Origin: Flavobacterium sp. KACC 22761
GTDB lineage: Bacteria; Bacteroidota; Bacteroidia; Flavobacteriales; Flavobacteriaceae
Reading direction: 5' to 3'
Length of the DNA: 64,000 nucleotides
NCBI RefSeq assembly: GCF_034058155.1
Contig: NZ_CP139148.1
Coordinates: forward strand, 2,914,001 to 2,978,000
Below are positions 1-64,000 of this stretch, in pieces (position 1 is the stretch's first letter; the number at the start of each line of letters is the position of its first letter). Below the pieces are notes generated by a model, which worked only from the letters and a program-made list of their open reading frames with translations, was not told the origin of the DNA and made no database searches. The position numbers were made by a program, and so were the translations under genes.

Positions 1-382
1 CTTTTTTGGAAGGTTTTATAACTTTTCCTTGTTTTTCGTTTTCGATTGCTTCTTTTATGTATTCCAAAATAACCGTTTCGTCTATCTCTTCTTTTGACGA
101 AAATCGCCATTGGCGCAACGATTTTGTTACATCTTCCTGCGCATTTATAAGTTTCTTTTTTCCATCTTTTAAGAAAACGCCATTAAAAAACCATAATGCA
201 AAATAATCTTTAAATCCTCCAATTCCGACCACATTTTTCTTTTCATAAACAAAAACCGGACCTCCCCATTTTGTAGTTTCCGTCAGTTCCGTTTTGTCAA
301 TAATGGCTTTCAGGAGAATCAATTCTTCTTCCCATTGTGCGCCATATTTCCACATGCCTTTATTTTCAGATTTCGTTTCCAA
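1..382 (-). CDS. YdeI/DUF1801-family protein, 3' end outside the window
   Basis: The reverse strand is open from position 382 to the window edge. It encodes a DUF1801-like fold with the pattern ETTKWGGPVFVYE, then GIGGFKDYFALWFFNG, then a Lys/Glu-rich helix (IKEAIENEKQGK). This resembles YdeI/OmdA-associated proteins, small alpha/beta proteins of unclear function. The frame opens with TTG at 380-382, directly after the pepT TAA stop and in the same frame. ATG at 353-355 is the alternative start, nine codons in. TTG is slightly preferred because it gives the usual N-terminal helix. The gene is probably co-transcribed with pepT. The family assignment is by eye; the C-terminus is not visible. 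Confidence 0.65.
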   Translation of the reverse strand, partial: METKSENKGMWKYGAQWEEELILLKAIIDKTELTETTKWGGPVFVYEKKNVVGIGGFKDYFALWFFNGVFLKDGKKKLINAQEDVTKSLRQWRFSSKEEIDETVILEYIKEAIENEKQGKVIKPSKK

Positions 383-1660
383 TTATTTTCTTTTTTTAGA
401 ATTTTCAGATTGGTCAAAAATTCCTGGTACAGCAGTCAGTTCAGCAATTTTTACGATTACATCAGTCGCTTTTTGGATGCTTTCAGCAGGAACATATTCA
501 TATTTTCCATGGAAATTATGTCCGCCAGCAAAAATGTTCGGGCAAGGCAATCCCATAAATGATAATTGAGATCCGTCAGTTCCGCCACGAATAGGTTTGA
601 TGATTGGTTTGATATTTAATTCTCTCATTGCTTTTTCTGCAATATCTACAATATATTTTACAGGCAAAACCTTTTCTTTCATATTGTAATATTGATCTTT
701 TACAACTGGAATTACAATATCTTCACCGAATTTTTTGGCATATTTTTTATTGAAGCTTTTCGCAATCTTGAAAATAAGTTCTTTTCGTTTTTCGAATTTT
801 TTCTTGTTGTGGTCGCGAATAATCAGTTCCAAAACTGTTTCTTCGATATTTCCTTTAATATGATGAACATGAAAAAATCCTTCATAACCTTTAGTTTCCT
901 GCGGAGTTTCTCCTTTCGGAAGTTCATTGATAAACTCGTTTGCCAAAAGCATTGAATTGATCATTTTTCCTTTTGCATAACCCGGATGAACGCTTTTACC
1001 TTTGAAAGTAATTTTGGCTCCAGCCGCATTAAAATTTTCATATTCTAGTTCGCCAATCTGGCTTCCGTCCATTGTGTATGCCCATTGCGCGCCAAATTTT
1101 TCAACATCAAAATGATGTGCGCCACGGCCAATTTCTTCATCTGGAGTAAAACCAATTCTGATTTTTCCGTGTTTGATTTCTGGATGCTGAATTAAATATT
1201 CCATTGCAGAAACAATTTCGGTAATTCCAGCTTTATCATCAGCTCCTAATAAAGTTGTTCCGTCGGTTGTAATGATGGTTTGGCCTTTATATAACAGTAA
1301 ATCTTTAAAGTAATTTGGAGATAAAACAATGTTTTTCTCAGCATTCAAAACAATATCTTTTCCGTCGTAATTCTCAACAATCTGAGGTTTTACGTTCGCG
1401 CCACTAAAGTCTGGCGAAGTGTCAAAATGCGAAACAAAACCAATTGTAGGAACTTCATGCTCAACATTGCTAGGCAAAGTTGCCATAATATATGCTTTAT
1501 CGTCAATTGTAACCTCTTGCATTCCAATAGCTTTTAGTTCCTCGACTAATTTATTGGCAAGATTCCACTGTTTTTCTGTACTTGGTGTTGTTTGTGAATT
1601 TGGATCTGATTCAGTGTCAATTGTTACATAACTGATAAAACGATCTATTATATGTTGCAT
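383..1660 (-). CDS. pepT: Peptidase T (tripeptide aminopeptidase)
   Basis: This is a zinc aminopeptidase of the M20B family that removes the N-terminal residue from tripeptides in the cytoplasm. Expected metal and catalytic residues are visible: HFD (H78, D80), GADDKAG with bridging D141, PDEEIGRG (E175/E176), and MDG with D198. The C-terminal [27 protein letters not shown] motif is intact. The length of 425 aa is about 15 residues above the family norm because of a basic C-terminal tail ending SKKRK. ATG at 1660 lies 17 nt from a TATATTTG box. The preceding upstream gene ends in its own terminator, so pepT is the first gene of its unit, followed by the YdeI-like gene. Confidence 0.96.
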
Positions 1661-1676
1661 TTTTTTGTTTTTTTAG

Positions 1677-1684
1677 CAAATATA
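1677..1684 (-). promoter_or_regulatory. Candidate pepT -7 promoter element (TATATTTG)
   Basis: The reverse strand reads TATATTTG, a full match to the Bacteroidetes -7 consensus TAnnTTTG, 17 nt before the pepT ATG. No clear -33 TTG was identified. The placement fits a very short leader. Confidence 0.5.
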
Positions 1685-1731
1685 GAAATTTTTTTCTCCC
1701 AGAAAATTTAGCTTTCAATATCTGAATTAAT

Positions 1732-1763
1732 AAAAAAAGGGATTCATTATCGAATCCCTTTTT
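1732..1763 (-). terminator. Intrinsic terminator after the FGE-like gene
   Basis: GGGATTC and GAATCCC arms, flanked by runs of A and T, form a hairpin with a U tract on the minus strand. It lies 15 bp past the stop of the FGE-like gene and before the pepT promoter. Confidence 0.8.
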
Positions 1764-1778
1764 AATATTTTAAGTTTG

Positions 1779-2918
1779 TTATTTGCTTTTTACGCATCTA
1801 AAACCAACATGGTTTGCAGCAGATCTGATTTCGCCTTTTCCTCTTGTTCCCACCATATAGCGCGTGCAGTATTGATCTGTACATAAAAATGAGCCACCTC
1901 GATGAACTCGTTTTACCTCAGATGGATCGCTAGGATCATAATACGCACTTGGGCCTTGCGGATTTTTTGTTACTTCGCCACCTTCGGCCAAAGTTTTGTA
2001 ATAATCCACACTATACCAGTCGTTGACCCATTCCCATACATTTCCGGCCATATCATACAAGCCATAGGCATTTGGAGCAAATTGTGCGGTAGGAGCAATT
2101 CCTTTAAAGCCATCTTCGCCAGTATCGCCGTCTTTTATAGGAAAGTGGCCTTGATAAATGTTAGCCTGAAATTTTCCATTAGGTTTTAACGAATTTCCCC
2201 AAGCGTAAAGATTTCCGGTTTTACCTCCACGAGCTGCAAATTCCCATTCTGCTTCAGTTGGAAGTCTTTTTCCTGCCCATTTTGCGTAAGCAGCTGCATC
2301 TTCATAGACTACATGTACCACGGGATATTTTTCTTTTCCTTTAATAGTGCTCTGTGGTCCTTCTGGATGTCTCCAGTCGGCACCTGGTTCATAGCGCCAC
2401 CATTGCAGAAAATTATTTAAATTAACTGCTGAAGGTGTAGGAGTAAAGACAACAGAACCTGTAACTAAATCTTCTTCATTTGCCGTTGGGAATTCTTCTT
2501 TTGTTGGTTTTTGTTCGGCAACCGTTACATAACCAGTTGCTTTGACAAATTTTTCAAATTCTTCGTTCGTTACTTCAGTTTGATCCATATAATAACCATC
2601 AACATAAACACGATGAATAGGAGCGGCATCTTTTGTAACGCCTTTTATGCTGCATAAGCTTTCGTCTTCAACATTTGATCCCATAGAGAATTCGCCACCT
2701 GGAATCCAAACCATTCCCTTTGGCGCTTTTCCAGCTGGTTTGTTTTTATTTTCAATTGTCGGAAGAAATGCCGATGCTTCATTGGTATTTGGAGTTTCAG
2801 CACAATCCATTGCGACCGCTTTTTCGTGTTTTGGAACTACTAATTTAGTGTATCCATACGCAATCGAAATGATCGAAATGGTCAATATTGCAAAAATCCA
2901 GTAGGTTTTATTTTTCAT
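1779..2918 (-). CDS. Formylglycine-generating-enzyme (SUMF1) family protein
   Basis: A 379-aa protein with an N-terminal membrane/signal segment (about residues 7-25) followed by an FGE-sulfatase domain: MVWIPGGEFSMGSN, YYMDQTEVTNEEF, RLPTEAEWEFAARGG, YDMAGNVWEWVNDWY and a C-terminal GFRC. Many bacterial members lack the redox cysteines of true formylglycine-generating enzymes. Here both are present, C346 and C351 in SFLCTDQYCTRY, matching the copper-binding pair that oxidises a sulfatase Cys to formylglycine. The N-terminal anchor implies action in or facing the periplasm. No sulfatase gene is visible in the window. The domain call is firm; real FGE activity is inferred from the Cys pair. 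Confidence 0.85.
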   Translation of the reverse strand: MKNKTYWIFAILTISIISIAYGYTKLVVPKHEKAVAMDCAETPNTNEASAFLPTIENKNKPAGKAPKGMVWIPGGEFSMGSNVEDESLCSIKGVTKDAAPIHRVYVDGYYMDQTEVTNEEFEKFVKATGYVTVAEQKPTKEEFPTANEEDLVTGSVVFTPTPSAVNLNNFLQWWRYEPGADWRHPEGPQSTIKGKEKYPVVHVVYEDAAAYAKWAGKRLPTEAEWEFAARGGKTGNLYAWGNSLKPNGKFQANIYQGHFPIKDGDTGEDGFKGIAPTAQFAPNAYGLYDMAGNVWEWVNDWYSVDYYKTLAEGGEVTKNPQGPSAYYDPSDPSEVKRVHRGGSFLCTDQYCTRYMVGTRGKGEIRSAANHVGFRCVKSK

Positions 2919-3026
2919 TGTAATCGTTTTTAATATATGATGGTTGTAATAGCGTGATAAAATTATAAAAATAACAATAAATAAGTCTATTTATTTTATA
3001 GAATTTATAGGGTAATTTGTTTTTAA

Positions 3027-4013
3027 TTATTCTTTCTCCACCGAAACAACTTCATATTTATCTTTTCCGTCAACTTGAACAGGTTGATAATAGGTTTCTC
3101 CAAATTTCACATATTTTGCGTCGCCAATAGTTACTTCCTCTCCACCTTCAGGCAATTTATCGACTACAGTTCCAGCGGTTGGTGCAACTACAGTATATTT
3201 TCCACCATCTTTTTCGTAATAAGTTCCTCCATAATAATAATTATTAACGGTCCCTGTGTTGACTGTTTCTGCTCCACTTGGAATATTATTTACAGTACCA
3301 CCAACAGGCGCCGGGACGGCTGTATAGCCTCCGCTAGTTGAAGTGTACCAAACTCCTTGATCATAATGATATTTTTCGTTTTGAACACTAACAATAATAG
3401 CTGTTGTTGCTAAGGTAGCCACGAAAAATCCCCACGGATGCCAAACTGGCCCCCAATAAAAAGGTACATAAGGACGTGGATAATATGGATGATAACAATT
3501 ATATCGATAACCACCATATACATAAGGTGGGCGAGTATATGGTCTATACCCTGGTCTTACAACTGTGTTACGATTGTTGCGCACATGAACACTATTGTTG
3601 ACGTTAATATTAACATTATTTCTGTTTCTGTTGACCGTATTGCCACTGATATTAGTATTTCTGTTTCCAGAATTATTAATACGGTTGGTGTTGTTGCTTC
3701 TGTTGTTCACAGTTCCGTTATTACGGATATTGTTATTATTTGTCGAAGGATTAATTCTAGTACCTCCATTATTTGCTCCTGGCCTAGTTGTATTAGCGGG
3801 TCTATTTACTTGAGGTCTGCTTGCAGTTGGTCTAGACTGCATTGCTGGACGCGCTTCTCTTGTTGGTCTTGCTTGTCTTGTAGCTCCACCGCCTCCAGCT
3901 CCGTGAAAACCGCCACGGCCACGCTGTGCAAAACCATCCATTGAAATCATAAAAAGCGATGCAACGAAAAACAAACAAACCGTTTTTCTAATTGTTTTGG
4001 TTATATTTTTCAT
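3027..4013 (-). CDS. Secreted Asn/Arg-rich protein, DUF6515-like
   Basis: A 328-aa protein with a signal peptide (cleavage likely after GFAQ, residue 29). A Gly/Arg-rich segment follows, then a long low-complexity stretch rich in Asn, Arg and Thr (about 65-150), a Tyr/Pro-rich segment (PYYPRPYVPFYWGPVWHPWG), one hydrophobic helix (FFVATLATTAIIVSV), and a C-terminal part with two related beta units: YYEKDGGKYTVVAPTAGTVVDKLPEG and YVKFGETYYQPVQVDGKDKYEVV. This layout fits the DUF6515 family of Bacteroidetes envelope proteins. Function is unknown. It is a probable single-gene unit between FGE and the porin. Confidence 0.7.
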   Translation of the reverse strand: MKNITKTIRKTVCLFFVASLFMISMDGFAQRGRGGFHGAGGGGATRQARPTREARPAMQSRPTASRPQVNRPANTTRPGANNGGTRINPSTNNNNIRNNGTVNNRSNNTNRINNSGNRNTNISGNTVNRNRNNVNINVNNSVHVRNNRNTVVRPGYRPYTRPPYVYGGYRYNCYHPYYPRPYVPFYWGPVWHPWGFFVATLATTAIIVSVQNEKYHYDQGVWYTSTSGGYTAVPAPVGGTVNNIPSGAETVNTGTVNNYYYGGTYYEKDGGKYTVVAPTAGTVVDKLPEGGEEVTIGDAKYVKFGETYYQPVQVDGKDKYEVVSVEKE

Positions 4014-4100
4014 TTTCAGAGTTTTAGTTTTATAAAGTTATTAAAAAAAAAGATTTATGGTGTAAAAATTAACTATAATTCATTTGAAGGAGTTTCTAAA

Positions 4101-5306
4101 TTATAACGAAATGTCCCATTGAATCCTAAAGCGCCAGCCTTGTTGCAGAGGAAGCGTTTTGTCTTGAAAACTAAAGTAACTTACTTCAGAAGTCAATTTG
4201 TTTTTATGTCCTTTAAAAAACCAGTTAAAAGCTACAGTGGATTCATCTTGTCTGTTTTCTCTAATTGAATTATCAGGTCTGTATGCCGCATGACGGCCTG
4301 CCATTTCTAAATGTTTTGGCCACCAATCAAATGCATTATGAAAAAAATAGCCTGCTTGAACGTAATATCCTTTCATAATAGTGGTGTCGTCATTGTTTAT
4401 TTTGTCGATGATTTCTTTGTTGTGCAATTCGCTCTGCCATGAAAAGCCGCGATACATAAAAGCGGTTTCAAAATTCCATTGGTTGACTCTATACTGTCCC
4501 GGAAGCCCATTTTCAAAACCTTCTAAAGATCCTCCGCCAGATTGTGAGAATCGAGTATACGGGCTTCGGTTTGTTAAACCTGAAATAGCGATAATTGGAG
4601 TTGGTTTTTCGTGAAATTCTAAATCACTGCCTTCAAAATCTAGAAATCTTCCTAGAAAATTCCATTGAGCACGTCCAAAATACATTAAATTTCCGTCATC
4701 ATTTGCCGTATTCCCTCGTCCGGTTCCAGTAAGTGCGGCGGCCCAATAATTAAAATCTGCAATTCCGGTGCCTTTAAGATGTCCGTAAACTTCAACTCCC
4801 ATTTGCCTGTCAGCAGTAAAAGGACGGTTTATTAAAGATCGGTCAACGGTTTGTTGTTCACCGCTGCTTATAAAACGTTCTCTTGTATATTCGACTTTCC
4901 ATTGGCCGGCTTTAAAACTGAGCCATTCCCATTTTTCAATCATAAGTCTGAAATCCAACAAATTGGACTGACTTAATTCATACTCCCAATAATATTTAAG
5001 CCAAGGATGAAAAGCGTGTCCTCCAACTTTTAATCGGGCTCTGTTGATTTTAAAAGTTGTTTTTGCTTCCTGACTGTAATCGTCATAAGTTAGAGGATCT
5101 GTATCATTGGGAGTAGAAAATCGGAATTGGAGTCTGCTTTGTAATTGAAAAAGAAATTTATTGTCTCTGGTTCTTAGCTCGATTCCTTTGGAACCATAAC
5201 TAACATTGATTAGTTTCGTTGTGTCTTTTTCTAGTTGAGCATTAGAGCAAATGGGAATGAAGAACAATAAAAATGCAGGCAGGTATTTTGTGATTTGGTT
5301 AAACAT
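4101..5306 (-). CDS. OprO/OprP-type porin (outer-membrane channel)
   Basis: A 401-aa protein with a signal peptide (cleaved after CSNAQ) and alternating beta-strand pattern to the C-terminus, ending QGWRFRIQWDISL as expected for a barrel signal. The segments KINRARLKVGGHAFHPWLKYYWEYELS, RQMGVEVYGHL and YYVQAGYFFHN are typical of the phosphate-selective porin O/P family. The family forms anion channels, but many Bacteroidetes members are of unknown specificity. No phosphate-uptake genes lie nearby, so no substrate is assigned. Confidence 0.85.
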   Translation of the reverse strand: MFNQITKYLPAFLLFFIPICSNAQLEKDTTKLINVSYGSKGIELRTRDNKFLFQLQSRLQFRFSTPNDTDPLTYDDYSQEAKTTFKINRARLKVGGHAFHPWLKYYWEYELSQSNLLDFRLMIEKWEWLSFKAGQWKVEYTRERFISSGEQQTVDRSLINRPFTADRQMGVEVYGHLKGTGIADFNYWAAALTGTGRGNTANDDGNLMYFGRAQWNFLGRFLDFEGSDLEFHEKPTPIIAISGLTNRSPYTRFSQSGGGSLEGFENGLPGQYRVNQWNFETAFMYRGFSWQSELHNKEIIDKINNDDTTIMKGYYVQAGYFFHNAFDWWPKHLEMAGRHAAYRPDNSIRENRQDESTVAFNWFFKGHKNKLTSEVSYFSFQDKTLPLQQGWRFRIQWDISL

Positions 5307-5508
5307 ATGCTTGATTTTATTATTGATTCTTTTTTATTTATCAAATTTTTGAAATGAATATTATGGAAAAAATTTCTTCAGTATTTCAAAATTAAATAGA
5401 AAAGACTTTAATAAGTTTAATATAAAGTCTGACTTTGTTTCATTTTATAACTTGAAACGTTTTATAATTTGTTTTCTATAAAAAAGCACCTTTTTAAACT
5501 ATAATATT

Positions 5509-5516
5509 TAAATTTG
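5509..5516 (+). promoter_or_regulatory. Candidate pyrD -7 promoter element (TAAATTTG)
   Basis: TAAATTTG matches TAnnTTTG and lies 28 nt before the pyrD ATG in the gap between divergent pyrD and porin genes. No certain -33 box. Confidence 0.5.
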
Positions 5517-5544
5517 CACCCGAAAACAACACAACAAAATTCTT

Positions 5545-6579
5545 ATGTATAAATTGATAATTCGCCCGATACTTTTTTGGTTTGATCCTGAAGAAGTGCA
5601 TTACTTTACTTTTTCATTTGTAAAATTCATTTCAAAAATCCCAGGAGTTTCGTCAATTATAAGAGCCATTTATGAAGTAAAAGATGCTCGATTAGAGCGA
5701 GAAGTTTTCGGAATCAAATTCAAAAATCCGGTTGGACTTGCAGCAGGTTTTGATAAAGATGCGAAGCTTTATAAAGAACTTGGAGATTTTGGTTTTGGTT
5801 TTATTGAAATTGGAACTGTGACCCCGGTTGGTCAGGAAGGAAACCCAAAGAAACGTTTGTTTCGTTTAAAAGAAGATCAAGCTATTATTAACCGAATGGG
5901 ATTTAATAACGGCGGTGTTATTGAAGCTGTAGAACGTTTGAAAAAGAATTCGGGAGTTTTGATTGGTGGCAACATAGGAAAAAATAAAGTGACTGATAAT
6001 GAAGATGCAGTTAAAGATTACATCATTTGTTTTGATGCCTTATTTGATCACGTAGATTATTTTGTGGTGAATGTAAGTTCGCCAAATACACCAAATTTAA
6101 GAGCTTTACAAGACAAAGAACCTTTGACAGCTTTGTTGCAGACTTTGCAAAACAGAAATGTTGAAAAACAAAAAACAAGTACTCAAAAAGTAAAACCAAT
6201 TCTTTTAAAAATCGCTCCAGACTTAACAGATGAACAATTATTAGATATTATTGATATTGTAAAAACAACGCAGATTGCGGGTGTAATTGCAACAAATACT
6301 ACAATTTCAAGAGACGAACTGCAATCTGCAAATCAATCAGAAACAGGAGGTTTGTCTGGAAAACCATTGACGAAACGTTCGACAGAAGTGATTCGTTTTC
6401 TTTCAGAAAAAAGCAATAAAGCGTTCCCGATTATTGGAGTAGGAGGAATTCATTCTGCTGATGATGCCATCGAAAAACTAAATGCAGGTGCAAGTTTAGT
6501 GCAATTATACACGGGATTTATTTATGAAGGCCCAGCGCTTATAAAAGCAATCAATAAAAAAGTTTTAGGACAATTGTAA
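5545..6579 (+). CDS. pyrD: Dihydroorotate dehydrogenase (quinone), class 2
   Basis: This enzyme oxidises dihydroorotate to orotate with quinone as acceptor, the fourth step of UMP synthesis, at the inner membrane. The 344-aa length and N-terminal amphipathic extension ([23 protein letters not shown]) mark class 2. Visible motifs: [14 protein letters not shown], the FMN-site [31 protein letters not shown], catalytic Ser in [31 protein letters not shown] and the phosphate-binding [13 protein letters not shown]. It converges with the DUF3307 gene and their 3' ends overlap by 15 bp, leaving no room for a separate terminator. Confidence 0.97.
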
Positions 6580-7281
6580 AAGAAGTGTCTGGATGATAAG
6601 TCCGGCCACGATTGCAATTCCAAAACTGATTAAAGTTCCAATCATTACATATTCAGTAAGTTTTCTGTCCTTGGCTTCTTGTAAATCTCCGAATCTAAAA
6701 ATACATTTTGCTGCCAACAGAAATCCGATTGCTTCAAAATGGTTCGTTAAAATAAAACAAACAATAAGAAGACGTTCTAATATGCCAATGTAATTTCCTG
6801 CATTGGCAAGCGAATTGTCCTGATGGCTGTTTTGACTTTCAGGGCTCCAGATTGAGATAATAGTTTTGATGAAAATTGAGATAGGTTTTGTTACCAATAA
6901 AAATCCTGTCAGCAAAATCCAAAATTCATTGTCTTGCCAAAAATAAATTATGTTTTTATTTTGATAAAGAAGCACAACAGCAATTAGAACTAGAATATGC
7001 GCAATTTGGTCAACAACAAACCAAGTGCGTTTGGTTTTCTTTTTCTGAAAATTTAGTTTGATTAAATCAATGATACCGTGTGTAATAGCGATTAAAATTG
7101 CATATGGAATAAATGCGATTTCCCAAGCGAGAATTGCAGCCAAAACTCCGTGAAGCATAATATGAGCATATAAGTAAAGGCTTTTATGTTTTTTGATTTC
7201 CTTGTCAGCAACCCACGAGTTTGGTTGCCAAATAAAATCACCTAATAAATGCGCTAAAAGAAGTTTTACGAATAAAATCAT
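6565..7281 (-). CDS. DUF3307 integral membrane protein
   Basis: A 238-aa hydrophobic protein with about six transmembrane segments. The N-terminal [22 protein letters not shown] and the following [12 protein letters not shown] and [10 protein letters not shown] are the DUF3307 hallmarks, with conserved Asp, Gln and His residues lining the first helices. Function is unknown. Its ATG overlaps the satD stop by 4 bp, implying translational coupling. SatD plus DUF3307 is a pairing also seen outside Bacteroidetes, so the two probably work together. The 3' end overlaps pyrD. Confidence 0.85.
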
Positions 7282-7889
7282 GGGGCAAGTTGTTTTATTT
7301 GTGTTCTAAAATATCGATCTAAATTTAGGACTAAATCAAATTGGGCGCGCTTTTGTCTTCGGCTTACGGCGGCTTGATTAATGCCTAGTTTCTGGCCAAG
7401 CTCTTCTTGAGACAAATCTGGATTTTCAATTGCCAAAGCAACAAACTCAGCAGATTGTACGAGCCAGCTATCCATAAAAGTCAAAGCCAATTGCAACATT
7501 AAATTCATTTTTTCATCAAAATCTGAATCGCCTGTTCGCATAGCTAAAGTGACTTTCTGTTTTTTTAAAGTTTCAAAAAGTTCCCCAGAATGTATAAATG
7601 CAGAACCATTGCTTTCAGAGATTTTTTCAGCATTGTGTGTTTTGTCTCCAAAACCAATGCTCATACGGGCATCAGATTTTATGGCTCTCAAACGAGCTTT
7701 TACTAAAATGGCGGTCAATAAAACATCTTCTGGATTTTTTACTTCGATTTGAAATTCATCTCCGCGATAAATTTCCCACTGTTTGGGCGTAACGCCAAGT
7801 GGACTCAGGATTTTTTTTAAATCATCGACCCAATGATTTGATTGCTGTTGTCTTGAACCAATAATATCGCCTGTAATTACACTAGTCAT
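7278..7889 (-). CDS. SatD-family protein with C-terminal helix-turn-helix
   Basis: A 203-aa protein. The N-terminal two thirds match the SatD family (VITGDIIGSRQ, then WEIYRGDEFQIEV, then KARLRAIKSDARMSIGFG). The C-terminal segment SQEELGQKLGINQAAVSRRQKRAQ is a clear helix-turn-helix, so it is probably a DNA-binding regulator. The GD...RGDE...IGFG spacing resembles a nucleotide-cyclase/GGDEF palm; that is inference. ATG at 7889 was chosen: the in-frame TTG at 7895 lies inside a TATATTTG box. It overlaps the DUF3307 start by 4 bp. Four palindromes with an exact 28-bp period lie just upstream and are the likely autoregulatory operators. Confidence 0.85.
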   Translation of the reverse strand: MTSVITGDIIGSRQQQSNHWVDDLKKILSPLGVTPKQWEIYRGDEFQIEVKNPEDVLLTAILVKARLRAIKSDARMSIGFGDKTHNAEKISESNGSAFIHSGELFETLKKQKVTLAMRTGDSDFDEKMNLMLQLALTFMDSWLVQSAEFVALAIENPDLSQEELGQKLGINQAAVSRRQKRAQFDLVLNLDRYFRTQIKQLAP

Positions 7890-7921
7890 AACCAAATATA
7901 ATTAAAAATTATAAACTTTGT

Positions 7922-8023
7922 ATTACAAATATAAGTAATATTTTTTGTTATTACGCTTTTTAGTAATATTTTAAAATATTACGTTTTTATGTAATAATAT
8001 TTGAGATTACAATTTTACGTAAT
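7922..8023. promoter_or_regulatory. Array of four ATTAC-N8-GTAAT palindromes, 28-bp period
   Basis: Four 18-bp inverted repeats, ATTAC-N8-GTAAT, start at 7922, 7950, 7978 and 8006, exactly 28 bp apart, with unrelated 10-bp linkers. The spacers are AT-rich (AAATATAA, GCTTTTTA, GTTTTTAT, AATTTTAC). The first palindrome contains the minus-strand box TATATTTG (7926-7933), a candidate satD -7 element about 37 nt before the ATG, so occupancy would block transcription. The array also lies upstream of the divergent HMG-CoA lyase gene. It looks like a cooperative operator, most simply for SatD itself. Confidence 0.75.
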
Positions 8024-8037
8024 AATCTCCCCAACAT

Positions 8038-8071
8038 ATTGTAGAGATGCAAGGTAGTGCGTCTCTACAAT
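8038..8071. repeat. Dispersed-type palindrome (ATTGTAGAGATGC / GCGTCTCTACAAT)
   Basis: Thirteen-base arms with a single G.T mismatch enclose an 8-base loop. This type of TTGTAGAGACGC hairpin is a recurrent intergenic repeat in many bacterial genomes. It sits between the satD operators and the HMG-CoA lyase gene and would interrupt an N-terminal extension starting at 8057. Confidence 0.7.
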
Positions 8072-8182
8072 ACGCGATGTATAAAATTCTGTCTTAACAG
8101 GTTTCAAAAAAAAATAGAAATATCACATAATTTTTATTTCTTTAAAAAAGAAACTAACTTAGCATTTACAAAAGAAAAAGTT

Positions 8183-9049
8183 TTGAATAAAGAAATCAAG
8201 ATTATCGAATGTCCCCGTGATGCTATGCAAGGCATCAAGGATTTTATTCCAACAAAAAACAAGGTTACTTATATTCAGGCATTGCTTCGAGTAGGTTTTG
8301 ATACTATTGATTTTGGAAGTTTTGTGTCTCCAAAAGCAATTCCGCAAATGCAGGATACAGCCGAAGTTTTGGCGCAGCTTGATCTTTCGCAGACTTCGAG
8401 TAAATTACTTTCCATAATTGCCAATACGCAAGGCGCAGCTCTGGCTTCAGAATTTGAATCTATCCAATATTTAGGATTTCCTTTCTCAATATCTGAAAAT
8501 TTTCAGATGCGAAATACGCATAAGACCATTGCAGAATCTTTGATTACTTTAGAAGAAATTCTTGAAATTGCCGATAAAAAAAATAAAGAAGTAGTAACCT
8601 ATCTTTCAATGGGTTTTGGAAATCCTTATGGCGATCCGTGGAATGTTGAAATAGTAGGCGAGTGGACAGAAAAATTAGCAGGAATGGGCGTCAAAATCCT
8701 TTCGCTTTCAGATACTGTCGGAAGTTCGACACCAGAGGTTATCACTTATCTTTTTTCAAATTTAATTCCGAAATATCCTCAAATTGAGTTTGGCGCGCAT
8801 TTGCATACTACTCCAGATAGTTGGTTTGAGAAGATTGATGCTGCTGCAAAAGCAGGCTGTGCCCGTTTTGATGGTGCAATTCAAGGTTTTGGAGGCTGTC
8901 CTATGGCGACAGATAAGCTGACAGGAAACATGCCTACAGAAAAACTGGTTTCTTATTTTACAGCCAATAAAAAAATCACCGGACTTAATTCTTTGAGTTT
9001 TGAAAGTGCTTATAATGAAGCTTCAAAATTATTTGGGAAGTTTCATTAA
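8183..9049 (+). CDS. mvaB: Hydroxymethylglutaryl-CoA lyase
   Basis: This DRE-TIM lyase cleaves HMG-CoA to acetyl-CoA and acetoacetate in leucine and ketone-body metabolism. Visible features are IIECPRDAMQGIKDFIPT (metal and acyl-CoA site), FDTIDFGSFVSPKAIPQM, SLSDTVGSS, FGAHLHTTPDSW (metal-binding His pair) and AIQGFGGCPMATDKLTGNMPTE, the equivalent of the family's GGCP active-site loop with catalytic Cys. The frame extends back to ATG 8057, but those 42 codons include the palindromic repeat and have no family match. TTG at 8183 gives 288 aa, the usual length, starting NKEIKIIECPRD. It stands alone, divergent from satD. Confidence 0.88.
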   Translation: MNKEIKIIECPRDAMQGIKDFIPTKNKVTYIQALLRVGFDTIDFGSFVSPKAIPQMQDTAEVLAQLDLSQTSSKLLSIIANTQGAALASEFESIQYLGFPFSISENFQMRNTHKTIAESLITLEEILEIADKKNKEVVTYLSMGFGNPYGDPWNVEIVGEWTEKLAGMGVKILSLSDTVGSSTPEVITYLFSNLIPKYPQIEFGAHLHTTPDSWFEKIDAAAKAGCARFDGAIQGFGGCPMATDKLTGNMPTEKLVSYFTANKKITGLNSLSFESAYNEASKLFGKFH

Positions 9050-9130
9050 AAAAAATCCTATATTTACTTGACAAAGCAATAAAAACAATATTCCCCAGTT
9101 GTTTACTATTATCTTAAAATTCTTTCAAAT

Positions 9131-9688
9131 ATGAAATGTAATTGCATCAATAGTATTCTAAAGATTTTTGCAGTAGCAATTTTGTTTTTTTCATGCTCAA
9201 GCGATTTAGATTTTGATCAAGTAAATGATTTGAAACTAGAACCCGTCTACGTTGCCAATCTCGTTTATTTTGATATTCCTGCAAATCAGTTAATTGCTGA
9301 TGGTGGAATACAGATTGCCTATGATTCCAGAAATTTTGATGTTTTCAAAAAACAGTTCCTCAGAGATTATTTGTCAAAAGCTGAATTTGATGTAGAAATT
9401 GAAAACAATATCGAACGCGGTTTTGTAATCAACATGGTGCTCCTGAATTCCCAAAATCAAATTCTTACGACTTCATCTTATACTGTGCCCGCTTATAAGG
9501 GAAGTCCAAATATTATTAAATATCCTACTGAAGTTTTTGAAAATCAACGATTAGAGCTTTTAAAACAAACCGAAAAAATAGGTTTTGTTGTTTTAATGAC
9601 GGCTGGAGCTCCGTTAGATGAAAATAGTGTTGGGAATTTAAAGTTACGATCAAGTGCAACAACTTATTTTGAAATCGGGGTGAAATGA
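9131..9688 (+). CDS. Small predicted lipoprotein, function unknown
   Basis: A 185-aa protein with a lipoprotein signal: a hydrophobic stretch ending LFFSC-SSD places the acylated Cys near residue 24. The mature part is a predicted beta-rich domain (DFDQVNDLKLEPVYVANLVYFDIPANQL). No family was recognised. Its stop overlaps the start of the next gene (a DUF5723-type outer-membrane protein) by 4 bp, so the two are co-translated and probably act together at the outer membrane. Confidence 0.75.
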   Translation: MKCNCINSILKIFAVAILFFSCSSDLDFDQVNDLKLEPVYVANLVYFDIPANQLIADGGIQIAYDSRNFDVFKKQFLRDYLSKAEFDVEIENNIERGFVINMVLLNSQNQILTTSSYTVPAYKGSPNIIKYPTEVFENQRLELLKQTEKIGFVVLMTAGAPLDENSVGNLKLRSSATTYFEIGVK

Positions 9689-11085
9689 GGATGAAATATT
9701 TAATTTTAGGGCTTCTTTTACAGTTTTCTTGTTTTTCTCAAAATAAGGAAATGTTGTACAACTTCACATCAATTCCCCAATCATCATTAGTAAATCCTGG
9801 CGCTGATGTTTCCTATAAATATTACTTCGGATTTCCCGTATTGTCTGGCGTATCATTAAATGCTGGATCGAGTAGCTTTTCGGCTTATGATTTATTTGCA
9901 AATAATGGAGTCGATTTTAATCAAAAAGTAAGAGACGTTGTCAATAAATCTTCTCGAAATGACAAAGTAGTTACCAATGAACAACTGGAAGTGTTTTCTG
10001 GCGGGTTCAGAGTAGGAGGTAGGGAAAGTCGTTCTTATATTTCTTTTGGTATTTATCAAGAGTTTGATTTTTTTATGTATATGCCAAAAGACTTGGCAAT
10101 ATTAGCTTTAGATGGCAATCGAGATTACATGGGAAAAGCTTTTCACTTGGATGATTTAAATGTCAAAGCCGAAGTTCTTTCTGTTTTTCATGTAGGATTT
10201 CATAAAAAAATGAATGACAAATTAGTACTTGGTGGTCGAGCGAAAATTTATTCCAGTGGTGCAAATGCAACTTCTGTTCACAATTCTGGTTATATATTTA
10301 CAGGACAAGAACCAGGCACACCCAATCTATATACTCAAATTATTTCTTCAAATTTGGAACTTAAAACTTCTGGATTAGCTCCTTTTACGAAAGATGAATA
10401 CGACGGAAATATTGCAAGAGATATTGCTCACAATACTTTTTTTAATGGAAGCCTAGGTTTAGGATTAGATGCAGGAGTAACATATTATCCGAAAGAAAAT
10501 CTTCAGTTTACTGCCAGTATTATTGACCTCGGATTTATAAATCAGTCAAAAAATATTGAAACGCTTACCTATAAAGGCACTTATCAATATCAAGGCGCAA
10601 ATCCAGATTTTACAAATTCAGATGATCCAGAAAATGTTTTTGACGAATTTAAGAAAGCAATCCCGAGAGATACTTTGTATGATAAATACACCACTTGGCG
10701 CCCTACAAAAATATATGCTTCTGCCGAATATGCATTCGGCAATTCCAGATCAAATGCTGATTGCAATTGCAAAGGACAAGTAAAAGAAAGATATCTAAAT
10801 GCTGCAGGAATTCAGTTTTTTGCTATGACAGCACCCAGAGAACCACTCGCCGCAGTTACTGCTTTTTATAAACGAAGTATTTTCGAAAAATTAGATCTGA
10901 AAGCAACCTATACAATTGATGCATTTTCAAGCACTAATATTGGTCTCGGGCTTTCGGGAACGATTTGGAAAGTAAATATTTATGCTCTGGCAAATAATGT
11001 TTTAGAATACAAAGATATTTCAAAGGCAAGCAGTGCTGCATTCCAAATCGGAATCAATTTTGTTTTCCAAGATCAAGAAGAATAA
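9685..11085 (+). CDS. DUF5723-like outer-membrane beta-barrel protein
   Basis: A 466-aa protein with a short signal peptide (LLLQFSCFSQ) and alternating beta strands throughout. The opening MLYNFTSIPQSSLVNPGADVSYKYYFGFPVLSGVSLNAGSS, then SFGIYQEFDFFMYMP and LGGRAKIYSSGANA, match DUF5723, a Bacteroidetes barrel family related in look to PorV/PorP-type proteins. A cysteine cluster (NADCNCKG) is near residue 360. ATG at 9685 overlaps the lipoprotein stop (ATGA); ATG at 9691 is equally possible. Function is unknown; pairing with a lipoprotein suggests an envelope complex. Confidence 0.75.
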   Translation: MRMKYLILGLLLQFSCFSQNKEMLYNFTSIPQSSLVNPGADVSYKYYFGFPVLSGVSLNAGSSSFSAYDLFANNGVDFNQKVRDVVNKSSRNDKVVTNEQLEVFSGGFRVGGRESRSYISFGIYQEFDFFMYMPKDLAILALDGNRDYMGKAFHLDDLNVKAEVLSVFHVGFHKKMNDKLVLGGRAKIYSSGANATSVHNSGYIFTGQEPGTPNLYTQIISSNLELKTSGLAPFTKDEYDGNIARDIAHNTFFNGSLGLGLDAGVTYYPKENLQFTASIIDLGFINQSKNIETLTYKGTYQYQGANPDFTNSDDPENVFDEFKKAIPRDTLYDKYTTWRPTKIYASAEYAFGNSRSNADCNCKGQVKERYLNAAGIQFFAMTAPREPLAAVTAFYKRSIFEKLDLKATYTIDAFSSTNIGLGLSGTIWKVNIYALANNVLEYKDISKASSAAFQIGINFVFQDQEE

Positions 11086-11183
11086 ATTCCAAAAAATAAA
11101 TCTCAAAAAATAAATCCCAAATTCCAAGAACAATACTTCATTTTCGGTTTGTATTGGACTTTGGAATTTAATTTTTGGAATTT
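11085..11183. repeat. Nested inverted repeat after the DUF5723 gene
   Basis: Outer arms AAATTCCAAAAAATAAAT and its near-complement, and inner arms around CCAAATTCCAAGAACAATAC, form one long imperfect hairpin. Flavobacteria carry many such AAATTCCAA palindromes. It may end transcription before guaB. Confidence 0.55.
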
Positions 11184-11255
11184 CAAAACCGTAAGTGTTT
11201 TCTTGTAAATACAAATTTATGAATTAGTTAGTATTCAAGTTAGCAATTTATTCAC

Positions 11256-11263
11256 TATATTTG
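11256..11263 (+). promoter_or_regulatory. Candidate guaB -7 promoter element (TATATTTG)
   Basis: TATATTTG lies 26 nt before the guaB ATG and matches TAnnTTTG. Confidence 0.5.
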
Positions 11264-11289
11264 CACGCAATTCAACTAGAAATTGCACC

Positions 11290-12762
11290 ATGATAGCACA
11301 CAACTCCAAGATTATCGGCGAAGGTTTAACTTACGACGATGTATTATTAGTACCTAACTACTCGAATGTGCTTCCTCGCGAAGTGAGTATCAAATCAAAA
11401 TTTTCAAGAAACATCACATTAAATGTTCCGATTGTATCTGCAGCTATGGATACAGTGACCGAAAGCGCAATGGCTATAGCTATGGCACAAGAAGGTGGAA
11501 TTGGTGTTTTACATAAAAATATGACTATCGAACAACAAGCAGGAAAAGTTCGAAAAGTAAAACGTGCAGAAGCTGGAATGATCATTGATCCAGTTACTTT
11601 GCCAATGACTTCAACAATTGCAGATGCAAAAAATGCCATGAAAGAATTCGGAATCGGTGGTATTCCAATTGTTGACGAAAACAAAATTCTTAAAGGAATT
11701 GTAACCAATCGTGACTTGCGTTTCGAGAAAAACGGAGCAAGACCAATCGCTGAGGTAATGACAAGCCAAAACTTAGTAACAGTTTCTGAAGGAACGTCAT
11801 TACAGCAAGCAGAAGTTGTGTTACAAGGTCATAAAATCGAAAAATTACCAGTTGTAAATGCTCAAAATGAATTAGTAGGTTTAATTACTTTTAGAGATAT
11901 TACAAAATTAACTCAAAAGCCAATCGCAAATAAAGATTCTTTTGGTCGTTTGAGAGTTGCAGCTGCTATTGGAGTTACTGGAGATGCAGTTCAAAGAGCT
12001 GAAGCTTTAGTTGCAGCCGGTGTAGATGCAATTATTATCGATACAGCACATGGACATACAGAAGGTGTGGTAAATACATTAAAAGAAGTAAAGGCAAAAT
12101 TTCCTCAAATTGATGTGATTGTTGGAAACATCGCTACTCCAGAAGCTGCTAAATATTTAGTAGAAAATGGTGCCGATGGTGTAAAAGTTGGAATCGGACC
12201 TGGTTCTATTTGTACTACACGTATCGTTGCAGGTGTTGGTTTTCCTCAATTTTCGGCAGTTTTAGAAGTTGCAGCTGCTATCAAAGGAACAGGAGTTCCA
12301 GTTATCGCTGATGGTGGAATTCGTTATACAGGAGATATTCCTAAAGCTATCGCTGCAGGTGCCGACTGTGTAATGTTAGGTTCGTTATTAGCAGGAACAA
12401 AAGAATCTCCAGGGGAAACTATCATTTTTGAAGGAAGAAAATTCAAATCTTACCGCGGAATGGGATCTGTTGAAGCAATGCAAACAGGATCAAAAGATCG
12501 TTATTTCCAAGATGTTGAAGACGACGTTAAAAAATTAGTTCCAGAAGGAATTGTTGGACGTGTTCCTTACAAAGGTGAATTGAACGAAAGTATGCTTCAA
12601 TTTATTGGAGGTCTTCGTGCCGGAATGGGATACTGTGGTTCAAAAGATATTCCGACTTTGCAAGAAACTGGGCGTTTTGTTAGAATCACTTCTAGCGGAA
12701 TCACTGAGAGTCATCCACATAATGTTACAATTACAAAAGAAGCTCCAAATTATTCTAGATAA
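11290..12762 (+). CDS. guaB: Inosine-5'-monophosphate dehydrogenase
   Basis: IMPDH oxidises IMP to XMP with NAD+, the committed step to GMP. The 490-aa protein has the TIM barrel split by two CBS domains (about residues 95-215): [21 protein letters not shown] before, and [11 protein letters not shown] after. The catalytic loop [17 protein letters not shown] carries the nucleophilic Cys. [24 protein letters not shown], the flap [11 protein letters not shown] and VPYKG are intact. It is flanked by a TAnnTTTG promoter and a strong terminator, so is likely monocistronic. Confidence 0.98.
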
Positions 12763-12782
12763 TTTGAGTTTTGAAATAAAAC

Positions 12783-12816
12783 AAAAGGCGTAAGAAATTA
12801 ATCTTACGCCTTTTTT
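12783..12816. terminator. Bidirectional terminator between guaB and the convergent gene
   Basis: AAAAGGCGTAAG and CTTACGCCTTTT form a perfect 12-bp stem with an 8-base loop followed by a T run. It serves guaB and, on the other strand, the gene ending at 12815. Confidence 0.88.
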
Positions 12817-13645
12817 ATTTTTTTGAAATTTTACAAATTTGTTTAAAATCGCTTTTTGATTTCAGTTGCAAAGAAAAATCAGTATGTTTTAGGCCGAGGC
12901 TAAATTCCATATCTAAATTATTTTCAGTCATAAAATGATTCGGAATGTCATAAATCAGGTTTCCTTTTCCTTTTCCAGTTCCACTTGTTTCAAATCTGTT
13001 GTCTGACATTTTGATTGTGTAGGTTTGTACAATATCAAAAAAAGCATTTTTTGAATCCATACTTTTTAAGGTGTACGTTGTCGTAATCACCATTTCAAAG
13101 CTAATTCCTGCTATTGGTATAACTAATGGGTTGTCTTGACTAAAGGATTCCCCAATTTTTAGTTTTTTTTGTGGCAATAGTATTTGCGAAAAGGTGCTTT
13201 GCACCATTTGAAAAATCGTATTTTTAAGATTCTCTTCCATACCTTCGGCAACAATAGAATCCATCTTAGGCATTGTATTTAAAGAACTTTTTCCGTACAA
13301 AAGCGTACCACTCGGAATTATAGATTTTCCATTTGCATCAGTAGATTTTAGGTACTCAATAGTAATCGGAAAATTTCCATCTGTACCCATTTTCCCAGTT
13401 TTAGAAACCGTTTCGACATTAAAAATGGTTTTTATTTTTGTTGGATTTTCATTTCCGTTTTTCTTTAATGCTTCTAGAAATTTTTCTGATCCGGAATAAG
13501 CGATTTCATAATCTGAAGAATTAGTTGTGTTTTGATTATAAATGGTTTCGGGAGCATAACCTGCTTTGAAATCTAAAACTTGATTAGCTTGACCATAATT
13601 TAAAGCCGTCGTACAAATAAAAAAGAGAAGGAATATTTTTTTCAT
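12815..13645 (-). CDS. Secreted protein of unknown function (276 aa)
   Basis: A 276-aa protein with a clear signal peptide (MKKIFLLFFICTTALNYGQ). The mature part is predicted mostly beta: KFLEALKKNG, TIEYLKSTDANGKSIIPSGTLLYGKSSLNTMPKMDSI and LKIGESFSQDNPLVIPIAGISFEMVITTTYTLKSM. It resembles Bacteroidetes periplasmic proteins of the DUF6263 kind, but I could not confirm this. No catalytic motif is visible. It converges with guaB and shares its terminator. Confidence 0.65.
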   Translation of the reverse strand: MKKIFLLFFICTTALNYGQANQVLDFKAGYAPETIYNQNTTNSSDYEIAYSGSEKFLEALKKNGNENPTKIKTIFNVETVSKTGKMGTDGNFPITIEYLKSTDANGKSIIPSGTLLYGKSSLNTMPKMDSIVAEGMEENLKNTIFQMVQSTFSQILLPQKKLKIGESFSQDNPLVIPIAGISFEMVITTTYTLKSMDSKNAFFDIVQTYTIKMSDNRFETSGTGKGKGNLIYDIPNHFMTENNLDMEFSLGLKHTDFSLQLKSKSDFKQICKISKK

Positions 13646-13700
13646 TGTTTTTTATACAGTTTTTTCTGATTATTGCAAGCGAAGGTAAGAAATTAAACCT

Positions 13701-14843
13701 TTACTCAACTCTACTGCTTAAAATATCTTCGGCAGTTATGTCAGAATGCAATAAATCTTCCATTTTTTTAGTCATTCTTTGGGCTTCTAAAGCGTAACCA
13801 AACATTTTTTGCTCATAATCAGCGATAGCTTCATCGATTGTTTCAAATTTTCCGTTAGTTAGATTTTCGGTTAAATGAAAAGCATCGTATAATCCCATAT
13901 TTACGCCTTCGCCAGCAAACGGTGGCATTAAGTGCGCGGCATCTCCAACTAATGTGATATTTGTATGCGATTTCCAAGGTTGTTCCAAAGAAAATAATCG
14001 CAAAGGCAATCCTGAAAATTCAGTAGAAACAGCAAAGAATTTTTTGTAATCATCGTTCCAATTTTTAAATTTTTCGTTTAAAAAAGAAATCACGGCTTCG
14101 TCATTTTCAAAATTGATTCCGTGGTTTAAAACCCAATCTTCATCTGCTTTAAAAGAAACCCCAAAATGCAAAGAACCATCACCCATAGTATGTGTGTAGA
14201 ACATTTTTTGTTCGCCCATTGCCATGACATTTCCGTTTCCGTATTTCGGTTTGAATTCTGGATAATCTTGATCTGGATTTGAAATTTCGCCTTGAATAAT
14301 ATACGTTCCAGAAAGTTGAGGTTCTTGATCACTGACAAATTTTCTCGCATTTGAACGTCCACCATTGGCAACAATTACAAAATCGGCAGTCGTTGTTGTG
14401 CCATTTTTAAATTCTAAAATATATTGATTTTCAGATTTATCGATATTGACTAATTGGCTGTCCCAAATTACTGTATTCTCTTTAAGATTTTCCAGCATGA
14501 TTTTTCTTAAATCATTTCGATCAATTTCTGGACGCGAAAAAGCATTTGTTTCATCTGGCATTTCATCAGAAGTTATATTTCCATGCATATCAGCTATTTT
14601 TTCGCCAGTTGGACGCGCATATTTGTAGAATTCTTCCATTAATTCTGCTTTCTGAATTGCGTATTGTCCAGAATCAGAATGAATGTCGAGCGTTCCGCCC
14701 GATGTGCGTGCAAATTCATTAAGATCTCTTTCATAAACTTTTACATCCGCGCCATTGACCTGTAAAATTCGTGCAGTTGTAAGTCCGACTGGTCCTCCGC
14801 CAATAATGGCAATTTTTTTATTTTCTATAAGTGAAGTTTTCAT
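13701..14843 (-). CDS. TetX-like FAD-dependent monooxygenase
   Basis: A 380-aa group A flavoprotein monooxygenase, close to TetX along its whole length. Motifs: GGGPVGLTTARILQVNGADVKVYERD (FAD Rossmann), GGTLDIHSDSGQYAIQKAEL, DRNDLRKIML, the DG-like VIVANGGRSNARKFV, GDAAHLMPPFAGEGVNMGLYDAF (second FAD motif) and YEQKMFGYALEAQ. TetX inactivates tetracyclines by hydroxylation at C11a. Of the A-ring contacts, the Gln (Q184, in YIIQGEI) and His (H226, in SLHFG) are kept, but the position of TetX Arg213 is Val206. The substrate is therefore uncertain; a chromosomal flavobacterial Tet(X)-like enzyme is a fair description. A palindrome overlaps its promoter. Confidence 0.88.
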   Translation of the reverse strand: MKTSLIENKKIAIIGGGPVGLTTARILQVNGADVKVYERDLNEFARTSGGTLDIHSDSGQYAIQKAELMEEFYKYARPTGEKIADMHGNITSDEMPDETNAFSRPEIDRNDLRKIMLENLKENTVIWDSQLVNIDKSENQYILEFKNGTTTTADFVIVANGGRSNARKFVSDQEPQLSGTYIIQGEISNPDQDYPEFKPKYGNGNVMAMGEQKMFYTHTMGDGSLHFGVSFKADEDWVLNHGINFENDEAVISFLNEKFKNWNDDYKKFFAVSTEFSGLPLRLFSLEQPWKSHTNITLVGDAAHLMPPFAGEGVNMGLYDAFHLTENLTNGKFETIDEAIADYEQKMFGYALEAQRMTKKMEDLLHSDITAEDILSSRVE

Positions 14844-14907
14844 TTGTCTATTTAAGTTGATTTGTATTTAAAATTTCTGGAACGTAATCAAGTTCAAGAA
14901 TTCGATA

Positions 14908-14944
14908 CAAAGATACAATAATAAATGAATGTTTATTCATTTAT
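14908..14944 (-). promoter_or_regulatory. Promoter with overlapping operator-like palindrome for the TetX-like gene
   Basis: The minus strand has TATCTTTG (14908-14915), a TAnnTTTG -7 box. Immediately upstream, 14921-14944 is a perfect inverted repeat with 10-base arms ATAAATGAAT / ATTCATTTAT around GTTT, covering the -33 region. TGAAT-N4-ATTCA is typical of TetR-family operators. No regulator gene is adjacent. Confidence 0.6.
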
Positions 14945-15023
14945 ATAAAAAAATATAAGAAGTGCTTCCTGAGACAGACGGAAATATGTTAAAAATGATG
15001 TGAAGAAAAGACTGCAATCGAAA

Positions 15024-15054
15024 TAAAAAAGGCCGCATAATTTTGCGACCTTTT
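15024..15054 (-). terminator. Terminator after the L,D-transpeptidase gene
   Basis: On the minus strand AAAAGGTCGC and GCGGCCTTTT pair with one mismatch around an AT loop, followed by T's. It lies 20 bp after the transpeptidase stop. Confidence 0.75.
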
Positions 15055-15074
15055 GATGTGAGAAATATATTTTT

Positions 15075-15959
15075 TTAAAGTGTTTCTGTTTGTTCTGCTT
15101 CTCTAAGTTTTTGATTGTCTAATATTTCTTGTAGAAACGGTTTTGTTTGGTTCTCAATTTCTGATTCTGAAATATTCAAAGCTTTCGGGTCAGTAGCTAG
15201 TTGTAGCCAAGGTTTTGTTCCATCAAAATTATAACTTCCAAAAACTATGACTGGAGTTCCTTTTACTTTTACGTTTTCTCTGTCTTTCAAAATCCATTCA
15301 TCGGCAAATTTGTAAAGGTATTTGGCATCTTTTTCCTGAAGTCTTAAACAAGAATGCGACGCCGGATAACCCGGTAATTCATATTGGTGAAAACCAACGC
15401 CAAGTTTGTTTTCGATGTTGAAATTCCATTTCAAATCCCATTCGTCATTGAAAGTGCTTGTGGTTTGTTCGGCTTTCCAATTGGTAAAAAATAATCCGGT
15501 TGGAGTAGGATCTTTTTTTCTTCCCATGTTTGTTGGACCGGTATGAACCAATTCGCCACTTTCATAAGCAGCAAAAGCTTGAGTAGGATAGGAGAAAATA
15601 ATGATTTTTGACACCTTTTCTAAAGCCGAAACATGAAGTGGAAAAGGCATATAAAACACCAAATCACCAGTAAAATCTGCCGGAATCACAACGGAATCCA
15701 GTTTTTTGAAATTAGCTTTATCCGTTCTGTTTAAAGCATAAACGATGTCCATTTTGTTGCTGTCGGCTTCGTTGGCTTTTAGCCATTCTTTGGTATTTTG
15801 AATTTGATAAGAAACAGCTGATTCGGGTTTCTTATATTCGATTTTTTTTGTCGTTTTTTTATTCTCCGTTAGATTTACAGTTTCGCTTTTTTTGCAAGAA
15901 CCTAATAAAACCAACATCAATATAAGTAGGGCATTTGCTGTATAATATAACTTTTTCAT
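15075..15959 (-). CDS. L,D-transpeptidase (YkuD family) lipoprotein
   Basis: A 294-aa lipoprotein starting MKKLYYTANALLILMLVLLGSC, with the lipobox Cys near residue 22. The YkuD domain is in the middle: IIIFSYPTQAFAAYESGELVHTGPTNMGRKKDPTPTGLFFTNWK, then GVGFHQYELPGYPASHSCLRL, the HxnS-H-x-C-x-R signature with catalytic Cys (the usual Gly is Ser). Such enzymes form 3-3 cross-links or attach lipoproteins to peptidoglycan in the periplasm. An in-frame ATG 12 codons upstream (15995) is rejected because the signal peptide starts at 15959. Its 5' flank is duplicated at 16676-16795. Confidence 0.88.
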   Translation of the reverse strand: MKKLYYTANALLILMLVLLGSCKKSETVNLTENKKTTKKIEYKKPESAVSYQIQNTKEWLKANEADSNKMDIVYALNRTDKANFKKLDSVVIPADFTGDLVFYMPFPLHVSALEKVSKIIIFSYPTQAFAAYESGELVHTGPTNMGRKKDPTPTGLFFTNWKAEQTTSTFNDEWDLKWNFNIENKLGVGFHQYELPGYPASHSCLRLQEKDAKYLYKFADEWILKDRENVKVKGTPVIVFGSYNFDGTKPWLQLATDPKALNISESEIENQTKPFLQEILDNQKLREAEQTETL

Positions 15960-16050
15960 AGGTCTTGTTTTTATGAAAATAAAGTTATAAATCAATCAGG
16001 AAAAATGCTTTACATAATTTTTAGAATTGGTTTCGGGATTCTCATTTTAA
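15921..16050 (-). repeat. Duplicated 5' region, copy A (functional L,D-transpeptidase start)
   Basis: About 120 bp covering the first codons and upstream region of the transpeptidase gene is highly similar to 16676-16795: shared blocks are GCATTTGCTG, ATAATATAACTTTTTCAT, AATAAAGTTATAAATC, AGGAAAA and TTCGGGATT. This points to a local duplication. Confidence 0.75.
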
Positions 16051-16086
16051 TATCAAAAGAATAAGATTTTTGTTATTTGAAAAACG

Positions 16087-16329
16087 TTATTTCCTCCAGT
16101 AATTATTGGCAGCGGCAATAGTGGCAAATTCAGTTGCTACAGTTTGCCCTACAGCAATAAGCATTGCGGCATCTTCAGCATAAATCGGTCGTAATTTTTC
16201 TCTAATTGCAGCATCTGGTTGCGTGATTTTTATGATTAAGCGCGCCATTTTTACGGCTAGCTGACGACCTTCTTCTGGAGTATTGGTAATCAGTGAATCA
16301 TTCGGAACTAATTGTACTTGATCAGACAT
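16087..16329 (-). CDS. Hexameric tyrosine-coordinated haem protein (HTHP)
   Basis: An 80-aa protein matching the HTHP family across its length: TPEEGRQLAVKMARLIIKITQPDA, then REKLRPIYAEDAAMLIAVGQTVATEF, then TIAAANNYWRK. The family forms a six-fold ring with one haem per subunit, bound by a Tyr (here Tyr50 of PIYAEDA, by similarity to Tyr45 of the Silicibacter protein), with peroxidase and weak catalase activity. No signal peptide, so cytoplasmic. It is followed by the L,D-transpeptidase gene in the same direction with about 125 bp between them. A 15-bp palindrome lies 73 bp upstream. Confidence 0.85.
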   Translation of the reverse strand: MSDQVQLVPNDSLITNTPEEGRQLAVKMARLIIKITQPDAAIREKLRPIYAEDAAMLIAVGQTVATEFATIAAANNYWRK

Positions 16330-16401
16330 AATTATTTTATTTTTTGGTTATTATTCTTCTTATAAAATTAATTAAAATTCTGTTTATTTTGAAATTAAAT
16401 T

Positions 16402-16416
16402 AACTGATAATCAGTT
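16402..16416. promoter_or_regulatory. 15-bp palindrome upstream of the haem-protein gene
   Basis: AACTGAT-A-ATCAGTT is a perfect inverted repeat in an AT-rich gap, 73 bp before the HTHP start. It could be an operator; a chance palindrome is possible. The rest of the 467-bp gap (16330-16796) holds the pseudogene and the duplicated block listed separately. Confidence 0.3.
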
Positions 16417-16502
16417 GTTTGGTTGAAATAAATAATGTTTCTAAATTAGCTATTTGTAATGTTTTAGTATTTGCTTAAAATTTTATTTCTGGTCAATTAT
16501 TT

Positions 16503-16713
16503 TTATAATATAGTCCAATTGAGCATTCTTTTCTGCATAAAATCTTTAAAAGTCTGTTTGGTTTCATAATCTGGAATTATTCCAAAAAATTGAATTTGAT
16601 TTTTTTGGTACATCCTGATCCAGATTTACAATAGAAAACTGAAATTTAATTTTAGTTTGCTAATTCATATACACTATAAGTAAGGCATTTGCTGAATAAT
16701 ATAACTTTTTCAT
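16503..16713 (-). pseudogene. Degraded gene remnant sharing the L,D-transpeptidase leader
   Basis: From ATG at 16711-16713 the minus strand encodes MKKLYYSANALLIVYMN and then TAG (16660-16662), a near copy of the transpeptidase signal peptide. The same frame continues past the stop as TKIKFQFSIVNLDQDVPKKSNS. A shifted frame then reads GIIPDYETKQTFKDFMQKR to a TAA at 16503. The last part resembles the C-terminal end of S41 peptidases (GI.PDY.V.QT..DF), but this is a weak match. With an internal stop, a frameshift and a truncated body, it is a decayed duplicate or chimera. Confidence 0.55.
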
Positions 16714-16795
16714 GGGTTATATTTTTATGAAATAAAGTTATAAATCTATTAGGAAAAGTACTTACATAATTTCTTGAATTTCGGGATTTTCATTC
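16676..16795 (-). repeat. Duplicated 5' region, copy B (in front of the remnant)
   Basis: Near-identical in order and spacing to 15921-16050, including the start codon region and upstream DNA. It ends just before the stop codon of the next gene (16797). Confidence 0.75.
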
Positions 16796-16796
16796 G

Positions 16797-17261
16797 TTAA
16801 AGATTTATTTGATATTGTATCCTTTTTGTCTTAATAATTTTATTTAGTTCCTCAAGTGTAAGTAAAACATAATTTGAAGATTCTGAATGCAAGGAAATGA
16901 AACAAAATTTATATTTAGAACCAAGTTGAGTGGCTAATGAGAATTCGCTTTCTGTTGCCCCAAAGAAAAATCCAAAAGGTAAGTTAGTTAATTTTTTCTT
17001 GGTTGTTTTTAATTCAATAAGAGTGATATCTTCAAGATTTCTTATTTCTATTATTTTTTCAAGATTTGTATGTCCAGGAATTAAAATTAAATCGAATGCT
17101 CTTGAATATTTTTTATCTATTCCTAGCAATTCTAATAATAACTTTCTACTTTCTTTATCAGGTTTTATGAAATTTGAATTTGAAGCCACTAAAAATTCAA
17201 GTGCTTCATTTTCTGATTTATTATTGCTTATAGTAATTGTATAAGAGAATTTATTTGCCAA
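16797..17261 (-). CDS. Uncharacterised protein with PD-(D/E)XK nuclease-like motif
   Basis: A 154-aa cytoplasmic protein, not recognised as a named family. The segment YSRAFDLILIPGH (D57) followed by DITLIELKTTKKKL (E83-x-K85) and FGATESEFSLATQLGSKYKFCFISL has the order of a PD-(D/E)XK nuclease core: Asp on one strand, ExK on the next, then a helix with Gln and a strand. This fold occurs in restriction enzymes and Holliday-junction nucleases; here it is only an inference from motif. It is single, with no partner methylase, and very AT-rich. Confidence 0.5.
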   Translation of the reverse strand: MANKFSYTITISNNKSENEALEFLVASNSNFIKPDKESRKLLLELLGIDKKYSRAFDLILIPGHTNLEKIIEIRNLEDITLIELKTTKKKLTNLPFGFFFGATESEFSLATQLGSKYKFCFISLHSESSNYVLLTLEELNKIIKTKRIQYQINL

Positions 17262-17305
17262 TTTTTCTTTTTTCTTTTAAAATTAAAAAAAAAACTTTTG
17301 AAATG

Positions 17306-17887
17306 TTATATAAGCCCTTTTATTTTAGCATGTTGCAACAATATAATAGTTTTAGCATCAGAAATCTCACCCGATTCAATCATGGTATAAGCTTCATCAA
17401 AAGTATATTCTAAAACTTCGATATTTTCCTGTTCTGAATCTAGTCCGCCACCTTCGCTAACCTTCATGCTTTCATTGTATTCTCCAACAAAAAGATATAA
17501 AATTTCAGTTACAGCGCCCGGAGACATATAAGTTTCAAAAACTTTTTGAACTTTAGAAATGCGATATCCCGTTTCTTCTTCGGTTTCGCGAATAATTGCT
17601 TGCTCAGGATTATCTTGGTCTAAAAGTCCTGCGCAAACTTCAATCATCATTCCGGTTTTGTTTCCGTTAAGAAAACTTGGCAAACGAAACTGACGCGTTA
17701 AAATAACTGTTTTTTTTGCCGAATTATATAATAAAATTCCAGCGCCATTTCCACGGTCATAAACTTCGCGAGTATGCGTTTGAAGTGCGGCATTTTCTTT
17801 TTGATACGTAAAGGTAACTTTGTTTAAAATGTACCAATTGTCTGATAATAACTTTGTTTCTGTAATTTTGATTTCTGGATTTTTCAT
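17306..17887 (-). CDS. nudK: NudK-type Nudix hydrolase (GDP-mannose pyrophosphatase)
   Basis: A 193-aa Nudix enzyme. It follows E. coli NudK closely: DRGNGAGILLYN, VILTRQFRLPSFLNG, the Nudix box EVCAGLLDQDNPEQAIIRETEEETGY with metal-binding Glu residues, then ETYMSPGAVTEILYLFVGEY and SEGGGLDSEQENIEVLE. NudK hydrolyses GDP-mannose to GMP and mannose-1-phosphate, and related sugar nucleotides. A link to the glycan genes elsewhere in the window is possible but not shown. The purA terminator lies just upstream, so it has its own transcript. Confidence 0.87.
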   Translation of the reverse strand: MKNPEIKITETKLLSDNWYILNKVTFTYQKENAALQTHTREVYDRGNGAGILLYNSAKKTVILTRQFRLPSFLNGNKTGMMIEVCAGLLDQDNPEQAIIRETEEETGYRISKVQKVFETYMSPGAVTEILYLFVGEYNESMKVSEGGGLDSEQENIEVLEYTFDEAYTMIESGEISDAKTIILLQHAKIKGLI

Positions 17888-17904
17888 GTGGCGAATAATT
17901 TTGC

Positions 17905-17935
17905 ATAAAAAAACGCTCTGATTATCAGAGCGTTT
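17905..17935 (-). terminator. Intrinsic terminator after purA
   Basis: AAACGCTCTGAT and ATCAGAGCGTTT pair almost perfectly around a short loop and lead into a T run on the minus strand, 8 bp after the purA stop. Confidence 0.88.
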
Positions 17936-17942
17936 AAGTGTA

Positions 17943-19214
17943 TTATTTTGTTATTGTTTGTTTTCTGTCTGGTCCAACCGATACAATTTTGATTGGCACT
18001 TCGATTTCTTTCTCAATAAACTCAATATATTCTTTTAGCTCAATTGGCAATTGATCGTAAGTTGTCAAACCCGTTAAATCTTGTTTCCAACCTTTAAATT
18101 CTTTGTAAACAGGAGTAACATTTTCTGGCTCGATGTTGTATGGGAAATGAGAAATGTTTTGGCCTTTATAGTTGTATTCTGTACAAACTTTCAAAGTTTC
18201 AAAACCAGAAAGTACGTCACCTTTCATCATCATCAATTGTGTTACACCGTTAACTTGAACGGCATATTTTAAAGCTACTAAATCTAACCATCCGCAACGT
18301 CTTTGTCTTCCTGTTACAGAACCAAATTCGTTACCTACTTTTGCCATTGTAGCACCAACTTCGTCAAAAAGTTCAGTTGGGAAAGGTCCGCTACCTACAC
18401 GTGTAACATAAGCTTTGAAAATTCCGTAAACTTCTTTGATTTTGTTAGGAGCAATTCCTAAACCAGTACAAGCTCCAGCAGCAGTAGTATTTGATGAAGT
18501 TACGAAAGGATAAGTTCCGAAATCAACATCTAATAAAGATCCTTGAGCTCCTTCGCAAAGAATAGATTTACCCGCTTTTTGAGCTTGGTGCATGTATTCT
18601 TCACTGTCAATGAAATCTAATTTTTTCAATTCTTCGATAGCTTCAAAGAATTCTTTTTCAAGTTCTGCTAAATTATATTGAATATTAACATCGTAAAAAG
18701 CGATCATAGCTTCGTGTTTGTCAGCCAAGGCTCTGTAACGATCTTTGAAATCTTCTAATTCGATATCTCCAACGCGTAAACCATTTCTTCCCGTTTTGTC
18801 CATATAAGTTGGTCCAATTCCTTTAAGAGTAGAACCAATTTTTGCTTTTCCTTTTGAAGCTTCAGAAGCTGCATCAAGCAAACGGTGCGTTGGCAAAATT
18901 AAGTGCGCTTTTCTAGAAATGATTAATTTGCTTTTGATATCAAGGTTGAATTTTTCCAAACCTTCAATTTCTTTTTGAAAAACTACAGGATCAATTACAA
19001 CACCATTTCCGATGATATTTACTGAGTTTTTATGAAAAATTCCAGAAGGAATAGTTCTAAGTACGTGTTTAATTCCGTCAAATTCTAATGTATGTCCTGC
19101 ATTTGGTCCTCCTTGAAAACGTGCAATAATATCATAATTTGAGGTAAGTACGTCAACAATTTTTCCTTTACCTTCATCTCCCCATTGTAAGCCTAGTAAT
19201 AAATCTACGGTCAT
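17943..19214 (-). CDS. purA: Adenylosuccinate synthetase
   Basis: This GTP-dependent enzyme joins IMP and aspartate, the first step from IMP to AMP. The 423-aa protein starts with the P-loop-like GLQWGDEGKGKIVD (catalytic Asp13-equivalent and Gly-rich loop), followed by FQGGPNAGHTL, IGNGVVIDP, GSTLKGIGPTYMDKTGRNGLRVGD, EGAQGSLLDVDFGTYPFVTSSNTTAAG, YVTRVGSGPFPTEL and GRQRRCGWLDLVALKYA. All are intact. It lies 94 bp after the Fur-family gene. A clear terminator follows. Confidence 0.98.
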   Translation of the reverse strand: MTVDLLLGLQWGDEGKGKIVDVLTSNYDIIARFQGGPNAGHTLEFDGIKHVLRTIPSGIFHKNSVNIIGNGVVIDPVVFQKEIEGLEKFNLDIKSKLIISRKAHLILPTHRLLDAASEASKGKAKIGSTLKGIGPTYMDKTGRNGLRVGDIELEDFKDRYRALADKHEAMIAFYDVNIQYNLAELEKEFFEAIEELKKLDFIDSEEYMHQAQKAGKSILCEGAQGSLLDVDFGTYPFVTSSNTTAAGACTGLGIAPNKIKEVYGIFKAYVTRVGSGPFPTELFDEVGATMAKVGNEFGSVTGRQRRCGWLDLVALKYAVQVNGVTQLMMMKGDVLSGFETLKVCTEYNYKGQNISHFPYNIEPENVTPVYKEFKGWKQDLTGLTTYDQLPIELKEYIEFIEKEIEVPIKIVSVGPDRKQTITK

Positions 19215-19308
19215 TCTGTTTTAATTTGCGTTGGGACAATCTAAGTCGTCCTACTGATTAATGTAGTTAATTTTCTTTTTTTTATTTTTTGAATAATTCC
19301 TTTCTGGA

Positions 19309-19767
19309 TTATTGTTTTTCCTTTTTGTTTCCGTAGAAATAAAGTGAGTGATTGGTAATCTCAATATCAAATATTTCTTCGATTGTTTTTTTGATGGTTT
19401 GAATCCTTGGATCACAAAATTCAATTACTTCGCCAGAATCAGTCATGATGATGTGATCGTGCTGTTTGTCGAAATACGACTTTTCGTAATAAGCCTGATT
19501 TTGTCCAAATTGGTGTTTTCTAACCAAAGCGCAGTCTAACAATAACTCAATCGTGTTGTATAAAGTAGCTCTACTCACACGATAGTTTTTGTTTTTCATT
19601 TTAATATAAAGATTTTCAATATCAAAATGTTCTTCGCTATCGTAAATTTCCTGAAGTATAGCATAACGCTCAGGAGTTTTGCGATGCCCTTTTTGCTCAA
19701 GATACATTGTAAAAACATTTTTTACAATTTCTTGATTCTTAGTGTTGTCAGTTGAAATAAGTGTCAT
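19309..19767 (-). CDS. Fur-family transcriptional regulator without CxxC zinc sites
   Basis: A 152-aa protein with the Fur winged helix ([56 protein letters not shown]) and a dimerisation domain with [22 protein letters not shown]. The usual structural-zinc CxxC after HDH is replaced by MTDSG and no C-terminal CxxC is present; the metal-sensing His residues remain. Sensor type (Fur, PerR or Zur) cannot be told. The frame extends to ATG 19800, but a TATCTTTG promoter box lies at 19774-19781, so ATG 19767 is chosen, with an almost absent leader. Confidence 0.88.
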
Positions 19768-19773
19768 ATCCGG

Positions 19774-19781
19774 CAAAGATA
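19774..19781 (-). promoter_or_regulatory. Candidate fur-type gene -7 element (TATCTTTG), near-leaderless
   Basis: The minus strand has TATCTTTG only 6 nt before the ATG at 19767. If used, the transcript would begin within a few bases of the start codon, and the ATG at 19800 would lie outside the mRNA. Confidence 0.45.
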
Positions 19782-19951
19782 ATTTTTTATTTTTAATCAA
19801 TAAAAGTTTCGGCTTTAAAGTTTAACGTCCAAAATCACATCAAAGCAGTAAAAATGCAATAATTACAAGGTTTAACAGTCGTATGTTTTGGAGAATCTAA
19901 AAAAACTTAATTAACATAAATATTTTTAATTACAATAAAATTAACAAATTC

Positions 19952-20492
19952 CTATTTGCTTTTTGTCATGTACATATACCAATTCCATTCCCAGTTTTTT
20001 CCGTTGTCATCAGACATTGCCTGGCTCCAGATTGGATTATCTTGCTCTTGCATCCCAACGAAAAACCTGAAGTACATTTTTTCCTTCATAAACATCTTTT
20101 GAAAAAAAATGCCCAACTTGGTTTTCAAATGAGCCCACAACGGGTTGGTCTAAAACACCTGTATTTGAATCTGACCAATAAATGCTCCACAATTTGGTTT
20201 TTGGATTAAATAATCTAACCGTCATTCCTTCAAAAGGTTCTCCATCAAAAGTGGCTAGAAAATTATCAATATTCCCAATTCCGTTAAGAATTTTATACAT
20301 TTCCTGAGTCGATGGAAATTCAATCCATTCGCTACAGTTTACCAGTCTTTGTTTTAATTTTTTATTTCGAATGAAAGATTTTCCCTGAAAAAAATCAAAA
20401 TCATCTTTTGAAGAAGATTGCGAAGCGACAATGATAAGTTCTCCGTTTTTATCAAACTTTATTTCAGGAATTTCTAAGATTTCATCTTCCAT
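19952..20492 (-). pseudogene. Frameshifted hypothetical gene (about 180 codons)
   Basis: From ATG 20492 the frame reads 151 residues (FSTQEMYKILNG-type domain: LATFDGEPFEGMTVRLFNPKTKLWSIYWSDSNTGVLDQPVVGSFENQVGHFF) and ends after VFRWDARAR. The +1 frame continues QDNPIWSQAMSDDNGKNWEWNWYMYMTKS to a stop at 19952, giving the expected C-terminus of this family (RWD...P.WSQA.S.D.GK.WEWNWYM). The joint lies in a GCAAGAGCAAGA direct repeat near 20040-20050, and the total of 541 nt is one base more than a multiple of three. A true mutation, slippage, or a sequence error could explain it. Function unknown. Confidence 0.75.
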
Positions 20493-20562
20493 AAAAAACT
20501 TTATTTAAGTAGTTATGATATTGTATTTCTTTTGACTTTAAGACTTTAAACTTTCGACTTAA

Positions 20563-22782
20563 TTATGTTCTATATTCTCTCGTTACTTTGTCAACACCAT
20601 CAATTTTTTTAATGGCATTAATCATTTTTTTCAAAATAGTATTGTTTTTAACAATTACGGCAACCTGTCCATGAAAAATTCCAGCATCGGTACTCAATGA
20701 AATACTTTGAATATTCACGTTCATATTGTTCGAAATTACTCGTGTTAATTGATTCGTAAGCCCTAAAACATCCATTCCGGTAATATTGATAATGGCTTTG
20801 AATTCTTCCTGGGATGAATCAATCCATTTGGCGCTCATGATTCGGTACGCATAATTGGACTGCATTCCAATTGCGTTCGGACAATCTTTTTTGTGGACTT
20901 TTATTCCTTCGTTAATCGTTACAAAACCAAAAACATCATCGCCTGGAATAGGGTTGCAACATTGCGAAAGCTTATAATCCAGTTTATCATGTTCAGTTCC
21001 AAAAACCAGCATATCGTAATTGCTGCTGATGACTGGTTTGTGAATATCTTCGTCTGCGGTATCTTTATTTCTTTTGATTTTATTTTTAAAGAAATTGATG
21101 AACGAATTACTTTTTTGTGCTGCGTAATCTTTTAATTGCTGATTTTCGATTGCACCAATTCCAACTCTGTAAAATAAATCTAAACTTGTTTTTAGCTTAA
21201 AGAAGTTAACAAGCTCGTTTGTAACTTGCTCGTTAAGCGTAATTTTTAAGTGTTTTAATTTTCTGGTAAGAAGTTCTTTTCCTTCTTCGCCGATTTTTTT
21301 AGTATTCTCGTTGAGAACGTTTTTGATTTTATTTTTGGCGCGTGAAGTCGTTACATATTCCAACCAGTTCACCGTTGGTTTCTGGCTTGCCGATGTAATT
21401 ACTTCAACTTGATCACCACTTTTTAATTCGTGATTTAGCGGGACTAATCGTCCGTTTACACGCGTTCCTCTGGTTTTGATTCCAATTTCAGAATGAATGC
21501 TGAAAGCGAAATCAAGTGAAGTGGCACCTTTTGGAAGCGATTTTATTTCTCCTTTCGGCGTAAAGACGAAGATTTCTTTCGAATACAAATTCATTTTGAA
21601 ATCTTCCACAAAATCAACCGCATTGGTTTCAGGATTTTCCAAAGCTTCGCGAAGCAAATTCAACCAAGTATCTAATCCGCTTTCTTCGGTTGCTCCGTTT
21701 TTGTATTTATAATGTGCTGCATAACCTTTTTCGGCAATTTCATCCATACGCTCGCTTCGAACCTGAACTTCGACCCAGCGTCCTTTTGGGCCCATTACTG
21801 TGATGTGAAGTGCTTCATAACCAGTTGATTTTGGAGATGAAATCCAGTCACGCAAACGGCTCGGACTCGGTCTATAATGATCAGTTACAATGGAGTAGAT
21901 TTTCCAAGCAATGAATTTTTCATCGTGAGAATCAGACTTGTAAACAATTCTGAGTGCGAATTTGTCGTACACTTCGTCAAAACTCACATTTTGAGCACGC
22001 ATTTTTCGGCGAATCGAATAAATAGATTTCGGACGTCCTTTTATGATGTAATCGATATTTTCAGCATCAAGAGATTTTTTCAAAACATCCGAAATATCTT
22101 TGATGTAAGCATCTTGCTCTTCTTTTGTTTCTCTGATTTTGCTTACAATGTCATTGTAAATAGCTGGTTCAGTATATTTTAATCCTAAATCTTCTAGTTT
22201 GGTTTTAATGTTGTAAAGTCCCAAACGATGGGCTAGAGGAGCATAAATATAAAGTGTTTCTGATGCGATTTTGGTTTGTTTGTACTCCGCCATCGAATCC
22301 ATGGTTTGCATATTATGAAGACGATCAGCCAATTTGATCAAGATTACACGTACATCATCATTCAATGTGAGGATCATTTTTCTAAAATTCTCGGCTTGCA
22401 TTGAAGCATTCAAGTCTTTTTGAACCAATGAAATCTTAGTCAAACCTTCAACCAGCTGTGCGACTTTTGGGTTAAATAATCGCTCAATTTCTTCAACTGT
22501 CATTGGTGTATCTTCGACAACATCGTGCAGTAAGGCCGCGGCAATAGAGGTCGCTCCCAGACCAATTTCTGAGGCAACAATTTTTGCAACTGCAATAGGA
22601 TGAAAGATATACGCTTCGCCAGATTTGCGTCTTTGTTCTTTGTGAGCATCGACAGCAACATCAAATGCTTTCCGAATTAGTTTTTTATCGGCTGGGGTTA
22701 AAGTTTGGTAACTTATTCGAAGTAATTCCTTGTATTCCTGCGCAATTGCTTTGTTTTCTTTCTCAATATCTATTTCTATCAT
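20563..22782 (-). CDS. Bifunctional (p)ppGpp synthetase/hydrolase (Rel/SpoT)
   Basis: A 739-aa long RSH enzyme that makes and degrades the stringent-response alarmone. Order: HD hydrolase domain (FHPIAVAKIVAS, HDVVEDTPM, KLADRLHNM), synthetase domain (GRPKSIYSIRRKM, FDEVYDKFALRIV, GYEALHITV), TGS domain (FTPKGEIKSLPKGATSLDFAFSIH), a zinc-finger-like helical part with CCNPIPGDDVFGFVT, and a C-terminal ACT domain (IINITGMDVLGLTNQLTRVIS). Both the HD motif for hydrolysis and the synthetase residues are present, so both activities are predicted. It has no obvious operon partner. Confidence 0.95.
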   Translation of the reverse strand: MIEIDIEKENKAIAQEYKELLRISYQTLTPADKKLIRKAFDVAVDAHKEQRRKSGEAYIFHPIAVAKIVASEIGLGATSIAAALLHDVVEDTPMTVEEIERLFNPKVAQLVEGLTKISLVQKDLNASMQAENFRKMILTLNDDVRVILIKLADRLHNMQTMDSMAEYKQTKIASETLYIYAPLAHRLGLYNIKTKLEDLGLKYTEPAIYNDIVSKIRETKEEQDAYIKDISDVLKKSLDAENIDYIIKGRPKSIYSIRRKMRAQNVSFDEVYDKFALRIVYKSDSHDEKFIAWKIYSIVTDHYRPSPSRLRDWISSPKSTGYEALHITVMGPKGRWVEVQVRSERMDEIAEKGYAAHYKYKNGATEESGLDTWLNLLREALENPETNAVDFVEDFKMNLYSKEIFVFTPKGEIKSLPKGATSLDFAFSIHSEIGIKTRGTRVNGRLVPLNHELKSGDQVEVITSASQKPTVNWLEYVTTSRAKNKIKNVLNENTKKIGEEGKELLTRKLKHLKITLNEQVTNELVNFFKLKTSLDLFYRVGIGAIENQQLKDYAAQKSNSFINFFKNKIKRNKDTADEDIHKPVISSNYDMLVFGTEHDKLDYKLSQCCNPIPGDDVFGFVTINEGIKVHKKDCPNAIGMQSNYAYRIMSAKWIDSSQEEFKAIINITGMDVLGLTNQLTRVISNNMNVNIQSISLSTDAGIFHGQVAVIVKNNTILKKMINAIKKIDGVDKVTREYRT

Positions 22783-22890
22783 AACGGCATATTCAAGTAC
22801 TAAAAATACGCATTAGTTTGAATATACGCAAGGCTTTTCAATTGTAGATTTTAGATCTCAGATTTTAGATTTTTTCATGAAAGAATTTGG

Positions 22891-22913
22891 CTTCGACTTC
22901 GCTCAGCCTGACA
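22891..22913. repeat. REP-like unit (CTTCGACTTCGCTCAG...TGACA)
   Basis: Single copy of the family seen three times at 27120-27241. It lies in the 185-bp gap between the RSH gene and the RNA methyltransferase, which also holds tandem GATTTTAGAT-type repeats and AAATCTAAAATCTAAAA near 22970. Confidence 0.6.
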
Positions 22914-22967
22914 TTGAAAAAGATCTGATCCAAAAAAGAGCGAAGCGATTTTTTGAAAATCTAAAAT

Positions 22968-23756
22968 CTAAAACCCTCTCTGTCTTTTCGCTTCAAAAAT
23001 TAAAATTGCTGCAGCGACAGAAACATTCATGCTGTCTATTTCGCCTTGCATCGGGATGATGATATTTTGGGTGGCAGCATCACGCCATTCTTGCGTTAAG
23101 CCAGTTGCTTCGGTTCCAACAACCAAAGCAGTTGGGATAGTAAAGTTTTGAGTATGATACGAAGTTGAGTTTTGCAACGTCGCACTGTAGAAATTGATTT
23201 TTCTTTCTTTCAAAAAAGAAATGATTTCTGTGGTGGTTCCAGTTGCAATTTGATTGGTAAAAAGACACCCAACACTAGAACGGACAATATTCGGGTTGTA
23301 TAAGTCGCTTTTAGGATTGGCAATTAAAACGGCGTCCAATTTAGCAGCATCTGCTGTTCGCAAAACAGCTCCAATATTTCCTGGTTTTTCTAAAGATTCT
23401 ACAACTAAAATCAATGGATTTTCAGATAGTTCTAAATCGGATAATTTAAGGGATTTAGTTTTGGCTACAGCCAAAATACCTTCCGTTGTATCACGATAAG
23501 CCAGTTTTTGATAAACTTCTTTGTTGATTTCTATGATTTGAAACGGAGAAGAAATTAGCTTGTTGATTTCTGATTCAGAAACCAATTCAGGTAAAAATAA
23601 AACGGTTTCAATTTCATAACCGCCTTTTATGGCTAGCGAAATTTCACGTAAACCTTCAATTAAAAATGTTCCGGTTTGTTTTCTAGCCTTCGATTTTTCT
23701 TGAAGTAAAACCAAAGATTTGATAAACGGATTTTGAACTGAAGTGATTTGTTTCAT
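22968..23756 (-). CDS. SpoU/TrmH-family RNA 2'-O-methyltransferase
   Basis: A 262-aa RNA methyltransferase. The N-terminal substrate-binding part (ITSVQNPFIKSLVLLQEKSKARKQTGTFLIEGLREI) is followed by the trefoil-knot SAM domain: VVESLEKPGNIGAVLRTADAA, DLYNPNIVRSSVGCLF, ALVVGTEATGLTQEW and IPMQGEIDSMNVSVAAAILIFEA. Arg in NIGAVLRTADA and Asn in SMNVSVA are the expected catalytic and binding residues. It probably methylates a ribose in rRNA or tRNA; the exact target cannot be told. It ends in EAKRQRGF. Confidence 0.9.
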   Translation of the reverse strand: MKQITSVQNPFIKSLVLLQEKSKARKQTGTFLIEGLREISLAIKGGYEIETVLFLPELVSESEINKLISSPFQIIEINKEVYQKLAYRDTTEGILAVAKTKSLKLSDLELSENPLILVVESLEKPGNIGAVLRTADAAKLDAVLIANPKSDLYNPNIVRSSVGCLFTNQIATGTTTEIISFLKERKINFYSATLQNSTSYHTQNFTIPTALVVGTEATGLTQEWRDAATQNIIIPMQGEIDSMNVSVAAAILIFEAKRQRGF

Positions 23757-23824
23757 TTTTTAAAGGCTCAAGGTTGCAAAGAAGCAAAGGTACAGAGTTT
23801 TTTCAAAAAAGTTGTTTAATGTTT

Positions 23825-23883
23825 GCCACGAATTACACTAATTTCCACAAATTTAAATTAATGTAATTCGTGTAATTCGTGGC
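23825..23883. repeat. Palindromic intergenic repeat (GCCACGAATTACAC type)
   Basis: Perfect 14-base arms GCCACGAATTACAC and GTGTAATTCGTGGC with AT-rich DNA between them. A common Flavobacterium intergenic palindrome. Placed 9 bp past the stop of the following minus-strand gene, it could act as its terminator. Confidence 0.7.
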
Positions 23884-23891
23884 GGAAAAAA

Positions 23892-24977
23892 CTATTTCTC
23901 AAAAACTTCTTTTATCTCTTCATTAACTGGATGATCTGTTGTGAAGTTGTAACCTAGAATTTTTGCTAATGTTTGTGCAAATTGTTTTTGAAATAACTGT
24001 GATTCCGTTTTGATTTCACCTTTTGGAGAAATTTCTGGCCCCATTGCAGCAAACCAAATTTGCGATGCGCCTTCAACATCAGAACCGTGATCTGTCCATT
24101 GTTTTTTTACTTTGTCGCCACGGCCGTGATCAACGGTTATAAATAAAGTGGTTTTGTTTTTGTACTGCGGATCATTTTGCACAAAATTCCATATTTCTTG
24201 AATCCATTTGTCTACTTGGTTTGCGGCGTCCAAGTACGAACGATATTGGCCATGATGCGCCCATTCATCGGTTTCTCCGTAAGCAATATAAAGTACTTTT
24301 GGCTTTTTTGTTTTAAGCTCATCCATTGCTTGATAATGTGTAAAAACATCAAGACATTCATCTTCATGAAATGGCTTATAGGAGTTGTCACGCATTTCAT
24401 TTAATAATTTTTGAGATGCAGTCGGTTTGTTTCCGCCAACTTTGTCAAATGCAGAAATTACTGGAAATCCGCTTCTTTCTTCGTTTAAAATTCGGTCAAA
24501 AGCGTCCCATGCGCCAAATGCTGCAACTTTTCCTTTAAGTTTTGGTTGCTTGTTCAAAAACTCTAAAACATTTACATTCGGATTTGCCTTATAACCGTTT
24601 GAATTTACAGCTACATCAACATTTCCGGTCATAATTTCGCTATATCCAGGATAACTAAACCAATACGGATTGGCAACATCAACTTTATTTCCAAGCTCTC
24701 GATTGCCATAAATTTGCCCTTTCGAAGCAATTTCCGACCAGAAAAATGGCATTAGATTTTTTCGTGAAACTTTAAAATCAGAATTAGCATATTTTTTATA
24801 AATGTAAGCGCTGTCGCCTTGATTGAATTTTTTGTCATTTGCAATTGCCTGATCTACACCTTTAAAAACTTCCTGCCATCTAAAGCCGTCTGTTGTGATG
24901 ATGATAATGTTTTCTGTTTTTTGGGCTGAAGCTGAAAATCCTGCTAAAAAGAGTAGAATTAAAGATACTTTTTTCAT
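23892..24977 (-). CDS. Alkaline-phosphatase-superfamily phosphodiesterase/sulfatase-fold enzyme
   Basis: A 361-aa secreted protein (signal MKKVSLILLFLAGFSASAQ). It has the alkaline-phosphatase-superfamily core: IIIITTDGFRWQEVFKG (metal Asp with nucleophile region), FSYPGYSEIMTGN with a Thr/Ser nucleophile candidate, YGETDEWAHHGQY, and FITVDHGRGD plus WTDHG (metal Asp/His). The pattern is closest to the nucleotide-pyrophosphatase/phosphodiesterase or phosphoglyceromutase branch; the substrate is unknown. Translation could start at ATG 25001, but ATG 24977 begins the signal peptide. No C in a formylglycine motif, so it is not a sulfatase substrate for the FGE gene. Confidence 0.8.
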   Translation of the reverse strand: MKKVSLILLFLAGFSASAQKTENIIIITTDGFRWQEVFKGVDQAIANDKKFNQGDSAYIYKKYANSDFKVSRKNLMPFFWSEIASKGQIYGNRELGNKVDVANPYWFSYPGYSEIMTGNVDVAVNSNGYKANPNVNVLEFLNKQPKLKGKVAAFGAWDAFDRILNEERSGFPVISAFDKVGGNKPTASQKLLNEMRDNSYKPFHEDECLDVFTHYQAMDELKTKKPKVLYIAYGETDEWAHHGQYRSYLDAANQVDKWIQEIWNFVQNDPQYKNKTTLFITVDHGRGDKVKKQWTDHGSDVEGASQIWFAAMGPEISPKGEIKTESQLFQKQFAQTLAKILGYNFTTDHPVNEEIKEVFEK

Positions 24978-25086
24978 TTTTTTTGAGTTACAAAGGTTCA
25001 ATGTTTTTTCAATATTCTGGAATCTAATTTACGAACTATATATCTTAGGATTACTCTTTTTTCATTTTCTAAACATAAAGATTTCG

Positions 25087-25707
25087 TTAATCTTCAATAG
25101 TTAAGAAAATCAGGAAAAATTCATCTAATTCATATTGTTTGTACCATTTTTCAATGTCTATGTATCCTTTGGTAACTTCACAATATCCAAGTGCGCCTTT
25201 TTCTTCATTATCATTTGGAGGAGTAATTAAAGCAATTTGAAATTCTTTTCCAATTTGAATTTCGATTGGTTTTTGATCAGAAATCTCACGAAGAGAAAAT
25301 GTATTGTCTTTGTACTTTTTATTTACATCAAAAATATTTTTGTTATAAGAATTTGAAAACGCAAATGTGATTTTTTCATTGCTTAGAAGTTGTTGAGCAA
25401 CAATTGAAAATTTAAAATCTTTGCCAATTTTTGGATTTTCATTTTTTTTGGTATCTCTAGCAACTTTTTCAATTTCAAGTTTTCCTTTTTTGTATTTTCG
25501 GATTACAATCTTATAATTCTTTCCGATTAATTTTTCAGAATTTGTAAAAGTTAAATCAATTTTTTCTATTCCCTGAAAAGCTTCTAAAATAAATTCTCGC
25601 GATCCCATAGGAGGCATGTCTAATTTAGAAATCATTTCAATTTTGCTCTCTTGACCATAAGAATATGACATCAAAAATGTAAAAATAAGAAGGAATGCTT
25701 TTTTCAT
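25087..25707 (-). CDS. Secreted protein of unknown function (206 aa)
   Basis: A 206-aa protein with signal peptide MKKAFLLIFTFLMSYSYGQ and a Lys-rich, beta-predicted mature part (MISKLDMPPMGSREFILEAFQGIEKIDLTFTNS, IEIQIGKEFQIALITPPNDNEEKGALGYCEV). I do not recognise a family. It lies 40 bp upstream of the DUF58 gene stop on the same strand and may be transcribed after the MoxR cluster. Confidence 0.65.
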   Translation of the reverse strand: MKKAFLLIFTFLMSYSYGQESKIEMISKLDMPPMGSREFILEAFQGIEKIDLTFTNSEKLIGKNYKIVIRKYKKGKLEIEKVARDTKKNENPKIGKDFKFSIVAQQLLSNEKITFAFSNSYNKNIFDVNKKYKDNTFSLREISDQKPIEIQIGKEFQIALITPPNDNEEKGALGYCEVTKGYIDIEKWYKQYELDEFFLIFLTIED

Positions 25708-25746
25708 AATATCATTTTATTTTTTACAAATAACGTTTTACAGCTT

Positions 25747-27078
25747 CTACAAAATCCCTCTCGCTTTAATTTCCAAATACTTATTAATAGCATCGAGAGT
25801 TAAGTTTTCTGGCTGCGTTAAAACCGAATGGATTCCGTATTTCTTTAATTCATTGACAATTAATCGTTTTTCAAACATGAATTTTTCAGCGATTATTTTG
25901 TCGTAAACTTCTTGAATCGTATCGGTTTTTTTGTTGATGATCGAATTTAGTTCGGTATTTTGGAAAAAGACAACAACTAAAAGATGGTTTTTTGCAATTC
26001 CTTTCAAATAAGGCAATTGGCGGTTTAAACCATCCATTGTTTCGAAATTGGTATATAAAATAATCAAACTTCTTTGATTGATGTTTTTCTTGATATCTAC
26101 ATACAATCGACTATAATCGCTTTCGAAAAAATCGGTTTTGATGTTGTACAAAGATTCAAGGATTTTTTGCATTTGCGAACCTCTTTTTTCTGCAAAAACT
26201 CTATTTTCTACTTTTTTAGAGAAAGAAAAAAGTCCAGCTTTGTCTTGTTTTTTCAGAATCACATTAGATAAAACCAAAGTCGAATTGATGGCATAATCGA
26301 GTAAACTTAAACCATCAAAAGGCATTTGCATTACGCGTCCTTTGTCAATCGCCATATAAACCGATTGCGATTTTTCGTCCTGAAATTGATTGACCATCAA
26401 AGCATTTTTCTTTGCAGTTGCTTTCCAGTTCAGCGTTCGCAAATCATCGCCTTGAACATATTCTTTAATTTGCTCAAATTCCATTGTGTGGCCAATTCGG
26501 CGGATTTTCTTGATTCCGTATTGATATAAATTGTTTGAAAAAGCCAACAAATCGTATTTTCTTAATTGGATGTAAGAAGGATACGTTGGAACCATTTGAT
26601 CGTTATTAAACGTAAATCTTCTCGAAATTAATCGCAAAGGTGAAGAAACATAAATGTTTAAATATCCAAAAAAATATTCGCTACGTTCTGTCGGGCGCAA
26701 GTCATAACTGATTTCTTTTTGTTGGGAAGCTTTTACAGTTTTGATAATTTTAAAATCACGAACTTGAAATTGAAACGGAATCTCATCAATTATTTTTACC
26801 GAAACTGGAAACGTATAATGATTTTTCAGAATCAAATTTATCGGATTTAAATCTCCATTTGATAATTTTTCAGGAGTAATTCGATCTGCCTCAAATCCTG
26901 TTCTGGTCAAATATAAAAGTAAAATATCAAGAGCCAAAAATGTGATCAAAACCAAAACTCCAAACCAAACCGCATTATAAATATTCGGAAAAATAAAAGC
27001 ACAAACAAACAGTCCTATTATGCCCGTTAGCACATAGAAAAAGAAGTTGTTGAGATATAGACTTTTTATAAACTTCAT
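25747..27078 (-). CDS. DUF58 protein, partner of MoxR ATPase
   Basis: A 443-aa protein with two N-terminal membrane helices (about 12-52), an Ig-like segment (LILKNHYTFPVSVKIIDEIPFQFQVRDF), and the DUF58 signature EFEQIKEYVQGDDLRTLNWKATAKKNALMVNQFQDEKSQSVYMAIDKGRVM followed by a vWA-like domain. DUF58 proteins usually occur next to MoxR ATPases and are thought to be membrane-side substrates or adaptors. The MoxR gene lies upstream after a 195-bp gap that holds palindromic repeats. Probable membrane component of the cluster. Confidence 0.92.
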   Translation of the reverse strand: MKFIKSLYLNNFFFYVLTGIIGLFVCAFIFPNIYNAVWFGVLVLITFLALDILLLYLTRTGFEADRITPEKLSNGDLNPINLILKNHYTFPVSVKIIDEIPFQFQVRDFKIIKTVKASQQKEISYDLRPTERSEYFFGYLNIYVSSPLRLISRRFTFNNDQMVPTYPSYIQLRKYDLLAFSNNLYQYGIKKIRRIGHTMEFEQIKEYVQGDDLRTLNWKATAKKNALMVNQFQDEKSQSVYMAIDKGRVMQMPFDGLSLLDYAINSTLVLSNVILKKQDKAGLFSFSKKVENRVFAEKRGSQMQKILESLYNIKTDFFESDYSRLYVDIKKNINQRSLIILYTNFETMDGLNRQLPYLKGIAKNHLLVVVFFQNTELNSIINKKTDTIQEVYDKIIAEKFMFEKRLIVNELKKYGIHSVLTQPENLTLDAINKYLEIKARGIL

Positions 27079-27119
27079 TTGTTTTGGTTCAAGTTTTTTA
27101 AAATTTCAGGTTTCAAGTT

Positions 27120-27241
27120 TGTCAGATTGAGCGGAGTTGAAGACCATCTTTGTGTCCTTCGACTTCGCTCAGAGTGACATGCATTTTGAGCAAATTTTTC
27201 GAATTTTAAGTTATACGTTGTCAGGCAGAGCGAAGTCGAAG
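27120..27241. repeat. Cluster of three REP-like units inside the MoxR-DUF58 gap
   Basis: Three copies of a 22-24 bp element: TGTCAGATTGAGCGGAGTTG (27120-27142), its inverted form CCTTCGACTTCGCTCAGAG (27156-27179), and TGTCAGGCAGAGCGAAGTCG (27219-27241). Adjacent opposite copies can fold as a hairpin. A related unit lies at 22891-22913. The family is a typical Flavobacterium interspersed palindrome. Confidence 0.75.
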
Positions 27242-27273
27242 CCATCTCACATTTTACGATTAACAATTCACAA

Positions 27274-28287
27274 TTATCTAGGAATCTCGACGGTTTCAAT
27301 AATTTGCTTGATAATTTCAGAACTTGTAATTCCTTCCATTTCTCTTTCTGGCGCTACGATTACACGATGTTGTAAAACCGGAATAGCGGCTTCTTTGATA
27401 TCTTCTGGAGTAACAAAGTCACGTCCGCGGATGGCAGCAAAACCTTTAGCGGCATTCAAAATAGCGATTGAAGCACGAGGAGAAGCACCTAAATATAAAA
27501 AGGCATTTTCTCTTGTATTCACTACAATTCGGGCAATGTATTCCAATAGATTTTGTTCTACTCTGATTTGTTTTATCAAGGCTTGATATTCTTTGATTTC
27601 TGCAGCAGAAAGCACCGCTTTTATAGCTTCTAATTTGCCATGATTTTCTAATAAATGCTCGCGCTGAATAATCAGGATTTCTTCATTTAATTTTGGATAA
27701 TCAATTGCGATTTTAAATAAAAAACGATCTAATTGCGCTTCTGGCAAGCGATAAGTTCCTTCTTGCTCAATTGGGTTTTGAGTTGCGATTACTAAAAATG
27801 GCGCCTCTAATTGGTATGCCGAACCGTCAATTGTAATTTGGCGCTCTTCCATAACTTCAAAAAGAGCGGCTTGTGTTTTTGCCGGCGCACGGTTGATCTC
27901 GTCAATTAAAATTAAATTAGAAAAAATAGGTCCTTTTTTAAATTCAAATTCTGAACTTTTTAAATTGAAAATTGAAGTTCCTAAAATATCTGACGGCATC
28001 AAATCTGGTGTAAACTGAATTCTGCTAAAATCAATATTTACCGTTTTTGCTAGCAATTTTGCGGTGATAGTTTTGGCAACTCCAGGAACACCTTCCAACA
28101 AAACATGGCCATTTGACAAAATAGCAACCAAAAGCTGGTCGACCATTTTATGTTGCCCAACGATTACAGTTTCTATTTCCTTTTTGATGGCATTTACATG
28201 CTCTAAAAGTGGCGTTAAGTTTATTCTGGTTTCAAAATTCACATTTTCGTTTGTGATTTCGTTTTCTGTGATGCTATTTTCGTCCAT
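27274..28287 (-). CDS. MoxR-family AAA+ ATPase
   Basis: A 337-aa AAA+ protein: Walker A EGVPGVAKTITAK, Walker B ILIDEINRAPAKTQAALFEVMEERQIT, sensor FLVIATQNPIEQEGTYRLPEAQLDRFLF, and the C-terminal lid GASPRASIAILNAAKGFAAIRGRDFVTPEDI. MoxR ATPases act as chaperones for assembly or activation of protein complexes, usually with DUF58 or vWA proteins. Here neighbours are DUF58, DUF4350, DUF4129, SpoIIM and RDD genes. It lies 41 bp after the DUF4350 gene in the same direction. Cytoplasmic. Confidence 0.95.
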   Translation of the reverse strand: MDENSITENEITNENVNFETRINLTPLLEHVNAIKKEIETVIVGQHKMVDQLLVAILSNGHVLLEGVPGVAKTITAKLLAKTVNIDFSRIQFTPDLMPSDILGTSIFNLKSSEFEFKKGPIFSNLILIDEINRAPAKTQAALFEVMEERQITIDGSAYQLEAPFLVIATQNPIEQEGTYRLPEAQLDRFLFKIAIDYPKLNEEILIIQREHLLENHGKLEAIKAVLSAAEIKEYQALIKQIRVEQNLLEYIARIVVNTRENAFLYLGASPRASIAILNAAKGFAAIRGRDFVTPEDIKEAAIPVLQHRVIVAPEREMEGITSSEIIKQIIETVEIPR

Positions 28288-28328
28288 GTCTTGGTATGTT
28301 TTCTTATGGTGAATTTCGGTTAAAAATA

Positions 28329-29534
28329 CTAATGTATAACTTTTTCGATTGCATTATTAATTCGGATCAAATCTTCTTCAAGACTACCGTGATAACTTTT
28401 TCGATGTTCATTAATCAAAAAGACAAGCTCTTGAATGTCGGCAATGTTTTTTCCTGTTTTGTGTTGCAGTTTTTTAATAAAATCATCGTCAAGCTTTGTG
28501 GTGTCAATCAAATATTCGTTTCGCATTTTTTCAAGGAAAAAAATGATTTTTTTGTCGATAATATTCGTGTGATCACCTTCTTGATAATATAAATTTCCGA
28601 TTGTTTTAGTAAAATCAACTGTTAAATTTGCCAATGGCTTCACGATCGGAACAATGCGTTGTTTTCGTTTGGCATTGAAAATAATGAAAATTAGTATTCC
28701 AAATATTCCAAACAAATAAGCCCATTTTAATGCTGGCTGACTAAAAATATAGCGCAACGGAGAACCTGAAACCGTTTCGTTGTTTTGTCCTTTTGTGTAC
28801 CAAAAAACATCTCCTTTTGGAATCTGAGACAACAAATTTTCAACATATTGATAGTGATTATTTCGTAGCAGATGAAAATTTGTAAAAGCCGCAGGTTGCG
28901 TGTGCAAATAAAAAGAACCGCCGTTGTAATTGACTTTTATAAAATTGATATGCTTTTCATTTTTTGCTGTGCTTTGATAACCCAAAACAGTAGTTTCAGC
29001 CGTATCAATTTTAGAAAAATAATCCTCAATAGCTTGTTTAAAGATGTATTTTTTCTTGCTAGCCTTTGGATTTGCCATCCAAATTGTCGTATTATGAACA
29101 GGCTTCAAATCATTTTTAACTGTCAGATTTAAACTGTCTAACAAAATTTGTGGAAAAGTTCGCATGCTTAAAAACGCACTATTCCCACGCGACACAAAGT
29201 AAAAAAGCTCTTTTACAGATTGCTCGTCAATATCGCCGTTGTTGGCAATATTCATAAAAGTGCCTTTTATTCTGTAATCTTCAACTAAAGTATCTGGATT
29301 GTATTTTGAATCTAAATATTCGTAAGGCGTTACGGTTGAAATTCGTTCAACTTTCTGATTTTTTAAAACCTTATTGATTTCTTGATTAAATACAAACAGT
29401 CCGTACGGGATTTTGTCGTGTACAGAAAAAGTAGGTCGCCAGTCAATTGGTTTTGGCTCTTTTTTGCCAGTAAGCAAAATCAAGCCAAAAATAAAAACCA
29501 GAACTCCTAGGTAAATTTTTATAGATCTATCCAT
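28329..29534 (-). CDS. DUF4350 membrane protein of the MoxR cluster
   Basis: A 401-aa protein with an N-terminal helix (IYLGVLVFIFGLILLTG), a large periplasmic domain that matches DUF4350 (DWRPTFSVHDKIPYGLFVFNQEI, GNSAFLSMRTFPQILLD), a second helix (WAYLFGIFGILIFIIFNA) near residue 270, and a cytoplasmic tail. DUF4350 proteins occur beside MoxR and DUF4129 genes. Its start overlaps the DUF4129 stop by 8 bp, so they are translationally coupled. Function unknown. Confidence 0.85.
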   Translation of the reverse strand: MDRSIKIYLGVLVFIFGLILLTGKKEPKPIDWRPTFSVHDKIPYGLFVFNQEINKVLKNQKVERISTVTPYEYLDSKYNPDTLVEDYRIKGTFMNIANNGDIDEQSVKELFYFVSRGNSAFLSMRTFPQILLDSLNLTVKNDLKPVHNTTIWMANPKASKKKYIFKQAIEDYFSKIDTAETTVLGYQSTAKNEKHINFIKVNYNGGSFYLHTQPAAFTNFHLLRNNHYQYVENLLSQIPKGDVFWYTKGQNNETVSGSPLRYIFSQPALKWAYLFGIFGILIFIIFNAKRKQRIVPIVKPLANLTVDFTKTIGNLYYQEGDHTNIIDKKIIFFLEKMRNEYLIDTTKLDDDFIKKLQHKTGKNIADIQELVFLINEHRKSYHGSLEEDLIRINNAIEKVIH

Positions 29535-30300
29535 GGTTAAAGGTTTTTATCGCTTTTTTAAATCGGTTTTCGGCTTTCAAGAAAATGGGTTCATTAATTT
29601 CAAATTCACCGTACCAAATGTAATTGTACAAATAAGATAAATAAGTGAATTCTTCTTTATGAACCGGACTTTTGATTTCATATAAATAATCCGAATTGGT
29701 TTTTTCAATATCCCATTCGATGTAATTATTTTGTGCCATAACTTTTAGCAGCCACAAATAATAATATCGAATCGCAATTCTTTTTTCACCAGAATGAATA
29801 TTTTCTGCAATCAGTTTTTCAAAATCCAAAAGATGAATATTCTTTTCTATATCAGAATAATAGATGTTCTTTTTTTGTGAATTTTTGCCAAAAATCCATT
29901 GTCCTTCTTTATTGATTAAAGCTTTTACAATCAAGAAAATAACAACAATAACTAGTAAACCTGCCAATACTTTAAAAAGAATCGCTACAAAATTTACTGA
30001 CGATTTATGATCGCTGAAAGTGAAAATTTTACTGAATAAGCGGGCAAGCCATTCTAGAAAATCATCCCAGAGGGTTTTTTCTGGTGGTTTTACTTCATAA
30101 ACAAAGTCTTCGCCTTTGTAGCGTTCTTTGAATTTTTTTTCAAAAGTTTTAGGTTCAACTGTTGCCGAATCGATTTGGATATCTTTCTCGGTATATTTTA
30201 TCGAAGCCATTTTTGGCGGTTCTTCAGTAACAAGAGAATCTTGTGCATTTGAAAAACTGCAGCTGAAAACAAAAAGTAAAATGAAGAAAATTTTATTCAT
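29527..30300 (-). CDS. DUF4129 membrane protein of the MoxR cluster
   Basis: A 257-aa protein with a signal peptide (MNKIFFILLFVFSCSFSNAQ), a Glu/Lys-rich periplasmic part, one central membrane helix (VNFVAILFKVLAGLLVIVVIFLIVKAL) and a cytoplasmic DUF4129 domain (RIAIRYYYLWLLKVMAQNNYIEWDIEKTNSDYLYEI...YLYNYIWYGEFEI). DUF4129 is often at the C-terminus of transglutaminase-type membrane proteins in MoxR clusters; here it stands alone. It lies 22 bp after the SpoIIM gene and overlaps the DUF4350 gene. Confidence 0.85.
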   Translation of the reverse strand: MNKIFFILLFVFSCSFSNAQDSLVTEEPPKMASIKYTEKDIQIDSATVEPKTFEKKFKERYKGEDFVYEVKPPEKTLWDDFLEWLARLFSKIFTFSDHKSSVNFVAILFKVLAGLLVIVVIFLIVKALINKEGQWIFGKNSQKKNIYYSDIEKNIHLLDFEKLIAENIHSGEKRIAIRYYYLWLLKVMAQNNYIEWDIEKTNSDYLYEIKSPVHKEEFTYLSYLYNYIWYGEFEINEPIFLKAENRFKKAIKTFNHG

Positions 30301-30322
30301 TATGGTTTCCGATTAAGTCAAT

Positions 30323-31294
30323 TTAGGCTGGTAATTGTTGTGTTTTTTTGTGGACGATAAAAGGATAAACCAAATAATAAAATGAAATTATTCCTAAGGT
30401 AAATAATATAATAAAACCACTTAGCCAATTTGGCATATCAATAGAATATCTTGTAATATAACCTTCTAAAAAACCTGCTGCAATGGTAAAAGGAAATGTA
30501 CTTAAATAAATTTTGAAACTATTTTTGAAGCCAATTTTAAACGAATTAAGTCTTGAAAACGTCTTTGGAAACAAAATAGAAGCACCTAACATAAATCCGC
30601 AGGCAGTTTCGATTACAATTCCGAAGATTTCCATCGCTCCGTGAATCCAAATCCCTCTAACACTTTTCCAGAAAACGCCTTGCTCATAAAAGAAATATTG
30701 AAAAGAACCCAACATAATTGAATTCTGCATGCTAATGTAAAAAGTTCCAATTCCGGCAATAATTCCAAAAAAGTAGCATTTTGCACCCACAAAAAGATTG
30801 TTTACTGTGATGGAAATAAAACTTCCCCAATTGCTTCCAGAACCGTAAACAGCCATTGGATTTCCTTTTTTAATGTTTTCTAAAGTTTGATTGACATAAT
30901 CATCGCCAAGAATAAGACGAACAAAATTTGGGTCATATTTTGCAGAAATCACTCCGATAGCAACAGTTACAAAAAATAAGATAAAGGCATAAATCAAATA
31001 ACGCCTGTATTGATAGACCAATAATGGAACTTCGGTTACAAAAAACTCGAGAACTCTGTTTTTTTCGGTTCTCTTGGTTTTGTAAATCTTTTGATAAATC
31101 TGCGATGCAAGGTGATTTAAGTAAATTACAGTTTTACTTTTAGGATAATACGTTTGTGCATACGACAAATCATTCATCATTTGAATGTACAAATTAGCTA
31201 ATTCGTCAGGATTTTTTTTAGCTTTACCAAAAATAGCTAGCTCAAATTCCAGCCATTTTTCTTTATTTTGTTTTATGAAGGCGATTTCTCTCAT
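30323..31294 (-). CDS. SpoIIM-family (stage II sporulation protein M-like) membrane protein
   Basis: A 323-aa integral membrane protein with five or six helices and the SpoIIM family pattern (FISITVNNLFVGAKCYFFGIIAGIGTFY, IHGAMEIFGIVIETACGFMLGASILFP). In sporulating Firmicutes SpoIIM is part of the engulfment machine with SpoIID and SpoIIP. In Bacteroidetes it accompanies RDD and MoxR genes and its role is unknown. Its ATG and that of the divergent RDD gene are separated by only 20 bp, so the two are expected to be tied in regulation. Confidence 0.9.
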   Translation of the reverse strand: MREIAFIKQNKEKWLEFELAIFGKAKKNPDELANLYIQMMNDLSYAQTYYPKSKTVIYLNHLASQIYQKIYKTKRTEKNRVLEFFVTEVPLLVYQYRRYLIYAFILFFVTVAIGVISAKYDPNFVRLILGDDYVNQTLENIKKGNPMAVYGSGSNWGSFISITVNNLFVGAKCYFFGIIAGIGTFYISMQNSIMLGSFQYFFYEQGVFWKSVRGIWIHGAMEIFGIVIETACGFMLGASILFPKTFSRLNSFKIGFKNSFKIYLSTFPFTIAAGFLEGYITRYSIDMPNWLSGFIILFTLGIISFYYLVYPFIVHKKTQQLPA

Positions 31295-31314
31295 TGCACG
31301 CTAAAATATAAAAT

Positions 31315-32064
31315 ATGTCAGAATTATCTATTAACACAACACAAAATGTCAAAATAAATTTTATATCGGCTTCGGTAGGAGAGCGGTTAGGTGCTTATTT
31401 TATTGATTTAGGAGTCAAAATTGCCTACATTTTGGTGGTGTGGTTTGTCTTTTTTAGTTGGTTGAAACTGGGCCTTATAATAGATAATTTAGACAGTTGG
31501 TCAGAAAGAGCTATTGTGTTATTGTTTGGTATTCCACTTATATTTTATTCCCTTGCTTTAGAAAGTTTTTTTGAGGGACAATCGATCGGAAAAATATTGG
31601 TGAAGATAAAAGTCGTTAAAATTGATGGCTATCAAGCGGGATTTGGCGATTATTTAATTCGCTGGTTTTTTGGAACAGTTGACTTTTTTATTCCGCCATT
31701 TTATGGGTTGGTGGCACTGATTACCGCGATTTCAAATAGTAAAACGCAACGTCTTGGAGATATGGCGGCAGGAACAGCCGTAATTACACTAAAAAACAAA
31801 ATCGATATTAGTCATACAATTTTAGAAGATATTGGAACAGCTTATGTGCCAACTTATCCACTGGTGATTAAATTATCGGATAATGATATGCGAATTATCA
31901 AAGAGACTTTCAAAAAAGCGGCTGCCAAAAATGATTTTGAGATTATTGGAAAATTAGTCGCCAAAATTGAAAGCGTTACCGGAATTAAAAATCAATCTGG
32001 AAACAACAGCGATTTTATTCGTGTGGTTTTGAAAGATTATAATTTCTATACGCAGAATATGTAG
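31315..32064 (+). CDS. RDD-family membrane protein
   Basis: A 249-aa protein with the RDD domain: SVGERLGAYFIDLGVKIAYILVVW (R and D in the first helix), LALESFFEGQSIGKILVKIKVV and DYLIRWFFG, the Arg-Asp-Asp signature and the FEGQS.GK loop. A soluble C-terminal part with ISHTILEDIGTAYVPTYPLVIKLSDNDMRIIKETFKKAA follows. RDD proteins are thought to be small transporters or sensors. The divergent start with SpoIIM, 20 bp apart, and recurrent RDD-SpoIIM-MoxR clustering link it to the cluster. Confidence 0.9.
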   Translation: MSELSINTTQNVKINFISASVGERLGAYFIDLGVKIAYILVVWFVFFSWLKLGLIIDNLDSWSERAIVLLFGIPLIFYSLALESFFEGQSIGKILVKIKVVKIDGYQAGFGDYLIRWFFGTVDFFIPPFYGLVALITAISNSKTQRLGDMAAGTAVITLKNKIDISHTILEDIGTAYVPTYPLVIKLSDNDMRIIKETFKKAAAKNDFEIIGKLVAKIESVTGIKNQSGNNSDFIRVVLKDYNFYTQNM

Positions 32065-32304
32065 CGTTCTAAGTTTCTGAGTTTCTAAGTTTCTAAGCTT
32101 GTTCTTAGATTCGATTGCTTTTTACATTATCTATTATTATAAACTTTGCGACTTGACGTCTTTGCGAGATTTTTTTCTAGTTTTTCAGTTTACAAAGTTC
32201 CCATAACTTTGATTTGGATTTAATTTTTTAAATTTAACAAGTTTAATATTTAGAAAAGGAGTGACCGAAAAGCCTAAGAGTAGGAAAACTTAAGTGTAAA
32301 TACC
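32065..32304. other. Intergenic 240 bp with AGTTTCTAAG repeats and a solitary repeat arm
   Basis: The first half holds short tandem copies of AGTTTCTAAG and, at 32141-32169, one copy of the AAACTTTGCGACTTGACG-type element whose paired form lies at 39681-39748. The second half is plain AT-rich DNA that must hold the promoter of the next gene; no clear TAnnTTTG box was identified. Confidence 0.4.
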
Positions 32305-33153
32305 ATGAAAATTAAGAAAGCTGCCACGTTATTACTATTATTTTTTGTTTGTGTTTTTTCTTTCGCTCAAGGCGGAAAAAAATTAGACAAAATCATAAAA
32401 AGAGATTACACAATTATTGAGGGTACAATTTCTAAGATATCTGATAAAACTGTCGAATATTCTTTGCCTGGCGAAACTCTTTTAATAGTTCTTGATGTTT
32501 CTCAAATTGCTCGAATCGATTTTGCCAGCGGACGCTCCCAAACTTTTGATGTAACACCATCAAATTCGGTTTCTGATAATTCGGGACAAACTATTATTGC
32601 TGGCGAAATGAAGCCAAATACAATTGCAGTACTTCCAGTTCCTTTTTTAAACTCAGATACACAGCAAAGTTCGGAGGAAATGGCAAAATTTGGTCAAAAC
32701 GATATGTATAACAAATTATTGGATAAATCTGGAAATATTGCACCGCTGACAGTGCAGGATTTAAGAACAACCAACAGTTTATTGAGCAAAGCAGGAATAG
32801 ATTATCGCAATATTGATTCAACCCCAATTGAAGATCTTGAAAAAATATTAGGCGTTGATAATATTGTTGCTGCAAAAGTTTCGTTTACAATTGGAACCGG
32901 TACAACTGCAACTACTTACAACAGCGGAAACGCAAAAGTGAGCAACAATAATAAAAAAGTGACTACAAACGATTATTCGACTACAACTGCAAATAATCAG
33001 CAATATTACTATTACACCGTTTATTTTGATATGTACAAAAATAGGTCAAAAATATACTCTCAAACGCGCAAACCATTTTTAGCCGTTAAAGACAGCTGGA
33101 TGGAATCTGTTCAGTATTTATTGAAAAGAAGTCCAATTTACGTTAAAAAATAA
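32305..33153 (+). CDS. Secreted protein with CsgG-like nucleotide-free fold, function unknown
   Basis: A 282-aa protein with a signal peptide (MKIKKAATLLLLFFVCVFSFAQ). A first beta part (IEGTISKISDKTVEYSLPGETLLIVLDVSQIARIDFASGR) is followed by AVLPVPFLNSDTQQSSEEMAKFGQNDMYNKLLDK and TSLDLRTTNSLL-like helices, with EKILGVDNIVAAKVSF; this strand-helix order resembles CsgG/TolB-N domains that assemble at the outer membrane. A Thr/Ser/Asn-rich stretch and a final beta domain follow. The CsgG link is by general pattern only. It precedes a small PH-domain gene by 11 bp. Confidence 0.6.
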   Translation: MKIKKAATLLLLFFVCVFSFAQGGKKLDKIIKRDYTIIEGTISKISDKTVEYSLPGETLLIVLDVSQIARIDFASGRSQTFDVTPSNSVSDNSGQTIIAGEMKPNTIAVLPVPFLNSDTQQSSEEMAKFGQNDMYNKLLDKSGNIAPLTVQDLRTTNSLLSKAGIDYRNIDSTPIEDLEKILGVDNIVAAKVSFTIGTGTTATTYNSGNAKVSNNNKKVTTNDYSTTTANNQQYYYYTVYFDMYKNRSKIYSQTRKPFLAVKDSWMESVQYLLKRSPIYVKK

Positions 33154-33164
33154 GAAAGTAAAAA

Positions 33165-33584
33165 ATGGTAAAATTTAAATCTAAAATTGACCTGTGGTTG
33201 GTTGCGTTCTTAATTTTAATTTTCGGATTCCAGTTGGCACACTTCGTACAAGTTCAAAAATGGGTTAGTTTTATTTTTATGCTTTCTGTAAGTGCTTTTA
33301 TTGTTCACTTGTTTGCAACTACTTTTTATGAAATAGAAAATGATAAACTTAGAATTAAATCGGGTTTTCTGGTGAACTCTTTGATTGAAATTAAAAATAT
33401 AAAAAAGATTTCTGAAACTTTTAATGTTTTGAGTTCGCCAGCACTTTCGTTGGACCGACTAGAAATTTTTTATGGAAAAAACAATTCGATATTAATTTCT
33501 CCAAAAGACAAAAACGGATTTTTTGAAGCCATAAAAAAAATAAACCCGGATGTAGAAATAGTTTTAAAAAATAAGCAGAATTAA
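33165..33584 (+). CDS. Small membrane protein with PH-like domain
   Basis: A 139-aa protein with two N-terminal membrane helices (LWLVAFLILIFGFQLAHF and WVSFIFMLSVSAFIVHLFA), then a bacterial PH-like (YyaB-type) domain FYEIENDKLRIKSGFLVNSLIEIKNIKKISETFN...LEIFYGKNNSILISPKDKNGFFEAI. Function unknown. It is 11 bp downstream of the previous gene and likely co-transcribed. Confidence 0.75.
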   Translation: MVKFKSKIDLWLVAFLILIFGFQLAHFVQVQKWVSFIFMLSVSAFIVHLFATTFYEIENDKLRIKSGFLVNSLIEIKNIKKISETFNVLSSPALSLDRLEIFYGKNNSILISPKDKNGFFEAIKKINPDVEIVLKNKQN

Positions 33585-33635
33585 GGACAACCTTTGCACC
33601 TTTGCAACTCTGAACCTTTGTAACTCAATAAAAAA

Positions 33636-34238
33636 ATGTTCCACATATTAGATCTTATCGGTACAATGGCTTTTGCCATGTCAGGCGTTTTAACGGCAAT
33701 GCATAAAAAACTGGATCCGTTTGGGGTTTTTATTATTGCATTTGTAACGGCCGTTGGTGGCGGAACACTGCGTGATGTTTTGATTGGGCGCACTCCTGTG
33801 GGCTGGATGCGTGATATGCAGTACGTTTATGTGATTATTATTGGTTATTTTTTGGCTATAATTTTCAGAAAAAGCTTTGACAAACTTCGAACTTCTTTGT
33901 TTCTTTTTGATACAATTGGTCTTGGTGTTTTTACATTAATTGGTTTAGAAAGAGGACTTATAACAGGACTTCATCCCGTAATTTGTATTGCGTTGGGAAC
34001 CATGACAGCTTGCTTTGGAGGCGTGATCAGAGATATTTTGTGCAATGAGATCCCAAATGTTTTTAGAGAAGAAATCTATGCAACAATCTGTATTTTAGGC
34101 GGAATCGTGTTTTTTGGTTTACGAAAAATGAATCTTAATGACGACATTTTATATTTGGTTACTTCATTGGTAATCATTGTAGTCCGATTGATGGCAGTAA
34201 AGTACAAATGGCACTTGAAAGCATTCGATCATAAGTAA
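33636..34238 (+). CDS. TRIC/YvgT-family membrane protein (trimeric intracellular cation channel-like)
   Basis: A 200-aa protein with about seven membrane helices in two repeated halves. The family marks are GTMAFAMSGVLTAMHKKLDPFGVFIIAFVTAVGGGTLRDVLIGRTPVGWM and, in the second half, ALGTMTACFGGVIRDILCNEIPNVF: each half has the GG..RD..(I/C).. kink. Prokaryotic homologues of TRIC channels conduct K+; physiological role is unproven. The start is 51 bp after the preceding gene. It ends 7 bp before the FemAB-like gene. Confidence 0.87.
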   Translation: MFHILDLIGTMAFAMSGVLTAMHKKLDPFGVFIIAFVTAVGGGTLRDVLIGRTPVGWMRDMQYVYVIIIGYFLAIIFRKSFDKLRTSLFLFDTIGLGVFTLIGLERGLITGLHPVICIALGTMTACFGGVIRDILCNEIPNVFREEIYATICILGGIVFFGLRKMNLNDDILYLVTSLVIIVVRLMAVKYKWHLKAFDHK

Positions 34239-34245
34239 TTTGAAG

Positions 34246-35190
34246 ATGATATTTACCGTAAAAAAATACGATCAAAACGATTATCAGCTCTGGAACGATT
34301 TTATCGCTTTGGCAAAAAATGCCACATTTTTGTTTCATCGTGATTTTATGGAATATCATAAAGACCGTTTTGAAGATTTTTCGCTTTTAATTTTTGATGA
34401 AGAAAAATTGCTCGCTGTTTTGCCCGCCAATAAACAAGGAAATTCGGTTCATTCACATCAAGGACTTACTTATGGAGGATTGATTTTTTCTTCCAAATTA
34501 AAAGCCGAAAAAACAGAAATGATTTTAGATGAAATTCTGTCTTTTCTGAAGGAAAATAAAATTGAAACATTTCATTACAAGCCAATTCCGAATTTTTATT
34601 TTTCGAAAGGAAATCAGGAAATGGATTTCTTTTTGTTTAAAAGAAATGCTATTTCTGAACGAAAAGAAATGAATCTGGCCGTTAATCTGCAAACGCCTTT
34701 AAAGATTTCCAAAAGTAAAATGAAACATTTCAGGAGAATTGAAAATCTTGATTTGGATATTGTTGAAGAGAAAGACTTTAAGCCTTTTTGGAAAAATGTT
34801 CTGGAACCAAGATTGCAGGAAAAATTCAATGCAAAACCAGTTCATACTTGCGAAGAAATTACCTTTTTAAAACAGCGATTCCCAGAAAAAATAAAACAAT
34901 ATTCAGTTTATCAAAATGACGAAATTATTGCTGGAATAGCTATTTTTGAAACTGAACATGTAGTGAAATCACAATATGGAGCGACTTCTGAAAAAGGAGA
35001 AAAAGTAAGAGCTTTGGATTTTCTTTTTATCAATTTGATTCACAAATACAAGCGAAAAGGAAAACACTTTTTTGATATGGGAATTGTCAATGAAGATAAT
35101 GAAAGCGGTTATCATCCAGGTCTTTTGAAACAAAAAGAAGAATTAGGTTGTAGTGTTTATAATCAGGATTTTTATAAAATCGATTTATAA
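34246..35190 (+). CDS. FemAB-like GNAT acyltransferase
   Basis: A 314-aa protein with a double-GNAT, FemAB-like fold: WNDFIALAKNATFLFHRDFMEYHKDRFEDFSLLIF, VHSHQGLTYGGLIF and the second domain ELQ..GIAIFETEHVVKSQYGATSEKGEKVRALDFLFINLIHKYKRKGKHFFDMGIV. FemAB-type enzymes transfer aminoacyl or acyl groups; in glycan loci they acylate sugars. ATG 34246 was preferred over TTG 34240. It opens the glycan locus and may supply the N-acyl transfer on the 3-amino sugar, but this is inference. Confidence 0.75.
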   Translation: MIFTVKKYDQNDYQLWNDFIALAKNATFLFHRDFMEYHKDRFEDFSLLIFDEEKLLAVLPANKQGNSVHSHQGLTYGGLIFSSKLKAEKTEMILDEILSFLKENKIETFHYKPIPNFYFSKGNQEMDFFLFKRNAISERKEMNLAVNLQTPLKISKSKMKHFRRIENLDLDIVEEKDFKPFWKNVLEPRLQEKFNAKPVHTCEEITFLKQRFPEKIKQYSVYQNDEIIAGIAIFETEHVVKSQYGATSEKGEKVRALDFLFINLIHKYKRKGKHFFDMGIVNEDNESGYHPGLLKQKEELGCSVYNQDFYKIDL

Positions 35191-35196
35191 TACTAG

Positions 35197-35225
35197 ACCT
35201 AACAGGTTTTTAAAACCTGTTAGGT
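35197..35225. repeat. Palindrome ACCTAACAGGTTTT / AAAACCTGTTAGGT
   Basis: Perfect 14-base arms with a single-base centre, a common interspersed palindrome in Flavobacterium. It lies 6 bp after the FemAB-like gene and may end that transcript or modulate read-through to the aminotransferase. Confidence 0.75.
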
Positions 35226-35266
35226 TCTATGGAACAACCAAACTCTTAAAAATCTACTAAATAAAT

Positions 35267-36367
35267 ATGATACCATTTTTAGACCTAAAAAAAATCAACG
35301 AACCGTATGAAACTGCTTTTCAGGAAAAACTGAAATCGGTTTTAGAAAACGGCTGGTATATTTTAGGAAAGGAAGTCGAAATTTTTGAAAAGGCTTTCGC
35401 CGAATACAATCAAACGAAATATTGCATTGGAGTTGGGAACGGATTTGATGCTTTAGTTCTAATTTTTAAAGGCTATATTGAATTAGGAAAACTCAAAAAA
35501 GGCGATGAAGTCATCGTTCCTGCAAATACCTATATTGCCAGTATTTTGTCAATTTTACAAGCCGATTTGATTCCGGTTTTTGTCGAGCCAAAACTGGAAA
35601 CTTACAACATAAATCCAGATTTAATTCAGGAAAAAATCACTCCAAAAACAAAAGCCATTTTAGCTGTTCATCTCTACGGGCAATTGGCAGAAATGGAAAA
35701 AATCAATGAAATTGCAGAAAAAAACAATCTTCTTATTGTTGAAGATGGCGCACAATCTCATGGAACAATCAACAATCAAAAATCAGCAATCAAAAATCTT
35801 AAATCAAGCGTAGCGTATAGTTTTTATCCTGGAAAAAATTTAGGTTGTCTTGGCGATGGTGGTGCGATTACAACAAATGATTCGGAGTTGGCAAAAGTGC
35901 TTTTTTCGCTTCGAAATTATGGTTCAGAAAAAAAATATTACAATGAGTTTATCGGTGTAAATTCCAGATTAGATGAATTGCAAGCTGGATTCTTAAGTTT
36001 AAAATTACCGAATTTAGATGCAGATAATCAAAAAAGAAGATTAATCGCAAAACGTTATTTGTCTGAAATTAAAAACCAAAAAATAATCTTGCCTTTTTGG
36101 GATTTATCCGAAAATCATGTTTTTCATTTATTTGTTATTCGAACAGAAAACAGAGAAGCTCTGCAAAATTATTTAGCTCAAAATAGTATACAAACGGTTA
36201 TTCATTATCCAATTCCGCCGCACAAACAAAAAGCATTTTTGGAGTGGAATAATTTGTCGTTTCCAATTACAGAAAAGATTCATAACGAGGTTTTAAGCTT
36301 GCCAATAAGTCCGGTTTTAATAGAATCTGAAATCGATTTTATTATTGAAATTTTAAATCAATATTAA
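35267..36367 (+). CDS. DegT/DnrJ/EryC1 sugar aminotransferase (FdtB/QdtB-type)
   Basis: A 366-aa PLP-dependent enzyme. It has GVGNGFDALVLIFKGYIELG, VIVPANTYIASILSILQADLIPVFVEP, AVHLYGQLAEM, the PLP-phosphate site VEDGAQSHG, and the Schiff-base Lys in YSFYPGKNLGCLGDGGAITTND, then LRNYGSEKKYYNEFIGVNSRLDELQAGFL. With the FdtA-type ketoisomerase at 40967 it should aminate a dTDP-3-keto-6-deoxyhexose to dTDP-3-amino-3,6-dideoxy-sugar (Fuc3N or Qui3N). A GTG-start flippase gene follows by 4 bp. Cytoplasmic. Confidence 0.9.
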   Translation: MIPFLDLKKINEPYETAFQEKLKSVLENGWYILGKEVEIFEKAFAEYNQTKYCIGVGNGFDALVLIFKGYIELGKLKKGDEVIVPANTYIASILSILQADLIPVFVEPKLETYNINPDLIQEKITPKTKAILAVHLYGQLAEMEKINEIAEKNNLLIVEDGAQSHGTINNQKSAIKNLKSSVAYSFYPGKNLGCLGDGGAITTNDSELAKVLFSLRNYGSEKKYYNEFIGVNSRLDELQAGFLSLKLPNLDADNQKRRLIAKRYLSEIKNQKIILPFWDLSENHVFHLFVIRTENREALQNYLAQNSIQTVIHYPIPPHKQKAFLEWNNLSFPITEKIHNEVLSLPISPVLIESEIDFIIEILNQY

Positions 36368-36371
36368 AATC

Positions 36372-37871
36372 GTGTCGGATAAAAAATCATATCAGCAAAT
36401 TTTAAAAACGACTTCGCTTTTTGGAGGCGTTCAATTTTTTTCGATTTTAATTTCGGTTGTTCGAACGAAGTTAATTGCTGTCTTTATTGGTCCCGCCGGA
36501 ATGGGAATTATTGCATTGCTCAATTCGACTTTGGGTGTTTTAAGCAGTATTTCCGGTTTCGGAATTGAGACTAGTGCTGTAAAAAGCATTTCTGAAAATT
36601 ATAAAAACGACGATTTAAAAACGGTTTCCAAAACCATTCAAATTGTAAAGAAAATTGTGTTTTTTACGGGAATTTTTGGAATGTTTTTGACTTTAGCTTT
36701 TTCAAAAATTTTGAGCATCATAACTTTTGGAGACTCCAGTCAAACCTTTTCTTTTGCAATACTTTCGGTTACCATTTTGCTCAAGCAATTGAGCTCAGGA
36801 CAATTGGCCGTTTTACAAGGTTTGCGATCTTTTAGACTTTTGGCGAAAGCCAATTTATACGGCAATTTATTCGGACTTCTTTTTTCTATTCCGTTGTATT
36901 ATTTTCTAAAAATCGATGCTATTCTTCCAACAATTATAATTGCTTCGTTGTCGGCTTTGATTTTTTCATTTTACTATTCAAATAAAGTAAAAATCGAAAA
37001 GGAAAAAATAGAAAATTCTGCCGTATTTTTAGAAGGGAAATTGATCGTGAAGTTGGGTTTTATGCTGACAATCAGCAGTGTTTTAACGCTTTTGTCAACG
37101 TATTTGGTTCAAATTTATGTTGGAAAAATTGGAGGTTTGGATCAAGTTGGTTTTTACAACGCCGGATTTACTTTGTTGAATTCCTATGTCGGAGTTATTT
37201 TTACCGTAATGAGTACTGATTATTTTCCAAAATTAGCTTCTATAAATTCGGATAATGAAAAAGTTAGGGAAAGTGTTCAGCAACAAGCTTTTATTTCCGT
37301 TTTAATTATTACGCCAATTATTGTTTTGTTTCTCACTTCCAGTTCGTTGATCATTAAACTAATGTACACTTCAAAATTTGAAGTCATAGTTCCAATGATT
37401 TGCGCCGGAATTCTCGGAATGTTATTTCGCGCCGTTTCTTGGTCAATGGGATTTGTTTTGATAGCAAAAGGCGACTCAAAAATGTTTGTAAAAACGGCCA
37501 TTGGTTTCAATATTTTATCCGTGATAATGAATATTGGAGGCTATTATTTTTATGGATTAGAAGGTTTGGGAATCAGCTTTTTCCTGTACTTTTTATGTCA
37601 TTTTATCGGACTGAAAATCATTACCAAAAAGCGCTATGATTTTTATTTCGAGAGAGAATTTTATCAGCTTTATTTTGTTTGTTTTGGTATTTGCGCAACT
37701 TCATTTTTGTTGCGATTTATCGAGAACGAGGTTTTAAAATATAGTTTGTTTTCGCTCATGATTTTAGTCTCTTTTGGTTTTAGTTTTTATGAAATCAACA
37801 AAAAGATGAATTTAAGCGAAATATTTACTTCATTTGTTCAGCAAAAAAAAGGAAAAAATGATCCGGAATAG
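36372..37871 (+). CDS. Wzx-like O-antigen/oligosaccharide flippase
   Basis: A 499-aa MOP-superfamily membrane protein with about 14 predicted helices. N-terminal TSLFGGVQFFSILISVVRTKLIAVFIGPAGMGIIALLNSTLGVLSSISGFGIETSAVKSI is typical of Wzx flippases, which move lipid-linked glycan units to the periplasmic face. GTG start at 36372, 4 bp after the aminotransferase stop. It overlaps the next gene by 14 bp. Its place beside glycosyltransferases supports a role in a surface polysaccharide. Confidence 0.9.
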   Translation: MSDKKSYQQILKTTSLFGGVQFFSILISVVRTKLIAVFIGPAGMGIIALLNSTLGVLSSISGFGIETSAVKSISENYKNDDLKTVSKTIQIVKKIVFFTGIFGMFLTLAFSKILSIITFGDSSQTFSFAILSVTILLKQLSSGQLAVLQGLRSFRLLAKANLYGNLFGLLFSIPLYYFLKIDAILPTIIIASLSALIFSFYYSNKVKIEKEKIENSAVFLEGKLIVKLGFMLTISSVLTLLSTYLVQIYVGKIGGLDQVGFYNAGFTLLNSYVGVIFTVMSTDYFPKLASINSDNEKVRESVQQQAFISVLIITPIIVLFLTSSSLIIKLMYTSKFEVIVPMICAGILGMLFRAVSWSMGFVLIAKGDSKMFVKTAIGFNILSVIMNIGGYYFYGLEGLGISFFLYFLCHFIGLKIITKKRYDFYFEREFYQLYFVCFGICATSFLLRFIENEVLKYSLFSLMILVSFGFSFYEINKKMNLSEIFTSFVQQKKGKNDPE

Positions 37872-38604
37872 TTACAGAAAATACAAGTCATTTTATCAAA
37901 AAATCAAGTTTTACTGGTCGGTAAACTGGACAAAAACGCTGTATTTTAATTTCAAGAAATTTCCTTTTCAAACCGCTAAAAAACTTCCGGTTTTCTTTTA
38001 CAAAAGAGTAAAATTTACTTCAATTTCAGGTGAAATTCAAATCGAGGGAAAAATCCAAAAAGCAATGATTGGTTTTGGACAACCTTATGAATTAAACACC
38101 GTTCATCGTGGCATTGCCGAAATCAATATTCAAGGAAAACTAATTTTTAAAGGGAAATTTCAATTTGGTAAAGATTATTTTCTTTTTGTTGGCGAAAATG
38201 CGGTTTGCGAATTGGGAAATATGTCTTCAATGGCTTCAAACGCAAAATTGATTTGTCTCGAAAAAGTAGTTCTAGGAGATTATGCTCGTTTTGGCTCTGA
38301 GTGTCAAATTATAGATACTAATTTCCACGATTTAATAGATACGCAAACAGGCGAAAAACTTCAAAAATCGGCACCAATTTTAATCGGAAATTTTAATTTT
38401 ATTAGCAACAGAGTTTCAATTATGAAAGGAACTCAAACTCCTGATTTTTGCACTATTGCCTCAAATAGTTTGTGTACAAAAGAGTATGCTTCTTTGGGCG
38501 AAAATATTTTAATTGGTGGTGTTCCTGCTCAATTAATAAGAGAAAATGTTTCGCGAGATTGGCAAGGCGAAAAACAACAATTAGACGATTTTTTGACGAT
38601 TTAA
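37858..38604 (+). CDS. Left-handed beta-helix (hexapeptide) acyltransferase
   Basis: A 248-aa protein with hexapeptide-type repeats: LFVGENAVCELGNMSSMASNAKLICLEKVVLGDYARFGSECQIIDTNFHDL, and a C-terminal PILIGNFNFISNRVSIMKGTQTPDFCTIASNSLCTKEYASLGENILIGGVPAQLIREN, the GxPAxxI end of maltose O-acetyltransferase-like enzymes. The His of DTNFHD is the likely catalytic base. It probably acetylates a sugar of the glycan, possibly the 3-amino group (FdtC-like). ATG 37858 was preferred; it overlaps wzx by 14 bp, so the two are coupled. Confidence 0.85.
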   Translation: MIRNSYRKYKSFYQKIKFYWSVNWTKTLYFNFKKFPFQTAKKLPVFFYKRVKFTSISGEIQIEGKIQKAMIGFGQPYELNTVHRGIAEINIQGKLIFKGKFQFGKDYFLFVGENAVCELGNMSSMASNAKLICLEKVVLGDYARFGSECQIIDTNFHDLIDTQTGEKLQKSAPILIGNFNFISNRVSIMKGTQTPDFCTIASNSLCTKEYASLGENILIGGVPAQLIRENVSRDWQGEKQQLDDFLTI

Positions 38605-38640
38605 AAAATGGGACGCGGATGACACAGATTCGCTAAAGCG

Positions 38641-38708
38641 AAAACGCGGATTAAAACGGATTTTTTTAAAAGCATTCATCAAAAAAAATCCGTTTTAATC
38701 CGCGTTTT
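38641..38708. terminator. Long inverted repeat acting as convergent terminator
   Basis: 27-base perfect arms (AAAACGCGGATTAAAACGG and onward, complement after 14 bases), ending in T runs on both strands. It lies between the convergent acyltransferase and GT2 genes. The flanks GGACGCGGATGACACAGATT resemble interspersed repeats in flavobacteria, so it is also a repeat copy. Confidence 0.75.
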
Positions 38709-38728
38709 TACGAAGTAAATCCGAAAAA

Positions 38729-39631
38729 TCAGCGTTCTATCATAATACGAAGACGTTGTTTAATTTCTAGTGAAATATATAGGAATAACAACTTAAAATT
38801 CGAAGTTTTATAGGCCAAAATCATTTCAAAATGAATACGTTTTAAAATTGCTTTATGTTCCTCTTTTGTTCGGTTTAGCAGAATTGCTTTTTTGATAATC
38901 AGATATGTGGAATGATTTATTTTTTTTGCTCGGGCATCATTTTTAAGAAAAAAATGCGTTCCTAAAGAATTTGAAGCAATACGTTTTTGAATCAAAATTT
39001 CATCAATATAATCAACATCATATTGGCGTGAAGCCCGAATCCACAAATCCAAATCTTCATACGCCAGATTTTCATCATAACCATTCAAATCATCAAAAAC
39101 CGATTTTTTAACCATTGAAGAAACAGAGCAAATACTATTTCCACCTGAAATTACGCTTAAATAAATATCGCCGGTTTTCCTTTTTTTGATTGTTTTTTTC
39201 GCGGCATCTACAGCAAAATAATACGAATCATGAGCACCATTTTCAGTAATCAATTCGGCATTTCCATAAACAATTCCGAGGTTTTTAAATGCGGTTTCTT
39301 GAAAAGCTTTTGTTTGCAATGAAACACAATTTAGCATTAAAACATCATCACAAGCCAAGTCGATTATAAAATCGCCTTTTGCCAATTTTAAAGCTTTATT
39401 GAAGGATTTTGTACTTCCTAAATTCGTTTTGTTTTCAATAAATCGAATTTGTGGATAATCAATCAGAAATTTTTTAATTGTTTCTTTAGAATTATCAGTG
39501 CTAAAATCGTCAACTACAATTACTTCAATAAACGAATAATCCTGATTTATTGCCGAAGTCAAACTTTCGACAACAAATTTTTCCTGATTATAGCACAAGC
39601 AAATAATAGTTACTAATGGATTATCGTACAT
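38729..39631 (-). CDS. Glycosyltransferase family 2
   Basis: A 300-aa GT-A enzyme: VTIICLCYNQEKFVVESLTSAINQDYSFIEVIVVDDFSTDNSKETI (nucleotide-sugar binding start), DxD-type LACDDVLMLN, and GYDENLAYEDLDLWIRASR (ED acceptor-base motif). Likely adds one sugar in the glycan repeat. It is the only gene on the minus strand inside the locus apart from the last GT2. It lies behind the long convergent repeat. Donor and linkage are unknown. Confidence 0.9.
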   Translation of the reverse strand: MYDNPLVTIICLCYNQEKFVVESLTSAINQDYSFIEVIVVDDFSTDNSKETIKKFLIDYPQIRFIENKTNLGSTKSFNKALKLAKGDFIIDLACDDVLMLNCVSLQTKAFQETAFKNLGIVYGNAELITENGAHDSYYFAVDAAKKTIKKRKTGDIYLSVISGGNSICSVSSMVKKSVFDDLNGYDENLAYEDLDLWIRASRQYDVDYIDEILIQKRIASNSLGTHFFLKNDARAKKINHSTYLIIKKAILLNRTKEEHKAILKRIHFEMILAYKTSNFKLLFLYISLEIKQRLRIMIER

Positions 39632-39680
39632 ATTGGTTTTTGAGTATTTGTCTAATTTTAAATGAGTAAATTTCTTAATC

Positions 39681-39748
39681 TCGCAAAGACGCGAAGTCTT
39701 TTTTTAAGTTTTTTAAAATAAAACTTTGCGACTTCGCGACTTTGCGAG
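39681..39748. repeat. Palindrome CTCGCAAAGACGCGAAGTC type
   Basis: Arms of 19 bp (39681-39699 and 39730-39748) with one mismatch. A related single arm lies at 32141-32169. Typical interspersed flavobacterial repeat between the divergent GT2 and GT4 genes. Confidence 0.7.
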
Positions 39749-39834
39749 CAATTTTTCGTTGCTGAAGAAAAAAAACTTAAAAATTATCCCGCAAACATAG
39801 GACTCATTTTTTATGTTTCTATGTGTTAAAAAGA

Positions 39835-39842
39835 TATATTTG
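39835..39842 (+). promoter_or_regulatory. Candidate -7 element (TATATTTG) for the GT4-FdtA-GT4 operon
   Basis: TATATTTG lies 23 nt before ATG 39865 and inside the N-terminal extension that would start at ATG 39823, so it supports the later start. Confidence 0.45.
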
Positions 39843-39864
39843 GTACGAAAATAAGAAATCACGA

Positions 39865-40962
39865 ATGATATCGACTCACAAAAAAAAGAAAATTGCTTTA
39901 ATTGGTTACCGTCTGAGCGGAGGCGGAAGCGATAAAGTAATGGCAAATTTGTCCATTTTTTTTCAGCATAAAGGTTTTGAGGTCGATATTATTATTGTTT
40001 TAGATGAAGTCAGTTTTCCGTATTTGGGGAAATTGGTGAATTTGGGCTTGCTGAAGAATAAATCAAATGGAATTTTTAATAAAATTAAACGTTTAAAGGC
40101 TTTAAAAAAGTATTTGAACGAAAATCATTTTGATTTTATAATTGATTTCCGTTTCCGAACGAAAGTTATTCAGGAGCTTATTTTAGCCCGATTTATCTAT
40201 AATGCCAAGACCATTTTTACCGTTCATAGTTTTTTGATTGATCATTATATGCCTAATAATTCATGGTTGACGCGATTAATGTACAATCATTGTCTGGCAA
40301 ATGTGGCGCTTACAGATGAAATGAAAACGCTGATCGAGACAAAACATAAATTGCAAAATGTGGTCACAATTCATAATCCAATTTATTTGGAAGAAATTGT
40401 GAAAAAGCAAATTGAAAAAATAGACATTGCATTTGATTATATAATTGCAATTGGACAATATGAAAACGAAATAAAACAGTTTGACAAACTGATTTCAAGT
40501 TATGCAAAATCTGATTTGATTGAGAAACAAATCCATTTGGTGATTGTTGGAAATGGTGACGAATCAAAACTTCAAAAAGCAATTTCAGATCATCAAATTC
40601 ATGATTTTGTACATCTTTTAGGGTACCAAAATAATCCCTTTAAATATTTGAGCAAGGCTAAATTTTTAGTTTTAAGCAGTAAAAATGAAGGTTTTCCGAA
40701 TGTTATTTTAGAAGCTTTGGCTTGCGAAATTCCGGTTGTTTCTTTTGACTGTGATTTTGGACCGCGTGATATGATTTCTTCTTTTGAAAATGGAATTTTA
40801 GTCGAAAATCAGAATTGGGAAAAAATGACTGAAGCTTTAAATTTATTGATTTCCAATACAGATTTATATCAAAAATGCAAGCAAAATTCGCAGAATAGTA
40901 TCGATCCATTTTTATTGGAAAAAATTGGACAGCAATGGTTAAATTTGTTGCAGGAACATTAA
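39865..40962 (+). CDS. Glycosyltransferase family 4
   Basis: A 365-aa GT-B enzyme with KKKKIALIGYRLSGGGSDKVMANLSIFFQHKGFEVDIII at the N-terminus and the GT4 donor site LSSKNEGFPNVILEALACEIPVVSFDCDFGPRDMISSFENG (EGFPNVILEA) in the C-terminal half. ATG 39865 was chosen over ATG 39823, which lies upstream of a TATATTTG promoter box. It is 5 bp before the FdtA-like gene, which overlaps the next GT4 gene; the three form an operon. Confidence 0.9.
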   Translation: MISTHKKKKIALIGYRLSGGGSDKVMANLSIFFQHKGFEVDIIIVLDEVSFPYLGKLVNLGLLKNKSNGIFNKIKRLKALKKYLNENHFDFIIDFRFRTKVIQELILARFIYNAKTIFTVHSFLIDHYMPNNSWLTRLMYNHCLANVALTDEMKTLIETKHKLQNVVTIHNPIYLEEIVKKQIEKIDIAFDYIIAIGQYENEIKQFDKLISSYAKSDLIEKQIHLVIVGNGDESKLQKAISDHQIHDFVHLLGYQNNPFKYLSKAKFLVLSSKNEGFPNVILEALACEIPVVSFDCDFGPRDMISSFENGILVENQNWEKMTEALNLLISNTDLYQKCKQNSQNSIDPFLLEKIGQQWLNLLQEH

Positions 40963-40966
40963 ATAT

Positions 40967-41371
40967 ATGACAACAGTTCAAGATATTTCATTATTAAAAA
41001 TTCCAGTTGTCGAAGACTTGAGCGGAAATTTGGCTTTTATTCAAAATGGCGTTTTGCCTTTTGAATTCAAACGCGTTTATTATCTTTTTGATGTTCCGAG
41101 TACTGCTTTTCGCGGCGGACATTCGCATATTGAGCAACATGAAGTTTTGATTGCTTTAAGTGGCAGTTTTGAAGTGATTGTAAACGATGGAAAAGACAAA
41201 AAAAGTTATTTGCTCAACAAGCCAAATGTTGGTTTGCATTTGCCAAAAGGAATTTGGCGCGAACTTGAAAATTTTTCTTCAGGTTCAGTTTGTCTTGTTT
41301 TGGCTTCAGATGTTTTTGAAGAAACCGATTATATTCGGGATTATGAAACTTTTCTGAATTCCAAAAAATGA
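40967..41371 (+). CDS. FdtA/QdtA-type TDP-4-keto-6-deoxyglucose 3,4-ketoisomerase (cupin)
   Basis: A 134-aa single-domain cupin matching the FdtA/WxcM family: IPVVEDLSGNLAFIQNGVLPFEFKRVYYLFDVPSTAFRGGHSHIEQHEVLIALSGSFEVIVNDG and WRELENFSSGSVCLVLASDVFEETDYIRDYETFL. The His pair in RGGHSHIEQHE is catalytic. It moves the keto group from C4 to C3 of dTDP-4-keto-6-deoxyglucose, forming the FdtB substrate at 35267. It overlaps the GT4 gene by 4 bp. The fdtA and fdtB genes are unlinked by 4.6 kb. Confidence 0.9.
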   Translation: MTTVQDISLLKIPVVEDLSGNLAFIQNGVLPFEFKRVYYLFDVPSTAFRGGHSHIEQHEVLIALSGSFEVIVNDGKDKKSYLLNKPNVGLHLPKGIWRELENFSSGSVCLVLASDVFEETDYIRDYETFLNSKK

Positions 41372-42462
41372 AACTTCTGTATGTTGTTCCCAAAATAAAA
41401 AATGCTGGCGGTGTTGCGCGAGTCTTGGCTGTGAAGGCGAATTATTTTGTCGAACATTTTGGTTATGAAATTCATATTTTATCACAAAATGAAAATGATG
41501 AATTGCCGTTTTATGACTTCAATTCTAAAGTTGTTTTCCACAATGTAATCTTAGAAGGAAATGCTTTAAGGTTTTTACAATCCTATAAAAAACAACTAAA
41601 TGAAAAGCTTAGCGAAATCAAACCAGACATGATTTTAGTTGCCGATAATGGTTTGAAAGCCTTTATTTTTCCGTTTATTGTCAACACAAAAAGACCAATT
41701 GTTTTTGAAGTTCACGGTTCAAAATTTATTGAAGAAAAAGCTCAAAAAACAGATTTTATTTCAAAATCAATTCAAAAAAATAAATATCGTTTTAAAGATT
41801 TTAGTGTTCGAAAATTCACAAAAATTGTAGCGCTTTCAGAGGAAAGCAAAAATGAGTGGAAAGCAAAAAATACAATTGTAATTCCAAATGCTTCCTGGAT
41901 TAAAACAGAAAAAAACTCAGATTTAAAAAATAAGAAAGTCATAGCTATTGCCCGATATTCTTATGAAAAAGGCCTAGATCGATTATTGTTGATTTGGGAA
42001 AAAGCAGTCAAAAAACATCCTGATTGGATTTTGGATATTTATACAGATGATTTTGATTCTCTAAAAAGCATAGTTGCCGATTTAGGATTAAACTCAAATG
42101 TAAATATCTTTGGTTTTGTAAAAAATATTGAAGAGAAATACCGCGAATATTCCATTTGCGCCATGACTTCAAGATCTGAAGGTTTTCCGATGGTTTTGTT
42201 GGAAGCGATGGCTTCAGGACTGCCTTGTGTCGCTTTTGATTGCCCAATTGGTCCAAGAACTATAATTACAAACGAAGAAAATGGATTTTTGATTCCGGAA
42301 AATGATTATGAAATGTATGTTGAAAAACTTTCTTTTTTAATTGAAAATGAAGAGTCAAGATTGAAATTTGGGAAAAATGCTAAACAAACCTCTGAAAATT
42401 ATTCTGTGGATAAAGTAATGGAGAAGTGGAGATTGTTTCTAGAAAATATTATAATTGTTTAA
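41368..42462 (+). CDS. Glycosyltransferase family 4
   Basis: A 364-aa GT-B enzyme. KLLYVVPKIKNAGGVARVLAVKANYFVEHFGYEIHILSQNEND starts the acceptor domain; KKVIAIARYSYEKGLDRLLLIWE and MTSRSEGFPMVLLEAMASGLPCVAFDCPIGPRTIITNEENGFLIP form the donor domain with the EGFPMVLLEA motif. It overlaps the FdtA-type stop by 4 bp. Likely acts on the same glycan. Confidence 0.9.
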   Translation: MKLLYVVPKIKNAGGVARVLAVKANYFVEHFGYEIHILSQNENDELPFYDFNSKVVFHNVILEGNALRFLQSYKKQLNEKLSEIKPDMILVADNGLKAFIFPFIVNTKRPIVFEVHGSKFIEEKAQKTDFISKSIQKNKYRFKDFSVRKFTKIVALSEESKNEWKAKNTIVIPNASWIKTEKNSDLKNKKVIAIARYSYEKGLDRLLLIWEKAVKKHPDWILDIYTDDFDSLKSIVADLGLNSNVNIFGFVKNIEEKYREYSICAMTSRSEGFPMVLLEAMASGLPCVAFDCPIGPRTIITNEENGFLIPENDYEMYVEKLSFLIENEESRLKFGKNAKQTSENYSVDKVMEKWRLFLENIIIV

Positions 42463-42487
42463 TTCTTAGTGAGTTTTATTGTTTTTA

Positions 42488-42639
42488 GTCCCAGCGGGAC
42501 GCAATATTTATAGAAAAGCAGTTTAGGTTTTTAAGAAAACCCCCAGCGGGGTGATATTTTTAAACGCATAGATTTCGCTCCGCTGGAGCTTTGGAGCAAT
42601 TCTGAATTATTTGCTATAAATATTTCGCTCCGCTGGAGC
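42488..42639. repeat. Four REP-like hairpins (AGC-loop stems), two each way
   Basis: Small hairpins at 42488-42500 (GTCCC-AGC-GGGAC), 42541-42551 (CCCC-AGC-GGGG), 42577-42589 and 42627-42639 (GCTCC-GCT-GGAGC), the last two inverted. Each is followed on its own strand by a similar G.AATATTTATAG-like tail. This is the layout of REP/BIME clusters. Confidence 0.75.
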
Positions 42640-43498
42640 TCTGGATTTTCAAAAAACAAAAATATCCCAATTTATAAAGATCAAAAAGAAATAAAGATGG
42701 CTTTTCAGAAAGTAAATTCCGTTCGATTTTATTTTGATTTTTTTTGAAAATGAAATTCGAAAAACCGATCAATTTTAGCTTTTTCAAAATTTTAAAAGCT
42801 TTAATTATTTTGCTTTCTTGCGAAGAAATTTTTCTAGAATTATGAAGAAAAACTAGGTTTTCCAGCGCCGTTTTTGTTTTGGCTAAAAACACCTCTGAAG
42901 TTTCTAAATTCAGATGAAAAGTTGGGTTTTCGATTTGAAAAACTTCGAAATTGTTTCTTTTTAAAACCGAAAAGAAAAGCAAATCTTCATAACCATATTT
43001 TGTAATTTCTTCATCAAAAGGGAATTCGAGAAAAACTTCTTTTTTAATCCATAAATTAGAAGTTAAAGTCGAAACAGTTTCTCTTTTCTGACCATAAATC
43101 CAACGTAAAAGTTGTTCTTTTTGAGGTTTTTTATCTGCATAAATTATTCCACCAAAAACAATTTTTTCTTCGGAATTTGAAATTGCAGAAATATAGTTTT
43201 GGATAAAATTATCCTGCGCAGGAAAAGTATCGCAATCCAGGATTAATAATCCATCGTATTTTGCTTTTTGCGCTAATGAATTGATGTTTTTTCCTCTTCC
43301 TAAATTGGCTTCATTGATAAGAAAAGAGCAATTTGAAAAAGAATTAATTTCTTGATTTTTAGTATTTAATTCTGATTGAGAAGCGTCGTCTTGACAAAGA
43401 ATTTCAAAAGTAATGCCACAGGAATTGCACTGTTTTACAAGTTCGTTAACGAGCGGTAAAACAGCATAATTATAAACCGGAATTAAAATGGAAAGCAT
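42614..43498 (-). CDS. Glycosyltransferase family 2
   Basis: A 294-aa GT-A enzyme: MLSILIPVYNYAVLPLVNELVKQC, NLGRGKNINSLAQKAKYDGLLILDCDTFPAQ (DxD-like LDCDTF) and YGYEDLLFFSVLKRNNFEVFQIENPTFH (ED acceptor-base region). Its last codons, for SSSGAKYL, fall in a REP-like hairpin, and the stop TAG (42614-42616) belongs to the repeat tail. The body is intact, so it is probably functional. The start codon overlaps the ftsE stop by 1 base (TAATG). Confidence 0.87.
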   Translation of the reverse strand: MLSILIPVYNYAVLPLVNELVKQCNSCGITFEILCQDDASQSELNTKNQEINSFSNCSFLINEANLGRGKNINSLAQKAKYDGLLILDCDTFPAQDNFIQNYISAISNSEEKIVFGGIIYADKKPQKEQLLRWIYGQKRETVSTLTSNLWIKKEVFLEFPFDEEITKYGYEDLLFFSVLKRNNFEVFQIENPTFHLNLETSEVFLAKTKTALENLVFLHNSRKISSQESKIIKAFKILKKLKLIGFSNFIFKKNQNKIERNLLSEKPSLFLFDLYKLGYFCFLKIQSSSGAKYL

Positions 43499-44181
43499 TA
43501 CACGCTTCTTTGCACGACTTCGAAGATTCTTTCATCTTCGCATTTCAATGTTTTTGATGGGAATTTCATCAATAAAGCATAATCGTGGGTTGCCATGATA
43601 ACGGTTTTGCCAAGAGCATTGATGTTTTTTAATACTTCTAAAACCTCCGAACTTGTTTGCGGATCAAGATTTCCTGTTGGTTCGTCGGCAAGAATGAATT
43701 CTGGATCGTTAAGCAATGCTCTTGCAATTGCAACACGTTGTTGTTCACCTCCAGAAAGCTGGTGAGGCATTTTGTTCAAGAAGTCTTTCATTCCAACTTT
43801 ATTCAAAACTTCGTCGATTTTGTGCTCCATGGCTTCTTTTTCTGTCCATCCAGTTGCTTTCAAAACAAAAAGCATATTGTCTTTTACAGAACGGTCTGGA
43901 AGCAATTTAAAATCCTGAAACACAATCCCAATTTTTCTTCTCAAATACGGAATATCGTTCTCTTTTAAAGTTGCCAAATCAAATTCAACAATATGTCCTT
44001 CTCCTTCAAGTAAAGGCAAATCAGCATATAAAGTTTTTAAGAAACTACTTTTCCCTGAACCTGTTTTTCCAATAATGTAGATGAATTCGCCATGCTGAAC
44101 ATCCAGATTAATGTGAGAGATGATTTTTCTTCCTTCTTGATATATAGTGACTTCTTTAAGAGACAGTACGGTTTGTGACAT
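43498..44181 (-). CDS. ftsE: FtsE-type cell-division ABC ATPase
   Basis: A 227-aa ABC ATPase: KEVTIYQEGRKIISHINLDVQHGEFIYIIGKTGSGKSS (Walker A), IPYLRRKIGIVFQDFKLLPDRSV (Q-loop), LSGGEQQRVAIARALLNDPEFILADEPTGNLDPQT (signature and Walker B), ATHD (H-loop). FtsE works with FtsX to control peptidoglycan hydrolysis in division; ftsX is not adjacent. ATG 44181 was preferred over the in-frame ATG 44247, which would add 22 residues with no family match. It precedes the GT2 gene, with TAATG overlap. Confidence 0.9.
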   Translation of the reverse strand: MSQTVLSLKEVTIYQEGRKIISHINLDVQHGEFIYIIGKTGSGKSSFLKTLYADLPLLEGEGHIVEFDLATLKENDIPYLRRKIGIVFQDFKLLPDRSVKDNMLFVLKATGWTEKEAMEHKIDEVLNKVGMKDFLNKMPHQLSGGEQQRVAIARALLNDPEFILADEPTGNLDPQTSSEVLEVLKNINALGKTVIMATHDYALLMKFPSKTLKCEDERIFEVVQRSV

Positions 44182-44462
44182 AATAAAATTGATTTGATTG
44201 GTAAAAGTAATAAGATAACGATTGGATTCAAAATAAATTTCAATCATTTCTTAAGAAAATTTCTAAAAAATGAAATGAAAATTTACACCATATAAGTACT
44301 GTAAGTTCATTTTAGTTCATCTACGAAAACATCCTAGCTTATAATAACTTATATAACTTATATGGTTAAAAATCGTTTTTTATTGTGTTCTAAAATATCC
44401 TCTGTTAAAGATTTTTTTATAATAAAAGCTGGAAACGTTTCGTTATAAACGGTATAAAATGA

Positions 44463-44470
44463 TAAATTTG
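44463..44470 (+). promoter_or_regulatory. Candidate -7 element (TAAATTTG) for the TPR gene
   Basis: TAAATTTG lies 19 nt before the TPR gene ATG and matches TAnnTTTG. The rest of the 308-bp gap (44182-44489) shows no gene or clear repeat. Confidence 0.5.
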
Positions 44471-44489
44471 AATACTAAATAAAACTAAA

Positions 44490-47400
44490 ATGCGTAGACT
44501 TTCCTGGTTCTTTTTACTCCAAATTATTCTTATTTCGACCACGGTTTCGGCACAAAAATCAGCTATATATACTTACGAATTAAAGGATTTTGATAAAGCA
44601 GTGGCTTTATACAATGACAAACAATATGCATCGGCACAACATATTTTTGAATATGTAAAAAATAATACGGCGCCAACTGAAGAAGTAAAATCAGATTGCG
44701 CTTATTATATCGCAAATTGTGCCATCAGAACCAATCAGCCAAATGCGGATGCTTTGATGGAAAAGTTTGTGGATGATTATCCAACAAGCACCAAACAAAA
44801 TCAGGCGTATATTGAAGTTGCACAATATTTCTTTGAGCAAGGAAATTATCCAAAAGCTTTGCAATGGTTTGACAAAGTAGATGAAAGTTACATGAGCAAA
44901 TCGGATTCGGATAAATTTAATTTCCAAAAAGGATATAGTTTTTTCAATGCCAAAAAGAAAAAAGAAGCGACAACGTATTTTAATAAAGTCGTAAACTCTC
45001 CTGAATACGGCTCTCAAGCCAAATATTATTTAGGATTCATGGCTTATGAAGGCGATGATTACAAAGAAGCAACCAAATATTTTGACGAAGTTTCGGGCGA
45101 AGAAAAATACAAAGAAAAGCTTTCGTATTATCAAGCCGATATGAATTTCAAATTGGGTAATTTCCAAAAAGCAATTGATTTGGGCCAGAAAGCGATGGCG
45201 AAATCAAATGAAATTGAAAAATCGGAACTGAATAAAATTATTGGAGAAAGTTATTTCAATTTAAAGCAATATGGAAAAGCGATTCCATATTTAGAGCTTT
45301 ACGCAGGCAAAAAAGGAAAATGGAATAATACCGATTTTTATCAATTGGGTTATGCTTATTACGAGCAAAAAGACTACGAAAAGGCGATTTCTCAGTTCAA
45401 TAAAATTATTGAAGGAAAAGATTTTGTGGCTCAAAATGCCTATTATCATTTAGGTTTAAGTTATTTGAATACTGGCAAAAAACAAGAAGCTTTAAACGCG
45501 TTTAAAAATGCTTCTGAAATGGAATTTAATGCTCAGATTCAAGAAGATGCAGCGTTGAATTATGCAAAATTGAGTTATGATATTGGAAATGCTTATCAGA
45601 CTGTTCCTGGAATTTTGCTTGATTTCTTGAAAAAATATCCAAATAATTCTAGTCGAGCTGAAGTTGAAAAACTTTTAGTTGACTCCTATATTTCGACAAA
45701 AAACTACAAAGAAGCTTTGGCTTTATTAGAAAAAAACAGAACTGCTGAAAATAAAGCGGCATATCAAAAAGTTTTGTTTTACAGAGGTTTGGAATTGTAT
45801 AATGAATCGAATTATACAGAAGCAGGAAAGATGTTTAAAAGTGCTATTAGCGAACAAAAAACGCCTGAATTTACGGCGCGTGCTACTTTCTGGAAAGCAG
45901 AAACAGAATATCTTTCAGATGATTTTAAAAATGCTTTGTTGACATACAAACAGTTTGCTGGACTTCCTGCAGCAAAATCTACCGAAGAATATAAAAACAT
46001 CAATTATAATATTGGATATACGTATTTCAAGATGAAAGAATATGATTCGGCAGCAAGTTCATTTCAAGCTCAGATTGATAATTCGCCTTCTGATAAATCG
46101 CGATTAACGGATTCGTATTTGCGTTTGGGGGATTCTCGTTTTGTAAATTCGAAATATTCTCAGGCAATGGAAGCGTACGGAAAAGCAATCGATGCAAAAG
46201 GAGTTGATGCTGATTATGCACAATTTCAAAAAGCACTTTCATATGGTTTTATGTCAAAAAATGATCAGAAAATCAATGAGTTGAACAACTTTTTGAAAAT
46301 GTATAAAAAATCAGAATATCGCGATGATGTTTTGTTTGAATTAGGGAATACGTATGTTGCCGACAAGAAAAATGATTTGGCAATTAAAACCTATGATCAA
46401 CTGATTTCGGAATATCCAAATGGCTTGTTTACTTCAAAATCGATCTTAAAACAAGGTTTGATTTATTACAATTCAGATCGCGATGAATTGGCTTTGGCCA
46501 AATTCAAAAAAGTTGCAGCGGAGTTTCCTAAAACGCCAGAAGCTTTAGAGGCAGTTTCAACAGCAAGATTGATTTATGTTGATTCTGGAAAAGTAGATGA
46601 ATATGCAACTTGGGTGCGTAGTTTGGATTTCGTTTCGGTTACAGATGCAGAATTGGATAATGATACTTATGACGCCGCTTACAAACAATACAGCCAAAGC
46701 AACAGCAAAGCCGCGATTACTGGTTTTGCAGGTTATGTGAGCAAATTTCCTTCGGGATTGCATGCTTTAGAAGCAAATTTCTACTTGGCTCAATTGTATT
46801 ATGCTGATGGTTTGGAGACAAAATCGATTTCAAACTATCAATATGTAATCGGACAGCCACGAAGTGAATTTAGCGAACAATCATTAAACAAATTGGCGCA
46901 GATTTATTTAAAAACAAAAGAGTGCGACAAGGCGATTCCGGTTTTAGTGCGTTTGGAAAATGAAGCGGATAATTCTCAAAATAAAAACTTCGCGCAAGCT
47001 AATCTGATGAAATGTTATTATGACAAAAAAGATTATGACAATTCGGTTATTGCCGCTGATAAAGTATTAGAAAATCCAAAAGCAGATGCAGGTGTAAAAG
47101 CAGATGCGCAAATTATTGTGGCGCGCGCTGCCATGCAAACAGGAAATGAAGACAAAGCAAAAGCAGCTTACGCAAAACTTTCGACAACTTCAAAAGGAGA
47201 ATTAGCCGCAGAAGCGCTGTATTATGATGCTTATTTTAAAACCAAAGAAGGAAAATTTGATGCATCGAATGTTGCAGTTCAAAAACTGGCAAAAAATTAT
47301 TCGGCATACAAATATTATGGAGCAAAAGGATTGGTCTTAATGGCGAAAAATTTCTACGGATTAAAAGACAGCTATCAAGCAACTTACATTTTAGATAACG

Positions 47401-47507
47401 TAATCAACAATTTTACAGATTATCCAGATGTAGTTGAAGAAGCAAAAAGAGAATTGAGTGCAATTAAATTAGAAGAATCAAAAACGAATTCGTCTATTAA
47501 TAAATAA
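44490..47507 (+). CDS. Large tetratricopeptide-repeat protein
   Basis: A 1005-aa protein with a signal peptide (MRRLSWFFLLQIILISTTVSAQ) and many TPR units over most of its length (A.YY.G..AY...DY..A...F..V pattern, such as AKYYLGFMAYEGDDYKEATKYFDEVSG and FYQLGYAYYEQKDYEKAISQFNKIIEG). TPR superhelices hold protein partners. Secreted or periplasmic; possibly an envelope scaffold. The barrel gene at 48619 lies downstream after PhzF, a Bacteroidetes arrangement that hints at a shared outer-membrane role, but this is weak. Confidence 0.9.
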   Translation: MRRLSWFFLLQIILISTTVSAQKSAIYTYELKDFDKAVALYNDKQYASAQHIFEYVKNNTAPTEEVKSDCAYYIANCAIRTNQPNADALMEKFVDDYPTSTKQNQAYIEVAQYFFEQGNYPKALQWFDKVDESYMSKSDSDKFNFQKGYSFFNAKKKKEATTYFNKVVNSPEYGSQAKYYLGFMAYEGDDYKEATKYFDEVSGEEKYKEKLSYYQADMNFKLGNFQKAIDLGQKAMAKSNEIEKSELNKIIGESYFNLKQYGKAIPYLELYAGKKGKWNNTDFYQLGYAYYEQKDYEKAISQFNKIIEGKDFVAQNAYYHLGLSYLNTGKKQEALNAFKNASEMEFNAQIQEDAALNYAKLSYDIGNAYQTVPGILLDFLKKYPNNSSRAEVEKLLVDSYISTKNYKEALALLEKNRTAENKAAYQKVLFYRGLELYNESNYTEAGKMFKSAISEQKTPEFTARATFWKAETEYLSDDFKNALLTYKQFAGLPAAKSTEEYKNINYNIGYTYFKMKEYDSAASSFQAQIDNSPSDKSRLTDSYLRLGDSRFVNSKYSQAMEAYGKAIDAKGVDADYAQFQKALSYGFMSKNDQKINELNNFLKMYKKSEYRDDVLFELGNTYVADKKNDLAIKTYDQLISEYPNGLFTSKSILKQGLIYYNSDRDELALAKFKKVAAEFPKTPEALEAVSTARLIYVDSGKVDEYATWVRSLDFVSVTDAELDNDTYDAAYKQYSQSNSKAAITGFAGYVSKFPSGLHALEANFYLAQLYYADGLETKSISNYQYVIGQPRSEFSEQSLNKLAQIYLKTKECDKAIPVLVRLENEADNSQNKNFAQANLMKCYYDKKDYDNSVIAADKVLENPKADAGVKADAQIIVARAAMQTGNEDKAKAAYAKLSTTSKGELAAEALYYDAYFKTKEGKFDASNVAVQKLAKNYSAYKYYGAKGLVLMAKNFYGLKDSYQATYILDNVINNFTDYPDVVEEAKRELSAIKLEESKTNSSINK

Positions 47508-47611
47508 GAATAAAGAGAATAGAATAAAGAATATAGAGCATAGATTGGACGACAAAGATTGTAAGTCTATTTTCTTTATTCTTTCCTCTATTTTCTAAAA
47601 AGAAGAAAGAA

Positions 47612-48475
47612 ATGAGTTTACCTTTTTATATAGTTGATGTTTTTGCCGATAAAAAATATGCCGGAAACCAATTGGCAGTTTTTTTGGATGCAGGAAATTT
47701 AAGTACAACAGAAATGCAAAATATGGCTCGCGAAATCAATTTTGCCGAAAGCACTTTTGTGACCAAATTGGACAAAGAAAACAACAAAGCTGAAATCAGA
47801 ATATTTACTCCGGCGCATGAAATGCAGTTTGCGGGACATCCGATAATTGGCACTTCATGGGTTTTGATGAATAAGATTTTTGATAATGCACCGGAAGAAA
47901 TTAAATTGGAAGTTCCGATTGGACCAATTGCGATTCATAAATCAGACGATTTGATTTGGTTAAAAGCGGCTCAGCCAAAGTTTTGGGATGTTTTTTCGAA
48001 AGAAGACTTCTCAACCTTCAGCAATCTGACATTAAGCGATTTTGAAAATCAGTTTCCAATTCAAGAAGTGACAACTGGAAGTGCTTTTGTAATGGTCGGA
48101 TTAAGCAGCAAAAGAGCACTTGAAAATTTGGTTTTGGATAAAGATAAGACTGACAAATGGCTCAAAAATAATTGCAAAACGGATCATCGAGGTTTGTATT
48201 TCTACTATTTAGAAGGATCAAAACTATTTAGCCGAATGCTGTGTATCGAACACAATCAATTGGTTGAAGATGCAGCAACAGGAAGCGCGAGCACTTGTTT
48301 GCAGGCTTTTTTGCTGAAATATCATAAACCGGATATTGAATTGACAAATTATCAAGGAGATTACATTAACCGTCCATCTGAAATTTATTTTAAAGGAAAA
48401 TTAGTTGGAGAACAATTTGATATCAAAATAGGAGGAAAAGCCCAGTTTGTAGCCAAAGGAGAGTGGGAAGCATAA
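47612..48475 (+). CDS. PhzF-family isomerase/epimerase-like protein
   Basis: A 287-aa protein of the PhzF family: FYIVDVFADKKYAGNQLAVFLDAGNLSTTEMQNMAREINFAESTFVT (catalytic Glu in NFAESTF), IRIFTPAHEMQFAGHPIIGTSWVL and VEDAATGSASTCLQAFLL (the GSA.. substrate loop). PhzF itself isomerises a phenazine precursor, but most homologues outside phenazine clusters have unknown substrates, and no phenazine genes are near. Cytoplasmic. The gap before it holds an AATAAAGAGAATAG palindromic repeat. Confidence 0.85.
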   Translation: MSLPFYIVDVFADKKYAGNQLAVFLDAGNLSTTEMQNMAREINFAESTFVTKLDKENNKAEIRIFTPAHEMQFAGHPIIGTSWVLMNKIFDNAPEEIKLEVPIGPIAIHKSDDLIWLKAAQPKFWDVFSKEDFSTFSNLTLSDFENQFPIQEVTTGSAFVMVGLSSKRALENLVLDKDKTDKWLKNNCKTDHRGLYFYYLEGSKLFSRMLCIEHNQLVEDAATGSASTCLQAFLLKYHKPDIELTNYQGDYINRPSEIYFKGKLVGEQFDIKIGGKAQFVAKGEWEA

Positions 48476-48618
48476 GAATTAAAGAATTGATATAATTAGA
48501 AAATTAGATAATTGTGAAATGTAAAATGTAATATGTTTTAAGTGAAAGGCAAGTTGTTGATCATCTCGCATTTTACAACTTACATCTTACAATAGACATT
48601 TTACAAAATAAAAGAAAT

Positions 48619-50370
48619 ATGAAATTAAACTTCCGAAATAAAATCATCGTCTTACTGCTTTTGTTTGTTGTTCAGCTTTCGTTTTCTCAGAAAAAAAATG
48701 AAAACATCGGAACTGAAACAGTCAACGTAGTAAAGCCATATTCGCCAACAGTATCAGATGCTTTTAAAGTGAAAGAAACTCCTTCGCTTGACGACAGTGG
48801 CAATCAGCCGAAAGAAACTATTAAATATAGTATTTTGTCGGTTCCGGTTGCGTCAACTTTTACGCCTTCAAAAGGGAATGCGCAAGCGGTGGATAAATCT
48901 AAAAAAGAACGTTTGTTCAATAATTATGCAACGCTTGGAGTTGGAAATTATGGAACTCTAAATGCTGAATTGTTTGTAACGCAGGATTTAGGAAACAATG
49001 ATTATGTGGCTGGAATGTTGCGCCATCATTCATCGCAAGGTGGGATTAAGGATGTAAACTTGAATGATGAGTTTTACGATACGGCAGTAAATGTTGGTTA
49101 TGGAGTAATCAATCGCGATATGTCTTGGGGAGTTGATTTGGGGTATCAAAATCAGCTTTACAATTGGTATGGTCTTCCAACTGATTTTGGAATGACTCTG
49201 CCACCGCAAACGCAGGAAGATTTGATTAGAGGAATCAACCCAAATCATTCCTATAATACAATTTCATTAGGTGGAAATGCAGAATTTAATGAAGGTGTTT
49301 TCAGCAAAATTGCAACTCGATTTACGCATTTCTCAGATAGTTTTTCTTCTTCAGAAAATCGTTTTTACTTAAAACCAACTTTCAAAGTCGATGTAATGGA
49401 TCAAGCCATAACTACAAATGTTATTATTGATCATGTGAGCGGTTCGTTTGAACATAATTATGCGCGAGATAATACCGAGCCATTAAAATATAGTTTGACA
49501 AATTTTGGGATTGAGCCAAGTTTTGTGATTCATGAAAACGAATGGACTTTGGAATTAGGAGCGGGATTATTTTATGGTTTAGATTCTGAAAACAGCGGCA
49601 ATAAATTTTTTGTTTATCCAAAAGTTAACGCATCATATAAATTAGTAGGTGATTTGATGATTTTCTACACGGGTGCAAACGGAAGCTTGAATCAAAATTC
49701 GTATGCCGATTTTGTGAGCGAAAATCCATTTTTGTCTCCAACTTTAAATATGAGGCCAACAAGCAATCAATATACTGTTTTTGCTGGTTTAAAAGGGAAG
49801 TTGGCAAATAATGTGAGTTATAATTTAACGGGTTCTTATTTGAATGAAAAAGATAAAGCATTGTTTAAAAGCCAAGATTACACAGAAGATTTTTCAAATC
49901 AGAATTATGCTTTCGGAAACTCTTTTGATGTAGTTTATGATGATGTGAGAACTTTCCGTTTCTACGGAGAATTAAAAGCCGATTTCTCTCAAAATGTTTC
50001 TTTTGGAATTAATGGAACATTCAATAGTTATAAAACAGACGGTTTAGAAGCTTGGAATTTGCCTTCAATGAAATTAAGTTCAAATCTTGACGTTACTATT
50101 ACGAAACAATGGTACGCAGGTTTAAATGTGTTTTATGTTGGAGAACGTAAAGACATGCAGACAAATCTGGATTTGGGTGTTGCTCCATCTGTGGTGACTT
50201 TGAAAAGCTATTTTGATGCCAATGCGCATTTAGGATACAAATACAACGAACGTTTGACTTTCTTTTTAAAACTGAATAACATTGGAAATCAAGCTTACGA
50301 AAGATGGCTGAATTATCCTGTTCAAGGATTCCAGGTTTTAGTGGGAGGAAATTATAAGTTTGACTTTTAG
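48619..50370 (+). CDS. Outer-membrane beta-barrel protein related to TonB-dependent receptors, no plug
   Basis: A 583-aa protein with signal peptide (IIVLLLLFVVQLSFSQ) and barrel strands from about residue 95 to the end (RLFNNYATLGVGNYGTLNAELFVTQDLG...LGYKYNERLTFFLKLNNIGNQAYERWLNYPVQGFQVLVGGNYKFDF). The ending NIGNQAYERW..YP..G..VLVGGNYKF matches TonB-dependent receptors, but the plug domain and TonB box are missing: residues 25-95 are a short Ser/Thr/Pro-rich stretch. It may be a channel or an accessory barrel. It follows PhzF with a 143-bp AT-rich repeat in between. Confidence 0.8.
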   Translation: MKLNFRNKIIVLLLLFVVQLSFSQKKNENIGTETVNVVKPYSPTVSDAFKVKETPSLDDSGNQPKETIKYSILSVPVASTFTPSKGNAQAVDKSKKERLFNNYATLGVGNYGTLNAELFVTQDLGNNDYVAGMLRHHSSQGGIKDVNLNDEFYDTAVNVGYGVINRDMSWGVDLGYQNQLYNWYGLPTDFGMTLPPQTQEDLIRGINPNHSYNTISLGGNAEFNEGVFSKIATRFTHFSDSFSSSENRFYLKPTFKVDVMDQAITTNVIIDHVSGSFEHNYARDNTEPLKYSLTNFGIEPSFVIHENEWTLELGAGLFYGLDSENSGNKFFVYPKVNASYKLVGDLMIFYTGANGSLNQNSYADFVSENPFLSPTLNMRPTSNQYTVFAGLKGKLANNVSYNLTGSYLNEKDKALFKSQDYTEDFSNQNYAFGNSFDVVYDDVRTFRFYGELKADFSQNVSFGINGTFNSYKTDGLEAWNLPSMKLSSNLDVTITKQWYAGLNVFYVGERKDMQTNLDLGVAPSVVTLKSYFDANAHLGYKYNERLTFFLKLNNIGNQAYERWLNYPVQGFQVLVGGNYKFDF

Positions 50371-50394
50371 GAAGATTTTGCCGTAAAGGCACTC

Positions 50395-50427
50395 AGTCCC
50401 AGACTCACTTTAAATCTGGGACTTTTT
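50395..50427 (+). terminator. Intrinsic terminator after the barrel gene
   Basis: AGTCCCAGA and TCTGGGACT form a perfect 9-bp stem with an 11-base loop and a following T run. Confidence 0.85.
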
Positions 50428-50479
50428 AGCCATGATTTCATGAGTTTTTTGGAGTAAACTCGTGTTTTCATGGCTAATT
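50426..50479. repeat. Imperfect hairpin (TTAGCCATGA...TCATGGCTAA)
   Basis: 22-base arms with 18 matches around TTTGGAGT. It lies directly before the GNAT start and could be a repeat copy or leader hairpin. Confidence 0.5.
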
Positions 50480-50497
50480 TTTTATAATTTTATTTTT

Positions 50498-51028
50498 ATG
50501 GATATTAAAATAAGACAAGAAAGAAAAGACGATTTTGAAAGTGTTTTTCGATTGATAGAAAAAGCCTTTGAAAAAGAGAAATACAGCGATCACAAAGAAC
50601 AGTTTTTGGTAGAAAGATTAAGAAAATCTGATGCTTTTATCCCAGAATTGTCAATTGTAGCCGAAGCTGAAAACAAAATTGTCGGAAATATTTTATTTAC
50701 TAAACTGCGAATAAAAAGTGAATCACAAACTTTTCAATCATTAGCATTAGCGCCAGTTTCTGTTTTGCCAGAATTTCAAGGAAAAGGAATTGGTTCGAAA
50801 CTTATATTGCACGGACATGAAATTGCAAAAATTTTAGGATATAAATCGGTTATTTTATTAGGACATGAAGATTATTATCCAAGATTTGGATATGAACTTT
50901 GCGAAAAATACAATATTAAAATGCCCTTTGATGTTCCAGCTGAAAACTGTATGGTTCTCGCACTTATTCCTGAAGGGTTATCAGGAGTTAGCGGAAAAGT
51001 AATTTATCCAAAAGCTTTTTTCGAATAA
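50498..51028 (+). CDS. GNAT-family N-acetyltransferase
   Basis: A 176-aa acetyltransferase: MDIKIRQERKDDFESVFRLIEKAF (motif C), KIVGNILFTKLRI, LALAPVSVLPEFQGKGIGSKLILHGHEIAKILGYKSVILLGHEDYYPRFGYE (motif A acetyl-CoA loop Q-G-K-G-I-G-S and motif B). The YPRFGYE end is typical of YhbS-like enzymes. The target is unknown. ATG 50498 replaces an earlier in-frame ATG at 50462, which lies within a hairpin. Confidence 0.87.
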   Translation: MDIKIRQERKDDFESVFRLIEKAFEKEKYSDHKEQFLVERLRKSDAFIPELSIVAEAENKIVGNILFTKLRIKSESQTFQSLALAPVSVLPEFQGKGIGSKLILHGHEIAKILGYKSVILLGHEDYYPRFGYELCEKYNIKMPFDVPAENCMVLALIPEGLSGVSGKVIYPKAFFE

Positions 51029-51090
51029 AAATTGAATAAAGAAAAAACCTTAGCATCTTTGCATCTCAGAATCTTAGTACCTTCAAAAAA

Positions 51091-51540
51091 ATGACTTTCA
51101 AACAAAAAATATATTCCCATTATCTCCAAATGGTTCAGGACCGAATTGATGTCTTCAGAGATATGATCTCAAATTTGACTGAAGATTCTAAAAACGACGC
51201 CAAAGGTTCGGCTGGAGATAAACACGAAACGGCATTGTCTATGATGCATATCGAGCAGGAAAAATTGACAAATAAGCTAAAAGAAGCAATCGGGCAGAAG
51301 GAAATTTTAGATAAAATTGACCCTGCAAAAACGACCGAAAATATTGTTCTGGGAAGCTTGGTAAAAGCAAACGGAATTTATTTATACGTAAGTGTTGCAC
51401 TTCCAAAAATTGCAATTGACGGAATTAATGTAATTGCGCTTTCTCCGCAGTCTCCGCTGGGAAATCATTTAATGGGAAATAAAGTTGGGTTTCAGTTTGA
51501 AATTAATAAGACACATTATATTATTGAGAGTGTTGAGTAA
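51091..51540 (+). CDS. GreA/GreB-like protein (C-terminal domain) with N-terminal coiled coil
   Basis: A 149-aa protein with an N-terminal helical hairpin (MTFKQKIYSHYLQMVQDRIDVFRDMISNLTEDSKNDAKGSAGDKHETALSMMHIEQEKLTNKLKEAI) and a C-terminal GreA/B-like beta domain (TENIVLGSLVKANGIYLYVSVALPKIAIDGINVIALSPQSPLGNHLMGNKVGFQFEINKTHYIIESVE). Such proteins bind RNA polymerase in the secondary channel. The Asp/Glu pair at the coiled-coil tip of GreA is not clearly present, so transcript cleavage is uncertain; it may be a Rnk-like modulator. It is 62 bp after the GNAT gene. Confidence 0.7.
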   Translation: MTFKQKIYSHYLQMVQDRIDVFRDMISNLTEDSKNDAKGSAGDKHETALSMMHIEQEKLTNKLKEAIGQKEILDKIDPAKTTENIVLGSLVKANGIYLYVSVALPKIAIDGINVIALSPQSPLGNHLMGNKVGFQFEINKTHYIIESVE

Positions 51541-51555
51541 TTTATTTTTCAAGTA

Positions 51556-51726
51556 TAGTCCCTACAGGACAATTTTACTTTGCGCGTATTTTTTCTACCA
51601 ATATTTCTGCGAGATATGATTTTTAAGATTTAAATAAAAACCTGTTTTGTCTTCGAGTGAACTCCGTTAGGAGTTAAATATTGGTAGAAACACAATCAAC
51701 CCAATACAATTGTCCCGTAGGGACTA
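51556..51726. repeat. Nested 171-bp inverted repeat (MITE-like)
   Basis: Outer arms of 19 bp (51556-51574 and 51708-51726, TAGTCCCTAC...GGACAATT, one mismatch) enclose inner perfect 15-bp arms (TTTCTACCAATATTT and AAATATTGGTAGAAA, at 51592-51606 and 51676-51690). Small hairpins GTCCCGTAGGGAC and ACTCCGTTAGGAGT are inside. It is part of the 630-bp gap 51541-52170 that precedes asnB. Confidence 0.8.
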
Positions 51727-51817
51727 AATCCACTACGTTTTTGTTATTTTAAAGACAGAAAAACCGTACTGGTAATTCTGCATGAAAATTCGCCAATCTT
51801 TGTCTAGTCCCAAGTTT

Positions 51818-51852
51818 GATTTCTCTTCTGAGACTTCGGGATCGAAATGACA
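51818..51852. repeat. Interspersed repeat (TGTCATTTCGATCCCGAAG type)
   Basis: The minus strand reads TGTCATTTCGATCCCGAAG followed by TCTCAGAAGAGAAATC, close to a widespread TGTCATTTCGA...AGAAATC intergenic repeat of Bacteroidetes. No gene was seen in 51727-52170 apart from it. Confidence 0.6.
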
Positions 51853-52170
51853 AGATTGAACATAGAATAATATCTGAACAGCTTTTTCTTTTGTTGTTGC
51901 GAATCTTTCATGTATATTTTTAAAACTCAAAATTTAATTCAAAAAATTAGATTAAACTTTCAATTTTAAAGCGGTTTTTGGCTCAAAATTGAAAATTTCA
52001 AGTTTAAGCCTTTTTTTGATCTTAAAATTTTGCATTTTATATGTAAAATTAAATATTTGGTTTAAAATTGTAATTGAAATAAGGATTTGTGTTTTTCAAT
52101 TGTAACTAATATTTCATCTTTGCCTTATCAAAATAAAATTTCAGAATAAAAAATATTAAAATATAGAATT

Positions 52171-53847
52171 ATGTGCGGAATCGTATGTGCCTTTGATCTA
52201 AAACAAAAAGCCGAAACTTTAAGACCTCAAGTATTAGAAATGTCTAAAATCATTCGTCACCGTGGACCAGACTGGAGCGGTATTTATAGTAATGATAAAG
52301 CAATTCTTTCGCATGAGCGTTTGGCAATTGTAGATCCAGCTTCGGGAAAACAACCTTTATTTACAGAAGACAAAAAGTTGGTTTTGGCTGCAAATGGCGA
52401 AATTTACAATCATAGAGATCTTCGCAAGCAATATGAAGGAAAATACAACTTTCAAACAGAAAGTGATTGCGAAGTTATCTTAGCATTATACAGAGAAAAA
52501 GGAGTAAGTTTTGTTGATGAATTAAACGGAATCTTTGGATTCGCGATTTATGATGTTGATAAAGATGAATATTTTGTAGCTCGTGACCATATGGGAATTA
52601 TTCCATTATACATTGGTTGGGATCAGCACGGGACTTTTTATGTGGCTTCTGAGTTAAAAGCTTTAGAAGGATATTGTACAAAAATTGAATTATTTCCTCC
52701 AGGACACTATTTGTCTAGTAAAGATGGAGAATTTGTACAATGGTACAAAAGAGATTGGACAGAGTATGATGCAGTAAAAGATAACGAAACAAGCATTCCA
52801 GAAATCAGAAAAGCGCTTGAAGCAGCAGTTCATAGACAATTAATGAGTGACGTTCCTTATGGAGTTTTACTTTCGGGAGGTTTGGATTCTTCTATTACTT
52901 CAGCTGTAGCGAAAAAATTTGCTCAAAAACGTATTGAGTCAGATGATACTACAGATGCTTGGTATCCACAATTGCACTCTTTCTCAGTTGGTTTAGAAGG
53001 TTCGCCAGATTTAGCGGCAGCAAGAAAAGTAGCAGATCACATCGGAACAATTCATCACGAAATCAAATTTACAATCCAAGAAGGTTTAGATGCAGTTCGT
53101 GATGTAATTTACAACCTTGAAACTTACGACGTAACTACGGTTAGAGCTTCAACTCCAATGTGGCTAATGGCGAGAGTGATCAAATCGATGGGAATCAAAA
53201 TGGTTCTTTCAGGAGAAGGAGCAGATGAATTGTTTGGAGGATATTTATACTTCCACAAAGCACCAAACGCAAAAGAATTTCACGAAGAAAACGTTCGTAA
53301 ATTAGGAAAACTTCACATGTACGACTGTTTACGTGCAAACAAAAGTTTAGCGGCGTGGGGAATTGAAGGACGTGTACCATTCTTAGATAAAGAATTTATG
53401 GATGTTGCAATGCGCATCAACCCACAAGATAAAATGATCAACAAAGAGCATCCAATGGAAAAATGGGTTGTTCGTAAAGCTTTCGAAGATATGCTTCCAG
53501 AAAGTGTTGCTTGGAGACAAAAAGAGCAATTTTCTGATGGAGTAGGATACAGCTGGATTGATACTTTGAAAGAAGTGGTTGCAAGAGAAGTTTCGGACGA
53601 GCAATTGGCAAACGCTAGATTCAAATTCCCATTGCAGACGCCAACTTCAAAAGAAGAGTATTACTATCGTTCAATCTTTACAGAACATTTCCCAAGCGAT
53701 GCAGCGGCGTTATGCGTTCCTCAAGAGGCAAGTGTGGCTTGTAGTACTAAAATCGCTTTGGAGTGGGATGAAGCTTTCAAAAACTTAAATGATCCATCAG
53801 GAAGAGCGGTTGCAAATGTTCATGATGACGCTTACGTGAAAGCATAA
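52171..53847 (+). CDS. asnB: Asparagine synthetase B (glutamine-hydrolysing)
   Basis: A 558-aa enzyme that makes asparagine from aspartate, ATP and glutamine. The N-terminal Ntn glutaminase has C2 as nucleophile (MCGIVCAF), R50 (HERLAIVD), NGE at 75-77 and SDCEV with the expected Asp. The synthetase half has the PP-loop YGVLLSGGLDSS, LHSFSVGLEGSPD, LSGEGADELFGGYLYFHKAP and RVPFLDKEF. It is complete and close to E. coli AsnB. A second, changed copy lies 315 bp downstream. A terminator at 53885-53914 separates them, so each probably has its own promoter. Confidence 0.97.
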   Translation: MCGIVCAFDLKQKAETLRPQVLEMSKIIRHRGPDWSGIYSNDKAILSHERLAIVDPASGKQPLFTEDKKLVLAANGEIYNHRDLRKQYEGKYNFQTESDCEVILALYREKGVSFVDELNGIFGFAIYDVDKDEYFVARDHMGIIPLYIGWDQHGTFYVASELKALEGYCTKIELFPPGHYLSSKDGEFVQWYKRDWTEYDAVKDNETSIPEIRKALEAAVHRQLMSDVPYGVLLSGGLDSSITSAVAKKFAQKRIESDDTTDAWYPQLHSFSVGLEGSPDLAAARKVADHIGTIHHEIKFTIQEGLDAVRDVIYNLETYDVTTVRASTPMWLMARVIKSMGIKMVLSGEGADELFGGYLYFHKAPNAKEFHEENVRKLGKLHMYDCLRANKSLAAWGIEGRVPFLDKEFMDVAMRINPQDKMINKEHPMEKWVVRKAFEDMLPESVAWRQKEQFSDGVGYSWIDTLKEVVAREVSDEQLANARFKFPLQTPTSKEEYYYRSIFTEHFPSDAAALCVPQEASVACSTKIALEWDEAFKNLNDPSGRAVANVHDDAYVKA

Positions 53848-53884
53848 ACAAGTTAATTTATTAGATTTAGTATATATTTTTTCG

Positions 53885-53914
53885 AAAAACGTTCTCAATT
53901 CAGAGGACGTTTTT
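53885..53914 (+). terminator. Terminator after the first asnB
   Basis: AAAAACGTTCTC and GAGGACGTTTTT form a 12-bp stem with one G.T pair, loop AATTCA, then T's. Confidence 0.8.
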
Positions 53915-53961
53915 CTTGTCTTAAATTTAAGTTGTAACATTTCAGATAGTTACGAATTGTT

Positions 53962-53995
53962 TTTGGCAATTTTTAGGCTTTCTTTTTTATATTTG
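53962..53995 (+). promoter_or_regulatory. Candidate promoter of the second asnB-like gene
   Basis: A -33-type TTTG (53962-53965) and a -7 box TATATTTG (53988-53995) are 22 bp apart, a spacing allowed for the Bacteroidetes promoter. A second TAGTTTTG box lies at 54067-54074, closer to the gene. No gene lies in the 315-bp gap. Confidence 0.4.
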
Positions 53996-54162
53996 GCATT
54001 CGCCGAAATAAAGTTAAATGCCTGATATTATAATAAAATTGTAAAGAAAAAACAGAAAATAATATTTAGTTTTGCGACAGATTATAAAGTATAATCGTTT
54101 TTGCAGCTAATTGGCTTCATATAGTGAGTTTGAAGAAAATATTAAGTAAAAAAAATTAGAAT

Positions 54163-55770
54163 ATGTCTGGATTATTGGCCGTTATAGGCAAAGGAAAAGA
54201 TCCTAAACTCGTAAAAGAGCTTTCAGCGAGAATGTCACATCGAGGCCCCGATGAGAGTGATGTTCATATTATGGACAACGGAAGCGTGCTTTGCCACGAG
54301 AGTTTATCAATTGTTGATTTACAAACAGGCAAACAGCCTATTCAGGGAACAAATCGTGCATGGGTGATTCATGATGGTGAGATTTATAATTATGAGGAAT
54401 TAAAAAACACCGTTTTAAAAGAGCACACATTCAGAACCAATTCAGATTCAGAGGTGATTGTGCATTTGTATGAAGAATTTGGCTATAACTTTTGCAACAA
54501 ACTTGATGGAGATTTTGCTTTTGTAGTAATCGACGGAGACGATTATATCGCAGGAAGAGATCCTATCGGGGTGAAACCATTATATTATGGATTGGATGAA
54601 AGAGGAAGGATTTATTTTTCTTCTGAAATGAGATCAATTGCAGATCAGTGCAAATCATTTTCGACCTTTCCTCCAGGACATTATTATACCGCAAAAACTG
54701 GTTTTGTAAAATATTACCAGCCAGAATGTGAAGATCATAAAAAAGCTGTTGAGAGTCTAGACTTAGGCTTAATTCGTGAGAGTTTGATTGAATCTGTTCG
54801 CAAGCGTCTGCTTAGCAATGTTCCGTTGGGAGCTATCTTATCTGGCGGTTTGGATACTTCTTTGATTTCTTCAATTGCTTCAAAACTTTTGAAAGAAAAA
54901 GGAGAAAAATTACATACATTTTCGATTGGTCTAAATGCTGATGCACCAGATAATATTGCAGCAAGAAAAGCGGCCGCATTTTTAGGAACTGATCATCATG
55001 AAATTCATTTTTCTTTAGAAGAAGGAGTTCAGGTTCTAGAAAAGGTGATTTATTATATAGAAACGTACGATATTATTTCTGTTCGTTCTAGTGTTCCAAT
55101 GTATTTGTTGTCAAAAGCAATTGCAGATCAGGGAATAAAAGTGTTGCTTTCAGGTGAAGGCGCCGATGAGATTTTTGGTGGACATTTATATTTTAGAAAT
55201 GCTCCATCTACAGAAGCATTTCAGGATGAGACTATAGAAAGAGTACAAAAGCTTTTTACTGCCGATTTATTGCGTGTAGACAAAACGACAATGGCGCATG
55301 GTTTAGAAGCTAGAGTTCCGTTTTTAGATACATCATTTTTAGATGTTGCCATCCGAATCAAACCGGAAGAAAAACAGCCAAAAACATATGACGGCATCGA
55401 AAAATATATTTTAAGAAAAGCATTTGATACGACCGAAGATCCGTATTTGCCAGCCGAAGTTTTATGGCGTCAAAAAGAGCAGTTTTCAGATGGAGTGGGC
55501 TACAAATGGGTTGACCAATTGATTGAATACTGTGCAACACAAGTGACAGACGAGCAATTGGCTGGTGCGAGTACTGAGTTTCCGTACAATTCACCAACAA
55601 CAAAAGAAGCGTATTTGTACAGGTCGATTTTTCATAAATTCTACCCACAGGTAAGCGCCGCACAAACAGTGAGAAAATGGATTCCGAAATGGCAAGATAA
55701 TCTTGATCCAAGTGGAAGAGCAAATGCTGCACACGTAAAAGTGCCTGGAGTTGAACTTTTGAAATCTTAA
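54163..55770 (+). CDS. Asparagine synthetase paralogue lacking the glutaminase residues
   Basis: A 535-aa protein aligned with the preceding AsnB over its full length. The synthetase half is intact (LGAILSGGLDTSLISS, LLSGEGADEIFGGHLYFRNAP, HGLEARVPFLDTSFLDVAIRI). The glutaminase half is damaged at its key residues: the nucleophile C2 is Ser (MSGLLAVIG), the Arg of HERL is Ser (HESL, S47), and the Asn of NGEIYN is Asp (D71). It therefore cannot use glutamine in the usual way. It may use ammonia, take ammonia from the neighbouring AsnB, or have another amidating role. A terminator follows at 55810. Confidence 0.92.
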   Translation: MSGLLAVIGKGKDPKLVKELSARMSHRGPDESDVHIMDNGSVLCHESLSIVDLQTGKQPIQGTNRAWVIHDGEIYNYEELKNTVLKEHTFRTNSDSEVIVHLYEEFGYNFCNKLDGDFAFVVIDGDDYIAGRDPIGVKPLYYGLDERGRIYFSSEMRSIADQCKSFSTFPPGHYYTAKTGFVKYYQPECEDHKKAVESLDLGLIRESLIESVRKRLLSNVPLGAILSGGLDTSLISSIASKLLKEKGEKLHTFSIGLNADAPDNIAARKAAAFLGTDHHEIHFSLEEGVQVLEKVIYYIETYDIISVRSSVPMYLLSKAIADQGIKVLLSGEGADEIFGGHLYFRNAPSTEAFQDETIERVQKLFTADLLRVDKTTMAHGLEARVPFLDTSFLDVAIRIKPEEKQPKTYDGIEKYILRKAFDTTEDPYLPAEVLWRQKEQFSDGVGYKWVDQLIEYCATQVTDEQLAGASTEFPYNSPTTKEAYLYRSIFHKFYPQVSAAQTVRKWIPKWQDNLDPSGRANAAHVKVPGVELLKS

Positions 55771-55809
55771 ATTTCAATTTAAAAGAAATTCTAAAAACGA
55801 TAAAATCTT

Positions 55810-55847
55810 AAAAACGAGACAACTTAGTAATTGTCTCGTTTTTTTGT
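55810..55847 (+). terminator. Terminator after the AsnB paralogue
   Basis: AAAAACGAGACAA and TTGTCTCGTTTTT arms pair perfectly around an 8-base loop, followed by T's. Confidence 0.88.
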
Positions 55848-55875
55848 TTTAATTCTTTAATATTTATAATAGGAG

Positions 55876-55895
55876 TTTTACGGGATTCCGTAAAA
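55876..55895. promoter_or_regulatory. Palindrome TTTTACGG-GATT-CCGTAAAA upstream of the M16 peptidase
   Basis: A perfect 8-base inverted repeat, 95 bp before the M16 gene ATG and 45 bp upstream of the TATATTTG box at 55940-55947. It could be an operator; chance cannot be excluded. Confidence 0.35.
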
Positions 55896-55939
55896 TATTA
55901 AAAGTAAGTTAATAAGGGATTTCTGTTTAGGAAAAATAT

Positions 55940-55947
55940 TATATTTG
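55940..55947 (+). promoter_or_regulatory. Candidate -7 element (TATATTTG) for the M16 peptidase gene
   Basis: Matches TAnnTTTG and lies 42 nt before the ATG at 55990. Confidence 0.45.
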
Positions 55948-55989
55948 ATTATACCAAGAATAATATAAATTCAAACCATTTATCAATCT

Positions 55990-58734
55990 ATGAAAAACCT
56001 ATTACTAAGCGGAATTTTATGCTGCTCATTAATTTCGATGAGCTCGGTTTATGCACAAAAATCAGTGGCGCCTAAAGACACACCTAAATTTATTACCAAT
56101 GTCGAAGGTGTCAAAGAATATTCTTTAAAAAATGGATTAAAAGTTTTGTTGATTCCTGATGCTTCACAAAGTAACATGGTGGTCAATATTGTTTATAATG
56201 TAGGTTCTAGAAATGAGGGTTATGGTGAGAAAGGAATGGCGCATTTGTTGGAGCACATGCTTTTTAAAAGCACCAAAAATCTGGGAGATATCAAAAAAAT
56301 GCTTTCAGATAAAGGAGGAAATGCCAACGGAACGACTTGGATGGATAGAACAAACTACTATGAAATTTTCCCTTCAAACGATGAAAATTTAAAATGGAGT
56401 CTTGAAATGGAAGCAGACAGGATGATAAATGCTACTATTTTGCAGACTGATCTTGATAAAGAATTTTCTGTAGTACGAAATGAGTTTGAAATTGGAGAGA
56501 ATAATCCAGACGGAGTTTTGCAGGAACGCATTCTTTCAACTGCCTATCTGTGGCATAATTACGGGAACAGTACAATTGGAAGCAAGGAAGATATTGAAAG
56601 AGTAAAAGCAAATACGCTACGTGTTTTTTATGAAAAATATTATCAGCCAGACAACGCGACGGTAATTGTTGCTGGTAAATTTGATGAGCAAAAAGCGCTG
56701 CAATATGTTGGTCAGTATTTTGGTGCAATTCCAAAACCAAAAAGAGTTTTGGATAAAACCTATACCATTGAACCAGCTCAAGATGGCGAGAAATACGTAG
56801 AGCTAAAAAGAGCTGGAGACAGCAAAAATGTAGGTGCTTTATACCATACTGCATCTTACGCAGATAAAGATTATGCTGCGATTGATGCTTTAGGCGAAAT
56901 CTTGACTGCTGATCCATCAGGTTACTTATATAAAAGCTTAATTGAAACGCAAAAAGCATCTAATGTTTACTTTTGGCAACCTACAGTCAGAGATGCGGGT
57001 TATATTTATTTTGGAGTTTCGGTTCCTAACGACAAAGATGTAAAGGAAACCAAAGAAATTGTTAGAACTGAACTTGATAAAATTGCAACAACAAAATATA
57101 CAGATCAGGATGTAAGCAGGGCTCAGGCAAAAATTATGAAGCAACTTGATGCTGTAAAAAATAATACAATTTCGTATGCTATAAACATGACCGAAATTAT
57201 TGGAGCGGGCGATTATAGACTTGGATTTTTGTATAGAGATGCAATTGAAAAATTAACAAAAGAAGATATTCAGAGAGTTGCTGAGAAATATTTTAGAGCA
57301 AATAATAGAACCGTTGGTGTGTTTATTCCTTCTAAAGATGAAGTGCGTGTAAAAACAAATGAATATACAGATGAGCAGTTAGTTGCTTTTACTAAAGATT
57401 ACAAAGGAAAAGCTTTAGAAAAAGAAGCGGCACCTTTTGAAGCTTCTATTAAAAATCTAAAGCAAAATTTGGTTGAAGGAAAATTATCAAACGGAATAAA
57501 ATACGGATTAATTAAAAAGGAAATCAAAGGTGGAAAAGTTAATGCTAGTTTTAAATTTCCAGTTAGCAATGAAAAAGATTTAGAGGGCAAAACTGATGTA
57601 GCTGGAATTCTTGCTCAATTGCTAAAAACAGGGACAAAAACGCAAACTAAAGAGCAAATTCAGGATCGCTTAGATAAGCTGAAATCATCTGTTAATTTTA
57701 ATTTTTCAAGACAAACTTTATCTTTAACTATCAGTACTTACAAAGAAAGCTTTAAAGAAGTAATGGGAATCGTAGCTGATTTATTAGCTAATTCAACTTT
57801 TCCAGAAAATGAATTGACTAAAACGATAGCTGAATATAATACATATTTAGAGGCTAATTTGAATGATCCACAGTCGGTTGCATTTACTGAAGTTAATAGA
57901 CAGACTACAAAATATCCAAAAGAAAGTATTTTCTATACACCGACTATTCAGGAACAAATGGATGCTTTTAAGAAGATCAAGCAATCAGAAATTGTTGATT
58001 TTTATACGAATATTTTAGGTGGAAACAATGGTATTGGAAGTGTGGTTGGTGACCTAGATCCAAAAACTACAGGAGAAATTCTTGAAAGTACTTTTGGGAA
58101 ATGGAATTCTAAATCGAAATATGAACTTGCATTGCCAACTTATTTTGAAACAACCAAAGAGGATAAAGATATCATAACGCCAGATAAAGAAAATGCCGTT
58201 GCTTTAGGTAGAATAAGCTTTAAAATGAAAAGAAATAGTGCTGATTATCCTGCGTTTGTAATGGCAAACGAAATATTAGGAAGTGGAGGGTTTTTAAGTG
58301 CTAGAATCCCGATGCGTTTAAGAGAAAAAGAAGGTATTAGCTACGGTGCAGGTTCGTTTATCGATGTGCCAATTACAAATGATGTTGCGGCTTGGAGTTA
58401 TTATGCATTCTTAAATCCGACGAAAAAGAATGCTGTTGAAACGGCAGCAAAAGAAGAAATTGCAAAAGCTTTAAAAGATGGATTTACAGCTGAAGAATTG
58501 AAATCAAATTTAGTAAGCTGGCAAAACGAAAGAAAAACAAGATTAGGAACTGATTATACTTTGATGGAATTGACCAATACTTATCTTCAGTACGGAATTC
58601 CATTAGAAGATTACGATCAGCTTGAGGCTAAAGTAAAAGCGCTTAAAGTGGAAGAAGTAAACAGTGTTTTGAAAAAATATCTTTCTCTTGATAAAATGAG
58701 TTCAGTTTACGCTGGAGATTTTAATAAAAAATAA
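55990..58734 (+). CDS. M16-family zinc metallopeptidase (two-domain, secreted)
   Basis: A 914-aa protein with a signal peptide (LLLSGILCCSLISMSSVYAQ). The first half has the inverted zinc motif H85-L-L-E88-H89 (GMAHLLEHMLFKST) and a distal Glu near 165 (VVRNEFEIGENN), 75 residues on, as in M16 enzymes. The second half (ITPDKENAVALGRISFKMKRNSADYPAFVMANEILGSGGFLSARIPMRLREKEGISYGAGSF) is the catalytically silent domain with the R...Y substrate site. M16 proteases act on small peptides in a clamshell cavity. Periplasmic. Monocistronic between terminators. Confidence 0.95.
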   Translation: MKNLLLSGILCCSLISMSSVYAQKSVAPKDTPKFITNVEGVKEYSLKNGLKVLLIPDASQSNMVVNIVYNVGSRNEGYGEKGMAHLLEHMLFKSTKNLGDIKKMLSDKGGNANGTTWMDRTNYYEIFPSNDENLKWSLEMEADRMINATILQTDLDKEFSVVRNEFEIGENNPDGVLQERILSTAYLWHNYGNSTIGSKEDIERVKANTLRVFYEKYYQPDNATVIVAGKFDEQKALQYVGQYFGAIPKPKRVLDKTYTIEPAQDGEKYVELKRAGDSKNVGALYHTASYADKDYAAIDALGEILTADPSGYLYKSLIETQKASNVYFWQPTVRDAGYIYFGVSVPNDKDVKETKEIVRTELDKIATTKYTDQDVSRAQAKIMKQLDAVKNNTISYAINMTEIIGAGDYRLGFLYRDAIEKLTKEDIQRVAEKYFRANNRTVGVFIPSKDEVRVKTNEYTDEQLVAFTKDYKGKALEKEAAPFEASIKNLKQNLVEGKLSNGIKYGLIKKEIKGGKVNASFKFPVSNEKDLEGKTDVAGILAQLLKTGTKTQTKEQIQDRLDKLKSSVNFNFSRQTLSLTISTYKESFKEVMGIVADLLANSTFPENELTKTIAEYNTYLEANLNDPQSVAFTEVNRQTTKYPKESIFYTPTIQEQMDAFKKIKQSEIVDFYTNILGGNNGIGSVVGDLDPKTTGEILESTFGKWNSKSKYELALPTYFETTKEDKDIITPDKENAVALGRISFKMKRNSADYPAFVMANEILGSGGFLSARIPMRLREKEGISYGAGSFIDVPITNDVAAWSYYAFLNPTKKNAVETAAKEEIAKALKDGFTAEELKSNLVSWQNERKTRLGTDYTLMELTNTYLQYGIPLEDYDQLEAKVKALKVEEVNSVLKKYLSLDKMSSVYAGDFNKK

Positions 58735-58756
58735 AAACAGAAAATTCCAAAAAGCT

Positions 58757-58796
58757 AAAATCCAAATTCCAAGTTTAAAATTGGAATTTGGATTTT
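58757..58796 (+). terminator. Terminator after the M16 peptidase gene
   Basis: 16-base perfect arms (AAAATCCAAATTCCAA and TTGGAATTTGGATTTT) with an 8-base loop, followed by T's. A match to the AAATTCCAA family seen at 11085. Confidence 0.85.
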
Positions 58797-58817
58797 TTTT
58801 TTATTGGTCTCAGATTT

Positions 58818-59379
58818 GGGTTAAAAACCCTGCAATTTATTGCAGTACTTTAGTAATGCGAAAAAATCTTTATCTTTAATTTATGGCTACAGAATTAAGA
58901 AAAGGTTCGCACACAGTAAGCAGATTAACATGTCATGTTGTTTGGGTTACGAAATATAGGTTTAAGGTTTTGAAAGGTGATATCCAAAAGCGCTGTCGTG
59001 AACTTTTGATACAAATATGCGAAGCGGAAGGGATAGAAATTTTGAAAGGAGTTGTGAGCGCAGATCACGTTCACATGCATATTGAGTATGCGCCAAAGCA
59101 AAATGTAAGTTCAATTTTAAAAAGTTTCAAAGGTCGTACTTCAAGGAAATTGCAAATGGAGTTTCCAGAACTTCACGCACGTTACTGGGGACAACATTTT
59201 TGGGCAAGTGGTTATGGAGTTTGGAGTACAGGAAATATAACTGATGAAATGGTAAATGAATATCTGGAGCATCATAGAAGGAAAGATAATGATGATGATT
59301 CAAATTTCATTCTTGAATGAAATAGAAAAAGGGACTTTCAGTCCCTCGTCAAACAAACCTCTGCACTTTCAGTGCAGAG
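58818..59379 (+). mobile_element. IS200/IS605-type element with terminal hairpins
   Basis: The transposase gene is framed by small hairpins: on the left GGGTT-AAA-AACCC (58818-58830) and CTGCAA-TTTA-TTGCAG (58830-58845); on the right GGGACT-TTC-AGTCCC (59331-59345) and CTCTGCACT-TTC-AGTGCAGAG (59359-59379). IS200/IS605 elements have such hairpin ends rather than inverted terminal repeats and make no target duplication. The true ends cannot be fixed from one copy. No tnpB is present. Confidence 0.7.
58883..59320 (+). CDS. tnpA: IS200/IS605-family Y1 transposase (TnpA)
   Basis: A 145-aa HUH enzyme: ELRKGSHTVSRLTCHVVWVTKYRFKVL, ILKGVVSADHVHMHIEYAPK with the HUH pair H62 and H64, SSILKSFKGRTSRKLQMEFPEL and YGVWSTGNITDEMVNEYLEHH with catalytic Tyr127. 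It cuts single-stranded DNA at hairpins and moves the element by a peel-and-paste route. All active residues look intact. The length and order fit IS200/IS605 TnpA better than the longer RAYT proteins. Confidence 0.92.
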   Translation: MATELRKGSHTVSRLTCHVVWVTKYRFKVLKGDIQKRCRELLIQICEAEGIEILKGVVSADHVHMHIEYAPKQNVSSILKSFKGRTSRKLQMEFPELHARYWGQHFWASGYGVWSTGNITDEMVNEYLEHHRRKDNDDDSNFILE

Positions 59380-59543
59380 TGGTTTAGTCTAAAGTATAGT
59401 ATTTGGAATTTTAGTAATTAGAATTTGTGAAGTTGAAATTTAAAATTGACTTTTTGTCCCGATTTTTTGATTTTTCAGACAATTGTGTTAATAACTTAAG
59501 CGCTTTAAATGGGATTTTAACGGATATATAGTTTGCGTTTTTA

Positions 59544-59551
59544 TATATTTG
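59544..59551 (+). promoter_or_regulatory. Candidate gyrB -7 element (TATATTTG)
   Basis: TATATTTG lies 39 nt before the gyrB ATG. A -33 box is not evident. Confidence 0.45.
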
Positions 59552-59566
59552 CGTGTTAGACAATAA

Positions 59567-61531
<1,965 letters not shown>

Positions 61532-61550
61532 AATAAAAAATTAATAATTT

Positions 61551-61600
61551 CAATTCGTTTAATTGTTTAAATTTACTAGACAATTAAACGAATTGTCTTT
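61551..61600 (+). terminator. Terminator after gyrB
   Basis: CAATTCGTTTAATTGT and ACAATTAAACGAATTG form a 16-bp perfect stem with a 13-base loop, then TCTTTTT. Confidence 0.88.
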
Positions 61601-61643
61601 TTAAGGAATAGACAAATATTAATAACCGATAAAGTAAAAAAAT

Positions 61644-62579
61644 ATGAAAGTTACCATTGTAGGAGCAGGAAATGTTGGAGCTACCTGTGCAGATGTTATT
61701 TCTTATAGAGGAATTGCAAGCGAAGTAGTACTGTTGGATATTAAAGAAGGTTTTGCCGAGGGTAAAGCGTTGGATATTATGCAATGTGCCACAAATACAG
61801 GTTTTAATACCAAAGTTTCAGGTGTTACTAACGATTATTCTAAAACTGCAGGAAGTGATGTAGTAGTGATTACATCAGGAATTCCAAGAAAACCAGGAAT
61901 GACAAGAGAAGAATTGATTGGCATTAATGCGGGAATTGTGAAAACAGTTGCTGAAAATGTACTTAAATATTCTCCTAACACTATAATTGTTGTTGTTTCA
62001 AATCCGATGGATACAATGACGTATTTGGCTTTAAAAGCGACAGGCTTGCCAAAAAACAGAATAATCGGAATGGGAGGGGCGTTAGACAGTTCTCGTTTTA
62101 GAACGTATCTTTCACTAGCGCTGGATAAACCTGCAAATGATATTTCGGCGATGGTAATTGGAGGGCACGGTGATACCACTATGATTCCGTTAACTCGTTT
62201 GGCATCTTATAATGGAATACCAGTTTCGCAATTTCTTTCAGAAGAAGTGCTTCAAAAAGTAGCGGCTGATACTATGGTTGGCGGAGCGACTCTAACAGGT
62301 TTGTTAGGAACTTCGGCTTGGTATGCGCCTGGAGCGTCTGTAGCTTACTTGGTAGATAGTATTTTAAACGATCAGAAAAAAATGATTGCGTGCTCTGTTT
62401 TTGTAGAAGGCGAGTACGGACAAAACGATATTTGCATAGGGGTGCCTTGTATAATTGGTAAAAACGGGGTCGAAGAAATTGTTGATATTAATTTAAATGA
62501 GCAAGAAAAGGCGCTATTTGCTAAAAGTGCAGATGCAGTTCGTAGCATGAATGATGCCTTAAAGACGATATTAGTATAA
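61644..62579 (+). CDS. mdh: Malate dehydrogenase
   Basis: A 311-aa NAD-dependent malate dehydrogenase of the LDH-like type: MKVTIVGAGNVGATCADVI (Rossmann), VVITSGIPRKPGMTREELIGINAGI (mobile loop with Arg), VVVSNPMDTMTYLALKATGLPKNRIIGMGGALDSSRF, and catalytic His in VIGGHGDTTMIP. It interconverts malate and oxaloacetate in the TCA cycle. The Arg pair in RKPGMTR favours malate over lactate. Own terminator; 112 bp after gyrB. Confidence 0.96.
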   Translation: MKVTIVGAGNVGATCADVISYRGIASEVVLLDIKEGFAEGKALDIMQCATNTGFNTKVSGVTNDYSKTAGSDVVVITSGIPRKPGMTREELIGINAGIVKTVAENVLKYSPNTIIVVVSNPMDTMTYLALKATGLPKNRIIGMGGALDSSRFRTYLSLALDKPANDISAMVIGGHGDTTMIPLTRLASYNGIPVSQFLSEEVLQKVAADTMVGGATLTGLLGTSAWYAPGASVAYLVDSILNDQKKMIACSVFVEGEYGQNDICIGVPCIIGKNGVEEIVDINLNEQEKALFAKSADAVRSMNDALKTILV

Positions 62580-62599
62580 TAAAAACGATAAAAAAAAGA

Positions 62600-62629
62600 A
62601 AAGGCTGCACTTTTGCAGTCTTTTTTTTG
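62600..62629 (+). terminator. Terminator after mdh
   Basis: AAAGGCTGCA and TGCAGTCTTT arms (one mismatch) with a short loop and a T8 run, 20 bp after the mdh stop. Confidence 0.82.
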
Positions 62630-62806
62630 AGATTTAATTAATAAATTAATTGGTTAATATTTTCGTTAATTATATATTTGCTCGGTTTAAAAAAAAATTG
62701 GTAATTCGTGATCTCGTATTTTTGTTTTAAAAAATCATGTCAGGGCTTATTTTATCAGGATTTAAAACAAAAACAAATAATAAAACTTAATTAATTTTTA
62801 GTAATA

Positions 62807-64000
62807 ATGCAGAATAAAGGACTTATTAAATTTTTCGCAATTCTATTTGCATTGGTAAGTATTTACCAACTTTCTTTCACTTTTGTGGCAAATAATGTCA
62901 AAGGTGAGGCTAAAGCTTTTGCAGGAGATAATCCTGATAAAGAGCTAAAATATTTAGATTCTATTGGTAAAGAGAAAGTATTTGATCTTGGTTTTACTGA
63001 TTTTACTTATAATGAAGTAAAAAACAAGCAACTTAATAAAGGTCTTGACTTAGAAGGAGGAATCAACGTAATTCTTCAAATTTCTATTAAAGACGTTTTG
63101 AAAGGTTTAGCAAACAACTCTAAAAATCCAGTATTTAATAAATCATTAGCTGATGCAACTGCGAACTTAGAAGGAAATAAAACCTATTTAAATAAGTTTT
63201 TTGAAGCTTTTGAAGCAAATTCAAATGGAACTGTGAAATTGGCTTCGCCAGATATTTTTGCAAACAGAAGTTTACAAGGAGAAGGCGGGATTGATTTTCA
63301 AATGACTGATGCGCAAGCTCAAAAAGTAATTAAAAGAAAAGTTGACGAGTCTGTAGAAAGTGCTTATAAAGTATTAAGAGAGCGTATCGACAAATTTGGT
63401 GTAACACAACCAAACATCCAAAAATTAGGAGAAACAGGAAGAATTTTAGTTGAGCTTCCAGGTGCTAAGGATGTTGATAGAATCAAAAAATTATTGGGTG
63501 GAAAAGCACAATTAGAGTTCTGGGAAGCTTTCAAAATTGAAGAAATCGGAAACTTCTTGGTAGCTTCTAATGAGGCTTTGAAAAAGACTGAAATCAAAAA
63601 AACAGAAACTAAAGCTGTTGCTAAAGATTCATTGAATGCTTTATTGACTGATGCTAAAGATTCTGTAGATACAAAAAAAGGAAACAATCCATTATTTGAC
63701 AAAATGATTGGTCAAGGTGGTGGACCAGTTTTAGGATATTTTGCTCCAAAAGATACTGCTACTGTTAACGCATATTTCAAAAGATCAGATATTAGAGTTT
63801 TATTGGGTGCTGACCAACATTATGCAAAATTTGTTTGGAGTAAACCAACTACTTTAAAAGATGCTAAAGGAAAAGAAGTTGAAGCTGTTGAATTATATGC
63901 TTTAAAAGGAAACAGAGACAATGCACCAGCTATGAGCGGTGGTGTTGTAACTGATGCAAAAGATACTTTTGACCAATTAGGAAAACCAGCTGTTTCTATG
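62807..64000 (+). CDS. secDF: Protein translocase subunit SecDF (fused), 3' end outside the window
   Basis: The frame is open from ATG 62807 to the window edge (398 codons). It begins MQNKGLIKFFAILFALVSIYQLSF (first membrane helix), then KQLNKGLDLEGGINVILQISIKD, the SecD signature (GLDLxGG), and VDESVESAYKVLRERIDKFGVTQPNIQKLGETGRILVELPGAKDVDRIKKLLGGKAQLEFWE, the periplasmic P1 base. SecDF uses the proton gradient to pull preproteins out of SecYEG. Bacteroidetes carry a fused SecDF of about 980 aa; only the SecD part is visible, so the fusion is inferred. A 227-bp leader precedes it. Confidence 0.9.
   Translation, partial: MQNKGLIKFFAILFALVSIYQLSFTFVANNVKGEAKAFAGDNPDKELKYLDSIGKEKVFDLGFTDFTYNEVKNKQLNKGLDLEGGINVILQISIKDVLKGLANNSKNPVFNKSLADATANLEGNKTYLNKFFEAFEANSNGTVKLASPDIFANRSLQGEGGIDFQMTDAQAQKVIKRKVDESVESAYKVLRERIDKFGVTQPNIQKLGETGRILVELPGAKDVDRIKKLLGGKAQLEFWEAFKIEEIGNFLVASNEALKKTEIKKTETKAVAKDSLNALLTDAKDSVDTKKGNNPLFDKMIGQGGGPVLGYFAPKDTATVNAYFKRSDIRVLLGADQHYAKFVWSKPTTLKDAKGKEVEAVELYALKGNRDNAPAMSGGVVTDAKDTFDQLGKPAVSM

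Follow-up and report, generated by a model that had tools for sequence, protein, structure and literature searches.

What reads four evenly spaced palindromes in front of a satD gene, and what does this reading do to the gene? We analysed a 64,000-nucleotide stretch of DNA from Flavobacterium sp. KACC 22761 (the window), in which the motif ATTAC-N8-GTAAT occurs in four perfect copies upstream of satD with a period of exactly 28 bp. The copies lie at 7922..7939 (site 1, nearest satD and holding a -7-like promoter box, with counterparts in close relatives), 7950..7967 (site 2), 7978..7995 (site 3) and 8006..8023 (site 4, farthest from satD). The original prediction had described four mismatch-free palindromes in this rigid register, and exact matching confirmed all four positions. 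The half-sites alone are constant, while the linkers between sites and the spacers within them vary. At the base frequencies of the window, 0.27 exact sites would be expected per 64 kb, and an independent-base estimate puts the probability of three more sites in register after a first at about 7e-17. We consider it likely that the four palindromes form an operator array of SatD, whose dimers would bind cooperatively at the 28-bp step and repress the satD-DUF3307 operon.

The array is the sole standout in its own genome (5.04 Mb), since single sites are hardly enriched there: we found 23 exact sites, 19 of them scattered outside the array, versus 15 matches of a reversed control pattern. A two-site pattern with up to two mismatches gave three matches, which is the yield of these four sites, and none for the control; neither the exact-site nor the two-site search found a second cluster or a regulon in this genome. 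Exact periodicity is also expected of iterons, of a CRISPR-like array or of some repetitive element with no regulatory role, and a separate palindromic repeat does adjoin the array. This 28-bp imperfect palindrome (GTAGAGATGC...GCGTCTCTAC, 8041-8068) was found at five genomic places with up to two mismatches, with none for the control, and looks like an interspersed REP-like repeat; similar elements lie upstream of satD in several relatives (e.g. L017, L029 and L053). We nevertheless give a repeat without regulatory role practically no credence for the four sites, given their varying linkers and spacers around kept half-sites, the lack of a second cluster in the genome, and the symmetric change of both half-sites across lineages described below.

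The gene behind the array, satD (7278..7889, minus strand), encodes a protein of 203 residues, which we propose to be a self-regulating DNA-binding protein. Its membership of the SatD family (PF16264) rests on 30.0 bits, barely over the curated cut-off of 29, and a whole-genome search with the same Pfam model returned no match in this genome. A mechanical list of open reading frames had placed the start at a TTG at 7895; we replaced it with the ATG at 7889, which fits the alignment of relatives. The second gene (6565..7281, minus strand) overlaps the end of satD by 4 bp and encodes a DUF3307 protein (PF11750, 102 bits). The C-terminal helix-turn-helix attributed to SatD from the letters was recovered by Pfam as HTH_24, above the cut-off, at residues 154-181, with about 140 residues ahead of it; compared with solved structures, it matched weakly (best E 0.068). 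Among the papers listed by our literature searches, none dealt with an operator of SatD or with what DUF3307 does.

We then examined the upstream regions of satD in relatives. Eighty named satD loci were taken, with 79 upstream regions inspected, and 80 further loci were taken from 299 genomes drawn from the genus; SatD identity in most of these was under 73%, the lowest values being about 31%. The period was scored by a letter-agnostic information score over three dyads with six agreeing half-sites, at periods of 20-44 and half-gaps of 2-7 in an upstream stretch of at most 230 bp, for 158 of the 160 loci (L089 and L140, with less than 110 bp upstream, were left out). The best period was 28 bp in 74/74 loci with SatD identity of at least 79%, in 41/43 at 55-73% and in 36/41 below 50%, that is, in 151/158 loci overall versus 10/474 dinucleotide shuffles. 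These bands hold many close relatives, so that the loci are non-independent events, and L085 and L168 are identical in sequence, leaving 73 distinct loci among the 74 rows of the highest band. Scores exceeded the highest shuffle in 140/158 loci, 139 of which had period 28 (74, 37 and 28 by band), and 12 of the 18 loci at or below the highest shuffle fell in the band below 50%. As controls, the regions upstream of DHODH genes gave period 28 in 2/73 cases and period 29 in 0/73, and stretches inside satD gave 4/160 and 7/160, respectively. Across 174 arrays, found with a search minimum of three sites, 107 had three sites, 61 had four, five had five and one had six, at a step of 28 bp in 162 and of 29 bp in 12. 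Almost all the relatives that we looked at thus have an array of this period upstream of satD, and the absence of such sites in related genomes, which would have refuted the original prediction, was not observed. A step preserved between such distant relatives while the letters vary points to rigid contacts from one dimer to the next.

At two loci the array is displaced behind an intervening stretch, and its sites begin 231-303 bp ahead of the ATG: it spans -303 to -230 from the ATG in L127 and -287 to -214 in L129. The period-28 score of L129 in the short-stretch scan was a chance match, the true array lying farther upstream. Both loci retain a TATATTTG box before the ATG.

The presence of the array follows that of satD. 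Among 92 genomes with a SatD match at E <= 1e-70 (identity of at least 57%), 85 carry an ATTAC-type array with up to two mismatches. The other seven comprise one locus at a contig edge with 49 bp of upstream sequence (G044), two clear arrays with other letters (ATTCC-N8-GGAAT three times at 28 bp in G124, and GTTAC-N8-GTAAC in G159), and four weak cases with TATGA/ATGAT-like half-sites and scores not above the highest shuffle (G073, G120, G214 and G287); the best period is 28 in the first three of these, and in G287 solely within a 700-bp stretch. With weaker SatD matches, the ATTAC pattern was found in 4/48 genomes, including G028, whose 64%-identical SatD is cut by the contig end. Genomes with no SatD match showed the two-site pattern in 15/159; the neighbours of the four array-like ones were checked, and for the remaining 11 the judgement was made on the letters of the match. 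In G179, G272 and G296, relic sites persist where satD once lay, next to the lyase and DHODH genes; satD is lost there and DUF3307 is gone or truncated, while the two-site match of G099, a genome with no SatD, has neither a lyase nor a DHODH neighbour. A natural series of operon decay is seen in L279, L281 and L286: satD is missing between lyase and DHODH, two to three array sites remain, and two of the three keep a DUF3307 fragment or an N-terminally truncated DUF3307.

Since the array of the window sits between two divergent genes, it might instead serve the HMG-CoA-lyase-like gene on the other side. We regard this as very improbable: none of the 42 loci with SatD identity below 50% had a match to the lyase in the fetched flanks (mostly about 700 bp upstream), yet period 28 precedes satD in 36 of the 41 that were scored, so the array seems not to belong to the lyase.

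Whether SatD itself reads the array was addressed through the letters of the half-sites. From 174 operators over the score limit, 98 non-redundant ones were used, in 24 half-site classes, some of which are set apart just by their register or a single inner letter. To measure covariation, we correlated the ranks of operator similarity with those of SatD identity in windows of 8 residues, as a partial correlation that controls for the rest of the protein; the windows were compared by identity alone, without a tree. The correlation peaked at residues 170-177 (98 loci; partial rho 0.47, median window 0.06, reached in 0/300 permutations), which is the recognition-helix segment INQAAVSR of the window SatD (7359..7382, minus strand). 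When the GTAAT class was removed (52 loci left), the peak lay at residues 171-178 (rho 0.42, 0/300 permutations). The best window outside residues 160-185 was 142-149, ahead of the helix-turn-helix, with all loci (0.34) and 67-74 without the GTAAT class (0.26).

The half-sites pair with distinct helices: GTAAT with INQAAVSRRQKRA, GTAAC with IKRAAVSRRQKRA, GGAAT with INQAAVSKRRKRA, CGATA with K[SK]QS[ST]IS types or I[EGS]QNSVS, GCCAA with KD[SA]TT[IV][NS]KALKRA or G, and ACATA with MNQGNIS. Among proteins of at least 78.5% identity, the four GTAAC rows (three distinct genomes) carry N171K and Q172R, both absent from the 72 others, including the window. They differ from all 72 at residues 36, 143, 165, 166, 171 and 172, and the switch may have arisen just once, within a single clade. 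Across lineages, the letters change symmetrically in both half-sites.

Our main reason for proposing that SatD reads the array is that the half-site letters follow its recognition helix. A different helix-turn-helix regulator, with SatD merely the regulated gene, would fit the weak match of the SatD helix-turn-helix to solved structures and a link between array and SatD that is sequence-based; we hold it improbable in view of the covariation over the 98 non-redundant loci, and of the two-site match in 15/159 genomes lacking SatD, of which three are relics at the former satD locus, one has no such neighbours and 11 were judged by their letters. Autoregulation by SatD, offered at first as the simplest model, is supported by the arrays before satD in relatives together with the covariation of helix and letters. 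Taken together, computation supports the existence and conservation of the array, its link to satD and its covariation with the helix, and it is very probable that SatD binds these sites and regulates its own operon.

We further studied whether such arrays occur outside the genus. With the Pfam SatD model, matches were obtained in 65/296 genomes drawn from the phylum, a lower bound because the same model missed the genome of the window. Of 70 loci, 69 were scored (L221 has no SatD frame), 68 of them distinct, as L260 and L274 are identical upstream. Period 28 was best in 19/69 and period 29 in 37/69 (56/69 together), versus 7/276 and 12/276 shuffles (19/276 together), and 32/69 loci exceeded the highest shuffle. 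The half-sites include ATTCG-CGAAT (L237), TCTGC-GCAGA (L238), ATAAG-CTTAT (L246 and L247), TCGGC-GCCGA (one site of L250), TATAG-CTATA (L253), TATCG-CGATA (L262 and L263) and GAAAC-GTTTC (L226). Seven genomes of one family, f23 (G350, G456, G464, G496, G504, G563 and G571), have two SatD matches each, and some loci of this family form a divergent group, mostly with period 29 and GAAAC-GTTTC-like half-sites.

SatD was also found on six plasmid or chromid records, all scored without a shuffle baseline. The Vibrio lentus plasmid shows the period clearly, with three copies of TTAGC-N8-GCTAA at 28 bp (score 59.2), and two Pseudoalteromonas records carry GTAAC-N8-GTTAC twice at 28 bp; two Salinivibrio records and the Segatella record gave weak two-site matches, and in one of them 35 bp scored slightly higher. 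DUF3307 is annotated directly after SatD in 4/4 annotated records. SatD seems to control one locus per genome, which for genomes other than that of the window we infer, and its operator letters would then drift with the helix while the geometry, set by the protein, stays fixed.

The sense of the regulation depends on where the promoter lies. Two TATATTTG boxes are found near satD, both on the minus strand and one more than had been noted: a candidate -7 box inside site 1 (7926..7933), and a copy just before the satD ATG (7893..7900), which is either a second candidate -7 box or a conserved translation start region. If the latter box were the promoter, the mRNA would be nearly leaderless. From the last site onward, the first TAnnTTTG lies inside that site in 51/74 loci of the band of at least 79% identity, and 0-11 bp past the dyad centre in 16/74. 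At 55-73%, a box overlaps the last site in 4/41 arrays, and the first TAnnTTTG comes at least 24 bp past the last dyad centre in 28/41; below 50%, no TAnnTTTG follows from the last site onward in 18/31. Overall, the first TAnnTTTG is at exactly -3 in 57/174 arrays, and 38/174 have no box. The ATG has a TAnnTTTG no more than 14 bp away in 73/74 (at least 79%), 36/44 (55-73%) and 1/41 (below 50%). The claim that a -7 box lies inside the first site therefore stands for the window and for 51/74 close relatives, but does not extend to most relatives at 55-73% identity.

These counts bear on the direction of control. A promoter at the ATG, if real, would place the array upstream of it, so that activation fits as well as repression: SatD might bind the array as an upstream activating region and drive its own promoter in a positive feedback. 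The boxes close to the ATG in the two nearer identity bands, the distance of the first box from the last dyad centre in most arrays of the 55-73% band, and the arrays of L127 and L129, 231-303 bp upstream, all speak for such feedback. Against it stand the box inside the last site, in the window as in 51/74 loci of at least 79% identity, and the same layout in hipBA, which represses (PMC3376134, PMC3920265). We judge activation unlikely, though clearly less so than a foreign regulator, and the promoter-box counts made us lower our confidence in the repression model by a small step, to the level stated at the outset. Because the overlap of box and site is missing in most relatives at 55-73%, repression is inferred, and for the window our best guess is repression by covering the promoter. 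In this proposed mechanism, a SatD dimer would sit on each 18-bp palindrome through its C-terminal helix-turn-helix, adjacent dimers would cooperate at the fixed 28-bp step, and the filled array would cover the -7-like box in the gene-proximal site and so shut down the satD-DUF3307 operon. Successive dimers may build a filament or wrap, as proposed at first; the same 28-bp spacing is found within the hipBA pairs.

The part of SatD ahead of the helix-turn-helix may hint at what releases such a repressor. In 68 SatD sequences, D8, R42-G43-D44, Q47, R75, G79 and G81 are invariant, a pattern which we take to recall class III nucleotide cyclases. Using profile similarity that includes the GDx[FY] and [VI]RxxIG motifs as the criterion for this class, we obtained an hhalign score of 28.1 against the class III cyclase profile at a probability of 16.6%, which is weak; 0/100 column shuffles reached this score, the best giving 25.1. 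In the window protein, residues 1-110 (7560-7889, minus strand) carry the invariant D and the RGDxFQ and VRMSIG-like motifs, and resemble in these a class III cyclase domain. A DNA-binding protein with a cyclase-like domain could sense or make a nucleotide. Pfam, PADLOC and PHROGs gave no functional name for SatD beyond helix-turn-helix or transcription-regulator labels, and DUF3307 is labelled a membrane protein in PHROGs (phrog_2470). Among the PADLOC 2023 anti-phage models, the best E value for SatD was 0.02 and DUF3307 had none at E <= 0.1, so neither was assigned to an anti-phage system.

The two genes are strictly paired. In the draw of 299 genus genomes, DUF3307 accompanies SatD in 140/140 genomes with SatD, and a DUF3307 match without SatD was found in five, all of them defective: weak matches with several stops in G094 and G168, 97 residues in G169, 32 residues in G179, and the first 44 residues missing in G272. 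No intact DUF3307 without SatD was thus found among the 299 genomes. In G240, the SatD frame is open and DUF3307 is in two pieces. In Streptococcus pyogenes, satD is reported to be essential in the tested strains though accessory, occurring in 178/249 genomes (PMC11323703). Strict pairing and an essential yet accessory satD are compatible with SatD keeping a harmful partner in check, though any obligate pair would look alike. Among the papers listed on SatD and DUF3307, none contained a toxin-antitoxin test of the pair. As a tentative idea, rather doubtful at present, SatD-DUF3307 could be an old and widespread toxin-antitoxin-like or sentinel module, in which SatD with its cyclase-like fold forms a HipB-like chain of cooperative repressors on 28-bp arrays until a sensed signal dismantles the chain and frees the membrane protein DUF3307. 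If this were true, the geometry of the array would be a structural constant and its letters would drift with the helix, giving a natural series for the specificity code of helix-turn-helix proteins.

The SatD family was named after a phenotype, secretion and acid tolerance in Streptococcus, whose SatD has the family name in common with the window protein, and we found no description of its molecular role; nor did an operator of the Streptococcus SatD turn up among the papers listed. The array offers SatD a role that can readily be tested, namely autoregulation of a unit of two genes, and supplies for this both a DNA target and a specificity predicted from the helix. Moreover, fixed geometry, drifting letters and many operator-helix pairs make up a data set for the rules of helix-turn-helix recognition and of cooperative assembly on DNA.

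Among known systems, hipBA is the closest in layout. The hip operators are 18-bp palindromes, TATCCN8GGATA, in which an 8-bp spacer separates two half-sites of 5 bp (PMC3376134), and at which HipB represses cooperatively (PMC3376134, PMC3920265). In the Escherichia coli promoter, counted from the start of hipB, O1-O4 begin at -134, -106, -67 and -39, so that hipBA, like the satD array, has 5-N8-5 palindromes 28 bp apart within each operator pair; several such palindromes at 28 bp indeed stand before the satD operon. The HipB recognition segment KQATIS also resembles the K[KS]QS[ST]IS of SatD proteins with a CGATA half-site, and HipB is among the best PDB matches of the SatD helix-turn-helix, at E values of about 0.08-0.12, which are not significant. 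In contrast, the two hipBA pairs are 39 bp apart whereas the satD sites form an unbroken 28-bp row, and SatD, unlike HipB, has a domain of about 140 residues before its helix-turn-helix. The satD unit was also considered as a HipBA module and rejected, since its second gene encodes DUF3307 (102 bits) in the place of the HipA kinase. YefM-YoeB and Kis-Kid have DNA-binding folds that differ from that of SatD. Both have paired palindromes overlapping the promoter and autorepression, which is cooperative for YefM-YoeB, and their spacing is unlike that of satD, at 12 bp centre to centre and as 18-bp repeats with a 33-bp spacer, respectively (PMC3920265). With a partner other than HipA, SatD resembles HipB-type cooperative autoregulators by likeness and not as a member of HipBA, and by this analogy it is best described as working like one, while a toxin-antitoxin-like function is suggested by its hipBA-like array geometry together with its strict co-occurrence with DUF3307.
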